Origin: Armatimonadota bacterium
Lineage (GTDB): Bacteria; Armatimonadota; Fimbriimonadia; Fimbriimonadales; Fimbriimonadaceae
NCBI GenBank assembly: GCA_025360125.1
Contig: JANYCU010000013.1
Coordinates: 1 to 64,000, forward strand
Length of the DNA: 64,000 nucleotides
Direction of reading: 5' to 3'
Position numbers and translations under genes: made by a program
In this document: piece by piece, positions 1-64,000 of the stretch
How the letters are laid out: the number at the start of each line of letters is the position of its first letter
Numbering within the stretch: position 1 is the first letter of the stretch
The notes under the pieces: generated by a model
Seen by the model: only the letters and a program-made list of their open reading frames with translations
What the model was told of the DNA's origin: nothing
The model's database searches: none

Positions 1-1
1 A

Positions 2-2668
2 GGCAGAATTACTAAGACCGACGACCCGCTTGCCTACCGCACGACTTATCAGTACGATACGGCTGGCAACCGAACCACGATTATTAACGCCCTAGGTTAT
101 ATCTCGTCGATGGTTTACGATGCGAGCCAAAACATGACCGCGAGCATCGATCCACTTGGACGAAGAACAAGCTTCACTTATGACTCGTTTGGACAACGAT
201 TAACCAGCCAGGATCCAAGAGGACTAACGACTTCGTTCCAATACGACTCCACCGGGAACCAAACGACATTAACCCATTCAGACGGCAGTGTCGTCACTCA
301 AACCTTTGATACCTTTGGAAGACAATTAACCTCGACCGATCCGCTCGGACGGACGACGAGTTACGGTTATGACGTTGCCGACCACGTCGTTTCCATCACA
401 AATGCCGCGGGAGAAATGTCGCGAACGATTTACGACACGTGTCTGCCTACGGTTAAGATCACTCCGATGGATCATCGAACCACGATGACCTACGGTCGGT
501 TCGCAAATGTCCTCACCACTCAAGACCCGCTGGGTAATGTCTGGACTCAAACTTATGACAAAATGGGCTACCAAACGTCTACCATTGATCCGCTTGGTAG
601 GACCAACACGATGGTCTACAATGTCGCCAAGCAACGCACTGCCAGCCAAGATGCTCTAGGCTACATTACCAGCTACGCTTATGACAATGCTGGACGCCCA
701 AACGGGGTGCAAGATGCCCTTGGCAATCGATCGACAACTATTTACGATGCACGCGATGCTGTAGCCTCGCAAGATGCCATAGGCAATCGAACCACCCAAA
801 CCTATGATGCTATCAGGCGGAAGACTGTGACAATTTCCTCCCTTGGAATTGCACAAACTACAATTTATGACGCCTCCAATCAAGTATCCGCAACTATCGA
901 CGCACTCGGGTATCGGACCACGAATACATACAATGCAAACAGTTCACAGATTGAGGTGCAAAGTGCGAATGGAAATCGATCAACTACGGTTTATTCGTCA
1001 AATTCAAATAGGACCATTGCTACTAACGATGCACTTGGCTTTACCATATCCTACACCTATGATGTTGGGGGACAGACGCTTTCGACACAAAACGCATTGG
1101 GATATTACTATTCAAGTTCATACGATCTCGCAGGTCGGCTGAGAACTACGATCGACTCTCTCGGGGCAACAACTACATTCAGCTATGATGCTGACGGCCG
1201 TCAGCAATCTGTACAAAACGCGCTGGGCCGTACGTCTACATCTATCTACGACCAAGTGGGCCGAATGGTCGGAGGCATGAATGCTCTTGGCAATATCTGG
1301 ACAAGCGTTTACGACAATGCTGGTCAAGGAGTTGCCAGCGTTACACCACTCGGCTATCGGTCCACTTCTACTTATGACGGAAAGGGACAAACTCAAACTT
1401 CGCAAAATGCGCTTGGATATGTCGGCACTTTTGCGTACGATCCAGTCGGCAACATGTGCGGATATCAGAATGCAAACGGTAATTGGACGACTACTGTCTT
1501 TGACTCAGTTCGCAGAGACACAGCCGAAATAGATTCCCTTGGACTCGTTAAGACTTATACATACGATTCCGACGGTCGCCGAGTCGAAATACTGGACCCA
1601 CTAGGAGGTCGAATCACTATGGTTTACAGTCCACGTGGTGAACAATTAGCGATCAGTAACCAGACTGGATTCATTACTTCAAATACTTACGGTTCCGTCG
1701 GTGAGACTATAGCTAAACGGTCTGCCGACGGCGATGTGACTACATACCTCTACGACGCTCTGACGAGGCGCACGAACTCTCTGTATGCCGATGGCACAAG
1801 AACCTCGCTCGTATTCGATAGTGTGGGTAGCCTAGTCCAAGCCGAGGATTTCTGTGGGAAAACGACCTTCAGTTATGACTCGCGCCAGTTTGTGACCGGA
1901 AAAACCGATCCAGGAGTCATTGTTCAAAGTTACTTGACGAACAGTGTAAATCAAAGAACAAATTTGATAGAGCCGGGAGGATCTGTGCGAACCTTTACCT
2001 ACGATTCGTTGAGCCGTTTATCAGTCTTTCAGGCTCCCGACGCCTTGTTGACGACTTACCAATACGACCTAGATTCTCGAATGACTACTTCAATCTATGG
2101 GTCTGGACTCAAGCGAGCGCTCGGAGTCGATGGAGAGGGGCAAATCCTGTCGAAAACAGACCGAGACGGATCTGGCGTAATACTACAGGCGATGACGTTT
2201 TGCTATGACCAAATTGGAAACCGAACGGTGATCGTCGATGGGGACAATTTGACGACGTACGGCTATGACGCGAAGAGTCGATTGATATCTGATGTCACTA
2301 GTGGAACCAACGCCCATAGCTATGCCTACTCGTATGATTCGGTCGACAACCGTCTGACCAGTAATGAATCCGGTGTGATAGGCACATGGATGTACGACCT
2401 GTCTGGACGAATTACAACGAGCATAGCTGGGGCGGATATCACTACATATTCTTATGCCCCAAATGGCAATCTTACAGTCACTCGCAATGGCAATAATGTT
2501 ATTACAATGACTTACGATAAGGAGAACCGGATGAGTGTTCACAATGAGGGAGCCGTGTTTACAACCTACGCCTATGCTTATGACGGTCTCAAACGCAATG
2601 AACGGAATGGGTCTTCAATTACAACCTTAGTCTGGGATGGTAGCAGCTATGTTGGAGAAGTGAGGTAA
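2..2668 (+). CDS. RHS/YD-repeat core protein, 5' end outside window
   Basis: The reading frame is open from base 2 with no stop, so the gene begins before the window; 888 residues are visible. They consist almost wholly of YD repeats of about 20-22 residues of the pattern YDxxGRxxxxxDxLGxxTTxxYD. In RHS proteins such repeats form a hollow beta cocoon that encloses a C-terminal domain. The frame ends with LVWDGSSYVGEVR and a TAA stop whose last A is the first base of the ATG of the next gene (TAATG). In intact family members this point continues directly into the DGEI...DALGS segment, so the core and its tip are genetically split here. The final repeats lack the hyperconserved tip and DPxG motif because these lie in the next gene. 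Family assignment is secure; whether the two pieces are made separately or joined by frameshifting is not known. Confidence 0.93.
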   Translation, partial: GRITKTDDPLAYRTTYQYDTAGNRTTIINALGYISSMVYDASQNMTASIDPLGRRTSFTYDSFGQRLTSQDPRGLTTSFQYDSTGNQTTLTHSDGSVVTQTFDTFGRQLTSTDPLGRTTSYGYDVADHVVSITNAAGEMSRTIYDTCLPTVKITPMDHRTTMTYGRFANVLTTQDPLGNVWTQTYDKMGYQTSTIDPLGRTNTMVYNVAKQRTASQDALGYITSYAYDNAGRPNGVQDALGNRSTTIYDARDAVASQDAIGNRTTQTYDAIRRKTVTISSLGIAQTTIYDASNQVSATIDALGYRTTNTYNANSSQIEVQSANGNRSTTVYSSNSNRTIATNDALGFTISYTYDVGGQTLSTQNALGYYYSSSYDLAGRLRTTIDSLGATTTFSYDADGRQQSVQNALGRTSTSIYDQVGRMVGGMNALGNIWTSVYDNAGQGVASVTPLGYRSTSTYDGKGQTQTSQNALGYVGTFAYDPVGNMCGYQNANGNWTTTVFDSVRRDTAEIDSLGLVKTYTYDSDGRRVEILDPLGGRITMVYSPRGEQLAISNQTGFITSNTYGSVGETIAKRSADGDVTTYLYDALTRRTNSLYADGTRTSLVFDSVGSLVQAEDFCGKTTFSYDSRQFVTGKTDPGVIVQSYLTNSVNQRTNLIEPGGSVRTFTYDSLSRLSVFQAPDALLTTYQYDLDSRMTTSIYGSGLKRALGVDGEGQILSKTDRDGSGVILQAMTFCYDQIGNRTVIVDGDNLTTYGYDAKSRLISDVTSGTNAHSYAYSYDSVDNRLTSNESGVIGTWMYDLSGRITTSIAGADITTYSYAPNGNLTVTRNGNNVITMTYDKENRMSVHNEGAVFTTYAYAYDGLKRNERNGSSITTLVWDGSSYVGEVR

Positions 2669-3693
2669 TGGGACTTTCAACCGCTTATTACACCGTCGAT
2701 GGAGAAATTATCGGGGAGTCTACAAATGGACTTCGGCTCGACTATCTGACCGATGCCCTTGGCTCAGTAACTGCGAAAGTAGACCAGACCGGAGCAGTCA
2801 CCTCAACTGCTCGGTACAAACCCTATGGCGATAAACTGGTTGGCTCAATATATACCTTTGGTTGGGTTGGTGCCTACGGATATCGAATCTCAGCAGGTGG
2901 TATATATATTCGAAATCGAACATATGCGTCAGGAGCTGCACGGTGGGGAACCAGAGACAAATTATGGCCAAATGAGTCGCCATATGGCTATGTCTTTGAT
3001 AATCCGATTGTACGCATCGATTATAATGGTCTTAGTCCAACATTGACAAGGACCCGAATAAAATCTAAAACTTTTACGGACGCAGACACCGAGCCTAAAT
3101 GTGGCAATTATGCAGTTAGCTGGAAATTCAAAGTAGCAGATAAGACGAAGCTTAATGGGTGGCTAGTTCAGTGGTTAACCACGATGCGATTTCAAGCAAA
3201 CTGCGGTGAAGAACTCACCGATATTGGTTGCGGCTCCTTCTTTGAAGTTTGGATGGTCAAAGATGGTGAAGTTTATACTCCTGGAGCTGCATATCTCGGC
3301 AACGGGTTTGTTCCATGGGAAAGCTTGCCTCTTGATGATACTTGGAGTGATATCCGTGGCGGGAAATGTAAATTCGGCAGAGAGGTGACTACGGGCTTCT
3401 TAACGTTTGAACCAGACGACACGGTAAATCCATTCCATAATGATTCTGCTAACGAATGGCTGGGAAGACACAATTTCAAGAGAGGGCAACTGTGTAATCC
3501 AAAGGGACTAGTTTCAAAAACCTATGTTTCGAAAGATTGGTCAGCCTACGGATCCTTTGCTGATGATTGGGGATGTTGCAAGAAGGTAGGTACGTGCTCC
3601 GAGGATAGTCTTTGTGACCTATGCCCCACGGTAGGAAAGTGTAATCCGAAAGACGATTGGAATGTTTACCCGAATGACCCAGTATGGATATGA
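2668..3693 (+). CDS. RHS tip plus cysteine-rich C-terminal domain (cassette 1)
   Basis: 341 residues. Residues 1-125 are the conserved end of an RHS cocoon: VDGEIIGES, DYLTDALGSVTAKVDQTG, ARYKPYG, IYIRNRTY, ARWGTRDKLWP and a closing IDYNGL. The last motif replaces the usual DPxGL of RHS self-cleavage (IDPSG in the cassette at 4730). Residues 130-341 form a variable domain with many cysteines, ending in a cluster around CCKKVGTCSEDSLCDLC. It shares GWLVQ, FFEVWMVKDGEVYTPG and NEWLGRHNF with the cassette 2 domain. The start ATG overlaps the stop of the core gene by one base, so translation is probably coupled. The domain could be a toxin, or simply an exported Cys-rich extension; I do not recognise its activity. 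Confidence 0.85.
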   Translation: MGLSTAYYTVDGEIIGESTNGLRLDYLTDALGSVTAKVDQTGAVTSTARYKPYGDKLVGSIYTFGWVGAYGYRISAGGIYIRNRTYASGAARWGTRDKLWPNESPYGYVFDNPIVRIDYNGLSPTLTRTRIKSKTFTDADTEPKCGNYAVSWKFKVADKTKLNGWLVQWLTTMRFQANCGEELTDIGCGSFFEVWMVKDGEVYTPGAAYLGNGFVPWESLPLDDTWSDIRGGKCKFGREVTTGFLTFEPDDTVNPFHNDSANEWLGRHNFKRGQLCNPKGLVSKTYVSKDWSAYGSFADDWGCCKKVGTCSEDSLCDLCPTVGKCNPKDDWNVYPNDPVWI

Positions 3694-4286
3694 ATAGTAT
3701 GATATTAGTGACACTTAGACCGATCAATCTCAACGAATTTCCTTCACCCGTGGAACTTCGCCGTATTTTATTAGACAAGGACTCTTTGGCTACATATAAG
3801 GCTCGCATTGTAAGTGGTAACAAGACTCTGATTCGCCTTTTTTCCATGAGCCGTGTATCACGATTAAAGGAAATTTCTACTTGGTGCAAACAAATAAGAA
3901 CACGCCATTTAGAATTGCAAGCGAAAGGCCTTATGAATGATTACGACTTAAACTTGCTTCGGTACGATCTGGGAAAGCTGGACATTGTCTTTATAAATGA
4001 TTTTGGACGATCCTTCTTTCATTCAAGCAATTGGCTGTACGAGTTATACAACGTCAAACTCAGTGCAAATGGATCCATTGCAAGCCTTTCCGTTCCATCG
4101 TCATTGCCGGTCTTCACAAAACAGAGATCTGGTGCACCGATTGAACCGACACTAGCATCGTTTTCCACTCCGTTTTCTGAAGTGAGTACTTCGTTTTGGA
4201 AGTGGGTTGAATCCGATTTTTCTGGCCCAGTTCCGAGGGAAATGACAGTTAAGAGATTATGGAGCATAACATCAGGTAAAAAATAG
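3690..4286 (+). CDS. Partner (possible immunity) protein of RHS cassette 1
   Basis: 198 residues, no signal peptide and no membrane segment, so probably cytoplasmic. The chosen ATG overlaps the stop of the tip gene as ATGA; an in-frame ATG two codons earlier (3684) is also possible. It is homologous to the partner gene of cassette 2: both have an SP motif followed by a conserved LIR/LVR..F stretch, W..xIRxxH near residues 65-75, and a C-terminal PxEMT motif. A small gene overlapping the end of an RHS C-terminal domain is the usual position of an immunity gene, and the pairing of two related tips with two related partners supports that. Function is inferred from position only. Confidence 0.7.
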   Translation: MNSMILVTLRPINLNEFPSPVELRRILLDKDSLATYKARIVSGNKTLIRLFSMSRVSRLKEISTWCKQIRTRHLELQAKGLMNDYDLNLLRYDLGKLDIVFINDFGRSFFHSSNWLYELYNVKLSANGSIASLSVPSSLPVFTKQRSGAPIEPTLASFSTPFSEVSTSFWKWVESDFSGPVPREMTVKRLWSITSGKK

Positions 4287-4619
4287 GACGCTGCGACAAA
4301 TGGGGCATTTTGTTGACGCAGGTGGTCGGCTGCGCCATTGGACCGTATGGATGGCGAGTCCTACGGAGTTGAGAGTCTATTCAAGGTGAGGGAAGGAACA
4401 ATGATCGAAGCAGGTGCAAAGGATAGTTTTAAAAGATGCCGTTCTCAGTCAAGTCATTTGGCTTTTTGTGATATCGCGGCCGCTACCAGCGATGCTGGCG
4501 AGCAGGTGACGGTGTCGCAAAATGCATTTAAAAGTCGAAACACTCAAATCTTTGAAGCCATCGGGCGAAGAATGGACTCGGCACTATCGATGGATTTCAT
4601 CAATAAAACAAGCCACTAC

Positions 4620-4729
4620 TTGGGCTGGATTCACTCAATCGCGGCACTACCTTTGCGTACAATCCACGCAGAACTGGATTCGGCCACCCTGGTTTGGGAT
4701 GGCGGCACCTATGTTAGAGAAGTTAAATA
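4620..4729 (+). pseudogene. Degraded remnant of an RHS core, upstream of orphan tip
   Basis: Only the last stretch of an RHS core survives. TTFAYN, a YD-repeat fragment at about 4645, is in a different frame from the LVWDGGTYVREVK ending at 4730, so at least one frameshift lies between them. The open frame that runs back to 4338 gives no RHS-like or other recognisable sequence. Its first part contains a relic of the intergenic palindromic repeat seen at 7182 (GAGTTGAGAGTCTA near 4368), so I do not believe it is a real gene as a whole. The TAATG overlap with the next gene is preserved. Confidence 0.6.
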
Positions 4730-5743
4730 ATGGGACTATCGACCGCTTACTACACCGTCGAGGGAGAAATTGTCGGGGAGTCTACAAACGGAATTCGGCT
4801 TGACTATTTAACCGATGCCCTAGGCTCTGTCACGGCTAAAGTTGACCAAACTGCAACTGTCGTCTCTACAGCTAGATACAAGCCATATGGAGGGAATCTA
4901 GCTGGTGCTGATTACACATTTGGATGGGTCGGAAGTCTTGGATATCGAAAATCTGCCAATAGTAGCTCACCAATGTATATTCGAAATCGATCATATTTGA
5001 CGCAGACATCGAAATGGTTGACTGTCGACTCGGTGTTCCCGGTTCAGCCGGCTTATGGTTATTGTCAGGCAAATCCGATAACACATATTGATCCGAGCGG
5101 GGAAGAATGGACAGTCCACCGTCATCTTTACAAGAAAGTGTTTTGGCCTCCAGTCTGTGCGCAATACGATATATTTTGGAGTTTCAGCATCATTCCACAA
5201 AATGCCAGTTCAAGAGGTTGGTTGATACAAAAGGTATTTAATGGTGCTTCCGGAGAATCATGCGTCCCAGGTGGTGACCCTGTTGAAGCCTGTTTGCCCC
5301 CCAGCTACTATGAAGCATGGCTTGTGGTTGATGGTATACCGTACACGCCAAGCAAAGACGTCCAGGGCCAATGGAAACCTATCCCCGCGAAAGATAATTG
5401 GGCCAATCCTGGCTATCCGTGCTCTTGGGGACATGTTTATGTGAGAGGGGAGCTCAAATTTGTGCCCGATCTGACCGCATCACCCAAGGGCAGTAACGAT
5501 TGGCTGAGCCGTCATGGTTTTACAAAGAATTCGAAAAATCCATGCTCTCTGGCACTTCCATCAACGTCGAATTATAGTCCGCAAACAGGTGGCACGTCTT
5601 GGGGTGGATTGGCTGTATTAACAGACGAATTTGCTTGCTGCGCCAGGGAAAAACGTCTTTGTTCAAAAAGGCTTACCAACTGTAAGTGCCAATATGAAGG
5701 TCCATGTTACGAAGACAACCCAAGACTGGAACCGCAAACATGA
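4730..5743 (+). CDS. Orphan RHS tip plus cysteine-rich C-terminal domain (cassette 2)
   Basis: 337 residues. The first 125 are nearly the same as the tip of cassette 1 (VEGEIVGES, DYLTDALGSVTAKVDQT, ARYKPYG) and close with THIDPSG, so here the DPxG motif is kept. The remaining 210 residues are a diverged version of the same Cys-rich domain: GWLIQ, YYEAWLVVDGIPYTPS, NDWLSRHGF, then CC and C-rich sequence to the end. There is no intact RHS core upstream, only a short remnant, so this is an orphan tip of the kind created by cassette duplication. It could replace the resident tip by recombination across the near-identical 125-residue segment. The start overlaps a stop as TAATG, exactly as in cassette 1. 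Confidence 0.85.
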   Translation: MGLSTAYYTVEGEIVGESTNGIRLDYLTDALGSVTAKVDQTATVVSTARYKPYGGNLAGADYTFGWVGSLGYRKSANSSSPMYIRNRSYLTQTSKWLTVDSVFPVQPAYGYCQANPITHIDPSGEEWTVHRHLYKKVFWPPVCAQYDIFWSFSIIPQNASSRGWLIQKVFNGASGESCVPGGDPVEACLPPSYYEAWLVVDGIPYTPSKDVQGQWKPIPAKDNWANPGYPCSWGHVYVRGELKFVPDLTASPKGSNDWLSRHGFTKNSKNPCSLALPSTSNYSPQTGGTSWGGLAVLTDEFACCAREKRLCSKRLTNCKCQYEGPCYEDNPRLEPQT

Positions 5744-6402
5744 TAATCCTACCAATTTATATAATGACTTTAGATTTAAGTATTTTGGAGCGCTTAGCAT
5801 CGCCAACATACCTCGTTGCACAAATTCGGGTCAGCCATTCCGCTATATACCGGACGGAGTTGGTAAGATCTCGGACTCTTGTTCGCCACTTTACCTCCCT
5901 TCCCAAACAACTCAGGCAGCAATTATTTGCCGCTTGGATCAGGGAAATACGGCAAACACATGCAAAAATGGAAAAGAAGTTACCACGCGAGCCAGGCCTT
6001 ACAAAGGGTCCCACGTACTGGACTTTTATGGCTTCCGCCACAAATGCCAAGACTGATGTCACCAAACTCGACGCTTTACTTGACGCTTGCGGCCGTCCAA
6101 CCATTTTTCATACTAGAAGCGAATTGAGACGGATTTATCAGGTTAAGAATTCTTGGGAGGAAACCTTTGATCCTCCAATAAGGACGATTAAGACTCCAAA
6201 TGGTTTACGAGGTTCTACGGGCATAGGCGAATGCTGGTTACCTTCTTTTGATGCATTTTATGCAAGCGAATGCAAAGTATTATTCGCCTGGGCAAGCCGT
6301 GGTTTAAGAGGCAAAATGCCTCCAGAAATGACTTTCGATCTGATGATGGACAAAGTCCAAAGTGCTATCGAGGCAAAAAGCAAACAGAAGGCGATCCACT
6401 AG
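5740..6402 (+). CDS. Partner (possible immunity) protein of RHS cassette 2
   Basis: 220 residues from the ATG that overlaps the tip stop as ATGA; a longer form from 5704 is open but would overlap the tip gene by 40 bases. It is related to the partner of cassette 1: an ASP motif, then LVRHF, AAWIREIRQTH, and a C-terminal AWASRGLRGK followed by PPEMTFD. It is basic in the middle part and has no export signal. Divergence from partner 1 parallels the divergence between the two C-terminal domains, as expected of cognate pairs. Immunity function is inferred from context only. Confidence 0.7.
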   Translation: MIILPIYIMTLDLSILERLASPTYLVAQIRVSHSAIYRTELVRSRTLVRHFTSLPKQLRQQLFAAWIREIRQTHAKMEKKLPREPGLTKGPTYWTFMASATNAKTDVTKLDALLDACGRPTIFHTRSELRRIYQVKNSWEETFDPPIRTIKTPNGLRGSTGIGECWLPSFDAFYASECKVLFAWASRGLRGKMPPEMTFDLMMDKVQSAIEAKSKQKAIH

Positions 6403-6511
6403 TAATGTCTGAAAGACATCTGGTCTCTCAATTGGAGGAGATTTTGACAGCCTTCCAGAGACGTCCGTAGATTCAGAATTGCCACGTTGAACCTATTAAT
6501 ATCTCGTTTAC

Positions 6512-6551
6512 ACCGAGAGGGTTGGGGGTTCGAGCCCCTCATCGCCCACCA
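6512..6551 (+). other. tRNA-like 3' end fragment, possible attachment-site scar
   Basis: The sequence contains a T-arm: a GGGGG stem, a TTCGAGC loop and a CCCTC stem. It is followed by a seven-base ATCGCCC strand, A and CCA, which is the 3' end of a tRNA (or tmRNA) with encoded CCA. The matching 5' acceptor strand GGGCGAT and the rest of a cloverleaf are absent from the preceding 100 bases. It is therefore a fragment, not a gene. Such 3' ends are left where an integrative element used a tRNA or tmRNA gene as target, and it lies directly after the RHS cassettes. No integrase gene is visible. Confidence 0.5.
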
Positions 6552-6637
6552 CTATTTTAGGTTCAAAATAGTACTACGCAGGTCAAACGAACAATCGTTC
6601 CAAAGGTTCGGTCTCTCAAACGCCAAGGAATTAGCCG

Positions 6638-7099
6638 GTGATAGATTCAAAACCATTTCCTCAATACGTGACTCACTCGTCTGCCCAAAGTAGGACACTG
6701 GGGGCACAGCTTGACCGCATGATGGGTGGGAAAACACCCGCAGAACTCATTAGCAATCCGGAGATATTTCCAAAATTGATGAAAGGACTTTGGCATAATT
6801 TGCCCTGCCTAACCGATGAGAGCGTGTTGCTCTGCCTGCCCTTTTACTTCAACATTAACGGACCTAATAGCGCATACACTGCAGATTCTCCTGACTTGCC
6901 TGCGGATTGGCAGCTAAATGAAGATTACGCCTATAGGCTGTTAATGATGATTAGCTGCCATGCCGAGTCATTTCACGTCCTCCAAAACTTAGACCAAAAC
7001 GAACGACGGATGTTAACCGACCTGTTTAAAATATTTGAGGAAGAAACCGAACAGTCCTTTGAACCAGTCCTCAAACTTGTCAACGAATCACTCACGTGA
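6638..7099 (+). CDS. Hypothetical protein, small acidic
   Basis: 153 residues from a GTG; the next in-frame ATG (6719) would give about 126 residues and is an alternative start. The protein is acidic, without signal peptide or membrane segment. It has an alpha-helical look from residue 95 (YRLLMMISCHAESFHVLQNL). I recognise no family. It stands alone between the tRNA fragment and a palindromic-repeat region, in accessory DNA following the RHS locus. It could be an orphan immunity-type protein, but nothing in the sequence shows this. Confidence 0.5.
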   Translation: MIDSKPFPQYVTHSSAQSRTLGAQLDRMMGGKTPAELISNPEIFPKLMKGLWHNLPCLTDESVLLCLPFYFNINGPNSAYTADSPDLPADWQLNEDYAYRLLMMISCHAESFHVLQNLDQNERRMLTDLFKIFEEETEQSFEPVLKLVNESLT

Positions 7100-7370
7100 A
7101 CGGCCAGCCACGGTGTGGCATTTTGATGTTGTGTTCAAAATACAAGGTTGACGGAGAGCCTAGGCGGGAACACTCTCGTGGCATGCTTAGCCGACCACTA
7201 CGCAGTTGAGAGTCTAAGCATGAACAAGATCAATGGCCAGCGTGGGCTGGCTAGCCGTCACATATGGCGAGTGGCCTGTTTAGCCGACAGTGTGCGTAGC
7301 TCGGATCAGGCTTGCCATATGTGACGGGCGGCGGTTCGGATCCTCACCCACCCGCACCTATCGAGCTAGA
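7100..7370. repeat. Non-coding stretch with two palindromic REP-like elements
   Basis: No gene is seen here. The stretch holds an inverted repeat with CATGCTTAG/CTAAGCATG arms (7182-7222) and a larger one with 14-bp perfect arms CCGTCACATATGGC / GCCATATGTGACGG (7255-7327). Both contain the word TTAGCCGAC inside or next to the arms. Related words recur at 4368, 8401 and 10697, so this is a small dispersed palindrome family. It probably forms stem-loops in read-through transcripts. Confidence 0.6.
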
Positions 7371-7794
7371 ATGACCATCCAAGACCAAATCGAAACCTAC
7401 ATCGCCAGCCAACCCGAACCCAAAACGCGGTGAAATGGTGGACCTCCATGAGCGCATTCAGCAAATATCGCCCCACAGCAAATTGTGGTTCCTCGACGGC
7501 ACGGACGAAAACGGAAAAACCGTCTCGAATCCCAACATCGGCTACGGGTTCTACACCATCTCATACGCCAACGGAACAACCAGAGACTTCTACCAAATTG
7601 GATTGAGTGCAAACACCAGCGGAATCTCCGTCTATATCCTAGGCATCGAAGACAAGAAATATTTGGCCGAGACATACGCCAAAGATTTGGGCAAAGCCAC
7701 CGTGACCGGATATTGCATCAAGTTCAAATCGCTGAACGATATCAACCAGGACGCCCTCGAAGCTGCCATACGATTCGGTTTCGAAAATAGCTGA
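7371..7794 (+). pseudogene. DUF1801 family protein, broken by one-base frameshift
   Basis: An ATG at 7371 starts MTIQDQIETYIASQPEPK and then stops at TGA, while the rest of the protein (MVDLHERIQQISP onward, 119 residues) continues in the next frame from 7435. Removing one A from the AAAA run just before 7424 joins the two parts as EPKRGEMVDLHERIQ. This matches the typical DUF1801 opening, in which an EPKR-type motif is followed by a LH.. helix. The second part has the family's FYTISYANG and FYQIGLSANTSGISVYILG strands. DUF1801 proteins are small YdhG/frataxin-like folds of unclear function. The shift may be a real mutation or a homopolymer error; the 3' part alone could still be made from 7435. 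Confidence 0.7.
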
Positions 7795-7807
7795 GTAAAA
7801 CCTGCAA

Positions 7808-8308
7808 TCAGGCCGTGGCAGAAATCAGCGAATTGGCCGATGTATTGATGCGCCGGGCAATTTTCGAATATGCCTCGTCCGCATAGCCGTGGTCCTTAAG
7901 TGATTCCTCAAGCAGCTCAGTGATGTCCGGATTTCCAAGCTCAATGGACCACGCTAGCAGTGTTCCGTAAGCACATATCCCGTAATGCTCATTTCGCTGA
8001 GCACTGACGATAATGGCGGCGTCAAGCGTTGCCCCGTGTGTCTGCCCAGTCAATTGGAGATCAGCCTCTTCCACGAGACATTTCGCCGATTTACATACTT
8101 TTCCTGTCGGGCGAAATCCACCTTGCTTAGCAACCTGCTCCAAGCGCTTAAGGTAAAGCTGCGTTCGCTCGATCTGTACTTTAATGGTTTCTCTTAGCTT
8201 GTCATTCGACGCAGCCTTCAGTAGTTTTGGCATCAAACGCAAGAATCGCTTCTCAGCGTTATAAGTGAGCTTCACCGTTACCTCAAATAAATCATGCAGA
8301 TTTTCCAT
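7808..8308 (-). CDS. DUF892 (YciE/YciF-type) ferritin-like protein
   Basis: 166 residues starting MENLHDLFEVTVKLTYNAEKRF, the typical opening of DUF892 proteins (LxDLFxxxLxxxYxAExxxL). These form a four-helix ferritin-like bundle linked to stress responses in other bacteria. Helix 3 carries the conserved ...ATLDAAIIVSAQRNEHYGICAYG stretch, with E and H residues placed like ferritin metal ligands. Length fits the family. The gene stands alone, convergent with the DUF1801 remnant. Metal binding is known for relatives, not shown here. Confidence 0.85.
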   Translation of the reverse strand: MENLHDLFEVTVKLTYNAEKRFLRLMPKLLKAASNDKLRETIKVQIERTQLYLKRLEQVAKQGGFRPTGKVCKSAKCLVEEADLQLTGQTHGATLDAAIIVSAQRNEHYGICAYGTLLAWSIELGNPDITELLEESLKDHGYADEAYSKIARRINTSANSLISATA

Positions 8309-8400
8309 AGAATCCCTACCTGTTTGGACTCCGAAACCTTGTGTGCCATCTCAATTTGTTTTTTACATGAGGCTTTCTACCTTGCTCGGCGACCACTGAA

Positions 8401-8420
8401 ATGGCATGCTTAGCCGATCT
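8401..8420 (+). repeat. Half copy of the palindromic intergenic repeat
   Basis: ATGGCATGCTTAGCCGA matches the left arm and inner word of the element at 7182-7222, but no right arm follows. It lies in the 168-bp gap between the DUF892 gene and the end of the LCP gene. Confidence 0.45.
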
Positions 8421-8476
8421 CATGAAGCTCCTGCGACTCGATAGAATTGCGCAATGGCAAAATTGAAACACGAATA

Positions 8477-9796
8477 TCAATGCTTCAAAGGCACCGTCTT
8501 AGACTCAGCCAAAATTTTCGCCGCCAAGTCCTCGCCAATCACAATCTCGATATCGGGCTGTCCAACCCCAGCTATCATCGCCTTCCCTATCGTCTTTGAA
8601 CCGACGATGGTCTGAATACCCTTCGCAATTTCGGCCAAGGCCGCCTTCTGGTAAACAATATTCGTCACGGAAGAAGGCGTCGAATTTCCGTTCGAAGTCG
8701 CCGTATATCCCTGCTCAACCAACTTCGAGGCGAGCAACTTAGCCACGCCCGGAACCTTCGTTCCATTCTTAATTCCAATTCGGACGAGTTTCTTCGCCGC
8801 CGCATCATCTCCACGGATAATCCAGTCAATCGTCGCCTTCGACCGCTCAGGGTCTAACTCAAAAAAGTACACGCCATTCTTTTTCGTATCGCTCCCCGGC
8901 ACCGTAGCACTCACCAGATTTCCGTGCGATGCCCCCTTAAACAAAGCCGCCAGAGCCATACATTTGATCTTAGGCAAGTCGGTAACAATTTGGTTAAAAC
9001 CAGTCTCAATAATGGAGTCAGCTTTCAACAAATTCCCCGCACTATTGGCCGACCGAACCAACGACTGAATGAGCTGCTGCTGACGCGCCATCCGACGAAG
9101 ATCGCCTTCCTCTTTCGAATGCTTGATATTCGTCAACGGGACAACCGTATTGTCTTCCAAAATTCGGTATCGATTCACCTCGCGGAAACGAACAAATCCT
9201 TCCGCTCCCTTTCCGTCGACTTTCTGGGGCCCCGCAGCCAAGTGAACATGGAGCCCGCCCCAATTGTCGTCATAGTTCATCGCGTCAATCGGTTCAACGT
9301 CCACTCCACCAACCGAATCCACAATGTTGCGAACGGCATCAGCTTTAATCACAAAGTAGTTGTCAATCTTGATCGAGAACAGCGATTCAAGGGTCTTCTT
9401 AACCAACTCGGGACCACCGCGCGTAAACGTGGCATTAATCTTCCCTGTCTTCCCGTCTGGGGCCTCAACATAGGTATCCCTGGGAATCGAACAGGCCCGC
9501 ATCGTTTTCTTGTCAAGATCGACTGACAAAAGCATGATCGTATCCGCCCTCGTCCCTTTTGAAGAGACATAGTCGTGCTTGTCGTGATTATAGTCTTGCC
9601 CCAAAAGCAAAATAGTCAAATTCTTCTGATCGGGAAACTGTCCGCGCGGATTGCGAATTCCCGCAATAACATCGCCAAACGATGTGTTCTTGTCACGGAA
9701 CTTGTTGATGATTCGGGCCGCAAACACCACCGAAAGGACGACAAAAAGGCCGCATACGAGCAAAAATAGCCTTCCCCAGTGCGGTCGCCTTTTCAT
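8477..9796 (-). CDS. LytR-CpsA-Psr (LCP) family protein with LytR_C domain
   Basis: 439 residues. One membrane anchor lies at residues 9-29 after a positive start (MKRRPHWGR). The LCP domain spans about 60-235: NLTILLLGQD, GTRADTIMLLSVDL, SIPRDTYVE, KINATFTRGG, VDSVGGVDVEP, GAEGFVRFRE. LCP proteins transfer undecaprenyl-linked glycopolymers to the cell wall or related acceptors on the outer face of the inner membrane. The conserved Arg and Asp residues of the active site are in place. A LytR_C domain follows at about 340-430 (VRIGIKNGTKVPGVAKLLASKL). The gene is transcribed away from the secreted protein at 9898. Family assignment is firm; the glycopolymer substrate is unknown. Confidence 0.9.
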   Translation of the reverse strand: MKRRPHWGRLFLLVCGLFVVLSVVFAARIINKFRDKNTSFGDVIAGIRNPRGQFPDQKNLTILLLGQDYNHDKHDYVSSKGTRADTIMLLSVDLDKKTMRACSIPRDTYVEAPDGKTGKINATFTRGGPELVKKTLESLFSIKIDNYFVIKADAVRNIVDSVGGVDVEPIDAMNYDDNWGGLHVHLAAGPQKVDGKGAEGFVRFREVNRYRILEDNTVVPLTNIKHSKEEGDLRRMARQQQLIQSLVRSANSAGNLLKADSIIETGFNQIVTDLPKIKCMALAALFKGASHGNLVSATVPGSDTKKNGVYFFELDPERSKATIDWIIRGDDAAAKKLVRIGIKNGTKVPGVAKLLASKLVEQGYTATSNGNSTPSSVTNIVYQKAALAEIAKGIQTIVGSKTIGKAMIAGVGQPDIEIVIGEDLAAKILAESKTVPLKH

Positions 9797-9897
9797 CTAC
9801 CCTATAGCTTACATTCTTTGGGCAATCCTGGTTCCGTCCAGGAAGCAAAGGATTCTCCACATAAGCATCAAGATGTGCAAAAATGGTAGTAATCGCC

Positions 9898-10686
9898 ATG
9901 AAAATCCGATCCATTTGTTCAATCCTCGTCGCGCTCTCCCTCAGTGCTGGCGTATTCGCCCAGAAGAAAGTTTCCCCCGTCAAACTCGACGGAATGATTC
10001 GTCTGGCCAACAAAGAGCGCCTCGAAGTCGGCGACGCAGCCCCAATTCGAGTTCGGCTCATGCACACTGGAGGAACCAGTGGCAATTCCCCCGCCAAGGT
10101 GACCGTCGTTGTTACTACGCCGACTGGTGCAACACTCAATCAAGGAACTCGAGACGTTCAAGTTCCTTTTAACGAATATGGCGAGTCAAACTTTGACTTC
10201 CTTTTTCCGGTCGCCGGAACCTACAAGGCAACCGCAACTGCAACTGGAGAAAATGGAAGCAAGTGGATCGGAAGCTTCACGTTTACGACTTTCGCCAAAA
10301 AGACGACTGGAGACAAAGGTTCGATAGCTTCAACCCTTGAAACGGGTACCTATGAGGCAAAGGTTGATGTTCGAATGCCAAGCGGTTCCACCGTCAGCCA
10401 TATTCTATCGTTGACCTACTCGAAGGGCCCCCATAGCAATCTTACGATCAAAGGATGGATGGCTCCCGCCAAAGGCGATGGATACCACTTCCAAATCAAT
10501 GGTACTTGGGATGGGGTTTCTCGAAATCAAACGCTCTCTAGCCATGGAACGGATGGTAGCGACCATAAGTGCGACATCTCCCTTGTCATGAATCTACGAG
10601 CAAGTAATTCACTAACGAGCGCCATTACGATTACTTCAAAATCGACTCCGCAGATCATGAACCAAGCCGTCTTTATCAAGAAGTAA
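9898..10686 (+). CDS. Secreted hypothetical protein
   Basis: 262 residues from ATG 9898; an ATG five codons upstream is less likely because the signal peptide MKIRSICSILVALSLSAGVFAQ starts at 9898. The mature part is rich in beta strands: residues 30-120 resemble an immunoglobulin-like fold (RLEVGDAAPIRVRLMHTGG, KVTVVVTTPTGA, YKATATATGENGSKW) and a second beta-rich half follows. There are no catalytic motifs and no cysteines after the signal. It is probably periplasmic or exported. It ends against a perfect inverted repeat that may act as its terminator. Function not recognised. Confidence 0.75.
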   Translation: MKIRSICSILVALSLSAGVFAQKKVSPVKLDGMIRLANKERLEVGDAAPIRVRLMHTGGTSGNSPAKVTVVVTTPTGATLNQGTRDVQVPFNEYGESNFDFLFPVAGTYKATATATGENGSKWIGSFTFTTFAKKTTGDKGSIASTLETGTYEAKVDVRMPSGSTVSHILSLTYSKGPHSNLTIKGWMAPAKGDGYHFQINGTWDGVSRNQTLSSHGTDGSDHKCDISLVMNLRASNSLTSAITITSKSTPQIMNQAVFIKK

Positions 10687-10696
10687 TATTGCCCTG

Positions 10697-10727
10697 TGTG
10701 GCATGCTCAGAGTCTAAGCATGCCACA
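10697..10727. terminator. Perfect 11-bp inverted repeat between convergent genes
   Basis: The arms TGTGGCATGCT and AGCATGCCACA flank a nine-base loop and lie between the stop codons of the secreted protein (10686) and araH (10742). There is no T-run after it on the + strand. It shares GTGGCATGCT and GAGTCTAAGCATG with the elements at 7182 and 8401, so it is a member of that palindrome family placed where a bidirectional terminator would sit. Confidence 0.55.
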
Positions 10728-10741
10728 ATGCCCCCAAAAAA

Positions 10742-11725
10742 TTAACCCGCAACCTTGACGCGTTGCATCCGCCGTTGCTTCCACTGGTCAACCAACACCG
10801 CGGCAAGCAAAATCGATCCGCTGATCAAGTACTGATAGAACGTCGGCACGCTCTTCAAATCCATCACGTTCTGCACGATCCCCATGATCAGCATCCCCAC
10901 AATGACGTGGTAAATCGCCCCGATTCCGCCCGTCAATGAAACGCCGCCCAGCACACAAGCGCTAATGACCCGTAACTCTAAACCCACCATGCTCTTCGGG
11001 TCGCCAAGCTGCTGCTGAGCCGAACTGACAATCCCCGCCAAACCCGAAAGAAGCGAAAGCAAAGCAAAAATCATGATCTTGATCTTAGCGGTGGGCAATC
11101 CCGCCAATCGAGCGGCCTCGGCATTGCCGCCAATGGCGAGCGTATTTCGGCCAAACACCGTCTTATGCAGCAAAACGCCAAAAACCAATAAACAAGCCGC
11201 CAAAACCCAGATCGGCATCGGCAATCCCAAAACCATCATATTGCCAAGGGCCGCCACATGGTCATTGGAAATCCCCAACGAATTACCGTCGTTCAACAAA
11301 TACGCCAGCCCACGAACAATTTGCATTGAAGCAAGCGTCGCAATGAGCGCATTGATCTTGCAAACCGCAATAATGAATCCATTCACGAAACCGATCAAAG
11401 CCGACCCAAGCAAGGCCAAGAGGATCGCCTCGCTGGCTGGCATGCCTTTCGATATTAAAACCGCACACGCCATCCCAGCGAAAGCCGCAACCGAGCCAAC
11501 GCTCAGGTCAAAATCGCCCGAAGCCAAGGCAAACAACATTCCGCAAGCAACAATTCCGGTCGTGGTCAAGCTCAATCCGAGCGAGTAAATCACATTCCCC
11601 GCACTCGCAAAGTGAGGCACCTCAATCGCCGCCACAATGATCATTAAAATCGGAATCGAAGCAATCCCAGCCTGATCCCAAATTCGGCGCAACATCGTAT
11701 TTCCTGGTCGTGTTTGGTCCGTCAT
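10742..11725 (-). CDS. araH: L-arabinose ABC transporter permease AraH
   Basis: 327 residues, as in the enterobacterial AraH family (about 328). It has the eight to ten hydrophobic segments of BPD_transp_2 permeases and the typical ALASGDFDLSVGSVAAF segment near residue 65, GFVNGFIIAVCKINALIATL at about 110, and a late VISACVLGGVSLTGGIGAI motif. It forms the inner-membrane channel of the sugar importer. It is the third gene of araFGH, 4 bases after araG, and its identity as arabinose-type rests mainly on AraF in the same operon. Confidence 0.88.
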   Translation of the reverse strand: MTDQTRPGNTMLRRIWDQAGIASIPILMIIVAAIEVPHFASAGNVIYSLGLSLTTTGIVACGMLFALASGDFDLSVGSVAAFAGMACAVLISKGMPASEAILLALLGSALIGFVNGFIIAVCKINALIATLASMQIVRGLAYLLNDGNSLGISNDHVAALGNMMVLGLPMPIWVLAACLLVFGVLLHKTVFGRNTLAIGGNAEAARLAGLPTAKIKIMIFALLSLLSGLAGIVSSAQQQLGDPKSMVGLELRVISACVLGGVSLTGGIGAIYHVIVGMLIMGIVQNVMDLKSVPTFYQYLISGSILLAAVLVDQWKQRRMQRVKVAG

Positions 11726-11729
11726 AAAT

Positions 11730-13223
11730 CTAATTTCCTGTCGGCAGGGCGTACTCCAACAAAGTCACCTGAGAAGCTTGCTCGTGCGTCAATTCACCCG
11801 AAATCCGCCCCTCCGACATGACCAAAATCCGATCACAGAGCGACAAAATCTCCGGCATCTCACCCGAAACCACGATCGTTGCCACGCCTTGCTCGGCCAA
11901 CGCCCGAATATGGTTATGAATCTCTTCCTTCGCGCCGACATCAATTCCTCGCGTCGGCTCATCCAACAAAATCACATGAAGCGAATGTCCCAGCACACGG
12001 CCCAACACAACTTTCTGCTGGTTGCCACCCGAGAGGCCACGCATCAAAGCATCCAGCCCCGCCGCCCGAACTCCAAATCGTTGCGATTGAGCCGAAGCGT
12101 TCTCTCGCTCCCGTGCGTTATTGATCCAAAACTTCATCCGAGAGAACCGCGAACGAACGCCCAAATTCAAGTTGTCCTGAACGCTCGCAACGGGAATAAT
12201 CGCTTCCTTCTTGCGATCTTCTGGACAAATCCCGATGCCCGCATTTAACCTGTCGGTAGGGTTCCCGCGTTTCAGTTCATTTCCGAGCAAAGTCACGGTT
12301 CCTCCCGTCGCTTTCTCAGCCCCCGCCAACAGCTTCATCAGCTCGGTCCGCCCAGCCCCAACCAAACCAAAAAATCCTAAAATCTCACCCTTATGCAAGT
12401 CAAAACTGACAGGCGACGACAAACCGGGACCAACAAGATCCTGCACCGTCATAACCACTTCCCCAATCTCTCGGGTGCGATACGACGCCTCAGTATTGAC
12501 CACCCGCCCAACCATCAGCTCAACCAACTGGTCCGCCGTCACCCCGTCCAAATGGTCAAAAGACTTGACGTGCTTGCCGTCCCGAAGCACCGTCGCTGCG
12601 TCGCAAACTTTCAAAATCTCATCCATGCGATGCGACACATAAAGCATCACCTTTCCCTGCTTCTTCAACTGGTCCAAAACATGGAAAAGGCGATCGACTT
12701 CTTTCGAACCGAGCGAACTCGTCGGCTCATCGAACGCAATGATCTTGGCATCGTGCGACAAAGCCTTGGCAATCTCGACCATTTGCCGCTGGGCGATCGA
12801 CAAACTCCCCAATCGAGCATCCGGGCGAATCGTCTCGCCCATCCACTCAAGGATCCTCGCTGTCTCGCGCTTCATCTTCGCAAAACTCGTCAGGCCCCAT
12901 TTCGAAGGCATCTCGCCGAGAAACACGTTCTCGGCGACCGTCAAATCCGGCACAAGCTGCAGTTCCTGATATATAACCGCAATCCCAGATTGCAGCGCTT
13001 CATGGGTATTTCGAAAGCGAACATCCTTCCCATCAAGCCGCAACGTGCCCGAATCCGGCCGATTGTCCCCACTCAGCACCTTCAGCAACGTGCTTTTGCC
13101 CGCACCATTCTCACCCATAACCGCGTGAACTTGGTGCGAGCTAGCCGAAAAAGAAACGTCCGACAACGCCTGGACTCCCGGAAAAGCCTTGCTGATTCCG
13201 CTGAACTCCAGGGCCAGGGCCAT
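11730..13223 (-). CDS. araG: L-arabinose ABC transporter ATP-binding protein AraG
   Basis: 497 residues with two ABC domains, as in all RbsA/AraG/MglA proteins. Domain 1 has Walker A GENGAGKST (about 38-46), Q-loop YQELQLVP, signature LSIAQRQMVEIAKAL and Walker B IIAFDEPTSSL. Domain 2 has the degenerate Walker A GLVGAGRTE, a full signature LSGGNQQKVVLGRVL and Walker B VILLDEPTRGIDVG. It drives arabinose uptake by ATP hydrolysis on the cytoplasmic side of AraH. It sits 1 base after araF and 4 bases before araH, so the three genes form one transcript. Confidence 0.92.
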   Translation of the reverse strand: MALALEFSGISKAFPGVQALSDVSFSASSHQVHAVMGENGAGKSTLLKVLSGDNRPDSGTLRLDGKDVRFRNTHEALQSGIAVIYQELQLVPDLTVAENVFLGEMPSKWGLTSFAKMKRETARILEWMGETIRPDARLGSLSIAQRQMVEIAKALSHDAKIIAFDEPTSSLGSKEVDRLFHVLDQLKKQGKVMLYVSHRMDEILKVCDAATVLRDGKHVKSFDHLDGVTADQLVELMVGRVVNTEASYRTREIGEVVMTVQDLVGPGLSSPVSFDLHKGEILGFFGLVGAGRTELMKLLAGAEKATGGTVTLLGNELKRGNPTDRLNAGIGICPEDRKKEAIIPVASVQDNLNLGVRSRFSRMKFWINNARERENASAQSQRFGVRAAGLDALMRGLSGGNQQKVVLGRVLGHSLHVILLDEPTRGIDVGAKEEIHNHIRALAEQGVATIVVSGEMPEILSLCDRILVMSEGRISGELTHEQASQVTLLEYALPTGN

Positions 13224-13224
13224 C

Positions 13225-14283
13225 TTACTTAGACAGGCCCTGCTCTTTCAGAACTTGAACGTAGTTCTTACGAGTCAAAAGGATTCCGTCGGTGTAAGTG
13301 ATCTTCGGTGGCACCGTGTTGGCCGTAATCCACTTGAACATCGCATCCGAAGTCTCGTATCCGTGTCGCTTTGCCTGCAGCAAAATCGAACCAAACACGC
13401 CGTTTGGCTTGTCCTTCTTCAAGTCTTCGACCGCTTCCGATCCGTTAATTCCAATTCCGACCACATCGTCCGCGGGGATGTTTCGGGATTCAGTTGCTCG
13501 CACCGCGCCCATCACTGCCGTGTCGTTCATGCCCGCGATCAGCCAATGCTTGATCTCAGGATGCTGGGTCAAAACCACGCTCGCTGCGTCGCGTCCGCCC
13601 GGAACGTCCGTCGTCTTTTGCGGAGCCTTGAAAATATGGTCCGCGGCAAATCCCTTCGCTCCTTCAATCGCGCCGTCGGTTCGCTCTTTCGCCGTATCAA
13701 GCTCGTCGCGAGTGATGACCAACAGACCCGTATCCTTGGCGTCCCACTTTCGAACTGCCATCTCATCCATCAAAGCAGTTCCAACCGAAGTACCAATCTT
13801 CTTGGCGCTGATTCCGAGGTGAGGAATGTCGAGCGGCTTACCGTCCGCTCCCAAAAGCTGGTCGTCCACGCTCATCAATTTCAAATTTCGATCTTTGCAC
13901 TTCTTCTCGATCGCAGTGCCTAACTTGACGTCTGGTGAGCAGATAACCACGCCCTGAGCTCCCTGGGCCGCCACGTTCTCAATCTTCGAAAGTACTTGGT
14001 CGCTGTCCGTAACCGCAAGCTTGATCAATTCGAATCCATCCTTCGTCGCCGCTTCTTCGGCAAACTTCCACTCCAATTGGAACCATGGCTCCTCAGGCTG
14101 CTTGACCAAAAACGCAATCTTTGTTCCCGATTTAGCTCCCGTTGAAGCTGTGTTGGTACTGTTTCCCGCGTCGGGAGTGTTTCCGGTCGAAGAATTATTG
14201 CATCCCACCGCAAGCAAGGATGAAACAAGCGCAAGGCCCGCAATCGACGCCAACGACAACTGATCGAATTGAATACTTTTCAT
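13225..14283 (-). CDS. araF: L-arabinose-binding lipoprotein AraF
   Basis: 352 residues. From residue 55 the sequence follows Escherichia coli AraF closely: KIAFLVKQPEEPWFQLEWKF, ELIKLAVTDSDQ, VICSPDVKLG, SVDDQLLGADGKPLD, ELDTAKERTDGAIEG, QHPEIKHWLIAGMNDTAVMG, VRATES, GIGINGSEAVEDL. The KQPEEPWF and GMND segments line the sugar site in AraF. In place of a simple signal peptide there is a hydrophobic stretch ending LLAVGC and a Ser/Thr/Asn-rich linker, so it is probably a lipoprotein held at a membrane. It is first in the araFGH operon. A 6-bp inverted repeat lies 59 bases upstream of its start (14342-14356). Arabinose as ligand is a strong homology inference. Confidence 0.92.
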   Translation of the reverse strand: MKSIQFDQLSLASIAGLALVSSLLAVGCNNSSTGNTPDAGNSTNTASTGAKSGTKIAFLVKQPEEPWFQLEWKFAEEAATKDGFELIKLAVTDSDQVLSKIENVAAQGAQGVVICSPDVKLGTAIEKKCKDRNLKLMSVDDQLLGADGKPLDIPHLGISAKKIGTSVGTALMDEMAVRKWDAKDTGLLVITRDELDTAKERTDGAIEGAKGFAADHIFKAPQKTTDVPGGRDAASVVLTQHPEIKHWLIAGMNDTAVMGAVRATESRNIPADDVVGIGINGSEAVEDLKKDKPNGVFGSILLQAKRHGYETSDAMFKWITANTVPPKITYTDGILLTRKNYVQVLKEQGLSK

Positions 14284-14341
14284 GATTTTCTCGCGAATGA
14301 ACTCGCACTATTTCGACGCGGAATGATCATCACCCCGCCAT

Positions 14342-14356
14342 TGCTAAATATTAGCA
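14342..14356. promoter_or_regulatory. Candidate operator upstream of araF
   Basis: TGCTAA-ATA-TTAGCA has perfect 6-base arms and a 3-base spacer, and is centred 66 bases before the araF start codon. The size and symmetry suit a repressor or activator dimer. No regulator gene is adjacent, so the bound protein is unknown. Confidence 0.4.
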
Positions 14357-14485
14357 GGAACGCATCCCGAACCGAACCGCCTACAAACGCTTTTTTCGTT
14401 TCTACCATGGAGTTGCTCCCACGGGAATATGAAGACATTGGCGTGGCACTGGCTCCGACCTCTGCCTTGAACAAGAGCCCTCGAA

Positions 14486-14513
14486 AAAGACTGCCAATAG
14501 GGCAGTCTTTTTT
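14486..14513. terminator. Strong rho-independent hairpin
   Basis: Ten-base perfect arms AAAGACTGCC / GGCAGTCTTT with a five-base loop are followed by more T on the + strand and preceded by A-rich sequence, so it could stop transcription in both directions. No gene ends near it on either strand; it lies about 200 bases before araF. Confidence 0.65.
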
Positions 14514-14561
14514 GAGGTGAGGCTGGGAGAAGCCAGTGGGAAATAATCTGTGGCACTGCCT

Positions 14562-14588
14562 TTGCTCCCACGGAAATCCAAGGATCGA
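14562..14588 (+). repeat. Short dispersed element TGCTCCCACGGRAATCCAAGG
   Basis: About 26 bases (TGCTCCCACGG, A, AATCCAAGGATCGA) recur with one mismatch, in reverse orientation, at 61210-61236 beside the rpsD terminator. A shorter match, TTGCTCCCACGGGAAT, is at 14413-14428. All copies are intergenic. Confidence 0.6.
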
Positions 14589-14793
14589 ACAACTGCAAAC
14601 TCGAGCTTGGCCAAACCTCGGTCCGACTTTACTGTGGGTGAAGACGCAAAATGCCTCCTTTCGGGCCATTACCTGGATTGGCTTGACAGGGTTTGGAATG
14701 GAAAGCCATTCCTTTAGCGCCAAAGGTGCGATCCTACTCTTAGCCCAGATCGCAGGAGCTGAAACGCGGGTAGCGTTCAAAAGCTCCGAAGGC

Positions 14794-14872
14794 CTGGGTA
14801 AGCATTCGAAACTGTCCCTTCAACGGTCGCTCTGCCCCAACTTTTGGAACTCAAATCTTTGCAAGCGACCCC
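14794..14872 (+). repeat. Dispersed structured repeat, copy A
   Basis: This element of about 80 bases begins CTGGGTAAGCATTCGAAACTGTCC and then has CGGTCGCT...AAGCGACC arms enclosing about 35 bases. Copy B (15048) matches at all but a few positions; copy C (62054-62138, reverse strand) keeps the ends and the arms but differs in the loop. Conserved arms with a diverged loop suggest a folded RNA or DNA hairpin rather than a coding sequence. Confidence 0.65.
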
Positions 14873-15047
14873 TGTCTTTCCACCGTAGCCTTAGGTTTAA
14901 GCAAAGAATGCTCAACAAAGAAAATTCCCGACCTGTCAGACGACCGAGGGATTGAATTAAGGATCAAAACAGGCCCGTAGGGTCGGTAATGTGTCAGCCC
15001 AGCCTAAGGAATGGTTGAGCGTTTCAGCGCTCAATGGTTCCGCAGGG

Positions 15048-15126
15048 CTGGGTAAGCAGTCGAAACTGTCCTTTCCACGGTCGCTCTGCCCCAACTTTTG
15101 GAACTCAAATCTTTGCGAGCGACCCC
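15048..15126 (+). repeat. Dispersed structured repeat, copy B
   Basis: CTGGGTAAGCAGTCGAAACTGTCC followed by CGGTCGCT and GCGAGCGACC arms. It is almost identical to copy A 250 bases upstream; the A to G change in GCAAGCGACC/GCGAGCGACC lies at the foot of the second arm. It is preceded by another hairpin, GAGCG-TTTCAG-CGCTC (about 15017-15032). Confidence 0.65.
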
Positions 15127-15222
15127 CGCCGCAAGGCCGATATTCCAAGAGTCCGGCCCGAAGCGGAGTTTAGACGAACCCCGTGGGTGGAGCTAGACGT
15201 TAACAACATAGGGGATTAACAC

Positions 15223-16254
15223 TTGAAGCAAAGTTCACTAAATCGGGGAATTGCCATTGTCATTGCGACAACTCTGTCGAGCATATCCATCCCCCAAAAT
15301 CCGCAGGCCCAACCTTGGACTAAGTTCGAATTCCGTCGCTTTGCTCAGACCAGGGCCGGGAAGATATCGCACAAAAGAATTCAGAAGATCATTGCTCAAC
15401 GAACAAGTTTTAACGCAAGAGTCTCGGCTTACACTCTTCTGAACTCGCCGAAGAATAAGAATGCGGAATTGAAACCTAAAACTGAAATTGACCAACTTCT
15501 GGCCGTTATAGCCGAGACCGAGGCTTATTTCAAGACTCACCCAAAACTCGCTGCTGCCAAAGCCAAATTTGCAAAGGAGAGGCAGGCTGACCTCACACGA
15601 GCTGAACGGGAACTAAAGCTTGGCCACTACACCAAAGTCGTTTCGATCCTTCACCCTTATGCCATCGCTCACCCAGACGAAATAATTGGCACAGACACTT
15701 TGGCCGATGCCTACTTTCAACTTGGTCGAGTGGACGACGCCTACAATACCTTGATGCCATCTCTCGGTCCTACCAGTAGCAGGATGGAACGAATCGTCGT
15801 TCGCGCCTCTCTTGCCGTCGCACTAATGGGCCGATCGCAGCCTGGACAGTGGGAGTTTTGTGCCGAAAGAATCAGCCGATCAATTGGCGATGATTCTACA
15901 ATCCAGAACACACTCCCAAAGACCCATGACCACAAAGGATTGCAAATGTTAAGCTACCTTGCGACTGGACTTGACCGGGCCTTTAACGGATCAAGGGACG
16001 ACAATATGACGATATTCTATCTTCACAGAGCTCTCGAATTGGACCCAGGAAATCCAGTGGCAAATCTGAATTTAGTCGACCCGCTCAAGCGAAATGAACG
16101 GTTTGAAGAGGCATTAGCATGTTTGGAGCGGGCACTCCCCCACGCAGGCACAAGAGACAAGGAATCATACAGATTTGAACTAAGGGACCTGAGGTACATC
16201 GTCAAAAGCCGCAAGGAATCTAAGACCACCAAGAAACCTAAATCTGGAAATTGA
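15223..16254 (+). CDS. Secreted TPR-repeat protein
   Basis: 343 residues. The N-terminus MKQSSLNRGIAIVIATTLSS followed by PQAQ is a probable signal peptide. A basic, helical middle part follows, then tetratricopeptide-like helices from about residue 120 to 320 (LGHYTKVVSILHPYAIAHPDE, TLADAYFQLGRVDDAYNTL, FYLHRALELDPGNPVANLNL, ERFEEALACLERALPHAG). TPR arrays hold protein partners, and this one probably acts in the periplasm. The lysine-rich tail ends KTTKKPKSGN. The gene stands alone, convergent with the haemoglobin gene. No further function can be read. Confidence 0.75.
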   Translation: MKQSSLNRGIAIVIATTLSSISIPQNPQAQPWTKFEFRRFAQTRAGKISHKRIQKIIAQRTSFNARVSAYTLLNSPKNKNAELKPKTEIDQLLAVIAETEAYFKTHPKLAAAKAKFAKERQADLTRAERELKLGHYTKVVSILHPYAIAHPDEIIGTDTLADAYFQLGRVDDAYNTLMPSLGPTSSRMERIVVRASLAVALMGRSQPGQWEFCAERISRSIGDDSTIQNTLPKTHDHKGLQMLSYLATGLDRAFNGSRDDNMTIFYLHRALELDPGNPVANLNLVDPLKRNERFEEALACLERALPHAGTRDKESYRFELRDLRYIVKSRKESKTTKKPKSGN

Positions 16255-16272
16255 CGCCAAACCGGGGCCAAC

Positions 16273-16704
16273 CTACTCGCCAAACATTGCCAACTTCAAA
16301 CGTGGTGCCATATAGTTCGCTCGCTCTAAAAACAGCGCCTTCGCTTCCTCGCTCGGAGCGATCTCATCCAACGTTTCCTCGAACAACCGAAGCCAAATCG
16401 TAAAGTGCTCCGGCTCTCCCCCGATAACCTTGCGATGCACTTCCATCGGCTTGCCCTTATAATCTCCCGACCGCAAAATGACCGATCCCCAGAACAACTT
16501 CATCTTCGCCAGATGCGGATCCCAATTATCCTTGACCACCCGCGCAAAAACGGGCCCCAACGACGGGTCCAATCGCACTTTTCGATAGAACTGCTCGACC
16601 AACTCGCTAATAAAAGCTTCGTCAATCCCAAAGCCTCGCGCCTCCGTTTGCAAAGCCTGACGCTTCTCGAGCGCAATTCGATATGCCTCTGCCGAATCCA
16701 TCAT
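16273..16704 (-). CDS. Group III truncated haemoglobin
   Basis: 143 residues, the size of a truncated globin. The sequence fits group III (Ctb-like): FYRKVRLDPSLGPVFARVV in helices B-C, WDPHLAKMKLFWGSVILRSG in E, a PMEVH segment, and EHFTIWLRLFEETLDE in F-G, where the His is the likely haem-iron ligand. Such proteins bind O2 or NO in the cytoplasm; their role in this group of bacteria is not known. It starts 4 bases after the upstream isomerase-like gene and is probably co-transcribed with it. An alternative Met one codon later would change nothing. Confidence 0.85.
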   Translation of the reverse strand: MMDSAEAYRIALEKRQALQTEARGFGIDEAFISELVEQFYRKVRLDPSLGPVFARVVKDNWDPHLAKMKLFWGSVILRSGDYKGKPMEVHRKVIGGEPEHFTIWLRLFEETLDEIAPSEEAKALFLERANYMAPRLKLAMFGE

Positions 16705-16707
16705 CGG

Positions 16708-17481
16708 CTACTTGTATCGGTCCCGAAGCCGCTTAGTCATCCATAACGCCACGTCCTCGATGTCAGCCATTTCCTTTCCGTCTTCGGTCTTGGTCCACTG
16801 GTAGTTAGGCGGACCAAATTCCGGATCAAATGTAAACGGCTTCCCTTGCTCAACCATGTTCGTATGAACCACATCCCACCATTTCTCAAAGGTCGGCGTA
16901 TAACCTTCCCACTGCTTAATCCTCGGATCAGGAACCTGAGGCCCTTCTTCAAATCCGGTCCTCGCGTGAACGTGCCGCACCCGCCGTAAAATCGCGTCCA
17001 TTTGCGCCTTATATCCGCCCAACATGCTTTCCGTCACCACCGTCCAATGCGAGAGGTCCGCCACCAAATACAAATCGGGCAAATCCTTCAAATATCGAGC
17101 CGTACTCATTGGCTCAAATAAAAGTCGCCCGCGGTGAGTTTCAAAATTGACCGGAAACGGAACCTGCTTCGTCGCTTCAACCAACTTGCCCAGCAAGTCA
17201 AGTCCCTGGTTATATTCCAGCCATGGCCGACCAGCGTGAATTGTGCAACCAACCGCGCCACAGTCGTAAGCCTCGCCCAGGCCCCGCTTGAACGCCTCCG
17301 GGTCATCTCCCGGAACCATCGCCATGTACTTGATCCCAACATGGTCAATCACCGGACGCATCACCGAGTGAGTCGAAACCCAATCCTCAAACCCCTCATA
17401 ACCCTGAGCTTTGACGCGCACCAGCTTCTCCTCAAGCGTCCCGCCCATGCCCCAAAGGGTCTTATAAACTTCAACTGCCAT
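16708..17481 (-). CDS. Sugar phosphate isomerase/epimerase-like TIM barrel protein
   Basis: 257 residues with the xylose-isomerase-like TIM-barrel (AP endonuclease 2 / IolE type) pattern. It has GYEGFEDWVS near residue 30, VGCTIHAGRPWLEYN, PVNFETHRGRLLFEP with the metal-site Glu and His, LYLVADLSHW with Asp and His, and VRHVHARTGFEEGPQ. It is probably a cytoplasmic metal-dependent isomerase or dehydratase of a sugar-like substrate; the substrate cannot be told. It is the first gene of a pair with the truncated haemoglobin. Confidence 0.8.
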   Translation of the reverse strand: MAVEVYKTLWGMGGTLEEKLVRVKAQGYEGFEDWVSTHSVMRPVIDHVGIKYMAMVPGDDPEAFKRGLGEAYDCGAVGCTIHAGRPWLEYNQGLDLLGKLVEATKQVPFPVNFETHRGRLLFEPMSTARYLKDLPDLYLVADLSHWTVVTESMLGGYKAQMDAILRRVRHVHARTGFEEGPQVPDPRIKQWEGYTPTFEKWWDVVHTNMVEQGKPFTFDPEFGPPNYQWTKTEDGKEMADIEDVALWMTKRLRDRYK

Positions 17482-17576
17482 GACTAAGGTTCAGTCTAAC
17501 CAAAAAGCAAACAAAAACGAGCCCGAATCGTACCCCGACTCAAATCAGTGAGAAAATGGCTATGCTACGTTAACTT

Positions 17577-18155
17577 CTATTTTTTTTCGCTTCTGGCTCG
17601 AAGCCAAACCAAGTAATCGTCCCAGGACATGTATTTACCGTCCAAAACAAGGCCATGCATTCCCTGCTTGTCGTAATCGAGGTAATTATCCTTTACTGCT
17701 CGATAAAGCCGGACCTTTTTCGCGAGCGTTGAATCAGAGTTCGCCAACATGCCAAGTATCACCAGCGAGGATATCCCTTCTTGCAAGTAATACTTGCCAC
17801 CATCTGCCTGGGCTGTCATCATGAACGGAAAATCTTCACCGCGTTTGGTAACCATAAGTAACCTTAAATCACACGATCCAATTGCTGAGTTATCAGCCAA
17901 CGTATATTTGTCGTGCTTCAATGTTGCAAATTCGCCCCAGGCTCTTGCTGTTACTTTTTCCGCAGTTTGCTCCGATATTCTCAAGCTCGATAACTCACCT
18001 GGTGTCAAAAAACCAAGAAATCCATGATAGTCAGACTTCGTAAGAGCAAGATAGGCTGATTCAACTGTGTCAGAAGCTGTAGCCCTTTTACATGCACTTG
18101 GAATGACAATTCCAAGCGCAAAGATACAGATCTTCCTAATAGCAGTGACCATCAT
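17577..18155 (-). CDS. Hypothetical lipoprotein, last gene of pseudopilin operon
   Basis: 192 residues from the ATG at 18155 (MMVTAIRKICIFALGIVIPSAC). The hydrophobic stretch ends in the lipobox IPSAC, so it is probably a lipoprotein. An open frame 12 codons longer overlaps the upstream gene more and lacks a good signal. The mature part (residues 25-190) is mixed alpha/beta with SAYLALTKSDYHGFLGFLTPGEL near the start, resembling small DUF4878-like/NTF2-like lipoproteins in outline only. It overlaps the Cys-rich peptide gene by about 20 bases, the last of four tightly packed genes on this strand. Function unknown. Confidence 0.7.
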   Translation of the reverse strand: MMVTAIRKICIFALGIVIPSACKRATASDTVESAYLALTKSDYHGFLGFLTPGELSSLRISEQTAEKVTARAWGEFATLKHDKYTLADNSAIGSCDLRLLMVTKRGEDFPFMMTAQADGGKYYLQEGISSLVILGMLANSDSTLAKKVRLYRAVKDNYLDYDKQGMHGLVLDGKYMSWDDYLVWLRARSEKK

Positions 18156-18432
18156 CGCCACAAACACCTCCCAGACTACTCCAAGAACCAAATGTTATAT
18201 TATAAGGAAGAGTTGTACCTGTAGGTTGCGTGCAGGTGTAAATGTCCGCCGAAGCGTCTCGGCATCTTGAATTACTATCCTCGCAGCAATAAATTGCTAG
18301 GTGCTGAAGCAAAGCGCCTCTTTGGATGCAAGTCTTATACGGCATTGTCGGACATGTCGTGTGAGCTTGAAGTGCCACAACTGGAACAGTGCTAAATAGC
18401 GAGACGACAATTAGTTTCGTGTATGTTTTCAT
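18136..18432 (-). CDS. Small exported 8-cysteine peptide
   Basis: 98 residues from MKTYTKLIVVSLFSTVPVVALQAH, a clear Sec signal peptide. A start 10 codons upstream would bury the signal and overlap the pseudopilin gene. The mature product of about 75 residues has eight cysteines (HTTC, YKTC, IYCCE, NSRC, IYTC, GGVC, DGHC), an even number that suggests four disulfides outside the cytoplasm. I recognise no family. It lies 5 bases after the pseudopilin gene and in the same operon as a CSAC-motif protein, which suggests that its folding or delivery depends on those products. Confidence 0.7.
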   Translation of the reverse strand: MKTYTKLIVVSLFSTVPVVALQAHTTCPTMPYKTCIQRGALLQHLAIYCCEDSNSRCRDASADIYTCTQPTGTTLPYNITFGSWSSLGGVCGDDGHCY

Positions 18433-18437
18433 ATGCT

Positions 18438-19031
18438 TTACTCTGATGGTCTTGACCACCATTCATCCGAGAAAAATATTTTTCCAGGCTTGGAGCGTCG
18501 GATGGCTGATCCACTTAGTAAGACGCCCACGCCAAAGTGAGGCAAATCTTTACGCCCAATTGGAGTTCCAGGAAAATCACAATTGAGATCGTAAAACATC
18601 AGCCAATTTTCTTGGTACAGATTAGCCAAAATGGAACGTTGAGTCTCGTCTGGCACATCAAATGGACGAAATATATATTGGAATTGAAGGTCGCCCTCTC
18701 CGGCCCAACTGGCGTTAAGTCCGCATGGGCTTCGGTGCTCAAGCTTTCGCTCCGGCAAAGCATAAATAAATCCAGTGATGTCTACCGAGTTTGAATTAGG
18801 ATCGTATATGGGGGGAAAACCCATCGTGGCTAGTCCCCCATATTTACCATCCCCATCATTCTCTGTCCTGTATAGTGACATTGACAGGTGTAACTGATGA
18901 AGAAAACTAGTTGACGAACCAACTTTTGCTGACCTCATTACGGCCTTGGTTGCTGGATAGGTAATCGCTGCCACTACACCAATAATTGCAATTACCACCA
19001 AGATTTCAACGATGGTAAAAGCTCTTTTCAT
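18438..19031 (-). CDS. Type II pseudopilin / prepilin-like protein
   Basis: 197 residues beginning MKRAFTIVEILVVIAIIGVVAAITYP, the prepilin N-terminus cut by the PilD peptidase. Cleavage would be between Ala4 and Phe5, with the conserved Glu at +5. A helical spine follows to about residue 50 and then a globular domain with YDLNCDFPGTPIGRKDLPHFGVGVL and a closing SGKIFFSDEWW-like strand. It would assemble into or be carried by a type IV pilus or type II secretion-like filament. The gene overlaps the upstream CSAC gene by four bases (ATGA). No assembly ATPase or platform gene is in the window. Confidence 0.85.
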   Translation of the reverse strand: MKRAFTIVEILVVIAIIGVVAAITYPATKAVMRSAKVGSSTSFLHQLHLSMSLYRTENDGDGKYGGLATMGFPPIYDPNSNSVDITGFIYALPERKLEHRSPCGLNASWAGEGDLQFQYIFRPFDVPDETQRSILANLYQENWLMFYDLNCDFPGTPIGRKDLPHFGVGVLLSGSAIRRSKPGKIFFSDEWWSRPSE

Positions 19032-19519
19032 TTGAATTCACTCTCCATGAACAGGCGAACGAGAACAGCCCCATAGATTGATTTAGTTACGAAACCATTT
19101 CTATCGACTTTGAAAATTGCCGGAAAGAATTGACGGAGATCGGATGAAAGCTTTTTCGGAGAAACAACCTCCGACGCAAAAGAGAGCCTATCGTCTAATT
19201 TGCTGAGCGGAGGAACCATAGCAATCGCAATATTTGATTTTCTAAGTGTATCGACTGAAATATTTGAAGGTAGCCAAGAGAGGGATTGGCAAGCTGAACA
19301 CTGTCCCAAGATTATCAAATATCGATTCTTTTCAGATCTCGAACTAAAAGTCGAAATTGGAATGGAAGAAACTGTCGGGGCAGAGGATCCGCAACCGTTG
19401 TTGCAGCCTACCGTGGGCTTTTTTGAGGCTAGCACCGAAGGAACGATCGCGATTAACGCGCCAATTGCGGTTCCAATTGATAGAACTACAAGTAGCCTTG
19501 GCTTGCTTACAAACCTCAT
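19028..19519 (-). CDS. Membrane-anchored thioredoxin-like protein with CSAC motif
   Basis: 163 residues. A hydrophobic segment at 8-30 (LLVVLSIGTAIGALIAIVPSV) anchors or exports it. After a GCNNGCGSS linker comes a strand and motif, RYLIILGQCSACQSLSW, that matches the beta strand plus CxxC active site of thioredoxin-fold proteins, and a later FPAIFKVDRNGFVTKSIYG resembles the cis-Pro strand region. It probably faces the periplasm. It is the first gene of the four-gene operon with the pseudopilin and the eight-cysteine peptide. It may reduce or form disulfides there, but the fold call rests on short motifs. Confidence 0.65.
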   Translation of the reverse strand: MRFVSKPRLLVVLSIGTAIGALIAIVPSVLASKKPTVGCNNGCGSSAPTVSSIPISTFSSRSEKNRYLIILGQCSACQSLSWLPSNISVDTLRKSNIAIAMVPPLSKLDDRLSFASEVVSPKKLSSDLRQFFPAIFKVDRNGFVTKSIYGAVLVRLFMESEFK

Positions 19520-19551
19520 GAACTTATCGTATCACAGATCTTCAGAAATCG

Positions 19552-19597
19552 CTAATAAAAAATATTTGACTCACGATGTGAGCCAAATATTTATTAG
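19552..19597 (-). terminator. Hairpin terminator after the Hcp-like gene
   Basis: Read on the minus strand, CTAATAAATATTTGGCTCAC-ATC and a GTGAGTCAAATATT arm form a stem of about 15 pairs with one mismatch. The 3' arm runs into ATTTTTTATTAG. It lies between the Hcp-like gene end (19636) and the start of the next operon (19519). Confidence 0.65.
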
Positions 19598-19635
19598 CCA
19601 TAACCCTAGTCGGGCTCGCATTTCGTCAACAGTAA

Positions 19636-20166
19636 TTACTTGGTCCACTCAATCTTCTGATAGGTAAACGAAATTTCCTCAGTGGGTCGACCACCTGTCT
19701 CGCTTCGAGAGAGCACCACTTGATCCAAAGCGGCCCCGGTCAAAGTTGCGGTTTCCATCTTTCCGTCGTCTCCAGTGATCACCATTTTGCACTCGGTGAT
19801 GACTTCACCCATGGCAAGTGCCTGGGCGATCTGTAACCCCGCTCGATCAAGTTCAATCGTAATCAAAAATGGCTTATGCATTCTCTTTCCGGTAGGCAAA
19901 CCAGAAGCATGGTCTCGGGGTGAAACAATGTCTACGGATTCAGTCCACAATGCAGACCGTCGGCCTGTTGCCAGCCCCGACAAAGCTTCACGAGCGGATC
20001 TCCAGCTCATAACTTCAATCCATTTCTCCTTCCCTTTTTGTAGCGACGAACCAGCAATGTGGCCCTGACCTGAAGTCTTCAAGTAAAGGTGGACGGACTC
20101 AGCCGCCATCGACAGAGCTGACAAAAGCATCAGCGATCCAACAAGTACAGTAGCACGAATGTTCAT
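19636..20166 (-). CDS. Exported Hcp-like protein (T6SS Hcp family fold)
   Basis: 176 residues from MNIRATVLVGSLMLLSALSMAAES, a Sec signal peptide; a start 15 codons upstream would hide it. The mature part follows the Hcp family: SVHLYLKTSGQGHIAGSS, EKWIEVMSW, PFLITIELDRAGLQIAQALAMGEVI, a variable strand pair, and the closing EEISFTYQKIEWT. Hcp normally forms the inner tube of type VI secretion systems and has no signal peptide. Here the protein would go to the periplasm, and no T6SS gene is nearby. A relative with the same ending lies at 29865. Role unknown. Confidence 0.8.
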   Translation of the reverse strand: MNIRATVLVGSLMLLSALSMAAESVHLYLKTSGQGHIAGSSLQKGKEKWIEVMSWRSAREALSGLATGRRSALWTESVDIVSPRDHASGLPTGKRMHKPFLITIELDRAGLQIAQALAMGEVITECKMVITGDDGKMETATLTGAALDQVVLSRSETGGRPTEEISFTYQKIEWTK

Positions 20167-20305
20167 TTTCTTTATCCCTTTTTCCCATACCTCCACTGTG
20201 TGGTTAGGCATGGTCAGTAGACCGACTACCGCGCTGGGCTTGTTCCGCTGACCACCGAAAGTCCCGATTCAAAAGTCCCAATTTGAACCTAACAAATCAG
20301 GCATT

Positions 20306-22480
20306 CTACCCATTCAAAATGAGGACCCAGTCATGATCGCAACCCTGTGGCGGTAAACACTGCAGCTCCCCCTCTTTGTTGGCTTGGCTGTTTTTGGGCG
20401 GACTCGTTTTGCCTGTCACTGGATCGAAATACTGAATTGAATACGACTTGCCAGGGACGAGGCATTTGGCAATGACAGCGCTCGGTTGGACCATGTAAAT
20501 GATGCGGACTCCTCCGACAATTCCTGCGGCCTGGGGACCGATCATCGAATCCCATTCACCAGCTCGGCCCCACGGCCCATCGCCATAGTTCGCAACTTCC
20601 ATTGCCATTGGCCAGGAATGGTCATCAAGTGCGGTAGTCTTCCATCCATTCGGACTGGTCTTCGAAGCTCGCCAGGTTTTATCGGTACGCCACACTTGGC
20701 TTGTCCCATCCTCAAAAGTGAGTGCCAGTGTTGCAATCATCCCCGCCGGATTCTTGTCGACCTTGGACGCAATGTTCTCGGCTCGGACGGACAAAATATT
20801 TCGACCGGGGACAAAAAGACTTTCGAAGCCGTAGGTCAGCAGGCCAGTACGCCAATCCGTGACACTGTCGAGCGTAACGCCGTTTACAAACGCCGTCACC
20901 GAATCGTCGGCATTGACCGCCAACCGAGCCTCTTTCACCCGCTTGTTTGGTAGTTGGACTTCTTGCCGAAAGTAACGGGCTGCAACTGGGGCATCCACGT
21001 TTGGCTGTCCCTCGGGAAACCAAATCCAATGGCTGCCGAAAAAGTTCGGATGATTTGACAAAGTCGACGCGGCCCATTCCGGATGGGGTTCAAATTTTGT
21101 CCAGTTGAACCGTTCGAACAGCTTTTTCCCGAAGCCCATTTGAGATGAGCCAGGAAGGTTCATTGCTTCTTGTGACGAGATCTTGCCGTAATTAGCTCCG
21201 TGCGGAGATTTGCCATGCGGATCGTTAGGTCGGTTGTTTTGCCAGATGCCATTCGCTCCGTAAGTGTGCCCCGCCGCCCCATTGAGCATACAGACCCAGA
21301 ACATCGCCCGAGTCCACCTCGTTGGCAGGGAGTCGCTGAGCATTTCGTAGGCGGCTTCGCCATCGATGACCGGCATTTTGAGGGGAGCTAGATATGATTT
21401 TCGGACTTCGGTGGCAGCGATCTGGGCCGCGCTGACTTCGCCGTGAGGCGTTTGAAGCATGTCGAAGTCGAGCAACTTCGCATCGTCTATTGCCCGTCGC
21501 GAAGTATAGAAATTCACCGCAGTTGGATGGGTCGTCAGAAGTCGGTGATATGGATCCCAATCATGGATAAAATGCATGACGTCCGTCCATTGATGAACCT
21601 GTTCGACGGGAAAATTCGGGAAACTCTTCGACAAATACCACGGCAAATTAACCTCTCCCGCCGCGCACCAAACCACCGGGTAAGCCCCATAACGAGCAAT
21701 CAGATAGCGCCAATGCTTCTGAACCTTTTCAGGCCCCATGAACTCCATGAAATAGCCCCAAGCTCCAACGATACAAGGCGAAATCCCCTGATCTACCAAG
21801 TACCGGATGCGCTCATCTGCTCGATCAAAATAGGCCGGATTAATCCGACCAAAATCATCCTCCCACGGGTGACCAGCCTCATTTACACCTCGAGCGTCAA
21901 ACGGCATGCTATCTGGGTAAAGTCCCGCGACTATTTGGACGACCGTAAAGCCTTTTTTAACCCTGTCGGCGGTTAGCGTCTTGAACTCATTGGGCCATTG
22001 CAGTCGACTAGCCAAGCCCATCCACCATGTATCGCCAAGCCAAAAGAACGGCTTCCCGTCGGCATAGCAGAGATGGTGTTTATCGGGCGCAATTCGTATC
22101 GGACCGTGGACCAAAAGCGGATTCTTTCCGCGGTAAGGTTCGACTCGGATCGTGCCCTGCACAGCATCTAATCCCTTGTCCAATGGATCACTACAAACCG
22201 TCTTGAAGAGGTGTGTGCCCAATCGTGGTGAAGCATAGCGAACTTTCCAAGTATTGCCGCCATCCCAAAACGCTGGAACGACGAACCTCTTCTCAAGAGG
22301 GTCCGTGACGACCACATCCATGCTCAACTCGTTGAAGGGATCACGATGAGGACGCGTAGAGTGAAACGTGATTTCTACCGGAACATTGGTTTGGGTGTGA
22401 AAAGTTTCAGCGTGACAAATCAGCGGCAACGCAAACGCAACCAAAAATATTAACCTGGCTAACTTTGCCGTGAATGCCAC
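20306..22480 (-). CDS. Secreted GH140-like glycosidase (DUF5060-DUF4038) with inserted lectin-like domain
   Basis: 724 residues. A signal peptide ends near CHAE (residue 25). A DUF5060 beta domain at about 27-115 is followed by a DUF4038/apiosidase-like TIM barrel at about 120-470 (GKPFFWLGDTWWMGLASRL, GFTVVQIVAGLYP, YLVDQGISPCIVGAWG, YPVVWCAAGEVNLPW, LDFDMLQTPHG, MPVIDGEAAYEML). The Glu residues in AAGEVN and DGEAAYE are the likely acid/base and nucleophile. A jelly-roll-like domain at 505-640 (RYFRQEVQLP, NADDSVTAFVNGVTL) sits before the C-terminal collagen-binding-like domain (VRIIYMVQP...FDPVTGK) usual for this family. It probably trims plant-type branched glycans. The start is 15 bases after the end of the MBL gene. 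Confidence 0.85.
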   Translation of the reverse strand: MAFTAKLARLIFLVAFALPLICHAETFHTQTNVPVEITFHSTRPHRDPFNELSMDVVVTDPLEKRFVVPAFWDGGNTWKVRYASPRLGTHLFKTVCSDPLDKGLDAVQGTIRVEPYRGKNPLLVHGPIRIAPDKHHLCYADGKPFFWLGDTWWMGLASRLQWPNEFKTLTADRVKKGFTVVQIVAGLYPDSMPFDARGVNEAGHPWEDDFGRINPAYFDRADERIRYLVDQGISPCIVGAWGYFMEFMGPEKVQKHWRYLIARYGAYPVVWCAAGEVNLPWYLSKSFPNFPVEQVHQWTDVMHFIHDWDPYHRLLTTHPTAVNFYTSRRAIDDAKLLDFDMLQTPHGEVSAAQIAATEVRKSYLAPLKMPVIDGEAAYEMLSDSLPTRWTRAMFWVCMLNGAAGHTYGANGIWQNNRPNDPHGKSPHGANYGKISSQEAMNLPGSSQMGFGKKLFERFNWTKFEPHPEWAASTLSNHPNFFGSHWIWFPEGQPNVDAPVAARYFRQEVQLPNKRVKEARLAVNADDSVTAFVNGVTLDSVTDWRTGLLTYGFESLFVPGRNILSVRAENIASKVDKNPAGMIATLALTFEDGTSQVWRTDKTWRASKTSPNGWKTTALDDHSWPMAMEVANYGDGPWGRAGEWDSMIGPQAAGIVGGVRIIYMVQPSAVIAKCLVPGKSYSIQYFDPVTGKTSPPKNSQANKEGELQCLPPQGCDHDWVLILNG

Positions 22481-22495
22481 TTCTTTACGACTTCC

Positions 22496-23878
22496 TTAAT
22501 TCGGCAGTTCGTGAACTTCGCCAAAGTCCGGAATGATCGAATCCCATCCCAATACTTCTTTGATCTTCGCTTGCAACGCCAACTGTGCTGGCGGCTCGCC
22601 GTGGACAATAAACGTCTTCTTCGGCGGAGTCTTGAAGAAACTCAGCCAATGCATAATCTCGCCCTGATCCGCATGAGCCGACAACGAATTGATCTTGTCA
22701 ATCCTTGCCGCAACCTCGATCTCTTGACCAAGAATCTTGACCCTTGGCTCACCGTCCAACAACTGGCGGCCCAACGTCCCTTCTCCCTGATAACCAGAGA
22801 ACAGAACCATCGTTCGCTCCGATCCCAAGTGGTGCATCAAGTGGTGCCGAATTCGACCTCCATTGGCCATTCCGCTGCCAGCGATGATCATCATCGGACC
22901 TTTTGCTTTATTCAATGCCTGCGATTGCTCGCGATCGCGAATATAGTTCATCCCCGTGGGTTCTAGTTCGCTTTGACCTTCCGAAATCGAAATCCGCATT
23001 TCATCATCGTGGTCATCCTTACAGTCTGCATAAACGCGAGTAACCGACATCGCCATCGGACTGTCAACATAAATAGGCACCCGAGGCATCCTTCCCGCAT
23101 CCTGCAGCTTCTTACAGTAATAAAGCATCTCTTGGGTACGGCCGATTGCAAAAGACGGCACCAACACAACTCCCTGATTCTGCCAGGCCCAGTTCAAAGC
23201 TTCTTCCAACTTCAGCATCGGGTCTTCGTGGGAATGAAGTCGATCTCCATAAGTGGACTCAATGACGAGATAATCGCAGTAATCAACGATCTCAGGATCT
23301 TTAATGATCGGCGTATCGAACCGACCAAGGTCACCGCTCATCAAGAGCAGCTCACCGTTCGGCAAGGCAATTTCGGCAAAAGCCGAACCTAATATGTGCC
23401 CCGCATGCCGATAAACCCAACTCGCTCCCCCGGGCAATTCGTGTCGCTGATCAAACCCAACGGGCGAAAAGGCCCTCATCGCGGCATAAGCGTCATTCTC
23501 GTCATAAAGGGGCTTCGCATCCACCCGCAAGGCGTGCTTGCTGTGAAATCGAGCTTCTTCTTCTTGCAATCGACCAGAGTCGGGCAAAGAAATTCGGGCC
23601 AGATTGATCGTGGCAGGCGTGGCGTAAACAGGCGCACGAAGTCCCTCCTTTACCAACCGCGGCAGCATGCCAATGTGGTCCATGTGGGCGTGGGTAATCA
23701 CCACAGCATCAAGGTCTGCAGGGGCAAACGGGAAAGGTTGCCAGTTCCGATCGCGCAATTCGCGACCGCCTTGGAACATTCCACAGTCAATAAGTATCTG
23801 AGAATCTCCCAGAGTAAGAAGATGCTTTGAGCCAGTGACGGTTTTCGTTGCGCCGAAAAACCCCAACGTCGGAGTCAT
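22496..23878 (-). CDS. Metallo-beta-lactamase/beta-CASP nuclease
   Basis: 460 residues from MTPTLGFFGATKTVTGSKHLL; a start 13 codons earlier overlaps the upstream gene and is unlike the family start. The metal-binding motifs are LIDCGMFQGG, THAHMDHIGMLPRL, a RHAGHILGS His motif, and LLMSGDLGR. The beta-CASP part has VLVPSFAIGRTQEML, AGSGMANGGRIRHHL and LSAHADQGE. Length and motifs match the bacterial and archaeal RNA-cleaving enzymes related to CPSF73 (TTHA0252-like), so it is probably an RNase acting in RNA processing or decay. It is cotranscribed with the flanking minus-strand genes by spacing. Confidence 0.9.
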   Translation of the reverse strand: MTPTLGFFGATKTVTGSKHLLTLGDSQILIDCGMFQGGRELRDRNWQPFPFAPADLDAVVITHAHMDHIGMLPRLVKEGLRAPVYATPATINLARISLPDSGRLQEEEARFHSKHALRVDAKPLYDENDAYAAMRAFSPVGFDQRHELPGGASWVYRHAGHILGSAFAEIALPNGELLLMSGDLGRFDTPIIKDPEIVDYCDYLVIESTYGDRLHSHEDPMLKLEEALNWAWQNQGVVLVPSFAIGRTQEMLYYCKKLQDAGRMPRVPIYVDSPMAMSVTRVYADCKDDHDDEMRISISEGQSELEPTGMNYIRDREQSQALNKAKGPMMIIAGSGMANGGRIRHHLMHHLGSERTMVLFSGYQGEGTLGRQLLDGEPRVKILGQEIEVAARIDKINSLSAHADQGEIMHWLSFFKTPPKKTFIVHGEPPAQLALQAKIKEVLGWDSIIPDFGEVHELPN

Positions 23879-23898
23879 AGACTCCATTCTACTAACTT

Positions 23899-24405
23899 CT
23901 ATTGGTAAGGTGGCCAAACAAGACTATCTTTATTCAAACGATCTGATCGAAGTAGCTCCGCTTTCGTCACTTCCCAGCCATGCAACTTGTCGTTTGGCTT
24001 GGCAACAGTCTTCTTCATCGTCAACCGAATCACTGGGCTATCGGTACCGCCCCAGTCTTGTGGTTCATTGCCAACCAAATAGGAATAAGAAATTTTGTCT
24101 GTCTGGTAAAGCACCTTGACGTACTTCAATGTTCCCTTCAGCGGACAGTCAGAACTCTCAAAAAAGTCTTGGGCCGCAGGCATGATGTCGTCCTTGTGCA
24201 TCTTGGTTAAGACTTCAAAATAGGCAAATGGGCCAACCCAGGTAATCAAAAGGCCCCCAACAATCGCCTTCCAAAAAGCAAACTCTGGCTTTCCGGGGCC
24301 AACTTTGAATAGCGCAAAAATGAACGCGCCGACACCGCCGACAACCGCTCCACTAAATAAATACGCTAACCATTCAATCATCCCAGTGGTCTTCTTCCGT
24401 ACCAA
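23899..24405 (-). CDS. Hypothetical two-segment membrane protein
   Basis: 168 residues. Two hydrophobic segments lie near the N-terminus (about 10-32, YLFSGAVVGGVGAFIFALFK, and 45-65, AIVGGLLITWVGPFAYFEVL). A soluble C-terminal half of 100 residues follows (SSDCPLKGTLKYVKVLYQTDKI...). An alternative start at the Met eight codons in is possible. It lies 22 bases after the CDF exporter and about 20 before the MBL gene. I recognise no family. Confidence 0.65.
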   Translation of the reverse strand: MVRKKTTGMIEWLAYLFSGAVVGGVGAFIFALFKVGPGKPEFAFWKAIVGGLLITWVGPFAYFEVLTKMHKDDIMPAAQDFFESSDCPLKGTLKYVKVLYQTDKISYSYLVGNEPQDWGGTDSPVIRLTMKKTVAKPNDKLHGWEVTKAELLRSDRLNKDSLVWPPYQ

Positions 24406-24427
24406 TACGGGGAAAATCCTCGTACGA

Positions 24428-25306
24428 TTACTGGGTTATCTCGCGAGAAGGGTCAACGTGAATGGTACATATTGCCGGATTTAACTCTGCTTCAATCCCC
24501 TTTTCAATCCGGTCCGCCAGCTCATGACCCTGCACCACGCTCCACTCCCGAGGAACAACGATGTGTACGTCAACATAATGCCAATTGCCCGAATGTCGAG
24601 TCCGAAGCTTGTGATAACTAATCAAATCTGGCTCCTTCGCCATGATCTCCTTGATCGCTTCCAACTCGGCTGGGTCAATCCGCTTATCAATCACTTCGTC
24701 AAACGCCCGATGTATCATCCGAACTGACGAATAGCCGAGCCAAATCGATAGCAGCAACCCAAACAACGGATCAGCATAATGCCACGATGAGAACTTGGTC
24801 ACCAGCAATGCGACCAAAACCCCAATCGAAGTCATCATGTCAACCGCGAGGTGCTGCACGTTTGATTGCAAGGCAAACGAACCCGACTCCTTTGCCGCCT
24901 TTCGAATCGTGGTCATGATTAGTCCACCCAGAATCGTACAAAAGACGACTAAATAGAGGCCAACATCGACTTTGACGACTTCCGGCTTCTTGAAAAACTT
25001 CTCGATCGAGATGACTGATGTATAAACCGCAAACAAGAACAAGACAATCGCTTCGCTCAGCCCGGCCAGCGTATCAATCTTCCCGTGTCCATAAGGGTGC
25101 TCCTCATCCGGTGGGGCCGACGACGCCTTCACACTCACAAAGCTAATAAATGACGACAGTACGTCGCTCAAGCTGTGCAGACCTTCAGACAACAAACTCA
25201 CCGACCCGGTCAAAAAGGCACCGATCAGCTTCAAGCAAGTTTGGAAGACATTGTAAACCAACGAAAGCCGAGCCGCCGACTGCGCCACCTTATCTCGTGC
25301 TTCCAT
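24428..25306 (-). CDS. Cation diffusion facilitator (CDF) metal exporter
   Basis: 292 residues, the usual length. Six membrane segments are in the first 210 residues. The transport site motifs are EGLHSLSDVLSSFI (HxxxD in helix 2) and QHLAVDMMTSIGVLVAL (HxxxD in helix 5), with HPYGHGKIDTLAGL between helices 2 and 3. The cytoplasmic C-terminal domain follows (KLRTRHSGNWHYVDVHIVVP, ICTIHVDP). These antiporters move Zn, Fe, Co or Mn out of the cytoplasm. The metal cannot be told from the motifs alone. It starts a minus-strand run that includes the membrane protein, MBL nuclease and glycosidase. Confidence 0.92.
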   Translation of the reverse strand: MEARDKVAQSAARLSLVYNVFQTCLKLIGAFLTGSVSLLSEGLHSLSDVLSSFISFVSVKASSAPPDEEHPYGHGKIDTLAGLSEAIVLFLFAVYTSVISIEKFFKKPEVVKVDVGLYLVVFCTILGGLIMTTIRKAAKESGSFALQSNVQHLAVDMMTSIGVLVALLVTKFSSWHYADPLFGLLLSIWLGYSSVRMIHRAFDEVIDKRIDPAELEAIKEIMAKEPDLISYHKLRTRHSGNWHYVDVHIVVPREWSVVQGHELADRIEKGIEAELNPAICTIHVDPSREITQ

Positions 25307-25424
25307 AAGTCTAGTATGACAAAAAAAGAATCAGTCCCAATTCTAATGATGATTGCGAGGTATTTCTTCGCGATCGGAGTAAAGAACAAGGAAGGGCCAA
25401 GCCGAACATTAAAGAGGAAGGCAC

Positions 25425-25739
25425 ATGGAAGAAATCAAAAATTTTAGACAAACAAGATCCGAGGGACAAATGCAGTCGCTAGTGCTTTCACTCAAAGTCT
25501 GCCCTGTCTGCGACAGCCTTACTCGGGCCGAAGCCGAACATTGTGGACTCTGTGGGTGGCGTGGCCAATTCACTACCGACGTTACGCAAGTTTCCGAGTC
25601 ACTGGCATCACTGCTCGAAAAGTGCCCAGAATTGCTCCAAACTCTGGCGCCAACATGTGCTCCGTCGTTCTTAACTCGACTCCGCGAAGTCCTCACTCGA
25701 GAAATAAAGCTTCGAAAACGCCTCGACCTAAGTGCGTAA
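25425..25739 (+). CDS. Small zinc-ribbon protein
   Basis: 104 residues. CPVCDSL (26-32) and CGLCGWRGQF (40-49) make a CxxC...CxxC zinc ribbon, followed by an acidic then basic helical tail (LTREIKLRKRLDL). There is no export signal. It stands alone next to the repeat cluster. Small zinc-ribbon proteins often contact nucleic acid or protein; the exact role cannot be told. Confidence 0.65.
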   Translation: MEEIKNFRQTRSEGQMQSLVLSLKVCPVCDSLTRAEAEHCGLCGWRGQFTTDVTQVSESLASLLEKCPELLQTLAPTCAPSFLTRLREVLTREIKLRKRLDLSA

Positions 25740-26199
<460 letters not shown>

Positions 26200-27288
26200 A
26201 TGAGCCGAAAATATCAGGTCGAAGCCGACATCACCAAAGCGTCAACCCTCCCGGCTGCCTACTACCAAGACCGCAAAGCGTTCGAAGCATCAAAGGACTG
26301 CTATTTCGCCAATAGCTGGCAATTCATCGGCGACATCAACCTCGCCAAAGTCCCCGGACAAGTATTCCCGTTCGAATTCATGCCCGGTCTCCTCAACGAG
26401 CCTCTCTTACTCACCCGAGACACCGAAGACAAACTTCATTGCATCACCAACGTTTGCACCCACCGCGGCATGACTGTCTGCGAAGGAGCAGGCAACGAAC
26501 GCTTTCTCCGATGCCGCTACCACGGACGCCGCTTCGGGCTCGATGGCAAGTTCAAATCAATGCCAGAATTCGAAGATGTCTGCGACTTCCCTTCCGAGCG
26601 AGACAATCTCCGCCCAATTCCCCTCCACCAATGGGGAAACCTCCTGTTTGCATCCCTCGAACCCGTAGCGCCATTCGAAACTATCTTCGCCCCCATCCTC
26701 GAACGCCTCTCCTGGCTCCCACTCAACGAGTTCAAATTAGACGCCAATAACTCGCGCGACTACCTCGTTCGAGCCCACTGGAGCCTCTACGTCGACAACT
26801 ATCTCGAAGGCTTTCACATCCCTTTCGTGCACACGGCCCTGAATGACATCCTCGATTACGATAGTTACGTCACCGAGACCTATGATTGGTGCAGTCTCCA
26901 AATCGCCGAAGCAAAATCCGACGAAGGAATCTTCGACCTACCAAAATCCTCACCTGACTATGGCAAGAGAATCTCGGCCTACTATTACTGGGTCTTTCCC
27001 AACCTCATGCTCAACTTCTATCCATGGGGCCTCAGCATCAACATCATTCGCCCTCATGGCATCGACACCACCAAGGTCTCATTCATCCGGTACGTTTGGG
27101 ATGAAACCAAAGTCGGTATCGGAGCCGGAGCCGACATCGACCGAGTAGAACGCGAAGATGAACAAGTCGTCGAACTGGTTCAAAAAGGATTAAAGTCACG
27201 CTTCTACGACCGAGGACGATTCTCACCAAAACGAGAAATCGGCACCCATCACTTCCATCGCCTCTTGGCTGAGAAGTTAAAGTATTAA
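26200..27288 (+). CDS. Rieske [2Fe-2S] oxygenase, aromatic ring-hydroxylating alpha subunit-like
   Basis: 362 residues from the ATG of MSRKYQVEADI; the frame is open further upstream only through a Pro-Ser stretch made by the hexamer repeat. The Rieske domain (about 45-150) has CTHRGMTVC and CRYHGRRFGLDGK, giving the Cys/His pairs of the cluster. The catalytic half has NYLEGFHIPFVHTALND, which carries the D/E..H..H iron site, and a later NLMLNFYPWGLSINIIRP and a Glu/Asp near DIDRVEREDEQV. It resembles choline/carnitine-type and aromatic oxygenase alpha subunits. No reductase gene is nearby. The substrate is unknown. Confidence 0.88.
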   Translation: MSRKYQVEADITKASTLPAAYYQDRKAFEASKDCYFANSWQFIGDINLAKVPGQVFPFEFMPGLLNEPLLLTRDTEDKLHCITNVCTHRGMTVCEGAGNERFLRCRYHGRRFGLDGKFKSMPEFEDVCDFPSERDNLRPIPLHQWGNLLFASLEPVAPFETIFAPILERLSWLPLNEFKLDANNSRDYLVRAHWSLYVDNYLEGFHIPFVHTALNDILDYDSYVTETYDWCSLQIAEAKSDEGIFDLPKSSPDYGKRISAYYYWVFPNLMLNFYPWGLSINIIRPHGIDTTKVSFIRYVWDETKVGIGAGADIDRVEREDEQVVELVQKGLKSRFYDRGRFSPKREIGTHHFHRLLAEKLKY

Positions 27289-27318
27289 GTTGCATTGAAG
27301 GAGTATTTCTTCTTCTGC

Positions 27319-27350
27319 TTCCCGGCTTCCCGGCTTCCCGGCTTCCCGGC
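27319..27350 (+). repeat. Tandem TTCCCGGC x4
   Basis: Four perfect copies of the octamer TTCCCGGC lie just after the Rieske gene, between it and the convergent Gly-rich protein gene. The array is a slippage-prone microsatellite-like tract with no coding role. Confidence 0.8.
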
Positions 27351-27419
27351 TAACGTAATTAGGGCCCGCCATAAAGACGAGCCCGGGAGTGTTTTGCTTA
27401 GGAGTTCAGCGAATTAAGC

Positions 27420-28190
27420 TTAGTTTGATGGAGGAGGATCAGCAGTAAACGCCTTTCCTTGCATCGTCTTCAATTTCGCTGCTTGATCAGCGGTCATGAT
27501 TTTGCCGAGCTCATCTTTCATTCGGTCCGTGTTCGTCTTCATCGCTGCAGTCAACTCTTCTCGAGTCATTTCCTGAGCTGTAACTTTCTGGAACAAGGCT
27601 GTATTAGCAGCTCGTTGCTTTGTCGACAAATCTTTGATCTTCGCAATTTGGTCTTCAGTCATCGCAAGCGCTTTTTGAACGTCTGCTTGAGTGATTGCCA
27701 TGTTGCCTTGAAGCTGGAGCCCGATTTCGTCAACTCGCTTCAATTGAGCTTCGCTGATGATTTCAAGGAGGTCCTTTCGAGTCTTGTCTCGTCGCTCAGC
27801 TGCTGCCTTTGCTGCTGCTGCTCGTTGCTCGTCGGTCTGTGCTGCTCCGCCGCCTGCACCGCCGCCTCGTTGGCCGCCGCCGCCATTTCCGCCGCCGCCG
27901 TTACCGCCCGCACCAGCTCCGCCGCCAGCGCCACCGCGATTGCCACGATTAGCTGCTGCATAATCGGTGATCTTGGTAACTTGTGCTTCGGTCAATCCGA
28001 GGTCAGTTTGAACGTCTTTTCGGTTAAGTAGTTGCAATTCGCTCATCTGACCGCCGCGTTGACCGCCTCGACCTTGGCCTCCGCCTTGTCGACCGCCACC
28101 GCCGCCAGCACCGCCGCCTTGGGCGAACACTAACGAAACGCTAAGGGCTGAAATAAAAAGGACAGAAATAAATTTGGTTGAAATTTTCAT
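27420..28190 (-). CDS. Exported Gly-rich protein with LTEAQ-type helices
   Basis: 256 residues. Signal peptide MKISTKFISVLFISALSVSLVFAQ. The mature start is a long Gly/Gln/Arg tract, then NRKDVQTDLGLTEAQVTKITDYA, a second Gly/Asn tract at about 80-115, and a helical C-terminal half with ALAMTEDQIAKIKDLSTKQ and IMTADQAAKLKTMQG. The repeated LTxxQ/MTEDQ/MTADQ helices recall the LTXXQ motif family of periplasmic CpxP/Spy-like proteins. It may be a periplasmic stress or chaperone-like protein; the Gly tracts are unusual for that family. A leader of about 130 bases separates it from the divergent DUF1287 gene. Confidence 0.75.
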   Translation of the reverse strand: MKISTKFISVLFISALSVSLVFAQGGGAGGGGGRQGGGQGRGGQRGGQMSELQLLNRKDVQTDLGLTEAQVTKITDYAAANRGNRGGAGGGAGAGGNGGGGNGGGGQRGGGAGGGAAQTDEQRAAAAKAAAERRDKTRKDLLEIISEAQLKRVDEIGLQLQGNMAITQADVQKALAMTEDQIAKIKDLSTKQRAANTALFQKVTAQEMTREELTAAMKTNTDRMKDELGKIMTADQAAKLKTMQGKAFTADPPPSN

Positions 28191-28325
28191 GCGTATTCTC
28201 CGCTTCCGACGAAATTACGAATTCATTACCCCCGTGTTCAGTAATAATTTCAACAAATATTACTTTTTGTTGACTTTCCTGAAAAAAGGAACTTCGGCAA
28301 ATCTCATTTGGGTTAGTCCAAGTAC

Positions 28326-28850
28326 ATGTTCGCGACGCTACTCTTGCTCCAGGCCACCATTCCCGATCGCCTTATCGCGTCCGCCCGCGATCAACTAACC
28401 TGGGGCACAACCTACGACCCAAGCTACACAACCCTCAAATATCCCGGCGGAGATGTTGACCGCAAAGTCGGAGTCTGCACTGACGTCATCATCCGTGCCT
28501 ACCGATCAATCCACCTCGATCTCCAGAAACTCATCATCGAACATAAACGTAGCCACATGGACCTTTATCCAAAGGGCAAACTCGATCCCAACATCGATCA
28601 CCGTCGCGTCAAAAACATGGCCGCCTTTTTCAAAGCTCGAAAAGCTTCCCTTCCTGTCAACTCTGACTGGAAACCCGGCGACATCGTCTATTGGAAGCTC
28701 GACTCCGGACTGGATCATGTCGGCCTACTAACCAACACAAAAGGACGCAGTGGCAAGTACCAAGTCGTCCACAACATGAGCGAACCGAAAGAAGAAGATG
28801 TCCTTGGTTCATGGAAGATCCTCGGCCACTATCGCTTTCCAAACCGCTAA
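28326..28850 (+). CDS. DUF1287 family protein
   Basis: 174 residues. After a short hydrophobic start (MFATLLLLQA) come the DUF1287 landmarks: LIASARDQLTWGTTYDPSY, YPGGDVDRKVGVCTDVIIRAYR, DPNIDHRRVKNMAAFF, WKPGDIVYWKL, and LDHVGLLTN. The Cys in VCTDVIIRA and the His in LDHVGL sit as in NlpC/P60-like cysteine peptidases, so it could act on peptides in the periplasm; this is an inference from the fold pattern. The gene is divergent from the Gly-rich protein and followed 66 bases later by DUF4349. Confidence 0.85.
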   Translation: MFATLLLLQATIPDRLIASARDQLTWGTTYDPSYTTLKYPGGDVDRKVGVCTDVIIRAYRSIHLDLQKLIIEHKRSHMDLYPKGKLDPNIDHRRVKNMAAFFKARKASLPVNSDWKPGDIVYWKLDSGLDHVGLLTNTKGRSGKYQVVHNMSEPKEEDVLGSWKILGHYRFPNR

Positions 28851-28916
28851 ATTCTTTGAACCCAGGAACGTCTGAGCTGGCACCTATGTTAATGGATTCA
28901 ATAAGAGGTCAATTCA

Positions 28917-29843
28917 ATGAAGAAGAAACTCACATCCCTATGCCTAATTGGCATGCTAGTCACCGCCTTGATTGGCTGCTCCGGAGGCTCGGCGGGCGAT
29001 TCACCTGCAATGAAACGTTCCGCAGGGATGACGCGCTCTCCAGCTTCCGAATCAGCCGGACTTGAATCCGGTGATACTGCAGCGGAAAGCAAAGTACAAA
29101 ACGGTAGGACATCCGACGAATCCCAAATTGCCGTCCCACGAAAGATCATTTACACGGGTGAGCTCCACCTTGCCTGCGAAAACCTCGAAGTTGCCACCGA
29201 AAAACTTGAATCCAGAATCAAATCCTTTGGCGGATACATTGGCAACGCCAGCCACAGCGGAAATCGGGGCACGGTTCGAGAATCAACTTGGACCATCAGG
29301 CTTCCATCCGAAAAATTCGACTCATTCATCAAATTCGCCGTCACAATCGGTGAGCTTCAATCCAATACGCGTCAAGCCCAAGACGTCAGCGAAGAATTTT
29401 ACGACGTCGAAGCCCGCCTTAAAAATAAAAAAATTGAAGAAGCCCGCCTCGTTGAGCTGCTCAAAAGAGCGACCGGGAAGTTGAGCGAAGTCCTAACTGT
29501 CGAAAAGGAACTGAGTCGCGTCCGCGAAGAAGCCGAACGAATTGAAGGCCGACTAAGATTCCTCAGAAACCAAACCGACCTCTCAACCATCACCGTTACC
29601 ATCCAAGAGATCAAGAACTTCCAACCAGAAGGTCCGCCAACTGTGAAAACCCAAGTGTCTCGCACGTTCGATGCCTCGATTGACGCCATGAAACAGCTTG
29701 GCCTTGCCGCGCTGCTCTTCGTTGTGGCCGTCATACCATGGGCTCTACCAATTGGCCTGATTATTTGGCTAATTGCGAGAAAAAGTCGGGGGCCAAAAGT
29801 GACCAATCAAGTAGAACAAATAGATGACTCACAACAAAGTTGA
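28917..29843 (+). CDS. DUF4349 lipoprotein
   Basis: 308 residues. Lipoprotein signal MKKKLTSLCLIGMLVTALIGC. The DUF4349 domain runs from about 75 to 300: VPRKIIYTGELHLACENLE, IKSFGGYIGNASHSG, WTIRLPSEKFDSFIKFA, DVSEEFYDVEARLKNKK, a coiled coil around EVLTVEKELSRVREEAERIEGRLRFL, QTDLSTITVTI, then a membrane segment (about 265-288) with short basic tail. The double anchoring (lipid and one helix) with a coiled coil between is the normal layout. Function in other bacteria is unknown. It is followed 21 bases later by the exported Hcp-like gene. Confidence 0.88.
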   Translation: MKKKLTSLCLIGMLVTALIGCSGGSAGDSPAMKRSAGMTRSPASESAGLESGDTAAESKVQNGRTSDESQIAVPRKIIYTGELHLACENLEVATEKLESRIKSFGGYIGNASHSGNRGTVRESTWTIRLPSEKFDSFIKFAVTIGELQSNTRQAQDVSEEFYDVEARLKNKKIEEARLVELLKRATGKLSEVLTVEKELSRVREEAERIEGRLRFLRNQTDLSTITVTIQEIKNFQPEGPPTVKTQVSRTFDASIDAMKQLGLAALLFVVAVIPWALPIGLIIWLIARKSRGPKVTNQVEQIDDSQQS

Positions 29844-29864
29844 GTACCTGGTAAAGTTGCGGTT

Positions 29865-30422
29865 ATGAGAGCGCGACTATTAGCTAGCTTCATCGTTGTT
29901 TCCGCCGTCGCCATTCAATCGCAAGCAGGGATGATGGCGTATTTAACGATCAAAGGTCAGAAGACCGGGGTCTTCAAAGGTGGCGTCACCCAGAAAGGAC
30001 GGGAAGGCAAGATTGCCGTGATCGCTGCCGATCACGACCTTGGGGCATCTTCAAACGCTGGTGGACGCCCCGGTCTAATTGCCAGGCGATCCAGTCAGCC
30101 GGTCAAACTCACGCTACTGCTCGATCAAGCTGCTCCATTGATTTATAACGCGATGTCAAACGGTGAAATTCTGACTGAAGTAACGGTCGATTTCTGGGCA
30201 CCTCAGGTCAAAGCTGGTCTTGGCATAGGCACCGAGGTTCAACATTACTCGATCAAGCTAACTAACGCAACCATCAGCGATGTTCACTTCGTCATGCCAA
30301 ATATCATGCACCCGGACACCCTGAAGTCGCCGGAAACCATCGAAGTCTCATTCACCTATCAAAAGATCGAATGGACCTGGAAAGATGGCGGCATCACAGC
30401 TTCAGATGACTGGAAGGGCTAA
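29865..30422 (+). CDS. Exported Hcp-like protein (T6SS Hcp family fold)
   Basis: 185 residues. Signal peptide MRARLLASFIVVSAVAIQSQAG. The Hcp-type core begins with MMAYLTIKGQKTGVFKGGV and continues with GREGKIAVIAADHDLG, PVKLTLLLDQAAPLIYNAMSNGEIL, HYSIKLTNATISDV and the C-terminal ETIEVSFTYQKIEWTWKDGG, ending ASDDW as in many Hcp proteins. It shares the final SFTYQKIEWT with the protein at 19636. A Sec signal on an Hcp-fold protein is atypical and no other T6SS component is in the window. It probably is a periplasmic or exported ring protein. Confidence 0.85.
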   Translation: MRARLLASFIVVSAVAIQSQAGMMAYLTIKGQKTGVFKGGVTQKGREGKIAVIAADHDLGASSNAGGRPGLIARRSSQPVKLTLLLDQAAPLIYNAMSNGEILTEVTVDFWAPQVKAGLGIGTEVQHYSIKLTNATISDVHFVMPNIMHPDTLKSPETIEVSFTYQKIEWTWKDGGITASDDWKG

Positions 30423-30532
30423 CAACCCATAAATCAACCATTCGAAAGGCAATTCCAACGAATTGCCTTTCAATATTTTGGTCCCTTCGATCTCGCGACC
30501 AAAACAACCTCTGGCCGTCCCAAACTTAAGGA

Positions 30533-31447
30533 ATGAAGCCCTTTGCTGTTTTCCACGAGCACCCAGAGTGGTTTGCTCCCCTCTTCGCCGAGCTCGACGC
30601 CCGCGGCATTCCCTACGAGAAACTGGATGCGTCGGCAACCATCCTTGACATCAACGAATCCCTGGCCGACAAGTATTCACTTTTCGTCAATCGGATGAGC
30701 CCGTCGTCCCATTTACGTGGGCATCAAAGTGGCATCTTTCATACCCAATCAGTCCTCGCCCATGCCGAAATTACCGGCGTGCCCGTCGTCAACGGGGTCA
30801 AGGCGTACTCCTACGAAATAAACAAATCGAAGCAACTTAGCCTGCTTGCATCCCTCAACTTGGGATATCCGGCTTCCAGAGCCATCAACGATGCCTCCCT
30901 CGCTCTCAAGGCATCCGAGGGGCTAAGATTTCCTGTCGTCGTAAAGGCAAACATCGGCGGTAGCGGAGCCGGCATCGTCCGCTACAATTCCAAAGAAGAA
31001 CTCGCTGGCGCGGTCAACACCGCATCGATTGAGCTTGGTCTCGATGGCACCGCCCTCGTTCAAGAATATGTTCCTGCTAGAGATGGGCACATCACCCGAG
31101 TAGAAACGGTGGGAGGAAAATTCATTTACGCCATCGACATCTTTTCATCGGGAGACAGCTTCAATTTGTGCCCCGCAGACATCTGCCAGATCGGAGACCA
31201 AAAGCCCGCCATCCGAATCGAAGCTACAACTCCGACCGACGAAGTCATCAAGAGCGTCGAACAGATCTCCGCCGCTGCCGGGCTCGATGTCGGCGGGATA
31301 GAACTCATGATCGATGACCGGGACGGCAAAGTCCTCTTCTACGACATAAACGCGCTTTCAAACTTTGTCGGCGACTGGCCAAGAATCCTCGGTTACAATC
31401 CGCACGTGCAACTTGTCGACCACTTCCTGTCGTTAGCCAGTCGCTAA
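30533..31447 (+). CDS. ATP-grasp ligase, RimK/LysX-like
   Basis: 304 residues. The N-terminal Rossmann-like part (1-95) is followed by the ATP-grasp: a KSKQLSLLASLNLGYPASR lid, FPVVVKANIGGSGAGIVRY, TALVQEYVPARDGHITRVETV, and the metal-site end GGIELMIDDRDGKVLFYDINALSNF. The Asp and Asn of FYDINALSNF match the Mg2+-binding D/E..N. Members join an amino acid or glutamate to a carboxylate (RimK, LysX, glutathione-like synthetases); the substrate here is unknown. The gene is convergent with the TonB-dependent receptor gene, overlapping by four bases at their stops. Confidence 0.85.
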   Translation: MKPFAVFHEHPEWFAPLFAELDARGIPYEKLDASATILDINESLADKYSLFVNRMSPSSHLRGHQSGIFHTQSVLAHAEITGVPVVNGVKAYSYEINKSKQLSLLASLNLGYPASRAINDASLALKASEGLRFPVVVKANIGGSGAGIVRYNSKEELAGAVNTASIELGLDGTALVQEYVPARDGHITRVETVGGKFIYAIDIFSSGDSFNLCPADICQIGDQKPAIRIEATTPTDEVIKSVEQISAAAGLDVGGIELMIDDRDGKVLFYDINALSNFVGDWPRILGYNPHVQLVDHFLSLASR

Positions 31448-33894
31448 AACCGCCCGAAAATTGACAACCCAATCCGCCGTCCTTGCATAAACCGCGTGCC
31501 ACTAAACGCCGACTGAAAGTTAATAACCGTTCGGCTATCGAACAAATTTGATACATCAAAATTTAGTCCGCCCTTTCCTTTGAACAACTGCTCACCCGTC
31601 GAATAGTGCAAATCAACCTGCGAACGAGGATTTCGACTCTCACTCGGAGCAATTGGGCTGCTCGCAAGGCCAGAACCATAGTCCAAAGTAGCAGAAAAAC
31701 TCGCCCCACTTTTCCACGTAAACGCTGCCCCAACCCCAACCGTATGTCGCTGATCGTGGTCATTAAAATCAGGAACGCCAGCTCCCGTACTATCAACTCC
31801 ATTTGGTTTCGCCGCACTCAGCGAATAGTGAAGATAAGAATCCCACCCGCCCCCTTTCGGCGCTCCAATATCGTAGCTAACCTCAACTCCGTGAACACCA
31901 CCGCGGGCCAGATTAACCGCACTATAAAGTCCAATCTGACTGCCCGGAATAAATAGCCCAGTGTCGACCTGATTCGTTATGTCCTTATAGTAGTAGGCCA
32001 CGGTCACGCTTCGATTGCTGGCCAATTTCTTGGTAACCGCAAAGTCGTATTGATTCAACGTCTCCGGTTGAATGGCTGCTCCAACTACCGCGCCTTGCGC
32101 GAGAGGCGGCGTATTGAACAGGTGATTGTAAGCCGCACGAAAGACCGTTTTTGAGTCTGATTGATACTCAAGATTCACCCGAGGAGAAAGCTCAAAGGTC
32201 GAAATATTCGCCTGACCCAGATTCTGCGCTTGCGAATACCAATCTCCGCGTAAGCCATAGTTCGCCGTAAACTTCCCTGCCCTATAAGTGTCCTGAATAT
32301 AAGCCGCTTTATAACTCCCAGTCCGATGTACATTGAGGGTCGGTATCGCTCCAGTTGCAGTGAAGACTGGATTGCCATTGATATCTAATACTGCACTTGT
32401 AGTGCCAGCCGGAGCAAGATTCGGTGCGATCGCCGCCAAAGCGTCCAATGCCAGCTGCGACCCTGGTTCAATATGGTAAGACTCATTCCCACTCTGAGAG
32501 TCGAGCAAAAATCCTGACTTGATCTGATGCGCACCGCGCTTCACGTCCCAGTTGCCCGAAAGCTGAAAGTGATGTATGTTTCGAATCGCAGTCGGGCTGA
32601 ATTCAATGCTGCTATCAACGGGAAGGTTATTCTGGTCCAAGGTTGGGTTATTGCTCGAAACATCTTGGCCGCTGTGCAAAACCGTGAATGCCATCTGAAA
32701 AGACTCCGTTTTCGTGATCTTGCGGCTGAAATTCACCGTAGCAAACTCACTGACCTCCTTCTGATTGATATCCTGTCCAACTTGTTGCTGACTTCCAAGC
32801 AACATTGGCGCAGCCCCCAACAAACCAGAATTGCTCCCATTCACATCAGGACGGGTTCCATCTGCATTTCGCAAGCCAAATAAGCCGAAGCCTTGACCTG
32901 CCTGGGCAAAAGAAATCGGCAGACCAGCTCGGTTGGCAATCTGAGTACTCCCTGGACTATTGCTTAAGGTCACCGTGAGCGCGTCCTTCGAATTCGGAGT
33001 AAATCGAAGCTTCGTAAAGTAACTGCTCGAGGACCCGTCGTTATGGGCGGTTTGGTTATCGGGTTGAGGCGACTCTTGAGCGTTGCTCGTCCGATTTTTC
33101 GCAATATCGACAACTGCGTTCGCCTTGGTACCAAGCGGACTGACATAGGTAAGTTGTCCCGAAAACGTATTGAAGCTACCGCCAACGAGAGTGTAATCCG
33201 CTTTCGTTTGCTTCACATCAGCCAAAGTTATAATGTTGAGAATCGCGGCTGTCTGCCCACCAAACTCGGGCGCAAAACCGCCCGTAATCATCTCCAACGA
33301 TTGAATCGTGCTCTGGACGACGATTGATCCTTGTCGACCTGAAAGTGTATCCGGCAACGGCACTCCATCCACGACATAGGCGATTTCGCCATGCTCACCC
33401 CGAACGTGCGCCTGTCCCGCCGAGTCTTCCGCAACGCCCGCTTGACCCTTGGTCAACTTGTTATTGTCATTGCCTCCGCCACCTCCACCAAACTTCTTGA
33501 GATCCGTATTATCTCGAATGGTTGAAGCCGTCGTGCCTGCAGATTTGGGCTTTAACCGAGTTGCCGTAACTTTGATCGAAATCTCTTTGATCGGAAGGTC
33601 ATCCTTCTGCAGAATCGTTAGTGTTTCTCCTGCCGGAATTGTAATCAAGGTTGGTGCTGTGTCGCCCTTGGCCTCGACCATCCATTCCACCGTGTTGAAT
33701 TCAACCGACCGCTTGGTTCCCGTCCGGATTTCATACTCGCGGCCAGCAGAATCGACAAGAGTAATCTTGCCTTCAACTGGCTTTCGCGTGACTGGATCTA
33801 CCACGACAAAACAAACGTGGTTTAAGCCCCTCGCATAGGCGCACGGCAAGGCGGCCAAGACCGTCGCCAACGATAATAATCGAAGTTTAACCAT
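31444..33894 (-). CDS. TonB-dependent outer-membrane receptor
   Basis: 816 residues. Signal peptide ends near AYARG (residue 22). A carboxypeptidase-like beta domain (23-115, VVVDPVTRKPVEGKITLVD) precedes the plug at about 125-240 (AHVRGEHGEIAYVVDGVPLPDTL, SLEMITGGFAPEFGGQTAAILNI). The rest is a beta barrel of alternating strands ending in an aromatic residue, ISIFGRF. A Gly/Asn-rich linker FGGGGGGNDNNKL lies at the plug start. It takes up a bound metal complex or other substrate with energy from the TonB-ExbBD complex encoded directly upstream. A CsoR-like site ahead of exbB suggests a link to copper or another metal. Confidence 0.88.
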   Translation of the reverse strand: MVKLRLLSLATVLAALPCAYARGLNHVCFVVVDPVTRKPVEGKITLVDSAGREYEIRTGTKRSVEFNTVEWMVEAKGDTAPTLITIPAGETLTILQKDDLPIKEISIKVTATRLKPKSAGTTASTIRDNTDLKKFGGGGGGNDNNKLTKGQAGVAEDSAGQAHVRGEHGEIAYVVDGVPLPDTLSGRQGSIVVQSTIQSLEMITGGFAPEFGGQTAAILNIITLADVKQTKADYTLVGGSFNTFSGQLTYVSPLGTKANAVVDIAKNRTSNAQESPQPDNQTAHNDGSSSSYFTKLRFTPNSKDALTVTLSNSPGSTQIANRAGLPISFAQAGQGFGLFGLRNADGTRPDVNGSNSGLLGAAPMLLGSQQQVGQDINQKEVSEFATVNFSRKITKTESFQMAFTVLHSGQDVSSNNPTLDQNNLPVDSSIEFSPTAIRNIHHFQLSGNWDVKRGAHQIKSGFLLDSQSGNESYHIEPGSQLALDALAAIAPNLAPAGTTSAVLDINGNPVFTATGAIPTLNVHRTGSYKAAYIQDTYRAGKFTANYGLRGDWYSQAQNLGQANISTFELSPRVNLEYQSDSKTVFRAAYNHLFNTPPLAQGAVVGAAIQPETLNQYDFAVTKKLASNRSVTVAYYYKDITNQVDTGLFIPGSQIGLYSAVNLARGGVHGVEVSYDIGAPKGGGWDSYLHYSLSAAKPNGVDSTGAGVPDFNDHDQRHTVGVGAAFTWKSGASFSATLDYGSGLASSPIAPSESRNPRSQVDLHYSTGEQLFKGKGGLNFDVSNLFDSRTVINFQSAFSGTRFMQGRRIGLSIFGRF

Positions 33895-34688
33895 TATTCA
33901 ACCTTAAAATTAATTCGAAACCGCACTCGCTGTTCAGATGCCTGGCCATCAATAGTCGCAGGCTTAAATCGATACTTCTTCGCCGTCTCAAGCCCAATTC
34001 GATCAAGTTCCTTGATTCCAGTAGAGCCCGAAATCGTAACGTTGATCGGGTGCCCTCCACTATCGATTTGTGCTTCAACAACCAAAGTCTTGTCGAGCGG
34101 CTCTGATCGGAGGTCATCGGGAATTTCTGGCTCAGGGGCATCAAGAACAAATGCCTCGACAATCTTCCTTGCCTTCGCCACTGGCGTCTTGGTTGGTTCA
34201 GTCTTTGGCGGATCTTTCTTTAGTTCTGGCTCCGGTGACTTCGTGACTTTCGGTTCCGTCACAGGTTCCTTTTTGACTTCAGACTCAGTTTTTGGTGCAG
34301 TCTTCCCCGCATCCGGTACCTTTCCAGCGGTGCCTGATCCCGATTCGGCTTTCGGCCCATTTCCATCTCCTGCCCCTCCCACTGGTCCGCTGGTCACGAC
34401 CTTGGGCTGAGGAAGATTGTTACCCTTTGCCTTGTCCGAGGCTTTAGAATCCGAAGACTTATGTTCGATCTTTTTGGCTTCCTTCTTTGCCTTCTCTTTG
34501 GCTTGCTCAGGCGAGTCTTTGGGGCTATTCAACAACATGACAATATGACTGTCGCCCTTTCCGCGACCAATATTCTTGAACGCTCCGTAGTGTGCCGCAA
34601 TAGGTAAAGCGATGAGGTGAACCACCACCGAAATCAAGAGAATTCGAGTGAGAAGTGGGTTGCCTTTTCGTCGCTTTCGTCGTGCCAT
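33894..34688 (-). CDS. tonB: TonB-family energy transducer
   Basis: 264 residues. One membrane segment at about 13-33 (LLTRILLISVVVHLIALPIAA) follows a basic start (MARRKRRKG). A long Lys/Pro/Glu-rich periplasmic linker occupies 55-170. The C-terminal TonB domain (about 185-264) has LDKTLVVEAQIDSGGHPINVTI, GLETAKKYRFKPATIDGQ and a final VRFRINFKV. It bridges the inner-membrane ExbBD motor to the receptor's TonB box. It follows exbD by 3 bases and overlaps the receptor gene by one base, so all four genes form one operon. Confidence 0.9.
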   Translation of the reverse strand: MARRKRRKGNPLLTRILLISVVVHLIALPIAAHYGAFKNIGRGKGDSHIVMLLNSPKDSPEQAKEKAKKEAKKIEHKSSDSKASDKAKGNNLPQPKVVTSGPVGGAGDGNGPKAESGSGTAGKVPDAGKTAPKTESEVKKEPVTEPKVTKSPEPELKKDPPKTEPTKTPVAKARKIVEAFVLDAPEPEIPDDLRSEPLDKTLVVEAQIDSGGHPINVTISGSTGIKELDRIGLETAKKYRFKPATIDGQASEQRVRFRINFKVE

Positions 34689-34691
34689 AAC

Positions 34692-35108
34692 TTACTTCCT
34701 ATTGGTGGCGAAGGCAAACGCCATCACGCCCGCCTGCCGGGCCTCGTCCATCACCGAAACCACCGTTCCGTAAGGCACCTTGTCATCCGAGTTCACCGTC
34801 ACCAAAGTTTTACTCGTCACTCCCAAGGCTTTCAACTTTGCCCCAAGCTGGTCCAACTTGATCGGCGAAGTGTTAAGAAAAATTGCTCCATTGGGCTGAA
34901 GCGTGATCGTGACCGTTTGAGAACGTTCGTCCTTTCCCGTCGAAGCTTTTGGCAAGTTGACGGGAATGCCGTTTTGAACTGCCATTGCCAAGCTAGCTAC
35001 CATGAAAAAGAACAGCAAAAACATCATCACGTCGATCATCGGAATGACGATAATTTCTGGTTCTTCGATCGCTTTGCGCCGACCAATTTTGACGCGACTT
35101 TTCATCAC
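34692..35108 (-). CDS. exbD: ExbD/TolR proton-motive motor protein
   Basis: 138 residues, the normal size. The N-terminal membrane helix MIDVMMFLLFFFMVASLAM carries the conserved Asp (in PMIDVMMFLL) needed for proton flow. The periplasmic domain ends with VSVMDEARQAGVMAFAFAT. Together with ExbB it turns the proton gradient into motion of TonB. It overlaps exbB by one base and precedes tonB by three bases. Confidence 0.92.
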   Translation of the reverse strand: MMKSRVKIGRRKAIEEPEIIVIPMIDVMMFLLFFFMVASLAMAVQNGIPVNLPKASTGKDERSQTVTITLQPNGAIFLNTSPIKLDQLGAKLKALGVTSKTLVTVNSDDKVPYGTVVSVMDEARQAGVMAFAFATNRK

Positions 35109-35725
35109 TAGTCCACTCGTCCGCTAATGTAATTGACCAGCTCCGCCCCGAAATATTCAATGTCCTCGACGGTCCGACGAACTCGATTAGAGAAGTAGTT
35201 ATGAAAAATGAATCCAACGACGGCAAGGCCAATCCCTGTCGCCGTTGAAATCAGCGCCTCAGAAATCCCGCCCAGAATCTGGGTCGGGTTGCTCAAACCA
35301 ACCTGGCTCGCGGCTCGAAAGCTAGAGATCATTCCCGCAATCGTTCCCAGCAAACCAAGCAATGGAGCAATGTTGACGATTGTCTTAATGATCGCCAAAT
35401 TCGCCTCTAAGGATGGTGTCTCTCCAGTTGCCTCCAATTCCATCGCCATTTCGATCGAATCTGCATCTCGTTTTGAATTCAGAAGTCCACGAGCAAAAAC
35501 CCGGCCAGGAATGCCCTGCTTACTGACCAGCTCAATAGCTTTCGCAGTGTCTCCACCGGGTTGGTAGTTCTCCCGAATATCCTCAAACGCATTTTCGGCA
35601 TCAGGCGCTTCCTTTCGAAGCGTAATGAATCGCTCCAAAATTAACGCAATCATAAGGACTGATGAAATGATCAGCGGATACATCATCACCCCGCCCTTCT
35701 GTAGAAAATCAAGAATGCCGTTCAT
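35108..35725 (-). CDS. exbB: ExbB/TolQ-type motor channel protein
   Basis: 205 residues. Three membrane segments: about 12-30 (MMYPLIISSVLMIALILE), 105-130 (NIAPLLGLLGTIAGMISSF) and 155-175 (ALISTATGIGLAVVGFIFHNYF), with the family's PLLGLLGT and EALISTATGIGLAV motifs. It forms the pentameric ring around the ExbD dimer. It is the first gene of the exbB-exbD-tonB-receptor operon. The 17-19 base palindrome at 35743-35761 is directly upstream of its start. Confidence 0.92.
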   Translation of the reverse strand: MNGILDFLQKGGVMMYPLIISSVLMIALILERFITLRKEAPDAENAFEDIRENYQPGGDTAKAIELVSKQGIPGRVFARGLLNSKRDADSIEMAMELEATGETPSLEANLAIIKTIVNIAPLLGLLGTIAGMISSFRAASQVGLSNPTQILGGISEALISTATGIGLAVVGFIFHNYFSNRVRRTVEDIEYFGAELVNYISGRVD

Positions 35726-35742
35726 GTCGTTCGAATCGAAAT

Positions 35743-35761
35743 TATACCCCTACTGGGTATA
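35743..35761. promoter_or_regulatory. Candidate CsoR-like operator TATACCC-N5-GGGTATA
   Basis: The perfect 7-base arms TATACCC/GGGTATA with spacer CTACT begin 18 bases before the exbB start codon and lie about 90 bases upstream of the divergent DUF1259 gene. An A/T-flanked C-tract/G-tract palindrome of this size is the shape of CsoR/RcnR-family metal-sensor operators. No CsoR gene is in the window. Confidence 0.45.
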
Positions 35762-35846
35762 TGTATTTAGTCACTTTTTCCGAAGTTTTCTTCGATGTTT
35801 TTTTTATTGGGCTATTCAGTGCCAAAATGAAAACAGGATTACTCTC

Positions 35847-36749
35847 ATGAGAAACCTTCATACAATCTTTCTTGCCCTTTCAATCGCTGTTACAGCTTCA
35901 GTTTTCGCACAAACTCCACCACCCCAAGTCCCTACACTATTTGATGAAGCAGGAAAAGCTCTTGGCAAAGCTGGAACCCTCAATGCGGATGGGTCATACC
36001 GAATCAACATGCCCCGAGCCGACGTTGTTTTCCACAACTCCAGCGGAATGATCATCCCCGCTGACCTCGGACTCGCGACCTACATCGCATTCTCAACCGC
36101 AACCGAAAATTCCATCGCAGTTGGCGACGTCGCCATGCTCGAAGGTGAAATCGATCGCGTAATCGATGCACTCCGATCTGGGAATTTTGAAGTGGTCTCA
36201 ATCCACAACCACATGACCAGCGAAGAACCCCGATTGTTTTATGTCCACTTCCAACGCAAAGGCTCACCTGTCGCAATAGCAGCCGATTTCAAAAAAATTA
36301 CTGCTGTTCTTGGTCACGGCACGAAACGAATCATTGCTCCAAATGTAGGCAAACCAAAGCTTGACTCTGACGCACTTAGCACCGCCTTCGGTTCAAAACC
36401 ACAAGTCTTCCCCAGCGGAGTTCTCCGGTTTGCCAATCCAAGAAAAGACATCAAACCAACCCTTGACGGCGAAAATTTCCTCCCCGGAATGGGACTTGGT
36501 TCATGGGCCGCTTTCACGGCTTGCGACTGCGGCTTGACCATGGTCATGGGCGATACGGCCTGTACAAGGGATGACCTTCAAAAAGTAATCGACACCCTCC
36601 GAAAAGGCGGAATCCATATCACGGCAATCCACCAGCATGTCCTTGGCGCCAGCATGGAAACCGCATTTCTGCATTATGAAGGTGAAGGCGATTCAGTAAA
36701 GTTAGCCACCACAATCAAAGCCTGTTGGCAAGTGCTCGGCTCGAAATAA
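35847..36749 (+). CDS. DUF1259 family secreted protein
   Basis: 300 residues from ATG 35847 (MRNLHTIFLALSIAVTASVFAQ), a clear signal peptide; the frame is open further back but only through non-coding leader and the exbB start. Two DUF1259 repeats follow: residues 35-160 (AGKALGKAGTLNADGSYRINMPRAD, GDVAMLEGEIDRVIDALRSG, SIHNHMTSEEPRLFYVHF) and 165-300 (GDTACTRDDLQKVIDTLRKGG, AIHQHVLGASMETAFLHYEG). Paired His motifs (HNHM and HQHVL) suggest metal binding. The gene is divergent from exbB. Function of the family is unknown. Confidence 0.85.
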   Translation: MRNLHTIFLALSIAVTASVFAQTPPPQVPTLFDEAGKALGKAGTLNADGSYRINMPRADVVFHNSSGMIIPADLGLATYIAFSTATENSIAVGDVAMLEGEIDRVIDALRSGNFEVVSIHNHMTSEEPRLFYVHFQRKGSPVAIAADFKKITAVLGHGTKRIIAPNVGKPKLDSDALSTAFGSKPQVFPSGVLRFANPRKDIKPTLDGENFLPGMGLGSWAAFTACDCGLTMVMGDTACTRDDLQKVIDTLRKGGIHITAIHQHVLGASMETAFLHYEGEGDSVKLATTIKACWQVLGSK

Positions 36750-36814
36750 GTTGACCTCTCGAATCGGTCGTTCTATGGCCGATTCGAACCATTACCTAGC
36801 GGTAAGATTGGAAC

Positions 36815-37186
36815 ATGAACGTTCGCTACTTTGTCTCAGACGTCGAAAAGTCAATTGCCTTTTACCGAGACACCCTTGGATTTGAACTCGTTGTCCAATG
36901 GGGCCCCGCTTTCGCGATCGTTTCCCTCGACAAAGCCAACCAACTGTGGCTTAGTGGCCCTGGCACATCGGCAGCAACCGCGGCTGGCGAAGGGGTCAAT
37001 CTGGCTGGGGGTTGGAACCGAATCGTAGTTCCCCTTCACAACCTCGAAGCAAATATTGCTGGACTTATAGAAAAGGGAGTCACTATCCGAATTGGATTAG
37101 TGTCCGGCCCTGGGGGCAAGCAAGTCCTCATCGAAGATCCCGACGGAAATCCAATCGAACTATTCGATCCGAACTTGAAGATGTGA
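36815..37186 (+). CDS. VOC/glyoxalase-like protein
   Basis: 123 residues. The vicinal-oxygen-chelate fold is seen as VRYFVSDVEKSIAFYRDTLGFELVVQWGPAFAIVSL (strand, helix, strands) and a second module ending GKQVLIEDPDGNPIELFDP, where the Glu is a typical metal ligand. Members act as glyoxalases, dioxygenases or resistance proteins. Which one this is cannot be told. It stands alone, 65 bases after the DUF1259 gene and convergent with the nucleotidyltransferase pair. Confidence 0.85.
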   Translation: MNVRYFVSDVEKSIAFYRDTLGFELVVQWGPAFAIVSLDKANQLWLSGPGTSAATAAGEGVNLAGGWNRIVVPLHNLEANIAGLIEKGVTIRIGLVSGPGGKQVLIEDPDGNPIELFDPNLKM

Positions 37187-37222
37187 TATTGGGCTGCTAC
37201 CAGTCAGCTATAGGCTTGACAG

Positions 37223-37699
37223 TTAATCCTTCGCAATTTCCTTGCGTGCCTCTAATTGACGAATGTGTTCGAGATCCTTCGGACGTCCAGCAGCGACCTT
37301 CATCGCAATCAAATCATCTATGGAGGCTATTCTCACCTTGAGATCATAAAACTCGCGGAGTTCGGAACGATTCAATAGTCCATCAAAAGAATCAATGTTG
37401 GGCAACACCCTCAGAATATCAATCTTTCCCACCTTCGTCATGAGAGTCATGACGTTTCCAAAGAGGCTTCTCTCATCCCAAGCGAAATTCTTTGCCGAGC
37501 CAAACTGTGGAGGATAGGGCTCAAATGGGGCAAGTGCTCGAACGATCGCCGTCCCATTTTCGCTATCCAGCGCAACAGCTAAATCAAGGTCAAAAGTAAC
37601 TGAAGAAGCGCCTTGCAAAACTGTCGCGAAGCCTCCGACGACCACATAGCGAACTCCCTCCGAGTTAAGGCTTTTAAGTAGATCGAGATATTCTTGCAC
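37223..37699 (-). CDS. Nucleotidyltransferase-like protein of a toxin-antitoxin-type pair
   Basis: 158 residues. GVRYVVVGGFATVLQGASS followed by TFDLDLAV matches the minimal nucleotidyltransferase fold of AbiEii/MenT-like and DUF6036-type proteins, with the GG...and D.D metal-site motif. A second conserved piece, ASIDDLIAMKVAAGRPKDLEHIRQLEA, closes the domain. The small upstream gene overlaps its start by 26 bases. Such pairs often are type II or IV toxin-antitoxin units or nucleotide-transfer systems. Toxicity is not shown. Confidence 0.75.
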   Translation of the reverse strand: MQEYLDLLKSLNSEGVRYVVVGGFATVLQGASSVTFDLDLAVALDSENGTAIVRALAPFEPYPPQFGSAKNFAWDERSLFGNVMTLMTKVGKIDILRVLPNIDSFDGLLNRSELREFYDLKVRIASIDDLIAMKVAAGRPKDLEHIRQLEARKEIAKD

Positions 37700-37859
37700 G
37701 TTTGGCCGCTTCCATACATTCTAAGGTAAATCGAAGGGCTCGGTCATGCTGCTCGATCTTTTCTTCGTCGGTTAGGCCCAAGTTGTATCTCAACTGAGCG
37801 AGATCAACCCCCTGATCGCTTTGGTCGCCCCAGTCTTGCTTTTCTTCTATCACTACCAA
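37674..37859 (-). CDS. Small partner of the nucleotidyltransferase
   Basis: 61 residues, acidic and helical: DLAQLRYNLGLTDEEKIEQHDRALRFTLEC, a pattern of small partner proteins found before nucleotidyltransferase genes. There is no export signal and no clear DNA-binding motif. It begins 15 bases after the end of the carB half and overlaps the nucleotidyltransferase by 26 bases, so the two are translated together. It is probably the antitoxin or activator partner. Confidence 0.65.
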   Translation of the reverse strand: MVVIEEKQDWGDQSDQGVDLAQLRYNLGLTDEEKIEQHDRALRFTLECMEAAKRARISRST

Positions 37860-37873
37860 TGTCCTCTATAAAA

Positions 37874-39523
37874 TTAGACGCGCACAACATCGTCTTGGGA
37901 TTCAAAAGTGCCGTAATAATAAGGCGTTTTCGACTCAAATTCACCCGCGCAGGTATCAACCATCTTGAAGACGGGCTGGACCTTAAAGCTATCGACTACG
38001 TCGTGTAATCGTTGATTAAATGCGTCGTCGCTCGAATGGGCGATACTCAGAATCGATGGACTCGGGAAGCCGATCATAAAAGCGCGATGAACGATATCTT
38101 CCAGGTCGCCACCTAGATGGGCGACGGCCAGCTCCTTTTCAACCGTGATCAGCTTCAGCATTTTTCGAAGGAACCATTTATCCACCTTGCAAAGTTTGTA
38201 GACTCGGTCAACTTCCCAATCGCGACGCAATGCTTCGGCAATTGCCCATAGCCTTTCGTCGGTTGGTTGCTTTACCGCCGCCGCCAAATCTTCATCATTT
38301 TGAGCCTGAAACTTTGGATGCCGCAAATCCTTTTGGTTGACCTCAAGTCCCCGAATCGCCTTCATAAACGCAGCTTCAAAGGATCGGTCGATCGCCATGA
38401 CCTCGCCAGTAGCCTTCATTTGGGTGAACAACGTTCGATCACCTTGAGCAAATTTGTCGAATGGCCAACGTGGAATCTTGACGACGCAGTAGTCGAGTGC
38501 AGGTTCAAAAGCCGCTTTCGTCGTTCCAGTCACTTGATTCTGAATCTGATCAAGCGTCATTCCAATCGCAATCTTCGCCGCCACCCGCGCAATCGGGTAG
38601 CCCGTTGCTTTGGATGCCAACGCCGAAGAGCGTGAAACCCGTGGGTTCACTTCAATAATGTAGTAGTCAAAACTATCCGGATTCACCGTCATCTGGACAT
38701 TACAGCCACCCTCAATCCCCAATGCCGTAATGATCTTCAGCGAGGCAGTCCGAAGCATGTGATATTCGATGTCGCTCAGCGTTTGCGATGGAGCAATAAC
38801 GATCGAGTCACCCGTATGCACGCCCATCGGGTCGAAATTCTCCATATTGCAGACGGTGATAACCGTCCCGTTGGAGTCCCGCATGACCTCATACTCAACT
38901 TCTTTCCAACCAAGCAGGCTTCGCTCCACCATGATTTGGCTTCGCATCGAAAGCTTGAGGCCCTTGCTGCCTGTCTCCATGAGTTCTTCGCGTGTGTTGG
39001 CAATTCCTCCTCCAGTTCCACCAAGAGTGTAGGCGGGTCGAATAATGCAGGGATACGGTACGAGGTCCAGAATTCCTTCAAGCTCTTCGGGAGTCGAAAC
39101 AATCCAGCTCTCAGGGACGGGTTCTTGTATCTCTCGCATCAAAGAACGGAAACTCTCGCGATCCTCGGCCTGTTTGATCGCTCGTAGTGGCGTACCGAGA
39201 ACCTTAATATTATATTTCTCGAGGATTCCCGAATCTTCAAGCTGAGTTGCCAAATTGAGTCCAGTTTGACCACCAAGGGTCGGCAACATGGCATCCGGTC
39301 GCTCTCGCTCAATGACCCTGATGCAGAATTCTACCGTCATCGGTTCGATATACAATGCGTCAGCAACACCCGGATCGGTCATGATCGTAGCCGGATTGCT
39401 GTTGATGAGGACAACTTCGTGCCCCTCTTCTTTCAAACTTTTGCAGGCTTGAGTGCCTGCATAATCGAACTCTGCAGCTTGACCAATGACGATTGGCCCG
39501 GAGCCGATTACAAGGACTTTCAT
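37874..39523 (-). CDS. carB: Carbamoyl-phosphate synthase large subunit, N-terminal half only
   Basis: 549 residues. They correspond to E. coli CarB residues 1-553: first ATP-grasp (MKVLVIGSGPIVIGQAAEFDY, NSNPATIMTDPGVADALY, LPTLGGQTGLN, RPAYTLGGTGGGIA, ENFDPMGVHTGDSI, NPRVSRSSALASKATGYP) and the oligomerisation domain ending FKMVDTCAGEFESKTPYYYGTF. The intact enzyme would continue after this point into a second, similar half that makes carbamoyl phosphate. Here a stop follows within eight residues, and no second half is found downstream. CarB is known to be split like this in Aquifex and some archaea, so the other half should lie elsewhere. carA is 1.7 kb upstream but separated by other genes. 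Confidence 0.92.
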   Translation of the reverse strand: MKVLVIGSGPIVIGQAAEFDYAGTQACKSLKEEGHEVVLINSNPATIMTDPGVADALYIEPMTVEFCIRVIERERPDAMLPTLGGQTGLNLATQLEDSGILEKYNIKVLGTPLRAIKQAEDRESFRSLMREIQEPVPESWIVSTPEELEGILDLVPYPCIIRPAYTLGGTGGGIANTREELMETGSKGLKLSMRSQIMVERSLLGWKEVEYEVMRDSNGTVITVCNMENFDPMGVHTGDSIVIAPSQTLSDIEYHMLRTASLKIITALGIEGGCNVQMTVNPDSFDYYIIEVNPRVSRSSALASKATGYPIARVAAKIAIGMTLDQIQNQVTGTTKAAFEPALDYCVVKIPRWPFDKFAQGDRTLFTQMKATGEVMAIDRSFEAAFMKAIRGLEVNQKDLRHPKFQAQNDEDLAAAVKQPTDERLWAIAEALRRDWEVDRVYKLCKVDKWFLRKMLKLITVEKELAVAHLGGDLEDIVHRAFMIGFPSPSILSIAHSSDDAFNQRLHDVVDSFKVQPVFKMVDTCAGEFESKTPYYYGTFESQDDVVRV

Positions 39524-39569
39524 TAAAATGATAGTTTACCGTCGGCGGGTCCTTCCTGGGCAAGAAAAA

Positions 39570-39596
39570 GGGACCCAAACAAATCGTTTGGGTCCC
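39570..39596 (-). terminator. Rho-independent terminator after the pseudopilin/lipoprotein pair
   Basis: The 11-base perfect arms GGGACCCAAAC/GTTTGGGTCCC with a five-base loop are followed on the minus strand by TTTTTCTTG. It ends the transcript that includes the genes from 40782 to 39617. Confidence 0.8.
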
Positions 39597-39616
39597 AATC
39601 ACAAATAACTTATGAA

Positions 39617-39844
39617 TTATTTGTTTGAGGTTCCGGCGCCATCTTGGTCACTACCTTTACCAGCAGTTCCGTTTCTTTCCGCTTCCATTCCACGCTCTTC
39701 CGGGTTCTTTGATCCCGCAGGAGCATTGACCGTATTTGGCTTCGAACCCGATGGTGGCGCAGCTTGTGTTGTGTCCGTCCCCGAGCAACCAATTATGGGA
39801 AGCGCGATGAAGACGACCAGAGCAAGTATTCCAACTTTTCTCAT
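39617..39844 (-). CDS. Small lipoprotein
   Basis: 75 residues from MRKVGILALVVFIALPIIGC, a lipoprotein signal with lipobox IIGC. The rest is Gly/Ser/Pro/Asn-rich and hydrophilic (TTQAAPPSGSKPNTV...EERGMEAERNGTAGKG), without a fold. The start overlaps the stop of the upstream pseudopilin gene as ATGA. A small low-complexity lipoprotein behind a DUF1559-like pseudopilin is a recurring arrangement in this type of bacterium. Its role is unknown. Confidence 0.7.
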   Translation of the reverse strand: MRKVGILALVVFIALPIIGCSGTDTTQAAPPSGSKPNTVNAPAGSKNPEERGMEAERNGTAGKGSDQDGAGTSNK

Positions 39845-40782
39845 AGTGCGATTGCCGTATCCCAATTTCCGAAGTCCAAGTCAGGTCGGAACAAGTATGC
39901 GTGGCAACCTGCTGGGTCTGGACCCGACCACCAACGCTTAACCGTTGCGGTATTTTTTCCGTTAAGACCCGACCATTGTGTCATTGGGTCAATTCGAGGA
40001 TCGGTGTCTCCATTGGTGAACACACCCATTCTTTGCACCTTTGCGTGGCCATCAGTAAATGAATTGACCCAAGCCGATCCGTAAACATCCCATCCTGCTC
40101 CGCCAGTTGATCTCGAGAAGAAACTGGTCGTACCGTTATTTGCGGTTGAACATCCAACAACACCTGGCTGATACAGACAAGTTGCGGTTATCGTAAGACA
40201 GCCCATCGCTGGGTTGGCAAATGAAGCACCAGGAGTCTTTCGACGTCCATTTTGACTGAACATGATCAGTCGAGCTGGTGAGTTCACTGCGGTCGTGCTA
40301 TAAGCGTTCAACAATCCGTTCAATTGGTACGAATAGTTGGATCCACCTTGGAATGGCATGCCGTCAGCAATGCTGAGGTTATAGACGCTGGTTGTAGAAG
40401 TCGCCGATGGGTCATCCCAAATCTGTTCGTTCTTAATGTAGTTCAACAATGAGTTCGAATAGAAGTTTGTGAAAGCATCAATTCCTTCTTGCGATGTGAA
40501 GCCATTCGCTAACTTCGCTGGCGTTGGTACAAATCGATTGTACGAAGTCCGGCCATTTGTCGGGTTCGTTACATTTGTCAACGGGAAATAGTCGTCGTTG
40601 TCGGTTTGGTAAATGATCGTTGCCGTAGCAATATTCTTGACATTGCTGATAGCCTGGGTTTTCTTTGCGGCAAGCTTGGCTTGAGCAAAAACTGGGAATA
40701 GAATTGCCGCCAAGATGGCGATAATTGCGATTACAACGAGCAGTTCAATCAACGTGAACGCTCGACTTTGAGTGTGTTTCAT
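39841..40782 (-). CDS. DUF1559-like prepilin-headed secreted protein
   Basis: 313 residues from MKHTQSRAFTLIELLVVIAIIAILAA; the start at 40782 leaves a short prepilin leader ending SRA before FT. A hydrophobic spine of about 25 residues follows, then a large beta-rich domain with an FTDGHAKVQRMG segment, close to the H-x9-DG motif of DUF1559 proteins, and a TGGAGWDVYGSAWVNS stretch. The prepilin peptidase would cut it, and it may become part of a surface filament or stay on the cell surface. It overlaps the small lipoprotein gene by four bases. Confidence 0.88.
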   Translation of the reverse strand: MKHTQSRAFTLIELLVVIAIIAILAAILFPVFAQAKLAAKKTQAISNVKNIATATIIYQTDNDDYFPLTNVTNPTNGRTSYNRFVPTPAKLANGFTSQEGIDAFTNFYSNSLLNYIKNEQIWDDPSATSTTSVYNLSIADGMPFQGGSNYSYQLNGLLNAYSTTAVNSPARLIMFSQNGRRKTPGASFANPAMGCLTITATCLYQPGVVGCSTANNGTTSFFSRSTGGAGWDVYGSAWVNSFTDGHAKVQRMGVFTNGDTDPRIDPMTQWSGLNGKNTATVKRWWSGPDPAGCHAYLFRPDLDFGNWDTAIAL

Positions 40783-40897
40783 GGTTTTGATCTCCAAAGA
40801 AATATGTGAAAAATGACAGGGGAGCCTGAACTGAATCAAGACATTTTCATTCTATCAAATTTCTAACAGTTTCTTAACCTTTTTCAAAACATTTTGA

Positions 40898-41242
40898 CTA
40901 TCGGACAAAATGGATTTCGATGATCTGCACACCTTGAAATAGGAACAGACAGTCGAGAACAGGCTTACTTTTGGCCAAATCTCGCGCCTCATTGAATGAA
41001 CTCTTCTTAATCTTGCCTTCAAGGTGTTTTTCTGCGGCCATATACGTCGTCGCATCATCCGGCGAAAGGAAGCAAGCCAACCCATTGACCGTCATCCCGT
41101 CGGGTGTAGTCGCGTTATTGCACGCAAATTTCTCATCGCCGACCGAAATGAGATAGATTTCGTCTGGAAACGAGCCAAACGACCCCAACATATCTTCTTC
41201 GAGCGAAGTAATTAGTGGGTTGTTAAGAAGTTCAATGGCCAA
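40898..41242 (-). CDS. Hypothetical small protein after carA
   Basis: 114 residues. It begins inside the end of carA (overlap 11 bases), so it is translated from the same message. The N-terminal half has LGSFGSFPDEIYLISVGDEKF; the C-terminal half has YMAAEKHLEGKIKKSSFNEARDLAKSKPVLDCLFLFQGVQIIEIHFVR. It has no export signal. I recognise no family with certainty; a strand-helix pattern similar to SseB- or DUF3110-type proteins is possible. It might act with carbamoyl-phosphate synthesis, but only position says so. Confidence 0.6.
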   Translation of the reverse strand: MAIELLNNPLITSLEEDMLGSFGSFPDEIYLISVGDEKFACNNATTPDGMTVNGLACFLSPDDATTYMAAEKHLEGKIKKSSFNEARDLAKSKPVLDCLFLFQGVQIIEIHFVR

Positions 41243-42335
41243 CTTTCATCTTCTCCGTAAACTGGTGAAAATAGGGTCGGGAGTCCCACGGTCCAGGAGC
41301 CGCCTCGGGGTGATACTGGATGCTCCAAGCATCCGCATCCTTAATCCGAATTCCCTCGACCGTATCATCGTTAACATTAAGTTGAGTTACGATCGCTCGA
41401 GTCCCCTCAAGCGAGTTCGGATCCACCGCGTAACCGTGATTTTGGCTCGTGATCGTCACCTTTCCAGTTTCAAGGTCACGGACTGCGTGGTTGCTGCCTC
41501 GATGTCCAAATTTGAGCTTGTACGTTTCTCCGCCAACCGCATGGCATAGCAATTGATTGCCCAAGCAGATTCCAAACATCGGTCTGGCTCCAATAAGTTG
41601 CTTGACCGTCTCGATGACGGGTTGAAGTCGTTGAGGGTCGCCTGGGCCTGGGCTCAACAAAATTCCATCTGGCTTATGACTCATGATGTCGTCGAAAGTG
41701 GCATCGCAAGGAACCACGATCGGTCGGCATCCGGCACTCCAAAATCGTCTAAGGATGTTATATTTCAGTCCGCAATCCAAAACGACCAGCCGAGGTCTCG
41801 ATGCCGGATCCTCGTCGCTAATATCCTCTCGCCCTGAAGCCCCCCACTTATACGGTTCGGATGTTGTCACTTGGGCAACAAAATCGGAGTCATCATATTT
41901 CTTGGCTGAACTCAGAATGGCTTTTCCGGCTTCAGGAGAGTCGCAAATCACTCCCATCGTAACGCCAGCACTTCGAATATGCTTCGTGATCATCCGAGTA
42001 TCGAGGCCCTGAATGCCAGCAATATTTCGCTCCTTCAGAAGTTGATCAATGCTCTTGGCTGATCTCCAGTTGCTCGGCTCATCACAAGCTTCTTTGACAA
42101 TAAAGCCGGATACCTGAATTCGACCGGATTCAAAATCGTCGTCATTGATGCCGTAATTACCAACGAGCGGGTACGTCAGCATGACGATTTGGCCTGCGTA
42201 ACTTGGATCCGTGAGGATTTCTTGGTAGCCCGTCATTCCAGTATTAAAGACGACTTCGCCGGAAGAATTGGTGGACGCTCCAAGGGCCGATCCCTGAAAA
42301 ATTGAGCCGTCACTAAGGAGGAGAAATCGCTTCAA
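41232..42335 (-). CDS. carA: Carbamoyl-phosphate synthase small (glutaminase) subunit
   Basis: 367 residues, the usual length. N-terminal half: GSIFQGSALGASTNSSGEVVFNTGMTGYQEILTDPSYAGQIV. C-terminal class I glutaminase: LVVLDCGLKYNILRRF, GILLSPGPGDPQ, MFGICLGNQLLCHAVGGETYKLKFGHRG with the nucleophile Cys in GICLGNQ, and SIQYHPEAAPGPWDS with the catalytic His and Glu. It gives ammonia from glutamine to the large subunit for pyrimidine and arginine synthesis. It follows a GH65-like gene by 14 bases and overlaps the small gene at 40898. The large subunit half at 37874 is not in the same operon. Confidence 0.95.
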   Translation of the reverse strand: MKRFLLLSDGSIFQGSALGASTNSSGEVVFNTGMTGYQEILTDPSYAGQIVMLTYPLVGNYGINDDDFESGRIQVSGFIVKEACDEPSNWRSAKSIDQLLKERNIAGIQGLDTRMITKHIRSAGVTMGVICDSPEAGKAILSSAKKYDDSDFVAQVTTSEPYKWGASGREDISDEDPASRPRLVVLDCGLKYNILRRFWSAGCRPIVVPCDATFDDIMSHKPDGILLSPGPGDPQRLQPVIETVKQLIGARPMFGICLGNQLLCHAVGGETYKLKFGHRGSNHAVRDLETGKVTITSQNHGYAVDPNSLEGTRAIVTQLNVNDDTVEGIRIKDADAWSIQYHPEAAPGPWDSRPYFHQFTEKMKVGH

Positions 42336-42349
42336 ACTAAAAGCAAATT

Positions 42350-43828
42350 TTACCCTTTCTGACCAGCCTTCGTGGCAGAAAATTCACCTGTACTTGACAT
42401 AGTGAAATCATATTTTTCGCTGTCGAGCAAAATTCCCTTAAAGAGGATTTTGCCAATTTCGGCGGGGACACACGGTTTGCAGCTAAGCCACCATCCGGAT
42501 TTCATCTTCTTCGTCCATTTGGCCCCGGCAAGGGGTGATCGATCGATACGAAAGCCTGCAAATCCATAAATGATGGTGTTGAGTGCGCCCGCCGCGCCCG
42601 TGTAAAAGTAAGGACGCGAAACGTTCTTTCTTTCGGAAAAGAGATTGTTTGGGCCAGTCATATAGGGAACCCAGCTTTGCCGCCATGCCTGGTATGCCTT
42701 CCGGCTTTGCCCCAACCGAGCCCAAATTGTCGCAACAATCGAGTGTCCCATGGCCGGGCCGTTTGGGCTCAGCCCGCCTTCAAATCGATTCAGCATGACC
42801 TTTGCCTGCTTTTCTGCTTCGGGATATTGAAGGGGATAGATTCCAAGTAGGCCAGCAGCTTGCTGGTAGTCGCGCAGGGGGTCATTGTCGTAATTGAGAA
42901 AGGATTGCCCGTCCTTTGGCAGGTAGTAGGTCGAAGTTCCTTTCCATTGCCGACCGTTGTGGACCCATTCGGCTAGGAGATTCGTGTAAAGGTCGTTATC
43001 GCCGGTGAATTTCTCGTTGGGAGAAGTGACGTCCTTGATTTCGCGACCGCGCCCGGTTTTAACCGATCGATCTCCGTAATAAATATCCACGCCTCTCTCG
43101 ATTTGTGAAACTACACCGGATGGAGCAAGCCCCATCGCTTCCGCCTGAGTCAAACCCCAAACAACATCGCCAGAAATGTGTTCCTGAAGCTTGGTTTTTT
43201 CCACGCAAACTTCCTTACCGCTGACAGATGATTCCCAAGGGAATTTCATTCCACCCCTTTCATCGGTGCCTCGATAAGAGGGACCATAATTCTTCATCGC
43301 TTGACCCACTCGACCAAGACGATATTTCGCCATATCTCTTGCCGCGTCTGGCGCCAAAAAGAGCATGGTTGGGAGCACCCAGACGTCCATATCCCAGAAG
43401 GTATGCCCGAAATAGAGGTCACTGGACACTCCAAACGGTCCAAAACCGTATTTGGCGACGGGGAGGGTTTTCCGACGGGTTGCGTTCACTAAGTGCCGCG
43501 ACATTTCGCGGACCGCAGCCATGTCCTCGGCAATTCCAATTAATTGAATCTTTGGCTGGTCAATGTCGAGCGACATTGGCGCGACGGTACTCGCCCTCTC
43601 AAATTTGAGCTTTTCTTCACCTGAATTTTCGTATCCAGCCGGGACCCAATATTGGCTTTTTCCGCTTTCATCGGGAGCCGATATCGTCCGCTCTGGCTGG
43701 TACCGAACATCAATGATCTGGTCTTCACTGGGTGCCTTTGCAAGCGGGTGAGGCACCTTAGGAGCGTGGGATTGCGAACAACCGCAAACCACCAATCCCA
43801 AGAGCAAACTTCCCTTCCTAGCGTCCAA
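42350..43828 (-). CDS. GH65-like glycoside hydrolase/phosphorylase lipoprotein
   Basis: 492 residues. Signal peptide with lipobox VVCGC (residue 16). The (alpha/alpha)6 barrel of family GH65 is seen as FGHTFWDMDVWVLPTMLFLAPDAARDMAKYRL, the Gly-rich AMKNYGPSYRGTDERGGMKFPWESSVSGKEVC, and LQEHISGDVVWGLTQ with the likely catalytic acid Glu. A later GPAMGHSIVATIWARLG matches the barrel end. The enzyme family cleaves or phosphorolyses alpha-glucosidic bonds such as trehalose or kojibiose, or acts on protein-linked glucose-galactose. Only the catalytic part is present; the N-terminal beta domain is short. It overlaps the preceding large secreted gene and is followed by carA. Confidence 0.8.
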   Translation of the reverse strand: MDARKGSLLLGLVVCGCSQSHAPKVPHPLAKAPSEDQIIDVRYQPERTISAPDESGKSQYWVPAGYENSGEEKLKFERASTVAPMSLDIDQPKIQLIGIAEDMAAVREMSRHLVNATRRKTLPVAKYGFGPFGVSSDLYFGHTFWDMDVWVLPTMLFLAPDAARDMAKYRLGRVGQAMKNYGPSYRGTDERGGMKFPWESSVSGKEVCVEKTKLQEHISGDVVWGLTQAEAMGLAPSGVVSQIERGVDIYYGDRSVKTGRGREIKDVTSPNEKFTGDNDLYTNLLAEWVHNGRQWKGTSTYYLPKDGQSFLNYDNDPLRDYQQAAGLLGIYPLQYPEAEKQAKVMLNRFEGGLSPNGPAMGHSIVATIWARLGQSRKAYQAWRQSWVPYMTGPNNLFSERKNVSRPYFYTGAAGALNTIIYGFAGFRIDRSPLAGAKWTKKMKSGWWLSCKPCVPAEIGKILFKGILLDSEKYDFTMSSTGEFSATKAGQKG

Positions 43829-46448
43829 TATCTACGCCCTTTGCGACCGCCGCGACAATCGGATTAATATCTTTCGTCAGCTCGATGATTCGAGCCCGAT
43901 AGGCTTCGGGGACTCTCCCGCTTAGGGTCGTCAATGCCTTTATTCGTGCTCCGCGATTGGGCGAATTGAGTCCAGACCCTGCCAGTCTCAGCGCTTCATC
44001 CGTTCCGATTACTCCGAGGAGTTCAATTCCAAGAATCTGAGATCGCTCATCACTCTTGCTGGCAAGTTGCTTGCCGAGCGCAAGGCCACGTGGATATTTT
44101 GCGATGAACCGAATCGTGTGAGTTCGGACGATGATATCCGTACTGAGCATGATGGATTCCATGGTGGCTACAAGGTTTTCGTCACCGAGACTTGCCAATG
44201 CAATCACCGCTTCTTGGGCCGTGAGGGAGTCACCGGCAAGAACCAAGCCCGAAATAGGATCGACAAACTCTTTTGCTCCAAGCGAGGCCGCATATCGAGT
44301 GGCCATTCTGCGAGTCACATCATTTTGCAAAGCAGGACCAATGAGACTTCTTAGCTCCTGACTTTTCGTCCGAGCGGCGAGTTCAAAAAAGGATCTTTTT
44401 CCATAGTCAGTCGCGGTTTTGGCACGTTCTCCCAAAATCTTTCGGGCATCAGCCACCTGCATTAAAATATTTGCGGCGACACGCTGCGACTTCGGGTTTG
44501 ATTGGGGGGCAACAGAATCACAGAACCGAACGAATGCGGGCAAACCAATCGCGTTTAATTTTCGGGCGGCATCGTTCGCATCGCGCCCTCCGGTCTGAAC
44601 TTTCTCCCACAATTCATCAATTTCTGCAACTGAAGCTTTAACTGAGCCGGGTTTGGCAATCGGCGGTACTTCGGTGCCCTGCCCTTCTTCTCCATTATAA
44701 GCAATACTCCCATCTTTGAGGACCGCGGTGCCGGGGATTGGGCCGTTAGCGATATGATTGTCCCCACCATAATCCGCGAAAATCCCGATCCCAAAGCGAC
44801 CATTCAATTCAATACCGACTCCGACCGGCCCAGAAAAACTGTCTGATCCATCTGCGTCAATATAAATCGCGACAGCACCTTCTTGAGCCGTGGCAGGCTG
44901 ACTATCATGGCTTGCGACAACATCGTTTCCGGCTCGGTCAAGGACAATTGCAAAGCTGCGATCAATTGCAAAAGCATGACACTCACTTTCCCGAACTATA
45001 TAGACATCATCGCCTGCCAATTCAAATAGTAATGCGCATCCCTCCGAAGAAGCATAAGCTTGAGCTTGTCGCTGCGCGATATAGGCGTCATCCCCAGCCA
45101 AATCATACAGGCTTGCGACGCCAAAACCAGAAGCACAAGCTTGGGCTTCTGATCCAGCTTCATATAAGTCATCACCAGAGTTATCGGTCAGCATGCCAAT
45201 TCCACCCGGCAAAATTCCGCAATACCCTTGGGCTCGACTCAGATATCCCTTTTGGGAAATACCGTCGGGGATGAGTCCGCCTGCTCGATATCGGTCATTT
45301 CCGGCCGGATTAAAGAGCCATCCAACTCCGCCCATCATTCCCGCACCTTGTCCCAAATATCCAATTTTCAGGCTGTCCGTTCCTTTGCTTCCGATCAAGA
45401 GTCCGATTCCGCACATGCCAAATCCTTGACCAATTGATCGAGACTCCATTCGAAAAGCTTGTTCAACCTTTACGATACCAACGCCAGCCAACCCTGCGCC
45501 GAACGCAATATTTTTTCCGTTGAGGTCAGGGCGAATTCCTTCGAAATAAGCAATGCCAACACCAAGAATTCCGATACCTCCAGAAGCATCGACAAAATTT
45601 GTCGTCGTTTCGGTTCCAAAATCAATCAGGACGCTTGAATATCCGATTCCAGCCCCATATCGACCCAAGTAGCGATTGTGGCCCCCGAGGTCAATACAAA
45701 GATTGGTATTTTTTGACTCATGAAGGTCGTCCCCAACCCCTGTAATTTCTACGTTGACTCCATTTTCCGAAAAAACAACGCGACCTTTCCAGCCAGTAAT
45801 TGCCACGGATTTGAGCTTTGGGACGGTGTCTTGAACGACTTTGTCGAGGCTTACGGCTGCGGCGCGCATGGAAGCTAAATCAACCTTAGCAAGTGTCCCA
45901 TAAAGGGCTTCTTGACTCAGTTTTGGCTTCGTTACAAAGTCGAATTGAATGCCTGAGCCAATGCCTGCCCACTGGGGCAAGGATTCGATCAGATCTCGCT
46001 TCTCTTCCGGTGTAATTTTTTGGATTGCAGCCTTGACTTGCGCATTTGCCAATGAAATTGCGTTGATGAGGTCGGAAACGGGTTCTGCAAGTTCTGGTGG
46101 CAAAAGCGAAACATTCTTTAGCAGGCCGACTAGGGGCTCGGGTGGATTTTTCTGAGCTGGGTCTTTGAAGCAATCATTCAGAATTGCAGTTAGCATTCGT
46201 TGAGTACTGATGTCCGCCTTGGAGTGCAAAGCCATTATCGACTCTGAGCCTCCGATTGGTGACCCAAGTACCTTGGCGCACAAATCTAAGCCAAACCGAG
46301 GCGAAAAACTTTGCCGTGCAAATCCCAGATCAGCCGTTGTGTAGCTGCCAACCATCAGACAATCTGAGATCAGCTGATTTTCTCGTGGAGAAAATTGGCT
46401 AAAAGCTTGGGAAGCGAGGAGCAATGCAAGGCAACCAAGAATTCGCAT
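43818..46448 (-). CDS. Large secreted protein with GDDxY-type beta repeats and HEAT repeats
   Basis: 876 residues. Signal peptide MRILGCLALLLASQAFSQF. A helical N-terminal part (to about 215) is followed by a beta-repeat region at about 215-590. It is built from units such as GYCGILPGGIGMLTDNSGDDLYEAGSEAQA, GVASLYDLAGDDAYIAQRQAQAYASSEG and CALLFELAGDDVYI. Each unit has about 25-30 residues with a conserved GxDxY/V. This looks like a solenoid or Ca-binding layer. The C-terminal 250 residues are HEAT-like helices (VRTHTIRFIAKYPRGLALGKQLA, SQILGIELLGVIGTDEALRLAG). It overlaps the GH65-like gene by 11 bases. Related proteins occur in planctomycete-type bacteria; the function is unknown. Confidence 0.72.
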   Translation of the reverse strand: MRILGCLALLLASQAFSQFSPRENQLISDCLMVGSYTTADLGFARQSFSPRFGLDLCAKVLGSPIGGSESIMALHSKADISTQRMLTAILNDCFKDPAQKNPPEPLVGLLKNVSLLPPELAEPVSDLINAISLANAQVKAAIQKITPEEKRDLIESLPQWAGIGSGIQFDFVTKPKLSQEALYGTLAKVDLASMRAAAVSLDKVVQDTVPKLKSVAITGWKGRVVFSENGVNVEITGVGDDLHESKNTNLCIDLGGHNRYLGRYGAGIGYSSVLIDFGTETTTNFVDASGGIGILGVGIAYFEGIRPDLNGKNIAFGAGLAGVGIVKVEQAFRMESRSIGQGFGMCGIGLLIGSKGTDSLKIGYLGQGAGMMGGVGWLFNPAGNDRYRAGGLIPDGISQKGYLSRAQGYCGILPGGIGMLTDNSGDDLYEAGSEAQACASGFGVASLYDLAGDDAYIAQRQAQAYASSEGCALLFELAGDDVYIVRESECHAFAIDRSFAIVLDRAGNDVVASHDSQPATAQEGAVAIYIDADGSDSFSGPVGVGIELNGRFGIGIFADYGGDNHIANGPIPGTAVLKDGSIAYNGEEGQGTEVPPIAKPGSVKASVAEIDELWEKVQTGGRDANDAARKLNAIGLPAFVRFCDSVAPQSNPKSQRVAANILMQVADARKILGERAKTATDYGKRSFFELAARTKSQELRSLIGPALQNDVTRRMATRYAASLGAKEFVDPISGLVLAGDSLTAQEAVIALASLGDENLVATMESIMLSTDIIVRTHTIRFIAKYPRGLALGKQLASKSDERSQILGIELLGVIGTDEALRLAGSGLNSPNRGARIKALTTLSGRVPEAYRARIIELTKDINPIVAAVAKGVDIGR

Positions 46449-46530
46449 TTATACCTAGTATTTTAGCCAGTGTTCTAGGCTTAGTATCCTTTTCTTGCCC
46501 TGAATCGTCTCAATCCTCGTGTCAATAAAG

Positions 46531-47670
46531 ATGACCCGAAAGCCCGGAGAAATTCCTAACGACAAAACTCTGCTGCTCCTGCTGATCGGAATCTTGATCG
46601 TCCTTGTTGGTCTTAGATTCGTTGTGGCGGCCAATTTAGGTACCGAAGCCGATAAAGGTAAGGCTGGCGATCGAAACTCAAATCAATCTGGATCAGGTTC
46701 CCTTCGGGTCTACGAGCCGGGAATTCAACCCAGCGGAATCTTCACGCCAAAGCTGACTCGGTCAAATATTGATCTGATGCCGATTGTTGACATGAATGAT
46801 CGTGGAGATTTGTTACTCCTTGCCTCACCCGCGACGGCTAATTATCGTGAATATATTCATTTGTTTGATGGGAAATCCGTTCAATCAGAGAAGGTGGACG
46901 TTACGGCACGTTGGGTGTTGACCCCAAGTGGAAACATTTTGAAAATGGGGCGGGCAACTCAGATTCGCAGCACAGGATTTATCAGCCAATCGTACAATGA
47001 GCTGCGGTTTTTCAAGCGAATTACGGACGACGGGTCCGTGATCTACACCAATACGGTTCAGCACCATAAGACATTTACTTACCAGCTCCTGAAAAGCAAG
47101 AATGGCATGCCTAACGAATTGCTCTACTCAAGTAACAATCCTCTCTTGATTTTGGAAATTGAGGAGTCCGGTGCCGTTTGGTTTCGAGAAACCTTTGAGG
47201 TCAATAAAGTCAAGCACGACCAACTCCTTCGGTTTTCGTCCAATGGCACCGAGAAAATTGCTTTACCCAAAGGATACGACCTTGCCGACCGGGTCGCAAC
47301 TTGCAAGTCAAATGTCTTTGCAACATTCGGACAAAGCAGTGGTCTGCTGCCTTTTCGCTCATTTCAAAGAACATTAAATGGCTGGACAGAAATGCCGACG
47401 CCGAAAGGATTTTCGTTTGCTTTTGTTCAACGAGCCCTTTTTAATGGCATGGTGCTCGGGTTCGCCTCCGATCAATCAAGGACATCGATGAAGCAAATCG
47501 TTTGGAAAGGCACCGAAATGGGAATTCTTGAAGAATGTCCTGCATGGCCAAAACTTGGTCAATTTGCCGTCGTCGTCCGCGCAACAAGGCGTGGCGACAT
47601 TTATGTGCAGAATGTTCTTAACTCTGAATTAGGAACAAGCGAGACTTATTTGATGAAGATTGGCACGTGA
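46531..47670 (+). CDS. Membrane-anchored paralogue 1 of a tandem secreted pair
   Basis: 379 residues from ATG 46531; a GTG four codons earlier is also possible. A membrane segment at about 13-35 (LLLLLIGILIVLVGLRFVVA) exports or anchors it. The rest repeats a pattern of 40-50 residue beta sheets: MPIVDMNDRGDLLLLAS, GFSFAFVQRALFNGMVLGFASD, KQIVWKGTEMGILEECPAWPK. The layout suggests a beta-propeller or HAF-repeat-like protein (short strands with LFNGMVLGF/VWKG motifs). Paralogue 2 follows with a four-base GTGA overlap. Function unknown. Confidence 0.75.
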   Translation: MTRKPGEIPNDKTLLLLLIGILIVLVGLRFVVAANLGTEADKGKAGDRNSNQSGSGSLRVYEPGIQPSGIFTPKLTRSNIDLMPIVDMNDRGDLLLLASPATANYREYIHLFDGKSVQSEKVDVTARWVLTPSGNILKMGRATQIRSTGFISQSYNELRFFKRITDDGSVIYTNTVQHHKTFTYQLLKSKNGMPNELLYSSNNPLLILEIEESGAVWFRETFEVNKVKHDQLLRFSSNGTEKIALPKGYDLADRVATCKSNVFATFGQSSGLLPFRSFQRTLNGWTEMPTPKGFSFAFVQRALFNGMVLGFASDQSRTSMKQIVWKGTEMGILEECPAWPKLGQFAVVVRATRRGDIYVQNVLNSELGTSETYLMKIGT

Positions 47671-47717
47671 GAATCGGCAACATAGTCGGCCCAAAAATCG
47701 TCCTTACCGATAGCTCA

Positions 47718-48848
47718 ATGAGACGACGCATTCATCAATATTTCGGATTGACAATTGTTGCTTTTGGATTTGCTTCTTTGAGTGGATGCTCGACTAAGCC
47801 AGATTCAAATGCTGACTCGAACGACGATTCCGTTATAACAACTCCAAAGATTCCAATTTATTCCTCTGGCATCGCGCCGAAAGGGTCTTTCGAAGTCCAG
47901 GCGGAACGTCAAGTTGCGCCTTACAAGGGCCTTTCGAAAATGAGTGACTCCGGGGATCTCTTGTTTAATCCAGACTTAGGAAAGAATTACTACTATGTAG
48001 CGAATGGCGTGACCAAGGTAATTCAACCCACCGGGACAGGTATTTGGCCACAAATGCTACCGAACGGACAAGTTGTGTTGTCTCACGGCAATAACATCTC
48101 AACCTCTTCATTTGAATACCAGCAGGATCGGTCGGGCTCCTCATTCTTCAATGATGGTTCACTCCTCGTTGCTGACGTCGCGAAAATGCCCGGCCAAAAG
48201 CAACCAATCTATACCCTTTATCGAAAATGGTATCGCGACGAACCAGAACACACGAAACTTGGCGACAAAACAGTCGAACTGCGATCGGAAATTATTTTTC
48301 GCGCTCCAAACCGCATCGGTTACCTTGAGAAGAGTGAAACGGGAGTAATTTGGGTTCAGGATCACCACGGGACAGAACACCATGGACCTGACCAGTTGAT
48401 CCGTATTGAAAACGGCAAACAAGAACACATTGCGATGCCCGCTGGATATGAAAACGTTGCTCGGATCGCCCAAACAAAAGACATGGTGGTCGGAACATTT
48501 GGCATTTACGGGGGGGCTAAGCCATTTCGAAATTTCATGAAGGTTGGTAACGGATGGCAGGAATTACCCATTCCTGCGGGATATGTAATGTCATTCGTTC
48601 AAACGGTGTTTAACGACGGAACGGTCTTGGGTTACGTAACCAATGCTGACAATACCAAGATGCTAAATGTCCTCTGGAAGGGCGACAAGCTGGCGGTCCT
48701 TAATGATCTCCCTGCTTGGCCAAAGCAGGGAAAAAAGTCACTTGCAACCCATTCCAATCGAAACGGATTGCTCTGGGTTGACGACAGTATGGGACCGGGT
48801 CAATTTCCGGCTGGACAATATCTAATCAAGCTATCGGCGAAACCGTAA
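47718..48848 (+). CDS. Lipoprotein paralogue 2 of the tandem pair
   Basis: 376 residues from ATG 47718 (MRRRIHQYFGLTIVAFGFASLSGC), where the signal ends in lipobox LSGC. A GTG at 47667 overlaps the upstream stop but would put 17 residues before the signal. It aligns with paralogue 1 over the whole length, for example MSFVQTVFNDGTVLGYVTN with FAFVQRALFNGMVLGFASD, and VLWKGDKLAVLNDLPAWPK with IVWKGTEMGILEECPAWPK. The pair arose by tandem duplication: one copy is anchored by a membrane helix, the other by a lipid. The beta-strand repeats suggest a propeller. Function unknown. Confidence 0.75.
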   Translation: MRRRIHQYFGLTIVAFGFASLSGCSTKPDSNADSNDDSVITTPKIPIYSSGIAPKGSFEVQAERQVAPYKGLSKMSDSGDLLFNPDLGKNYYYVANGVTKVIQPTGTGIWPQMLPNGQVVLSHGNNISTSSFEYQQDRSGSSFFNDGSLLVADVAKMPGQKQPIYTLYRKWYRDEPEHTKLGDKTVELRSEIIFRAPNRIGYLEKSETGVIWVQDHHGTEHHGPDQLIRIENGKQEHIAMPAGYENVARIAQTKDMVVGTFGIYGGAKPFRNFMKVGNGWQELPIPAGYVMSFVQTVFNDGTVLGYVTNADNTKMLNVLWKGDKLAVLNDLPAWPKQGKKSLATHSNRNGLLWVDDSMGPGQFPAGQYLIKLSAKP

Positions 48849-49850
48849 TCAGGCCAGCAAACCCATGGCGACTCGAACCTCGACCATCGTTGCACAGGCA
48901 ACTTCTCTGGCTCGTTCTGCGCCTTTGTTAAGAATCTCAAGCACATCGCCGTCGGCAAGTTGAGCCCGGCGCTCCCTCATCGGTCGAAAATACTCGTTGA
49001 CTGCTTCAATGCATTCATTTTTATTCTTTGAGCAACCCCTGAGACCCTGTCGGTCCTCTTCCCACTGGGTTTGCCAGTCCGGAGAATAAACCTTCAAGTA
49101 CTGGCATACCGCGCAACCTTCAGGGATTCCCGGATCATCCATTTTTATTTTGGTTGGCGTCGTATAGGCTGTCTTGATCTTCTTCGCTGTCTCTTCTGCG
49201 GTATCAGAAAGATTGATTCCGTTATCGTACGACTTGGACATTTTTCGCATGTCGAGGCCCGGAAGCTTCGCTCTGGTTTCATCTTCTGGGATCAAATACT
49301 TGTAGGTTGGAAAAATTTCGGTTTTGTAAAGGCGATTGAATCGTTGTCCAATGTCATTGCCGATTTCGAGGTGAGGGGCTTGGTCGCGTCCAACTGGGAC
49401 ACCGTAAGGGCGATAAAGCAAAATATCCGAAGTTTGGAGAACGGGGTAACCAAGGAGTCCGTATGGTTCCCTTTCTGCTCCTTCGATTTCGGCTTTCTTC
49501 TCCTTGTAAGTCGGAGTTCGTTCGAGCCAGCCGAGCGGAGTCATCATGCTGAATAGCAAGTGCAGCTCAGCATGTTCTTTGACGTGGCTCTGGATGAAAA
49601 TCGCTGATTTTTCGGGATTGAGACCAGCTGCGATATAATCCTTCGTTATCTCGATGGAGTTATGGCCGATCTCGCCGCTATTTTCGGACATTGTCGTCAG
49701 CGAGTGCCAATCCGCAACCATGCAAAACATCTCGTAGCCTTTATTCTGGAGGTCCACCCAATTTCGGAGGGCACCTTCGTAATTACCGAGGTGAAGTTTG
49801 GGGCTCGTGGCCCTCATACCGCTGAGAATTCGCTTGTTGTCAGAATTCAT
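48849..49850 (-). CDS. trpS: Tryptophanyl-tRNA synthetase
   Basis: 333 residues, the usual bacterial length. The Rossmann start GMRATSPKLHLGNYEGALRNW contains the HIGH-type motif (KLHLGN). YKYLIPEDETRAKLPGLDMRKMSKSYDNGINL has the KMSKS loop. PVLQTSDILLYRPYGVPVGRDQAPHLEIG matches the Trp-binding segment. It charges tRNA-Trp in the cytoplasm. It is the last gene of an operon with lysA and the S2P gene, overlapping the latter by four bases (ATGA). Confidence 0.95.
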   Translation of the reverse strand: MNSDNKRILSGMRATSPKLHLGNYEGALRNWVDLQNKGYEMFCMVADWHSLTTMSENSGEIGHNSIEITKDYIAAGLNPEKSAIFIQSHVKEHAELHLLFSMMTPLGWLERTPTYKEKKAEIEGAEREPYGLLGYPVLQTSDILLYRPYGVPVGRDQAPHLEIGNDIGQRFNRLYKTEIFPTYKYLIPEDETRAKLPGLDMRKMSKSYDNGINLSDTAEETAKKIKTAYTTPTKIKMDDPGIPEGCAVCQYLKVYSPDWQTQWEEDRQGLRGCSKNKNECIEAVNEYFRPMRERRAQLADGDVLEILNKGAERAREVACATMVEVRVAMGLLA

Positions 49851-50542
49851 CGCGATTTAAGCCCTAGCAAAAAGTCAACAGTTGGGTAGATTGTCGAGCG
49901 CAGAAACATTCCTAATACGTCGTATTTAGAACTGCTCGGAATCAGAACCAAGACGATGAAAATGATCATTCCTGGTCCGTGACAGAACTTGTACCAAGCG
50001 TTTCGTGCTTGCGGCTTCATCATCGATCCAATTAACCAGTGTCCGTCGAGAGGGCCAATGGGGATCATGTTAAAGAAAAACATTGCGGTGTTTGCAATGA
50101 GCGACATTCCCACAAAATAGGTCCACATATTTTGGCCGCTCGAAAGTGCCAACTTGGTATCAAAGATAATTGATTCGTCGTACGAAGCGAGGCCAAGTCG
50201 AATAATCATGGCAAAGACAATTGCCTGAAACAAGTTGGAGACTGGTCCCATGATGACCGAAATGAAGTGGTCCCAGCGTGGGTTCTTCATTTTTCCAACG
50301 TTGACCATAACGGGCTTTCCCCACCCAATTCCGGCGCCAAGGGCACCAGACAGCACGATCATCAGCGATCCCATTGGATCAAGGTGGGCCAGCGGATTGA
50401 GGGTGACTCGTCCTTGCGATCGAGGCGTCATGTCCCCAGCGAGGTCGGCAAATTTCGCGTGGCAAAATTCGTGCAGGGTGATCGCCGGAATAAAGACAAT
50501 TAGCCTCATGATCGCGCCTATCCAATCGATATTTTCAAACAT
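49847..50542 (-). CDS. Site-2 protease family (M50) membrane protein
   Basis: 231 residues with four to five membrane segments. AITLHEFCHAKFADLAGDMT has the HExxH zinc site. IPIGPLDGHWLIGSMM carries the second motif (DG in LDGH). LGAGIGWGKPVMVNVGKMKNPRWDHFISVIMGPVSNLF completes the fold. Intramembrane zinc proteases of this short type cut membrane proteins; the substrate is unknown. It lies between lysA and trpS with one-base and four-base overlaps, a grouping seen in other bacteria too. Confidence 0.88.
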   Translation of the reverse strand: MFENIDWIGAIMRLIVFIPAITLHEFCHAKFADLAGDMTPRSQGRVTLNPLAHLDPMGSLMIVLSGALGAGIGWGKPVMVNVGKMKNPRWDHFISVIMGPVSNLFQAIVFAMIIRLGLASYDESIIFDTKLALSSGQNMWTYFVGMSLIANTAMFFFNMIPIGPLDGHWLIGSMMKPQARNAWYKFCHGPGMIIFIVLVLIPSSSKYDVLGMFLRSTIYPTVDFLLGLKSR

Positions 50543-51888
50543 TACAGATCTCCCGGTACGGTTTCTTTGTCAAACATTTCTTCCCACGAATCGCGCCGAA
50601 CAATTTGTTCGTAAGTTCCATTGTGACGGATGAGAACCGTCGCAGGTCGCGGATAGCGGTTGTAATTGTTCGCCATTGTTGAGTTATACGCGCCGGTGGT
50701 CAGGACTTGAATCATGTCTCCGGCTTGAATATCGTTCGGAACCTCGACGTCGACGAAGAGGTTGTCGGTCTCACAGTGCTTTCCACAAACCGTTACAGTT
50801 TCGAGCGGAGTGACATCTCCGTTGCGGGTGTTGTTTTCGGGCCGGTCGGCGTAAGCTACGCGAATATCGTATTTAGCCTCGTACATCGCAGGACGCGGAT
50901 TGTCACTGAGCCCGCCGTCAACGGCGACGTAAGTCCTCGTTTTTCCGTCGGAAATTGGGACAGTTTTGATGACTCCGACGGTGTACAAAGTGACTCCAGC
51001 TTCGGCGACGATGCTCCGGCCCGGCTCCATTCCAATGATGGGCTTTATGTTTGCTTTGGTTAGAATCGGCTTCATCGCGGATATGATTCGTTCGCAATAC
51101 TCTCGAATGCCAATTGGCTCGTCGCTATCGAGGTACTTGGCACCTAGTCCTCCTCCAACGATAATTCGATTGAAAGAATAGTCGTGCTTTGCCTTCATTT
51201 CGGCGGCGAATTCGGCGAGAAACTCACCTGCGGCGCGCTGGGCTTCTTCATCCATAAGTTGCGAGCCAACGTGGCAGTGGATGCCGTCAACGCCTACATT
51301 TCGTTCGATGCACTTGAGAAGCGCTTGTTCGGCTGAACCATCAACAATGTTGAAGCCAAATTTGGTATCGGATTGGCCAGTGGAGATCCTTACATGAGTT
51401 TTGGGATCGACGCCCGGTGCAAGCCTTAGCAGCAAGGCGGTTGTATATGGCTGATTTGTAAGGTCGAGTTCCCTTTCTTCGGAAAGATCGGCGATGAGGT
51501 CGATCTCGCCCATGTGGTCGATAACGATGTGACTGACGCCTTGTTCAAGGGCGAATAGGATTTCTGCCCGCTTTTTGTTGTTGCCGTGCATGTGGCAGTG
51601 TTTTGCCGGGACTCCAGCACATAGCGCGGCTCGGAGTTCGCCCTCGCTTGCCACGTCGATGGTTGCACCTTCCTGGTCGGCGATCTTGAGTACGGCAAAG
51701 CTCGAGTTTGCTTTTGACGCAAAGCTCAGTTCGGTATGCGGATATGCCCGGTCGAGTGCGTTGTGATATTGACGAATTCGGTCGCGAATCGAACGCTCTT
51801 CGAGGACGTAAAGAGGGGTGCCGAATTGCTCACACAATTCTCGGGCTTGAGTCTGCGTCAACTGAAATCGAGAATCGTTGTGGTTCAA
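50542..51888 (-). CDS. lysA: Diaminopimelate decarboxylase
   Basis: 448 residues. The PLP barrel has TELSFASKANSSFAVLKI with the Schiff-base Lys (ASKANS), HMHGNNKKRAEI, GIHCHVGSQLMDEE, GGGLGAKYLDSDEPI and the C-terminal ACTDNL-type segment (KHCETDNLFVDVEVP, GDMIQVLTTGAYN). It removes CO2 from meso-diaminopimelate to make lysine. The start at 51888 is about 50 bases from the divergent small membrane protein. It is the first gene of lysA-S2P-trpS. Confidence 0.95.
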   Translation of the reverse strand: MNHNDSRFQLTQTQARELCEQFGTPLYVLEERSIRDRIRQYHNALDRAYPHTELSFASKANSSFAVLKIADQEGATIDVASEGELRAALCAGVPAKHCHMHGNNKKRAEILFALEQGVSHIVIDHMGEIDLIADLSEERELDLTNQPYTTALLLRLAPGVDPKTHVRISTGQSDTKFGFNIVDGSAEQALLKCIERNVGVDGIHCHVGSQLMDEEAQRAAGEFLAEFAAEMKAKHDYSFNRIIVGGGLGAKYLDSDEPIGIREYCERIISAMKPILTKANIKPIIGMEPGRSIVAEAGVTLYTVGVIKTVPISDGKTRTYVAVDGGLSDNPRPAMYEAKYDIRVAYADRPENNTRNGDVTPLETVTVCGKHCETDNLFVDVEVPNDIQAGDMIQVLTTGAYNSTMANNYNRYPRPATVLIRHNGTYEQIVRRDSWEEMFDKETVPGDL

Positions 51889-51936
51889 TGCAACCTAAGA
51901 TTACCTTTTGGCATAGAATGATGTAGGAAACTGCAT

Positions 51937-52494
51937 TTGGAACAGCATAAACCGAAGGTTGACAAACTAAATTTCGAGCAAGGGACTTCTTTTTCAAGCG
52001 GTGTTATTGAGGATGTCATCATCCACCAACCACAGGACGAGCAAGTTTTGCGAGCAGAAGGGCTTCAGCGAATGGGCCTATCTCTTCTCATGCGATTTGC
52101 TGGGCTGCTTTACGGCGGTTATATTGCATCGTTCTTCCTTCGACATTATCCAGGTAGCAACCCGCTCGTTATCCCGCCTCTTCAAATTTTGTCGTTGAAT
52201 GGGATTCTGGTTCTTGCCTTTGGGGCGATGATCTTAGGACAAATGATACGGAAATCCCGAATTGACCGTCAACTCGAAATTCCTGCGATTCTTTCTAACT
52301 GGTTTCAATTGATTATTCGGCCAATTTTTTCCTATTTGGCTTGGACGTTCCTCTTTTTTGTCATTGGCGCACTTGGCAACAGTGGATTCGCGGTGATTAT
52401 CGGCGCGGTCATCGCCTTGAGCGGTTACGACATGAAATTTAAGGACCGAGCTCGGGGAGTTATTGCGCTTAACAGCTATTCCTCGCGCATGTAG
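51937..52494 (+). CDS. Hypothetical membrane protein
   Basis: 185 residues from a TTG start preceded by a GGA-type site. A soluble N-terminal part is followed by four hydrophobic segments (about 52-72, 85-108, 125-150, 152-170). SLNGILVLAFGAMILGQM and FFVIGALGNSGFAVIIGAVIALSGYDMKF are the clearest. It stands alone, divergent from lysA. I recognise no family. Confidence 0.6.
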   Translation: MEQHKPKVDKLNFEQGTSFSSGVIEDVIIHQPQDEQVLRAEGLQRMGLSLLMRFAGLLYGGYIASFFLRHYPGSNPLVIPPLQILSLNGILVLAFGAMILGQMIRKSRIDRQLEIPAILSNWFQLIIRPIFSYLAWTFLFFVIGALGNSGFAVIIGAVIALSGYDMKFKDRARGVIALNSYSSRM

Positions 52495-52507
52495 AGACGG
52501 CTTGAAC

Positions 52508-53041
52508 CTACTTCTGCAACAAGTAAGTATCGGCTTCAGCACGGCCATTTTGCCAAATGACCTCTTCGATTTGATCGATCTTGACCCATTGACTGCCCTT
52601 TGGAGTCATCAGGTCGTTATAGTAGGTGACCTCAGCCCAGCCAAAGCCCATTTGGCCGACGGTTACATCCAGTTCGCCTCCTCCGGGAACGGTGATTCGA
52701 ATGACTTCTCCGCTCTTAAATGCTCGGGTAAAAACGACATGAATTTCATCTGAAACCGTGATGGGATCCGTTTCTTCGGGCAGAGTAGGTTTGAAATCTT
52801 TGAGTCGAGCCAGTCGTTCGGCATAGATTGGATCGATATCAAAGTACAAAGTATCAGTAAATTTATATTCTTCGATTACTTCGTCTTGACCAAAAACATC
52901 GAGCTGCTGGACTCGAAATGATGAATCCGTCACGCTGAGGATTCGACCCCAGAAAATTCCATCGCCATCGAGCCAAGGACAAAAGCCGACCGGGGTTCCC
53001 GCTTCCACGAGTTCATTTAATTTGTCCAACAGGGGATTCAT
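52508..53041 (-). CDS. Hypothetical cytoplasmic protein
   Basis: 177 residues, acidic, with no signal or membrane segment. Beta-strand-rich: FCPWLDGDGIFWGRILSVTDSSFRVQQLDVFGQDEVIEEYKF. A central FTRAFKSGEVIRITVPGG and a C-terminal SQWVKIDQIEEVIWQNGRAEADTYLLQK follow. The first part resembles an SH3-like or DUF-type RNA/protein-binding barrel, but I cannot name it. It is divergent from dxr with a gap of about 34 bases, so the two may share a promoter region. Confidence 0.6.
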   Translation of the reverse strand: MNPLLDKLNELVEAGTPVGFCPWLDGDGIFWGRILSVTDSSFRVQQLDVFGQDEVIEEYKFTDTLYFDIDPIYAERLARLKDFKPTLPEETDPITVSDEIHVVFTRAFKSGEVIRITVPGGGELDVTVGQMGFGWAEVTYYNDLMTPKGSQWVKIDQIEEVIWQNGRAEADTYLLQK

Positions 53042-53075
53042 TCCGTAGAGTTTACATAAATGTCACAATGAGTTG

Positions 53076-54170
53076 ATGAAGCGCGTGGTAATCCTTGGCT
53101 CGACTGGCAGTATTGGTACCCAAACGCTCGACATCATTCGCCTATTTCCTGACAAGTTTAAGGTTGTAGGGTTAGCCGCTTCTCGAAATGAGAAACTTCT
53201 TGCGGTTCAGGCGGCCGAATTTCTCGTTGACCGAACTGTCCTGTTTGAACGCGACGGAATGGAAGCTCTCGTTGCCCTCGCCACGATGCCGGAAGCCGAT
53301 ATTGTGGTGGTTTCGGTTGCTGGCGTTATCGGACTTCTTCCCACTTTCGAAGCGATCAGGGCCGGGAAGCACATTGCCCTTGCCAGTAAAGAAGTCTTAG
53401 TTGCCGCGGGGGAGATTGTGATGCCTTTGTTGCGCGAATACAACGTCACAATGACTCCGATCGACAGCGAGCATAGCGCGATATTTCAATGTCTTCAGGG
53501 CTATCGCCTTGATCAGATAAGCGAAATTATCCTCACCGCAAGTGGCGGACCTTTCCGAGGAAAGACTCGGGATGAACTTTCGCATATTACGGTCCAGCAA
53601 GCCCTCAATCACCCCACTTGGAACATGGGCGGAAAGATCACGATTGACTCGGCAACGCTGATGAACAAGGGTCTCGAAATGATCGAGGCTCGTTGGCTTT
53701 TCGGCGTTGAAATGGACCAGGTTAAAGTTGTCGTTCACCCGCAAAGTGTCATCCATTCAATGGTGAAATTCAAGGATGGTTCGGTACTGGGTCAATTGGG
53801 ATGGCCGAATATGCGTCTCCCAATTTTGTACGCCCTGACGTTTCCCGAGCGGCACCCAAACGACCTCAAGAATTGGGATCCGACTGACACGCCGAGCTTG
53901 ACATTCGAGAAACCTGACGTTGATGCTTTTCCGGCCTTAAATCTGGCCCGAGAAGCAGCCAAAGCAGGTGGAACGATGCCCGCGGTGATGAATGCGGCCA
54001 ACGAAGCCGTCGTAGCGGCCTTTTTGCAACGAAAATGCTCCTTTTTGGACATCCCGTCCGTAGTAGATAGGGTCATGCAGGAACATTCTGCAGTGTCTGC
54101 GACGTTAACATCCATAGTGGAAGCGGATCGCGAGGCGCGAATTCGCGTGCATGAAGCCCTAGGAATCTAA
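53076..54170 (+). CDS. dxr: 1-deoxy-D-xylulose 5-phosphate reductoisomerase
   Basis: 364 residues. The NADPH site is VILGSTGSIGTQTLDIIR. Catalysis and metal binding are seen in TPIDSEHSAIFQCL, ILTASGGPFRG, ALNHPTWNMGGKITIDSATLMNKGLEMIEA and VEVHPQSVIHSM-like VVVHPQSVIHSMVKF. It makes 2-C-methyl-D-erythritol 4-phosphate, the first committed step of the MEP isoprenoid pathway. The ATG at 53076 is preferred over a TTG one codon earlier. rseP follows after 3 bases, a common pairing. Confidence 0.96.
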   Translation: MKRVVILGSTGSIGTQTLDIIRLFPDKFKVVGLAASRNEKLLAVQAAEFLVDRTVLFERDGMEALVALATMPEADIVVVSVAGVIGLLPTFEAIRAGKHIALASKEVLVAAGEIVMPLLREYNVTMTPIDSEHSAIFQCLQGYRLDQISEIILTASGGPFRGKTRDELSHITVQQALNHPTWNMGGKITIDSATLMNKGLEMIEARWLFGVEMDQVKVVVHPQSVIHSMVKFKDGSVLGQLGWPNMRLPILYALTFPERHPNDLKNWDPTDTPSLTFEKPDVDAFPALNLAREAAKAGGTMPAVMNAANEAVVAAFLQRKCSFLDIPSVVDRVMQEHSAVSATLTSIVEADREARIRVHEALGI

Positions 54171-54173
54171 TTT

Positions 54174-55373
54174 ATGTTGATGAACTTGCTGACTGGTGTG
54201 GTGTTCTTATTGATGTTTTCAATCCTCGTGGCAGCCCACGAATTGGGACACTACTGGTTGGCCCGAAAGTTCAACATGGGCGTATCTGAGTTTTCGATCG
54301 GAATGGGCAACCCAATCTTAAAGACTTGGAAGCGAAAGAAGTACCAACTCGATAATGGTGAGCAACAAGAGACGGCATTCAACATCCGTCCTTTGCCCTT
54401 GGGCGGTTTTGTAAAAATAATTGGGATGGAGCCGCAGGAAGACGGAAGTGAAGTCAACGTCAACGGCGGGTTTTACACTCGGTCTCCGTGGGCCCGAATT
54501 GCCGTTCTTTTGGCGGGACCAATTTTCAGTATTGTGTTTGGTTGGCTCGTTCTTGTTGGCCTCTACTCTTTGATTGGGGTTGCGGTTCAAACGAATCGAA
54601 TCGCAGTTGTGTCCATTGGTGGGGCCGCAGAGAAAGCAAGAATTTTGCCTGGCGACTCGATCCTTAAAGTCGATTCTAAAGTCGTCAAAAATAGCGTTGA
54701 TGGAATCCTAGCGATCCGAAGTGCCGGGGGCAAACCAGTCAATGTGACCTACTCGCACGAAGGAAGAACAGTCACAAAATTGATTACTCCAACTCTTTCT
54801 ACACTTGAGCTTGAGGAAATTGATGTCAATGGTGAAATGACCGACAAGAAGGGGCACTATCCGGTTCTTGGGATTCAATTTGACCGAGACTACAAGCGAG
54901 TACCAATTGTCCCTTCGATTATTGAGGCGACCCGCGCTCCTTATGAGACAGCGAAAGGAATGATATCGAGCATTCTCCGACCAAAGAAGATTCTTGAGGA
55001 AAGCACTGGGGTGATTGGAATGGCGGTCAGTACTCGAGTCGCGGTTCAGGGTGGTTTTGCCAATGTGCTCTTTTTGGCGGGGTTGATCAGCATTTCGCTT
55101 GGATTTATGAATTTGCTGCCAATTGGGATGTTGGATGGCGGACAAATTCTTCTTTCGTTCATTGAAGCTCTGCGTGGAGGAAAGCGATTGAGCCTCAAAT
55201 CCCAGCTTCAATTCTTATGGGCGGGCATGTTTGTCATCCTCTTTTTCTTCTTGGCAGTTACCTACAAGGACCTATTTCGATTCGTGATTCCGGGCAAAGA
55301 TAACATCATGACGGACCAGAAGCAGTCCATTTCAAGGCCGGATTCAAACGCTCCTGCGACGAATACTCCGTAG
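54174..55373 (+). CDS. rseP: RseP/RasP site-2 zinc protease with PDZ domain
   Basis: 399 residues. Four membrane segments. The first holds LVAAHELGHYWLARKF (HELGH zinc site). A PDZ domain at about 135-230 (AVQTNRIAVVSIGGAAEKARILPGDSILKV) and the closing LLPIGMLDGGQILLSFIEALRGG with the second metal motif LDGG follow. It cuts membrane-bound anti-sigma factors and leftover signal peptides. The C-terminus ends with a Ser/Pro/Asn tail. It follows dxr by 3 bases, as in many bacteria, and lysS follows 40 bases later. Confidence 0.93.
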   Translation: MLMNLLTGVVFLLMFSILVAAHELGHYWLARKFNMGVSEFSIGMGNPILKTWKRKKYQLDNGEQQETAFNIRPLPLGGFVKIIGMEPQEDGSEVNVNGGFYTRSPWARIAVLLAGPIFSIVFGWLVLVGLYSLIGVAVQTNRIAVVSIGGAAEKARILPGDSILKVDSKVVKNSVDGILAIRSAGGKPVNVTYSHEGRTVTKLITPTLSTLELEEIDVNGEMTDKKGHYPVLGIQFDRDYKRVPIVPSIIEATRAPYETAKGMISSILRPKKILEESTGVIGMAVSTRVAVQGGFANVLFLAGLISISLGFMNLLPIGMLDGGQILLSFIEALRGGKRLSLKSQLQFLWAGMFVILFFFLAVTYKDLFRFVIPGKDNIMTDQKQSISRPDSNAPATNTP

Positions 55374-55412
55374 CCGTCTGCCTTAGTCAAGTAAACTCTG
55401 AGGCTCAGGACG

Positions 55413-56975
55413 ATGAGTAACGAAGAGTCATTTTGGGATATTCGGCTGGAAAAGCTCCAGCGGCTAAGAGAACTAGGCTTCGATCCATATAAGATCGAGC
55501 GCTGGGATACCCCGAAATCGGCAGATAAACTACACGCTGACTTCATCGAAGGCACCGAAGTCTCATTTGCAGGACGCATTTCGTCTTACCGCGACATGGG
55601 TAAGGCAGGTTTTGCCCACATCAGTGATGGCGATGGCAAAATTCAAGCGTACTTCCGACGCGATGAGCTGGGCGATGACGCATACGAAGCCTATAAGTTG
55701 CTTGATTTGGGCGACCATATTGGCGTCGAAGGCAAGTTATTCCTCACCAAAACCGGTGAGCAGTCGATCCACGTTTCGAAGTTCCACCCATTAAGCAAAG
55801 CAATGCATCCGTTGCCGCTCGGCAAGGAAAAGGACGGTCATGTCTTTTCCGGGTTGCAGGATATCGAGATTCGGAATCGTCATCGACATCTGGATTTGAT
55901 GGCAAACAAGGAAGGGCGAACCAAGCTTTTGAATCGTTCCCGAATCGTGGCGGCGGTTCGGTCATATTTTAACGACTGCGGATATCTCGAAGTCGAGACA
56001 CCACTGCTTCAGCAGGAGGCAGGTGGGGCGGCTGCGCGGCCCTTCGTGACTCACTATAACGAGTACGAAATTGATGTCAAGCTTCGAATCTCATTGGAGC
56101 TCTATCTGAAGCGAATCATTTGCGGCGATGTTCAGAAAGTCTACGAACTTGGCCGTGTTTTCCGCAACGAAGGCGTGAGCTACAAGCATAATCCGGAATT
56201 CACGCTGCTGGAGTTTTACGAGGCATACGCGAACCTCGAAGACATGATGCGGCACGTGGAGAATTGCTTCAAGTATGTTGCGTTCACGGTATTTGGCAGC
56301 ACAAAAATCGACGTTCCGCACGAGGACGGTTACCTATCTATCGACTTCGGTCAGCCATGGGCGCGAGTAGATATGCTTGACGAAATCGCTAAGCATACGG
56401 GCGTTCAGCGCGATCAGTTACTTGAGCTTTCCAGTGCGGTTGACGCGCTGGGAGCTGGTGCTCGAGTGAATGGAGTAACCGGAAAGCGAGTGGTTCCGGG
56501 CGAAGAGCGAAACCTTGGCGGTTTGCTGGAGAAGCTGCTCGAAGTTTACGTTGAGCCGACGCTGATTCAGCCGACATTTGTCATTGGGTATCCATTGGAG
56601 ATTTCGCCGCTTGCGAAGAAAGATCCGAATGATTCTCGCTTCACACGTCGCTTTGAGGGATATGTGTTGTGCAGTGAGATTTGCAACTCGTTTAGCGAGA
56701 TTAACGATCCAATCGACCAGCGTGAGCGATTCGATTTTCAAGTCGGCGAAGCCGCCGCTGGTGACGAAGAAGCCCACCCGATGGATGAAGAATTTCTTTA
56801 TGCTTTGGAGTGCGGGATGCCGCCGACGGGTGGATGTGGAATCGGGATTGACCGAATGGCGATGCTGCTGACAGGATCGAGCACCTTGCGCGAGATTTTG
56901 CTCTTTCCTTACATGAGGCCGCCTGCGTCTTCGGAACAAGCAGTTGAATCGACGCCAGACCACAAGGAGCATTGA
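55413..56975 (+). CDS. lysS: Lysyl-tRNA synthetase (class II)
   Basis: 520 residues. The N-terminal OB-fold (50-160) has VSFAGRISSYRDMGKAGFAHISDGDGKIQAYF. The class II core has motif 1 VRSYFNDCGYLEVETPLL, motif 2 VYELGRVFRNEGVSYKHNPEFTLLEFY and motif 3 GCGIGIDRMAMLLTG. It charges tRNA-Lys in the cytoplasm. It lies 40 bases after rseP, and its TGA overlaps the ATG of kynA by one base, so tryptophan breakdown follows it directly. Confidence 0.96.
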   Translation: MSNEESFWDIRLEKLQRLRELGFDPYKIERWDTPKSADKLHADFIEGTEVSFAGRISSYRDMGKAGFAHISDGDGKIQAYFRRDELGDDAYEAYKLLDLGDHIGVEGKLFLTKTGEQSIHVSKFHPLSKAMHPLPLGKEKDGHVFSGLQDIEIRNRHRHLDLMANKEGRTKLLNRSRIVAAVRSYFNDCGYLEVETPLLQQEAGGAAARPFVTHYNEYEIDVKLRISLELYLKRIICGDVQKVYELGRVFRNEGVSYKHNPEFTLLEFYEAYANLEDMMRHVENCFKYVAFTVFGSTKIDVPHEDGYLSIDFGQPWARVDMLDEIAKHTGVQRDQLLELSSAVDALGAGARVNGVTGKRVVPGEERNLGGLLEKLLEVYVEPTLIQPTFVIGYPLEISPLAKKDPNDSRFTRRFEGYVLCSEICNSFSEINDPIDQRERFDFQVGEAAAGDEEAHPMDEEFLYALECGMPPTGGCGIGIDRMAMLLTGSSTLREILLFPYMRPPASSEQAVESTPDHKEH

Positions 56976-57808
56976 TGAGCAAAGACGCGAATGTCCCGCT
57001 CTCGACGGAAACTGATTACGGCGGGTATTTGTGTCTGGAGCCCATTCTTGGAGCTCAGAAACCAAAATCGAACCAGCACGACGAGATGCTGTTCATCATT
57101 CAGCATCAGACTTCCGAGCTCTGGATGAAGTTGGTCGTGCATGAGTTACGCTTCGCGCTTGAGTACGTTAAGAAGGACGATTTGGAGCCTTCATTTAAGG
57201 TTTTGTCACGAGTCAAGCAAATCATGCGGATGATGTTTGAGCAGTGGGCGGTTTTAGAAACCATGACGCCCAGTGACTATGCGCTCTTTCGAAAAGCGCT
57301 TGGTCGAGCCAGCGGATTTCAGTCGTATCAATACCGGATGATCGAGTTTTTGTTGGGCAATAAGGACGTCTCGGTTATGGGGCAGCTTCAACAGCGTCCC
57401 GAAATCGTCGAGATTTTGACGAAGGACCTGAATTCGCCGAGTTTGTACGAGGAGTTTCTGCGGTATTTGGACCGAAAGGGACTGGATGTCCCTGCTGAGT
57501 GTATTTCTCGGGATTGGAGTCAGCCACGAGAAGAAAGTCGCGCCTTGGTTGGCGTTTTCAAGAAGATTTACGATAATCCGCGCCTGCACTGGTCGGCTTA
57601 CGAAATGTGCGAGAAATTAATCGACATCGACCAGATGTTTCAGCTTTGGCGATTCCGACACATGCAGACGGTTGAGCGGATCATTGGATTTAAGCAAGGA
57701 ACCGGCGGCTCGCCAGGAGCATCTTATTTGCGAGAGCGGGCGCGGGTCCACCTCTTTCCCGAGCTTTGGTCGGTGCGCACCGAGGTTGAGGATAAAGAAG
57801 TTAATTAG
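56975..57808 (+). CDS. kynA: Tryptophan 2,3-dioxygenase
   Basis: 277 residues from the ATG that overlaps the lysS stop (TGATG). Residues TSELWMKLVVHELRFALEYV near 45 and FQSYQYRMIEFLLGNKD at about 113 are the family's haem-pocket helices. RFRHMQTVERIIGFKQGTGGSPGASYL holds the haem-ligand His and the catalytic loop. It converts tryptophan to N-formylkynurenine, with haem and O2. kynU follows 47 bases later. A formamidase is not seen, so it must be elsewhere. Confidence 0.94.
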   Translation: MSKDANVPLSTETDYGGYLCLEPILGAQKPKSNQHDEMLFIIQHQTSELWMKLVVHELRFALEYVKKDDLEPSFKVLSRVKQIMRMMFEQWAVLETMTPSDYALFRKALGRASGFQSYQYRMIEFLLGNKDVSVMGQLQQRPEIVEILTKDLNSPSLYEEFLRYLDRKGLDVPAECISRDWSQPREESRALVGVFKKIYDNPRLHWSAYEMCEKLIDIDQMFQLWRFRHMQTVERIIGFKQGTGGSPGASYLRERARVHLFPELWSVRTEVEDKEVN

Positions 57809-57855
57809 CTGTTAGCTTTCAGCTGCAAGCGAAAAGAGTAATATCAGGTCAGAAA

Positions 57856-59049
57856 ATGGCTCATCTCACCCAAGAATCTATTGACCGAGAGATTCGGCCT
57901 CAGTTCTCTCGCGTTTTGGGTTCGCATGTAGGTTCCGCTTACTTCGCCAACCATTCGTTGGGTCGTCCGCTTGATGTTTCGTTCGCCAATATCGCCCGTG
58001 GCGCCAATGCTTGGGCTGAACTCCTTGACGAAGCTTGGTCGGATGAAACTTGGCTGGGCGAGGCGATGAAGTTCCGATCTCTCATTGCTCAATTACTTTC
58101 GGTTTCCGACCCAACTTCAATCGTGCCTAAATCGTCGGCAGGGCAAGGCTTAAGAGCGGTACTGAACTCATTTATGGTCGACAAGGTCATTCATGTTGTG
58201 GCGACGCGAGGAGAGTTTGATAGCGCGGACTTTATCCTCAAGGCTTATGCCGAGGCAGGCCGTGTCGACATTCGTTGGGTTGAGCCAGGACGCCAAGAAG
58301 GTCCAGTCTGGGTGTATGATGCTTCGGACGTTTTGGCTGCGATAGATGACACAACCGACTTGGTCGCGGTTTCGGCGGTTATGTTTGGAACTGGCCAGAT
58401 TTTAGGCGACTTGGAACTGATAGTCGATAAGGCGCATCGACATGGAGCCTTGGTTCTGGTTGATACTTATCATGCCCTCGGCGTCTTCCCTTTCTCGATG
58501 CCAGCCGTTGGCGCAGACTTCTGCGTCGGAGGGTGTTATAAATACCTTCGTGGTGGTCCTGGAGCGTGTTTCCTTGCCATCGCTCCCCACATCCTTGCCG
58601 CAGGTCGGAAGACCTTGGATACGGGTTGGTTTGCGAAAAAGGATACTTTCTCGTATTTGAGACCAGACTCTGCGGAGCGGGGCGAGGGAGGCGATGCCTG
58701 GTTGGAGAGTACTCCGCCCGTTCTGGTTCCCTACCAGGCAACGCCGGGCCTGGAGTTCACTTTGGGCGTCGGCGTTCAGCAGATTCGGAACTATATGTCG
58801 GAAGTTCTGGCTGATTTGCGGGAGACGTTTTTGCGGGCGGACTTGCCGATTTTTGTTCCTCAGAATGCGGTTATTTGGGGGAGTTTTGCACTGGTTCCCC
58901 ATGTGTCAGCGACTGAGCTGAGTCGGCGGTTGAAAGAGTTTAAGGTTGTTACGGATGCGCGCAGGGATTTTGTTCGGTTTGGTCCGGACTTGTTGACGAC
59001 GCATGACGAGATTGAGCAGGCGGCATCCGCATTGCGGAAATTGTTGTAA
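57856..59049 (+). CDS. kynU: Kynureninase
   Basis: 397 residues. A PLP fold type I enzyme: VGSAYFANHSLGRPLDVSF at the start, LVLVDTYHALGVFPFSM with the Asp that contacts the pyridine N, and FCVGGCYKYLRGGPGACFL with the Schiff-base Lys (CYKYL). It cleaves kynurenine to anthranilate and alanine. It forms an operon with kynA directly after lysS. Kynureninase is the best fit; other PLP enzymes of the same fold are less likely given kynA next door. Confidence 0.9.
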   Translation: MAHLTQESIDREIRPQFSRVLGSHVGSAYFANHSLGRPLDVSFANIARGANAWAELLDEAWSDETWLGEAMKFRSLIAQLLSVSDPTSIVPKSSAGQGLRAVLNSFMVDKVIHVVATRGEFDSADFILKAYAEAGRVDIRWVEPGRQEGPVWVYDASDVLAAIDDTTDLVAVSAVMFGTGQILGDLELIVDKAHRHGALVLVDTYHALGVFPFSMPAVGADFCVGGCYKYLRGGPGACFLAIAPHILAAGRKTLDTGWFAKKDTFSYLRPDSAERGEGGDAWLESTPPVLVPYQATPGLEFTLGVGVQQIRNYMSEVLADLRETFLRADLPIFVPQNAVIWGSFALVPHVSATELSRRLKEFKVVTDARRDFVRFGPDLLTTHDEIEQAASALRKLL

Positions 59050-59155
59050 AAAACATCGAGAAAAACTTCGAAGCGTAGGTTCAATTAGTGCAATTTTCAC
59101 AAATAATTGAAAATACGAAATATTGTGAAATGTGGGGTGGTAAGATTGGGACACG

Positions 59156-60163
59156 GTGGAACCTTGGTATGACTTGCCAGAAATAGATCGACAACCGGCC
59201 CTGCGGTCGTTCGACAAGATTGATGCGCTTGCGTGTTTGGTTGGCAGTTTGGTTGGTGGGCTCGTTCTCGGTTTGCTCTGTTACCGTGAGGCTCAGCCTC
59301 ATACTGGCATGACCAATTTGTATGGGTACGGCGTGTTTTTGTTCGTGCCTTTGCTGACGGGAATTATTACCGGAGCAATTTCGAATTGGCGGCAACCGTC
59401 GACGATCGGCGCGATTTGGATTTCGGCCTTCGTGGTGAATGTTCTGTGCGCGATTGGGCTCTTGGTTACAGGTCTTGAGGGGGCGGTGTGCGTTGGAATG
59501 TCGATTCCGGTCACCTTGCCCGTTATGGGACTTGGGATTGTCTTGGCGCGGGCAGTTTTGCACTACGGTCGCGCTAAGCGAAAGATTCTGTTTTCTGCCG
59601 TGCCCGCGATTGTGGCGGTTGGTGGAGCGTCAATTTTGTATTCGCCTGGATTCGTGAATCAGGTTGAATCGACGACGATTATTATCAACGGACCGCCGGA
59701 GAAGATTTGGCCCTATCTTTTTGAACTTGATGGCTTGCCGGAGCCTGATCAATGGATATTTAGGACAGGCATTGCCTACACGAAGGGGACACGGTCTGGC
59801 GGTCGCAACGTCGGCGATTGGCGCCAGTGCATGCTTACGACGGGCAATATGAACGAGACGATTGCGGCGGTCGAGCCCAATCGTTATTTGCGGTTTAACG
59901 TTTTGAACACTCCGCCCTCGATGCGTGAGAGCAATCCTTTTTACGATATTCATCCCCGGCATGAAACGGGGACGTTTGTGGTGCATTGGGGAGAGTTTCG
60001 GTTGGAGGCGTTGCCGGGCGGGCGGACTCGTCTGACAGGCACGAGCAGTTATTCATATAACATTTATCCGGCTTGGTATTGGGGCCTATATACGGACACG
60101 GTGGCGGAGCAGATTCACATGCGGATGATGAATGAGATCAAGCGAAGAGTTGAGGCTCCCTAG
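59156..60163 (+). CDS. Membrane protein fused to SRPBCC-type domain
   Basis: 335 residues from a GTG. The first half has four to five hydrophobic segments (residues 22-160; ACLVGSLVGGLVLGLLCY, TIGAIWISAFVVNVLCAIGLLV, LPVMGLGIVLARAVL). The second half, from about 190, is a START/SRPBCC-like domain: STTIIINGPPEKIWPYLFELDGL, GDWRQCMLTT, YLRFNVLNTPPSMRE, FRLEALPGGRTRLTGTSSYSYNIYP. Such domains bind hydrophobic ligands. The fusion suggests lipid sensing or transport at the membrane, but this is an inference. It is convergent with the PIN gene and overlaps it by four bases. Confidence 0.72.
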   Translation: MEPWYDLPEIDRQPALRSFDKIDALACLVGSLVGGLVLGLLCYREAQPHTGMTNLYGYGVFLFVPLLTGIITGAISNWRQPSTIGAIWISAFVVNVLCAIGLLVTGLEGAVCVGMSIPVTLPVMGLGIVLARAVLHYGRAKRKILFSAVPAIVAVGGASILYSPGFVNQVESTTIIINGPPEKIWPYLFELDGLPEPDQWIFRTGIAYTKGTRSGGRNVGDWRQCMLTTGNMNETIAAVEPNRYLRFNVLNTPPSMRESNPFYDIHPRHETGTFVVHWGEFRLEALPGGRTRLTGTSSYSYNIYPAWYWGLYTDTVAEQIHMRMMNEIKRRVEAP

Positions 60164-60591
60164 ATCGGCACGCGATCGAGGGAGACAATGAATTGAATTC
60201 CGGGGATCACCTTTTTGCTCAGCCTTTCGTCGTTGGTGACGAACAAGTCGCACTTTGCGGCTGCCGCGCATGCCAGTTGCATCGCATCAGGTGATTTGAT
60301 TGTTCGATCCTGTCGAATTCCTGCGAATTCCAAGGCAGCCGCTTCGTCAAAGTCAATGATGCTTAAGGCCTTGGACCGGAACATCCTTAGATACCGAGTA
60401 ATTAACGCATTGTCTTGGATCGCAATTGGCTTTACGAGAACTTCGCCTACAGTTAAAGCAGAAGTTAATAGATCGTCAGAGCGCAAATTCATTCGATTCA
60501 ACAGGGCTTTCACTGGAGCACCAACGCCATTCTCATCTTCGAAAAGGTAAATAAACAGATTCGAGTCAAAAAATACTCGGCTCAATCCCAA
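60160..60591 (-). CDS. PIN-domain ribonuclease, VapC-like toxin
   Basis: 143 residues. The acidic residues of the PIN fold are present: VFFDSNLFIYLFED (D), LTVGEVLVKP (E), KSPDAMQLACAAAAKCDLFVTND (D and D). VapC-type toxins cut tRNA or rRNA and are neutralised by the partner. The upstream gene overlaps it by 10 bases. A 16-base palindrome precedes the pair. It is on the opposite strand to, and overlaps by four bases, the gene at 59156. Confidence 0.85.
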   Translation of the reverse strand: MGLSRVFFDSNLFIYLFEDENGVGAPVKALLNRMNLRSDDLLTSALTVGEVLVKPIAIQDNALITRYLRMFRSKALSIIDFDEAAALEFAGIRQDRTIKSPDAMQLACAAAAKCDLFVTNDERLSKKVIPGIQFIVSLDRVPI

Positions 60592-61082
60592 TCGCTCCGA
60601 AGTCGATCAATGTATTCATCAGCATGCTCATCAGCCCAAATTTCTTTTCCCGATCCAGCAAGAGCCAATAATTCGGCAAATTTGTTTTCATTTTCACCGG
60701 AGGCTTCATATCGTTCGCGAGCCCAAGTCACAAGAGCAAAATACTTAGGATCCAATTCTCTTAAATCTGGAAAAATCTTTCCATTTCGCTGCCGATTTGT
60801 CTGATCTGGTTTCATTAGTAACCTCCGACGAGATTTTCCAGATGCGAAAAGCATTCGGTAATCACCAGGGTTTGGAGCCATATTCGCGACGCAATGCATG
60901 CGAACATGGGTTACAAAGCCAGCTCGGATAGTGCCATTGAGTCTTAACTCATTTGCCTTATCCATGATTTCTTGGACAGTAAAGTCATCCTTTTCGAGGT
61001 TTTCTTGGTGGAGGGTCGCTACAACGAGAAAGACTTCGTCGGCAAGCTTTAAGGAATATTCCTTCTTGAGTGCAATTGCCAT
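60582..61082 (-). CDS. Antitoxin-like partner of PIN toxin, long form
   Basis: 166 residues from MAIALKKEYSLKLADEVF (an upstream ATG six codons before is less likely because it precedes the conserved start). The N-terminal half has FTVQEIMDKANELRLNGTIRAGFVTHVRMHCVAN, which looks like a winged-helix DNA-binding unit. The last part, KEIWADEHADEYIDRLRSDWD, is the typical toxin-clasping tail of Phd/VapB-like antitoxins. At 166 residues it is about twice the usual antitoxin length. The operator palindrome lies 24 bases upstream of its start. Translation is coupled to the toxin gene. Confidence 0.72.
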   Translation of the reverse strand: MAIALKKEYSLKLADEVFLVVATLHQENLEKDDFTVQEIMDKANELRLNGTIRAGFVTHVRMHCVANMAPNPGDYRMLFASGKSRRRLLMKPDQTNRQRNGKIFPDLRELDPKYFALVTWARERYEASGENENKFAELLALAGSGKEIWADEHADEYIDRLRSDWD

Positions 61083-61105
61083 ACATTTATTATACGCCAA
61101 TACAT

Positions 61106-61121
61106 TTTATACATGTATAAA
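61106..61121. promoter_or_regulatory. Operator-like palindrome TTTATACATGTATAAA
   Basis: The perfect 16-base palindrome is 24 bases upstream of the antitoxin start and overlaps the expected promoter -10/-35 zone. Autoregulation by the antitoxin-toxin complex is common for such operons, and the DNA-binding-like half of the antitoxin would be the ligand. Confidence 0.6.
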
Positions 61122-61209
61122 TATTGGAAGCATGCGAAATGAGAATCGAATGATTCTTACCCACGGGAAAGTCGGATCGTAGGTTTCGAAGTTCATGAGA
61201 TTGTGGTCG

Positions 61210-61236
61210 GTCGATCCTTGGATTCCCGTGGGAGCA
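61210..61236 (-). repeat. Second copy of the TGCTCCCACGG element
   Basis: Read on the minus strand, TGCTCCCACGGGAATCCAAGGATCGA matches the copy at 14562 with one mismatch. It lies just downstream of the rpsD terminator. Confidence 0.6.
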
Positions 61237-61247
61237 ATTTGCGTACA

Positions 61248-61279
61248 AAAAAGCCTCGACCGATTGGTCGAGGCTTTTT
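61248..61279 (-). terminator. Rho-independent terminator of rpsD
   Basis: The arms AAAAAGCCTCGACC / GGTCGAGGCTTTTT are perfect over 14 bases with a GATT loop and run into T/A tracts on both strands. It lies 19 bases after the rpsD stop. Confidence 0.85.
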
Positions 61280-61297
61280 GGGTTCCCAAGGTGGGAA

Positions 61298-61909
61298 TTA
61301 TCGAGCGTAGAATTCGACTACTTGCTGTTCTTGGAAGAACTTAGGGAAATCTTCTCGCTCAGGAAGAGCGATGATCTTGCCCTTGAAGTTCTGAACATCA
61401 GATTCCATGTATGCAGGAATTTGAGCAGCTTCGTAGTGGTTGTTCTTTGCGATATCTCGGCTTGACTTTCGGTCTCGCACTTCGATAACGTCGCCAACTT
61501 TGAGTTGGAAGGAACAAATGTTAACCAACTTGCCGTTCACGTGGATGTGGCAATGGCTGACCATTTGTCTCGCTTGGAAAATGGTTTTTGCGTAACCGAG
61601 TCGCCATACGGCGGTGCCCAGTCGCAATTCAAGAAGGCGAAGGAAGTTAAGGCTGGTGTTGCCGCTCATTCGCTGTGCCTTTTTGAAGGTGTTCGAGAAT
61701 TGTTTCTCCAACATGTTGTAGTAGCGTCGAATGACCTGCTTAGCAAGCAGCTGTTCGCCGTACTCTGACCGTCGGTTGTTGTCCTTTTGATTGGGACCGT
61801 GCTGACCCGCTGGGTAGGCGCGTTTAGACGCTGGGCTCTTTGGCCGCCCCCAAATGTCGTAGCCGACCATTCGGCAAATGTCTGTTTTTCTTCCTCGATA
61901 AGTCGCCAT
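61298..61909 (-). CDS. rpsD: 30S ribosomal protein S4
   Basis: 203 residues from MATYRGRKTDICRMVGYDIWG; a TTG two codons upstream is unlikely. The S4 domain is seen as LRLGTAVWRLGYAKTIFQARQMVSHCHIHVNGKLVNICSFQLKVGDVIEV. The N-terminal part, SPASKRAYPAGQHGPNQKDNNRRSEYGEQLLAKQVIRRYY, is normal for S4. It binds 16S rRNA early in 30S assembly and often represses its own operon. Here it is alone and not in the alpha operon with rpsM, rpsK and rpoA. A perfect hairpin lies just before its start. Confidence 0.96.
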   Translation of the reverse strand: MATYRGRKTDICRMVGYDIWGRPKSPASKRAYPAGQHGPNQKDNNRRSEYGEQLLAKQVIRRYYNMLEKQFSNTFKKAQRMSGNTSLNFLRLLELRLGTAVWRLGYAKTIFQARQMVSHCHIHVNGKLVNICSFQLKVGDVIEVRDRKSSRDIAKNNHYEAAQIPAYMESDVQNFKGKIIALPEREDFPKFFQEQQVVEFYAR

Positions 61910-61921
61910 GAGCAAATTTCA

Positions 61922-61935
61922 CGCGGGAACCCGCG
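61922..61935 (-). promoter_or_regulatory. Hairpin in the rpsD leader
   Basis: CGCGGG-AA-CCCGCG forms a perfect 6-pair stem. In the rpsD message it is 13 bases upstream of the start codon and takes the place of a clear ribosome-binding site. S4 is known to repress its own translation in other bacteria through leader structure, so this is a candidate control element. Confidence 0.4.
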
Positions 61936-62053
61936 AACTACAAATAATACACGAACGAGGAGGGGTTTTGCTACGGTGGGTTACGAATTCATGCCAGTTT
62001 TGCGACGGTTCTCCTCCGTTGGGGTGTATTTACTTGCGAAATTGGGGTTTTTG

Positions 62054-62138
62054 TGGGGGTCGCTCGCCCTGTTTTCAAATCACCGAGAAGCTACAGGAGC
62101 GACCGTGGACTTCGGACTGTTTCGGTTCTTACCAGGGG
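62054..62138 (-). repeat. Dispersed structured repeat, copy C
   Basis: On the minus strand this reads CCCTGGTAAGAACCGAAACAGTCC, then CGGTCGCT and GCGAGCGACC arms. The order and the arms are those of copies A and B at 14794 and 15048, but the loop differs. It is intergenic, between rpsD and the C39-like gene. Confidence 0.55.
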
Positions 62139-62529
62139 TCTCCAATGCATTTTCGCTTGGGCTCAATGAATTGGCGACCACCTGGCTACTTGGGTGTGAC
62201 CACTTCGTGGTCGGACTTGGGACGCCAAGAGATGGAACATGCAAAGCCATAAGTGTTGGTCGAATTTGAGACTATTTTGGCGTCTTTTCCTAAGTATCGC
62301 AATCAAACAACATTACTAAAAACCACCCCCTCCGTCGTCACGGCCACCAATGGATAGAACTTAGGAATGATCGTGACGACACCTTCCCAAGGGGCGAAGC
62401 GTGGCCAATTCCCTTGCCAAATGTGTCGTGACTCCAGCTTCAATGTATTAAGTGACATTGAAGTACTCATGAAAATCGCCGTCGCAATCCAACGTAAAAA
62501 ATCTTAGCGTTTTGAGGTAGAAATGACAT

Positions 62530-63579
62530 ATGGTTGGTGCGATTGCCTTGAGCTTAACGATGCTTACGAATACGCCATCGGTGGCTCGCCTCGTGAAGAT
62601 TCCGTTGCGAATCAATTTTCCGGACGAGGGTGAAGTGGGAAAGGAGTTCAACGGCATCAAGCCTGGTTTCACTTTCAATGAGGTGATTCCGTCTTGGAAC
62701 ATTGATGGAGCGGCGAATGGTGCGATTCGCGTCGAAATTCGGGTTAACACTCCGACAGGAAAGAGCAAATGGTTTGTCATGGGCGATTGGTCGGGAGACA
62801 AGGAATGGTCTCCTCGGCAGAGTACCGATGGGCAAAAAGACGAATTTGGAAATGTTTTAACCGACACATTTCGGGCGGTGCAACCGACCGACTCAGTTGA
62901 TTTGAAGATTACGCTTAAAACGCGTCAATCGCCGAAGAAGCCTCGATTGAAGCTATTGACCCTATGTTTTTCGGACACATTAAGCGTCCACGAATATGAA
63001 AGTTGGCCCAAGAGCGACTTTTGGGGGAGCTTGACGGATGTCCCTCAACGAGCGCAAAACAACTATCCGAATGGCGGTGTGCTTTGTTCGGCGACCAGTA
63101 CATCAATGATGCTCTCGCATTACGCCAAGTTATTGAACCGCCCGGAAATCGACCACGATGTTCCCGATGTTGAAGCGAGTGTTTGGGACCCAATCTATAA
63201 AGGCGCGGGCAATTGGCCGTTTAACACCGCATATTTTGGTTCCTTTGAAGGGCTTAAAGGGTGCGTTTCCAGGTTTACTTCCATCAACGATTTAGAGATC
63301 TTGACGAAAGCGGGCATTCCAGTGGTTTGTTCGGTGAGTCTTGATCTTCTTCAGGGCAAAGAAAGAGGTCGTGAGAATGGCCACTTGGTGATTGTCGTTG
63401 GTTTTGAGAACGACGGCACACCAATCTTTAATGACCCCGCATTTAAGGCGGGAGTCCGAAAGACCTATAAACGGGCTGATTTTGAAAAAGCGTGGTGTTA
63501 CTCGAAGCGAACGGTGTACTTAATGACTCCGGATCGGGCGAAGTTGCCAAGAGATCTCCACAAAGTTTGGGGATTTTAA
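62530..63579 (+). CDS. Secreted C39-like cysteine peptidase
   Basis: 349 residues. A hydrophobic start (MVGAIALSLTMLTNTPSVA) may be a signal peptide. An N-terminal beta domain at about 25-150 is followed by a C39_2-type peptidase: the nucleophile in GGVLCSATSTSMMLSHY, the His in ENGHLVIVVGFENDGTP, and the Asp/Asn in IFNDPAFKAG. FPDEGEVGKEFNGIKPGF and the WSGDKEWSPRQ segment belong to the N-terminal part. Many such proteins act as exported peptidases or amidases. Activity is inferred from the C/H motif. It ends about 60 bases before the adaptor gene. Confidence 0.82.
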   Translation: MVGAIALSLTMLTNTPSVARLVKIPLRINFPDEGEVGKEFNGIKPGFTFNEVIPSWNIDGAANGAIRVEIRVNTPTGKSKWFVMGDWSGDKEWSPRQSTDGQKDEFGNVLTDTFRAVQPTDSVDLKITLKTRQSPKKPRLKLLTLCFSDTLSVHEYESWPKSDFWGSLTDVPQRAQNNYPNGGVLCSATSTSMMLSHYAKLLNRPEIDHDVPDVEASVWDPIYKGAGNWPFNTAYFGSFEGLKGCVSRFTSINDLEILTKAGIPVVCSVSLDLLQGKERGRENGHLVIVVGFENDGTPIFNDPAFKAGVRKTYKRADFEKAWCYSKRTVYLMTPDRAKLPRDLHKVWGF

Positions 63580-63641
63580 TAGGACTTCGGACGCACTTGA
63601 AACCTAAGTTGCGTAATCACTATATTAGTTAAGGGAACGGG

Positions 63642-64000
63642 ATGTATAAGTATTCAAAGATTTGGGGAGCAAGCATTGTTGCGCTTGCAATTGTTGGCTG
63701 TGGAAAGCGTGAAGAGATCGTCGTCGAAGTGCCATATGCGGTGACTAAGGGCGATGTCAGCATTACTATTGTTGAGAACGGCACGGTCGATGCGGTCAAA
63801 ACGGTCGAAATCAAACCTCAAGTTACGGGGCGAATCGCGAAATTGCTGGTAGATGAAGGTTCGGTAGTGAAGGCGGGGGACCTGATTGCGATTATTGATC
63901 CGAAACCAACCCAGCTTCAATTGGACCAGAGTCGCGCTCAGCTGCTGGGTGCTCAAAGCTCGGTTGATCGTTCCTCGATTGAAATTGGTCAACGACGAAA
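63642..64000 (+). CDS. RND/MacA-type periplasmic adaptor (HlyD family), 3' end outside window
   Basis: 119 residues are visible. Signal/lipobox start MYKYSKIWGASIVALAIVGC (VGC), then a lipoyl-like barrel-sandwich start: YAVTKGDVSITIVENGTVDAVKTVEIKPQVTGRIAKLLVDEGSVVKAGDLIAIIDP, and the coiled-coil hairpin beginning at QLQLDQSRAQLLGAQSS. These are the standard first parts of MacA/AcrA-type adaptors that join an inner-membrane pump to an outer-membrane channel. The frame has no stop before the end of the window. The pump gene is probably next. Confidence 0.88.
   Translation, partial: MYKYSKIWGASIVALAIVGCGKREEIVVEVPYAVTKGDVSITIVENGTVDAVKTVEIKPQVTGRIAKLLVDEGSVVKAGDLIAIIDPKPTQLQLDQSRAQLLGAQSSVDRSSIEIGQRR

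What the first reader, a model, noticed from the sequence alone, without database searches (positions are those of the whole stretch)
2600..6402. Two RHS tip cassettes share a TAATG split from the core and an ATGA-coupled partner gene
In both cassettes the RHS core (or its remnant) ends LVWDGxxYVxEVx followed by TAATG, and the tip starts MGLSTAYYTV. The C-terminal Cys-rich domain then ends at an ATGA overlap with a partner gene of one family. An RHS cocoon is normally one chain across this point. Keeping the same overlap in two diverged cassettes suggests the split is tolerated or used, with translational re-initiation or -1 frameshifting joining two chains. The duplicated tip/partner unit fits cassette exchange by recombination in the 125-residue conserved tip.
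Basis: partly seen in the sequence, partly recalled or inferred. Interest (0 to 1): 0.8.

Follow-up and report, generated by a model that had tools for sequence, protein, structure and literature searches.

The report
Split RHS toxin: shell and tip genes
In these soil and water bacteria (Armatimonadota, Fimbriimonas group) the "RHS" toxin capsule, usually one giant protein, is encoded as two back-to-back genes, a shell and a toxin-bearing tip with its own translation start hidden in the end of the shell gene, so spare toxin tips in tandem arrays can be made as separate proteins instead of sitting silent.

Summary
Both window cassettes have the TAATG split, the MGLSTAYYTV tip start, an ATGA-coupled partner, and partners of one family (E=1e-8). 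It is not a local accident: the same split recurs in 11 tips of this genome and in relatives across Armatimonadota (56 non-redundant split junctions, against 16 fused tips). 54 of 56 junctions lie within -4 to +7 nt, in all three relative frames (31/19/6), with 10 or so stop/start geometries, so no single frameshift or readthrough joins the chains. What is conserved is a Shine-Dalgarno core 5-22 nt before the tip start, written in the shell's last codons (49/54; synonymous-codon expectation 25±3.4). Tips keep both autoprotease aspartates (33/33), and tip N-termini show dN/dS 0.03-0.23, displaced ones included. Best reading: a two-gene RHS in which termination-reinitiation makes shell and tip as separate chains that assemble. 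It works like TcB/TcC, but is cut about 120 residues before the cleavage site and shows no Tc or T6SS parts. Unlike the silent displaced tips of enterobacteria, displaced tips here keep start codons and often the ribosome-binding site, so arrays may be live arsenals sharing one shell. Not shown: expression, assembly, toxicity.

The parts
2..2668 (+). RHS shell gene (YD repeats), 5' end lost at the contig edge; stop TAA 2666-2668
   Evidence: 888 aa, 5' open; Pfam RHS_repeat E=7e-83; 42-43% identical over its last ~400 aa to the intact 1218-aa shell on C56
2624..2668 (+). shell 3' end that doubles as the tip's translation-initiation region: VWDGSSYVGEVR, GGAG at 2654-2657 ten nt before the ATG, then TAATG
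   Evidence: sequence; homology block between cassettes starts here; SD conservation test
2668..3693 (+). tip gene 1 (341 aa): residues 1-122 RHS-associated core with both autoprotease Asp, then Cys-rich C-terminal domain (about 3034-3690)
   Evidence: TIGR03696 E=1.6e-5; A1 alignment
3690..4286 (+). partner gene 1, putative immunity protein (198 aa from the ATGA overlap at 3690; 200 aa from ATG 3684)
   Evidence: no Pfam or NCBIfam match
4686..4730 (+). remnant of shell 3' end in front of tip 2 (TLVWDGGTYVREVK, TAA 4728-4730); weak SD (AGAG); tip frame closed by TAA 4724-4726
4730..5743 (+). tip gene 2 (337 aa): RHS-associated core residues 1-124, Cys-rich C-terminal domain homologous to that of tip 1
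   Evidence: TIGR03696 E=4.4e-8; C-domain vs tip 1 31% identity, E=1.6e-15
5740..6402 (+). partner gene 2, putative immunity protein (220 aa from the ATGA overlap at 5740; an in-frame ATG at 5704 is less likely)

Best explanation
A two-gene ('split') RHS polymorphic toxin. Gene 1 encodes the YD-repeat shell; gene 2 encodes the tip, i.e. the last ~120 residues of the cocoon (RHS-associated core with the aspartyl autoprotease site) plus the C-terminal toxin; gene 3, coupled by ATGA or placed close by, encodes the immunity protein. The end of the shell ORF carries the Shine-Dalgarno and the overlapping stop/start for the tip, so ribosomes finishing the shell re-initiate on the tip and two separate chains are made side by side. 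I infer that they assemble non-covalently into a closed cocoon, the autoprotease then freeing the toxin inside it. Since joining needs no common reading frame, a new tip can be inserted behind any shell 3' end, and the displaced tip keeps a start codon and often the RBS. Shown here: two-ORF architecture, geometry, SD conservation, catalytic Asp conservation, selection on tip N-termini, arrays. Inferred: re-initiation, assembly, toxicity, immunity, sharing of one shell by several tips.
For: Recurrence: 11 split junctions in this genome, 56 non-redundant ones in Fimbriimonadia and relatives, further ones in other families and orders; closed or single-contig genomes included (G026/CP075364, CP021424, G101), so not an assembly artefact. 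Geometry: 54/56 within -4 to +7 nt, the range that supports coupling and is enriched for subunits of heteromeric complexes (PMC10666635). All three relative frames (31/19/6). SD: 49/54 vs 5/54 in the adjacent window; synonymous resampling 25.1±3.4, max 36 of 1000; fused tips 4/13. Asp100 and Asp121 invariant in 33 tips. The tip profile aligns with the stretch ending at the chain end or cleavage site of TccC2 (553-663 of 664), TccC3, RhsP and Tse5, and the shell with RHS cocoons: together the two ORFs cover one RHS protein. Tip N-term dN/dS 0.03-0.23, displaced tips included. One shell >=570 aa followed by >=2 open tips in L064, L067, L072, L087, L090, L096. YenB with YenC1/2/3 is a proven shared shell (PMC11067744).
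Against: No expression, proteomic or assembly data. Window shell is truncated at the contig edge. Some genomes (G007, G010, G005) hold intact tip arrays but no full-length shell of this type, so those tips are unused, work with another RHS protein, or act otherwise. 16 of 109 tips are fused, so the split is not obligatory. Only 22/40 orphan tips keep a recognisable SD. Low dN/dS of displaced tips may date partly from when they were attached. Two split junctions lie at +18 and +26 nt, too far for coupling. The tip model is poor (mean pLDDT 57) and tells nothing of the toxin fold.
Confidence: 0.78

Rival explanations
1. Programmed -1 frameshifting or stop readthrough at the junction yields a single fused RHS chain, the split being only apparent.
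For: TAATG keeps the tip in the -1 frame in the window; most out-of-frame junctions leave more than 9 nt of open overlap; fused homologues exist.
Against: Relative frame is not conserved (31/19/6); slippery heptamer in 1 of 30; window cassette 2 has 1 nt of room; same-frame junctions would need TAA or TAG readthrough (TAAATG, TAGATG, TAGGTTATG); an SD at tip-start spacing is conserved instead.
Confidence: 0.04
2. Ordinary C-terminal displacement as in enterobacterial rhs and cdi loci: split tips are silent reservoir cassettes and only the immunity genes matter.
For: Arrays, shell-end remnants in front of displaced tips, and diverse toxins match the displacement model (PMC2935791, PMC3150448). 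G005, G007 and G010 have tips without a full shell. Lone partner copies exist at C53 and C36.
Against: Enterobacterial displaced tips mostly lack translation starts, whereas here even the tip directly behind a full shell is a separate ORF, and displaced tips keep start codons, often the SD, and purifying selection on their N-termini.
Confidence: 0.15
3. Pseudogenisation or sequencing error: RHS genes broken by frameshifts at a fragile site.
For: Window shell is at a contig edge and remnant cores are present.
Against: Same position in 56 non-redundant junctions with clean stop/start codons, closed genomes, an SD beyond synonymous expectation and low dN/dS.
Confidence: 0.01
4. Tips act alone (secreted Cys-rich toxins or surface proteins) and no longer need the shell.
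For: G005, G007 and G010 arrays lack a full-length shell of this type; tip C-domains are 7.6% Cys and neighbouring ORFs look exported (58/77 vs 17% of control ORFs).
Against: Tips show no signal peptide by eye and keep the RHS core and both autoprotease Asp, which make sense only with a cocoon.
Confidence: 0.1

Closest known systems
TcB/TcC subcomplex of ABC (Tc) toxins, e.g. YenB with YenC1/2/3
   Same: One RHS cocoon made of two separately encoded chains; the C-chain carries autoprotease and toxin; several C-chains, even from a distant locus, can load one B-chain (PMC11067744).
   Different: Here the cut is ~120 residues before the cleavage site; in TccC2 the homologous stretch is 553-663 of a 664-aa chain, so TcC carries over 500 more residues of shell. 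Shells tested match RHS_repeat only, no SpvB or TcdB Pfam domain; no TcA_TcB_BD hit (control silent too).
Rhs-CT displaced or orphan tips (C-terminal displacement, Jackson 2009; Poole 2011)
   Same: Arrays of non-homologous toxin/immunity cassettes behind a shell, with short shell-end remnants.
   Different: There the active tip is one chain with its core and displaced tips mostly lack a translation start; here every tip is its own ORF with start codon, many with the SD.
T6SS Rhs effectors (RhsA, Tse5, RhsP, Tse15, Tre23)
   Same: YD-repeat shell, RHS-associated core, Asp autocleavage motif, toxin, immunity gene.
   Different: Single chain; T6SS delivery, whereas no TssC/VipB was found in six genomes here (positive control rang).
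Bacterial teneurin-like proteins
   Same: Best PDB sequence hits of the tip profile (9ifo, 9pt5); downstream immunity gene (PMC13018210).
   Different: Described as single chains with FN-plug and NHL domains; the shells here show RHS repeats only by Pfam.

Membership tests
RHS polymorphic toxins | YD/RHS repeats in the shell | tested here: met
   PF05593 E=7e-83 window shell, 1e-106 and 2e-119 in intact shells
RHS polymorphic toxins | RHS-associated core (TIGR03696) before a variable C-terminus | tested here: met
   E=1.6e-5 (below curated cut-off, 25.3 vs 32.5 bits) and 4.4e-8 (above) for tips 1 and 2; profile match to solved RHS proteins
RHS polymorphic toxins | autoprotease aspartates of the DPxG...DPxG motif | tested here: met
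   D100 and D121 invariant in 33 tips; cleavage itself not testable
RHS polymorphic toxins | shell and tip in one polypeptide | tested here: not met
   56 non-redundant junctions with stop and new start, all three frames
Tc toxin TcB/TcC | two-chain RHS cocoon | tested here: inconclusive
   two ORFs shown; assembly not testable here
Tc toxin TcB/TcC | SpvB/TcdB-mid domains in TcB and a TcA subunit | tested here: not met
   two intact split shells carry only RHS_repeat in Pfam; PF18276 found in none of 6 genomes, but its control rang nowhere either, so absence of TcA is only indicated
T6SS-delivered Rhs effectors | T6SS sheath in the genome | tested here: not met
   PF05943 absent from 6 genomes incl. 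own, positive control rang in E. coli
Toxin-immunity pair (tip C-domain plus partner) | co-occurring, co-diverging pair downstream of RHS core | tested here: inconclusive
   three homologous C-domains each followed by a homologous partner; activity not testable; no Pfam hit

The most novel reading that the evidence does not exclude
One shell, many live tips: all tips of an array are translated from their own ribosome-binding sites and compete for, or successively close, a common shell, so a single RHS locus delivers a mixed toxin payload. The shell's last ~8 codons would be a triple-use element: protein end, tip RBS and cassette boundary.
Probability: 0.4. Interest if true: 0.78.

Novelty: new variant of a known kind. 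Interest (0 to 1): 0.62.

Why it matters
RHS cocoons are treated as single chains, and displaced tips as silent archives needing recombination to be used. A phylum-scale lineage in which the tip is a separate gene with a built-in RBS changes both: cassette exchange is freed from reading frame, displaced toxins can be expressed, and one shell could carry several payloads. It also offers a natural two-chain RHS cut close to the plug, useful for asking how cocoons close, and testable in culturable relatives.

Tried and rejected
First genome-contig scan with one tip found nothing; a 33-row alignment was too diverse for pattern search; a 12-row subset worked. AlphaFold2 of tip 2 was poor (mean pLDDT 57); Foldseek gave only weak RHS/teneurin hits, best E=0.016, and no fold for the C-domain. 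Pfam found nothing in ten tips or tip C-domains. Window C-domain and partner families occur only in this genome among 113 of the class. Plasmid search: none. Frameshift model rejected. TcA search is inconclusive because its control was silent. Tree of tip cores: separate/fused state needs at least 5 changes (16 fused tips), but 127 columns leave many forks open and the root unknown, so the ancestral state was not called. Full-text searches for Fimbriimonas with 'Rhs repeat' and for 'split Rhs' gave no description of this; the library is partial. No chain was fused or mended for folding; pieces were analysed apart.

Full report
WHAT IS THERE. The window is the first 64 kb of a 136-kb contig in a 4.13-Mb draft genome of 58 contigs. 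Named relatives holding the same tip family are mostly labelled Armatimonadetes/Fimbriimonadaceae. An RHS shell frame, cut by the contig end, runs to a TAA that overlaps the ATG of a 341-aa tip gene (TAATG, 2666-2670); the tip stop overlaps the partner's ATG (ATGA, 3690-3693). A second tip/partner pair follows with the same two overlaps (4728-4732 and 5740-5743) behind ~15 codons of shell end. Partners are homologous (E=1e-8), and the two tip C-domains also (31%, E=1.6e-15). The two cassettes share DNA homology from ~45 nt before the tip ATG to about residue 86 of the tip, so they are relatives, not independent inventions.

THE SPLIT IS A FAMILY TRAIT. Searching the own genome with the tip core gave 18 matches, most in open frames of 267-349 aa rather than one long RHS frame. 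Reading the junctions gave 11 split ones: TAATG (6), TAACATG (2), TAACAATG, TAGATG and TAGGTTATG; one near relative on C55 is fused in a 1,427-codon frame. In the class, 98 of 113 genomes hold the tip profile; at a strict threshold 73 of 291 genomes of the phylum do, outside the class too, and junctions read there are split as well. In all, 109 non-redundant tips were classified by script: 56 split, 40 without a recognisable shell end upstream ('orphan'), 13 fused; three of the 'orphans' (L113, L114) lie in long frames and were counted as fused for the tree, making 16.

GEOMETRY. Start minus stop is 2 nt in 21 cases, 4 in 15, 5 in 7, 3 in 4, and 54 of 56 intergenic distances lie between -4 and +7 nt. 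Relative frames are -1 in 31, +1 in 19, 0 in 6. A mechanism that fuses the chains by frameshift or readthrough would need a fixed frame relation. There is none; only 1 of 30 frame -1 junctions has a slippery heptamer in reach, and in window cassette 2 the tip frame is closed 1 nt before the shell stop. The distances are those at which termination-reinitiation works, and such pairs are enriched for subunits of heteromeric complexes (PMC10666635).

A RIBOSOME-BINDING SITE INSIDE THE SHELL'S LAST CODONS. In 49 of 54 close junctions a Shine-Dalgarno core (AGGA, GGAG or GAGG) lies 5-22 nt before the tip start; the next window upstream has 5 of 54. Resampling synonymous codons of the same shell ends gives 25.1 (sd 3.4, maximum 36 in 1000), so the protein motif does not explain it. 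The same nucleotides arise from different residues (YLGE, YLGA, YLQGR, YLQER, YLSE, YLME). At the homologous position 4 of 13 fused tips have it. In the G101 array (single 2.99-Mb contig; L130) five tips share 25-40 nt ending ...gaaggaggagaagtgATG, after which upstream sequences differ. There the cassette begins with its ribosome-binding site.

TIP, SHELL AND PARTNER. The tip's first ~124 residues are the RHS-associated core; in 33 tips both Asp of the autoprotease motif are invariant. The profile aligns with the last ~110 residues before the cleavage site or chain end of TccC2, TccC3 and RhsP, with a shorter match to Tse5. Shell C-terminal ends match RHS cocoons. Nei-Gojobori dN/dS over the tip N-terminus is 0.03-0.23, displaced tips included; the caveat is that a displaced tip may have diverged while attached elsewhere. 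Tip C-domains average 7.6% Cys, and 58 of 77 ORFs near the tip's end have a hydrophobic N-terminus against 17% of control ORFs. This hints, no more, at toxins and immunity proteins working outside the cytoplasm. Intact shells often follow a NifU_N-like gene, several with a giant GT2-TPR gene before it.

HOW IT MOST LIKELY WORKS. Shown: two ORFs, coupled geometry, internal SD, conserved protease residues, selection on tip N-termini, arrays. Inferred: ribosomes finishing the shell re-initiate on the tip; the chains close one cocoon; the toxin is cleaved inside; the partner protects. The functional analogue is TcB/TcC: YenB is loaded by YenC1, YenC2 and YenC3, the last from a distant locus (PMC11067744). 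Membership in the Tc family is not claimed: tested shells lack TcB domains by Pfam, the cut site differs, and the TcA search was negative with a silent control. No T6SS sheath was found in six genomes; the delivery route is unknown. In enterobacteria displaced rhs tips mostly lack translation starts and are called silent (PMC2935791, PMC3150448). Here each tip has its own start, so displacement need not silence it. Six loci have a shell of at least ~570 aa followed by two or more open tips. Against a simple one-shell-many-tips story, G005, G007 and G010 hold tip arrays but no full shell of this kind.

VERDICT. A real, widespread two-gene form of RHS toxin: a new variant of a known kind. Separate chains: likely. 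Shared loading of one shell by several tips: open.

Noticed in passing
L022:4446-4826, L019:5153-5509, L064:6428-6814, L067:6043-6459, L068:6956-7312 and others: A NifU_N-like gene (PF01592, ~120 aa) sits just upstream of many split RHS shells, often after a giant GT2-TPR gene (1030-1370 aa). Own genome has 6 NifU_N copies, at least four next to RHS loci; G007, without a full split shell, has one. Role unknown.
   Followed up: partly
window 6480-6560: A 59-81 nt repeat resembling the 3' half of a tRNA (GGTTCGAGCCCCTCATCGCCCACCA) just downstream of the cassettes; 9 good copies in the genome, several near RHS genes or contig ends. Possibly an attachment-site remnant; ARAGORN finds no full tRNA.
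   Followed up: partly
G000:C53:64796-65308 (L122) and G000:C36:17681-18193 (L124): Two further partner-family genes without a tip-profile match in the fetched stretches: candidate orphan immunity genes.
   Followed up: partly
G005 (L062), G007 (L066), G010 (L061): Arrays of 3-5 open tips with no full-length split-type shell found in the genome.
   Followed up: partly
tip C-domains in 87 tips; neighbouring ORFs: Tip C-domains average 7.6% Cys; ORFs near the tip end have signal- or lipoprotein-like N-termini in 58/77, hinting at extracytoplasmic toxin targets.
   Followed up: partly
L064:13761-15317, L065: In G018 split tips and fused core-tip fragments lie in one array, so the fused/split state changes on short time scales.
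   Followed up: no
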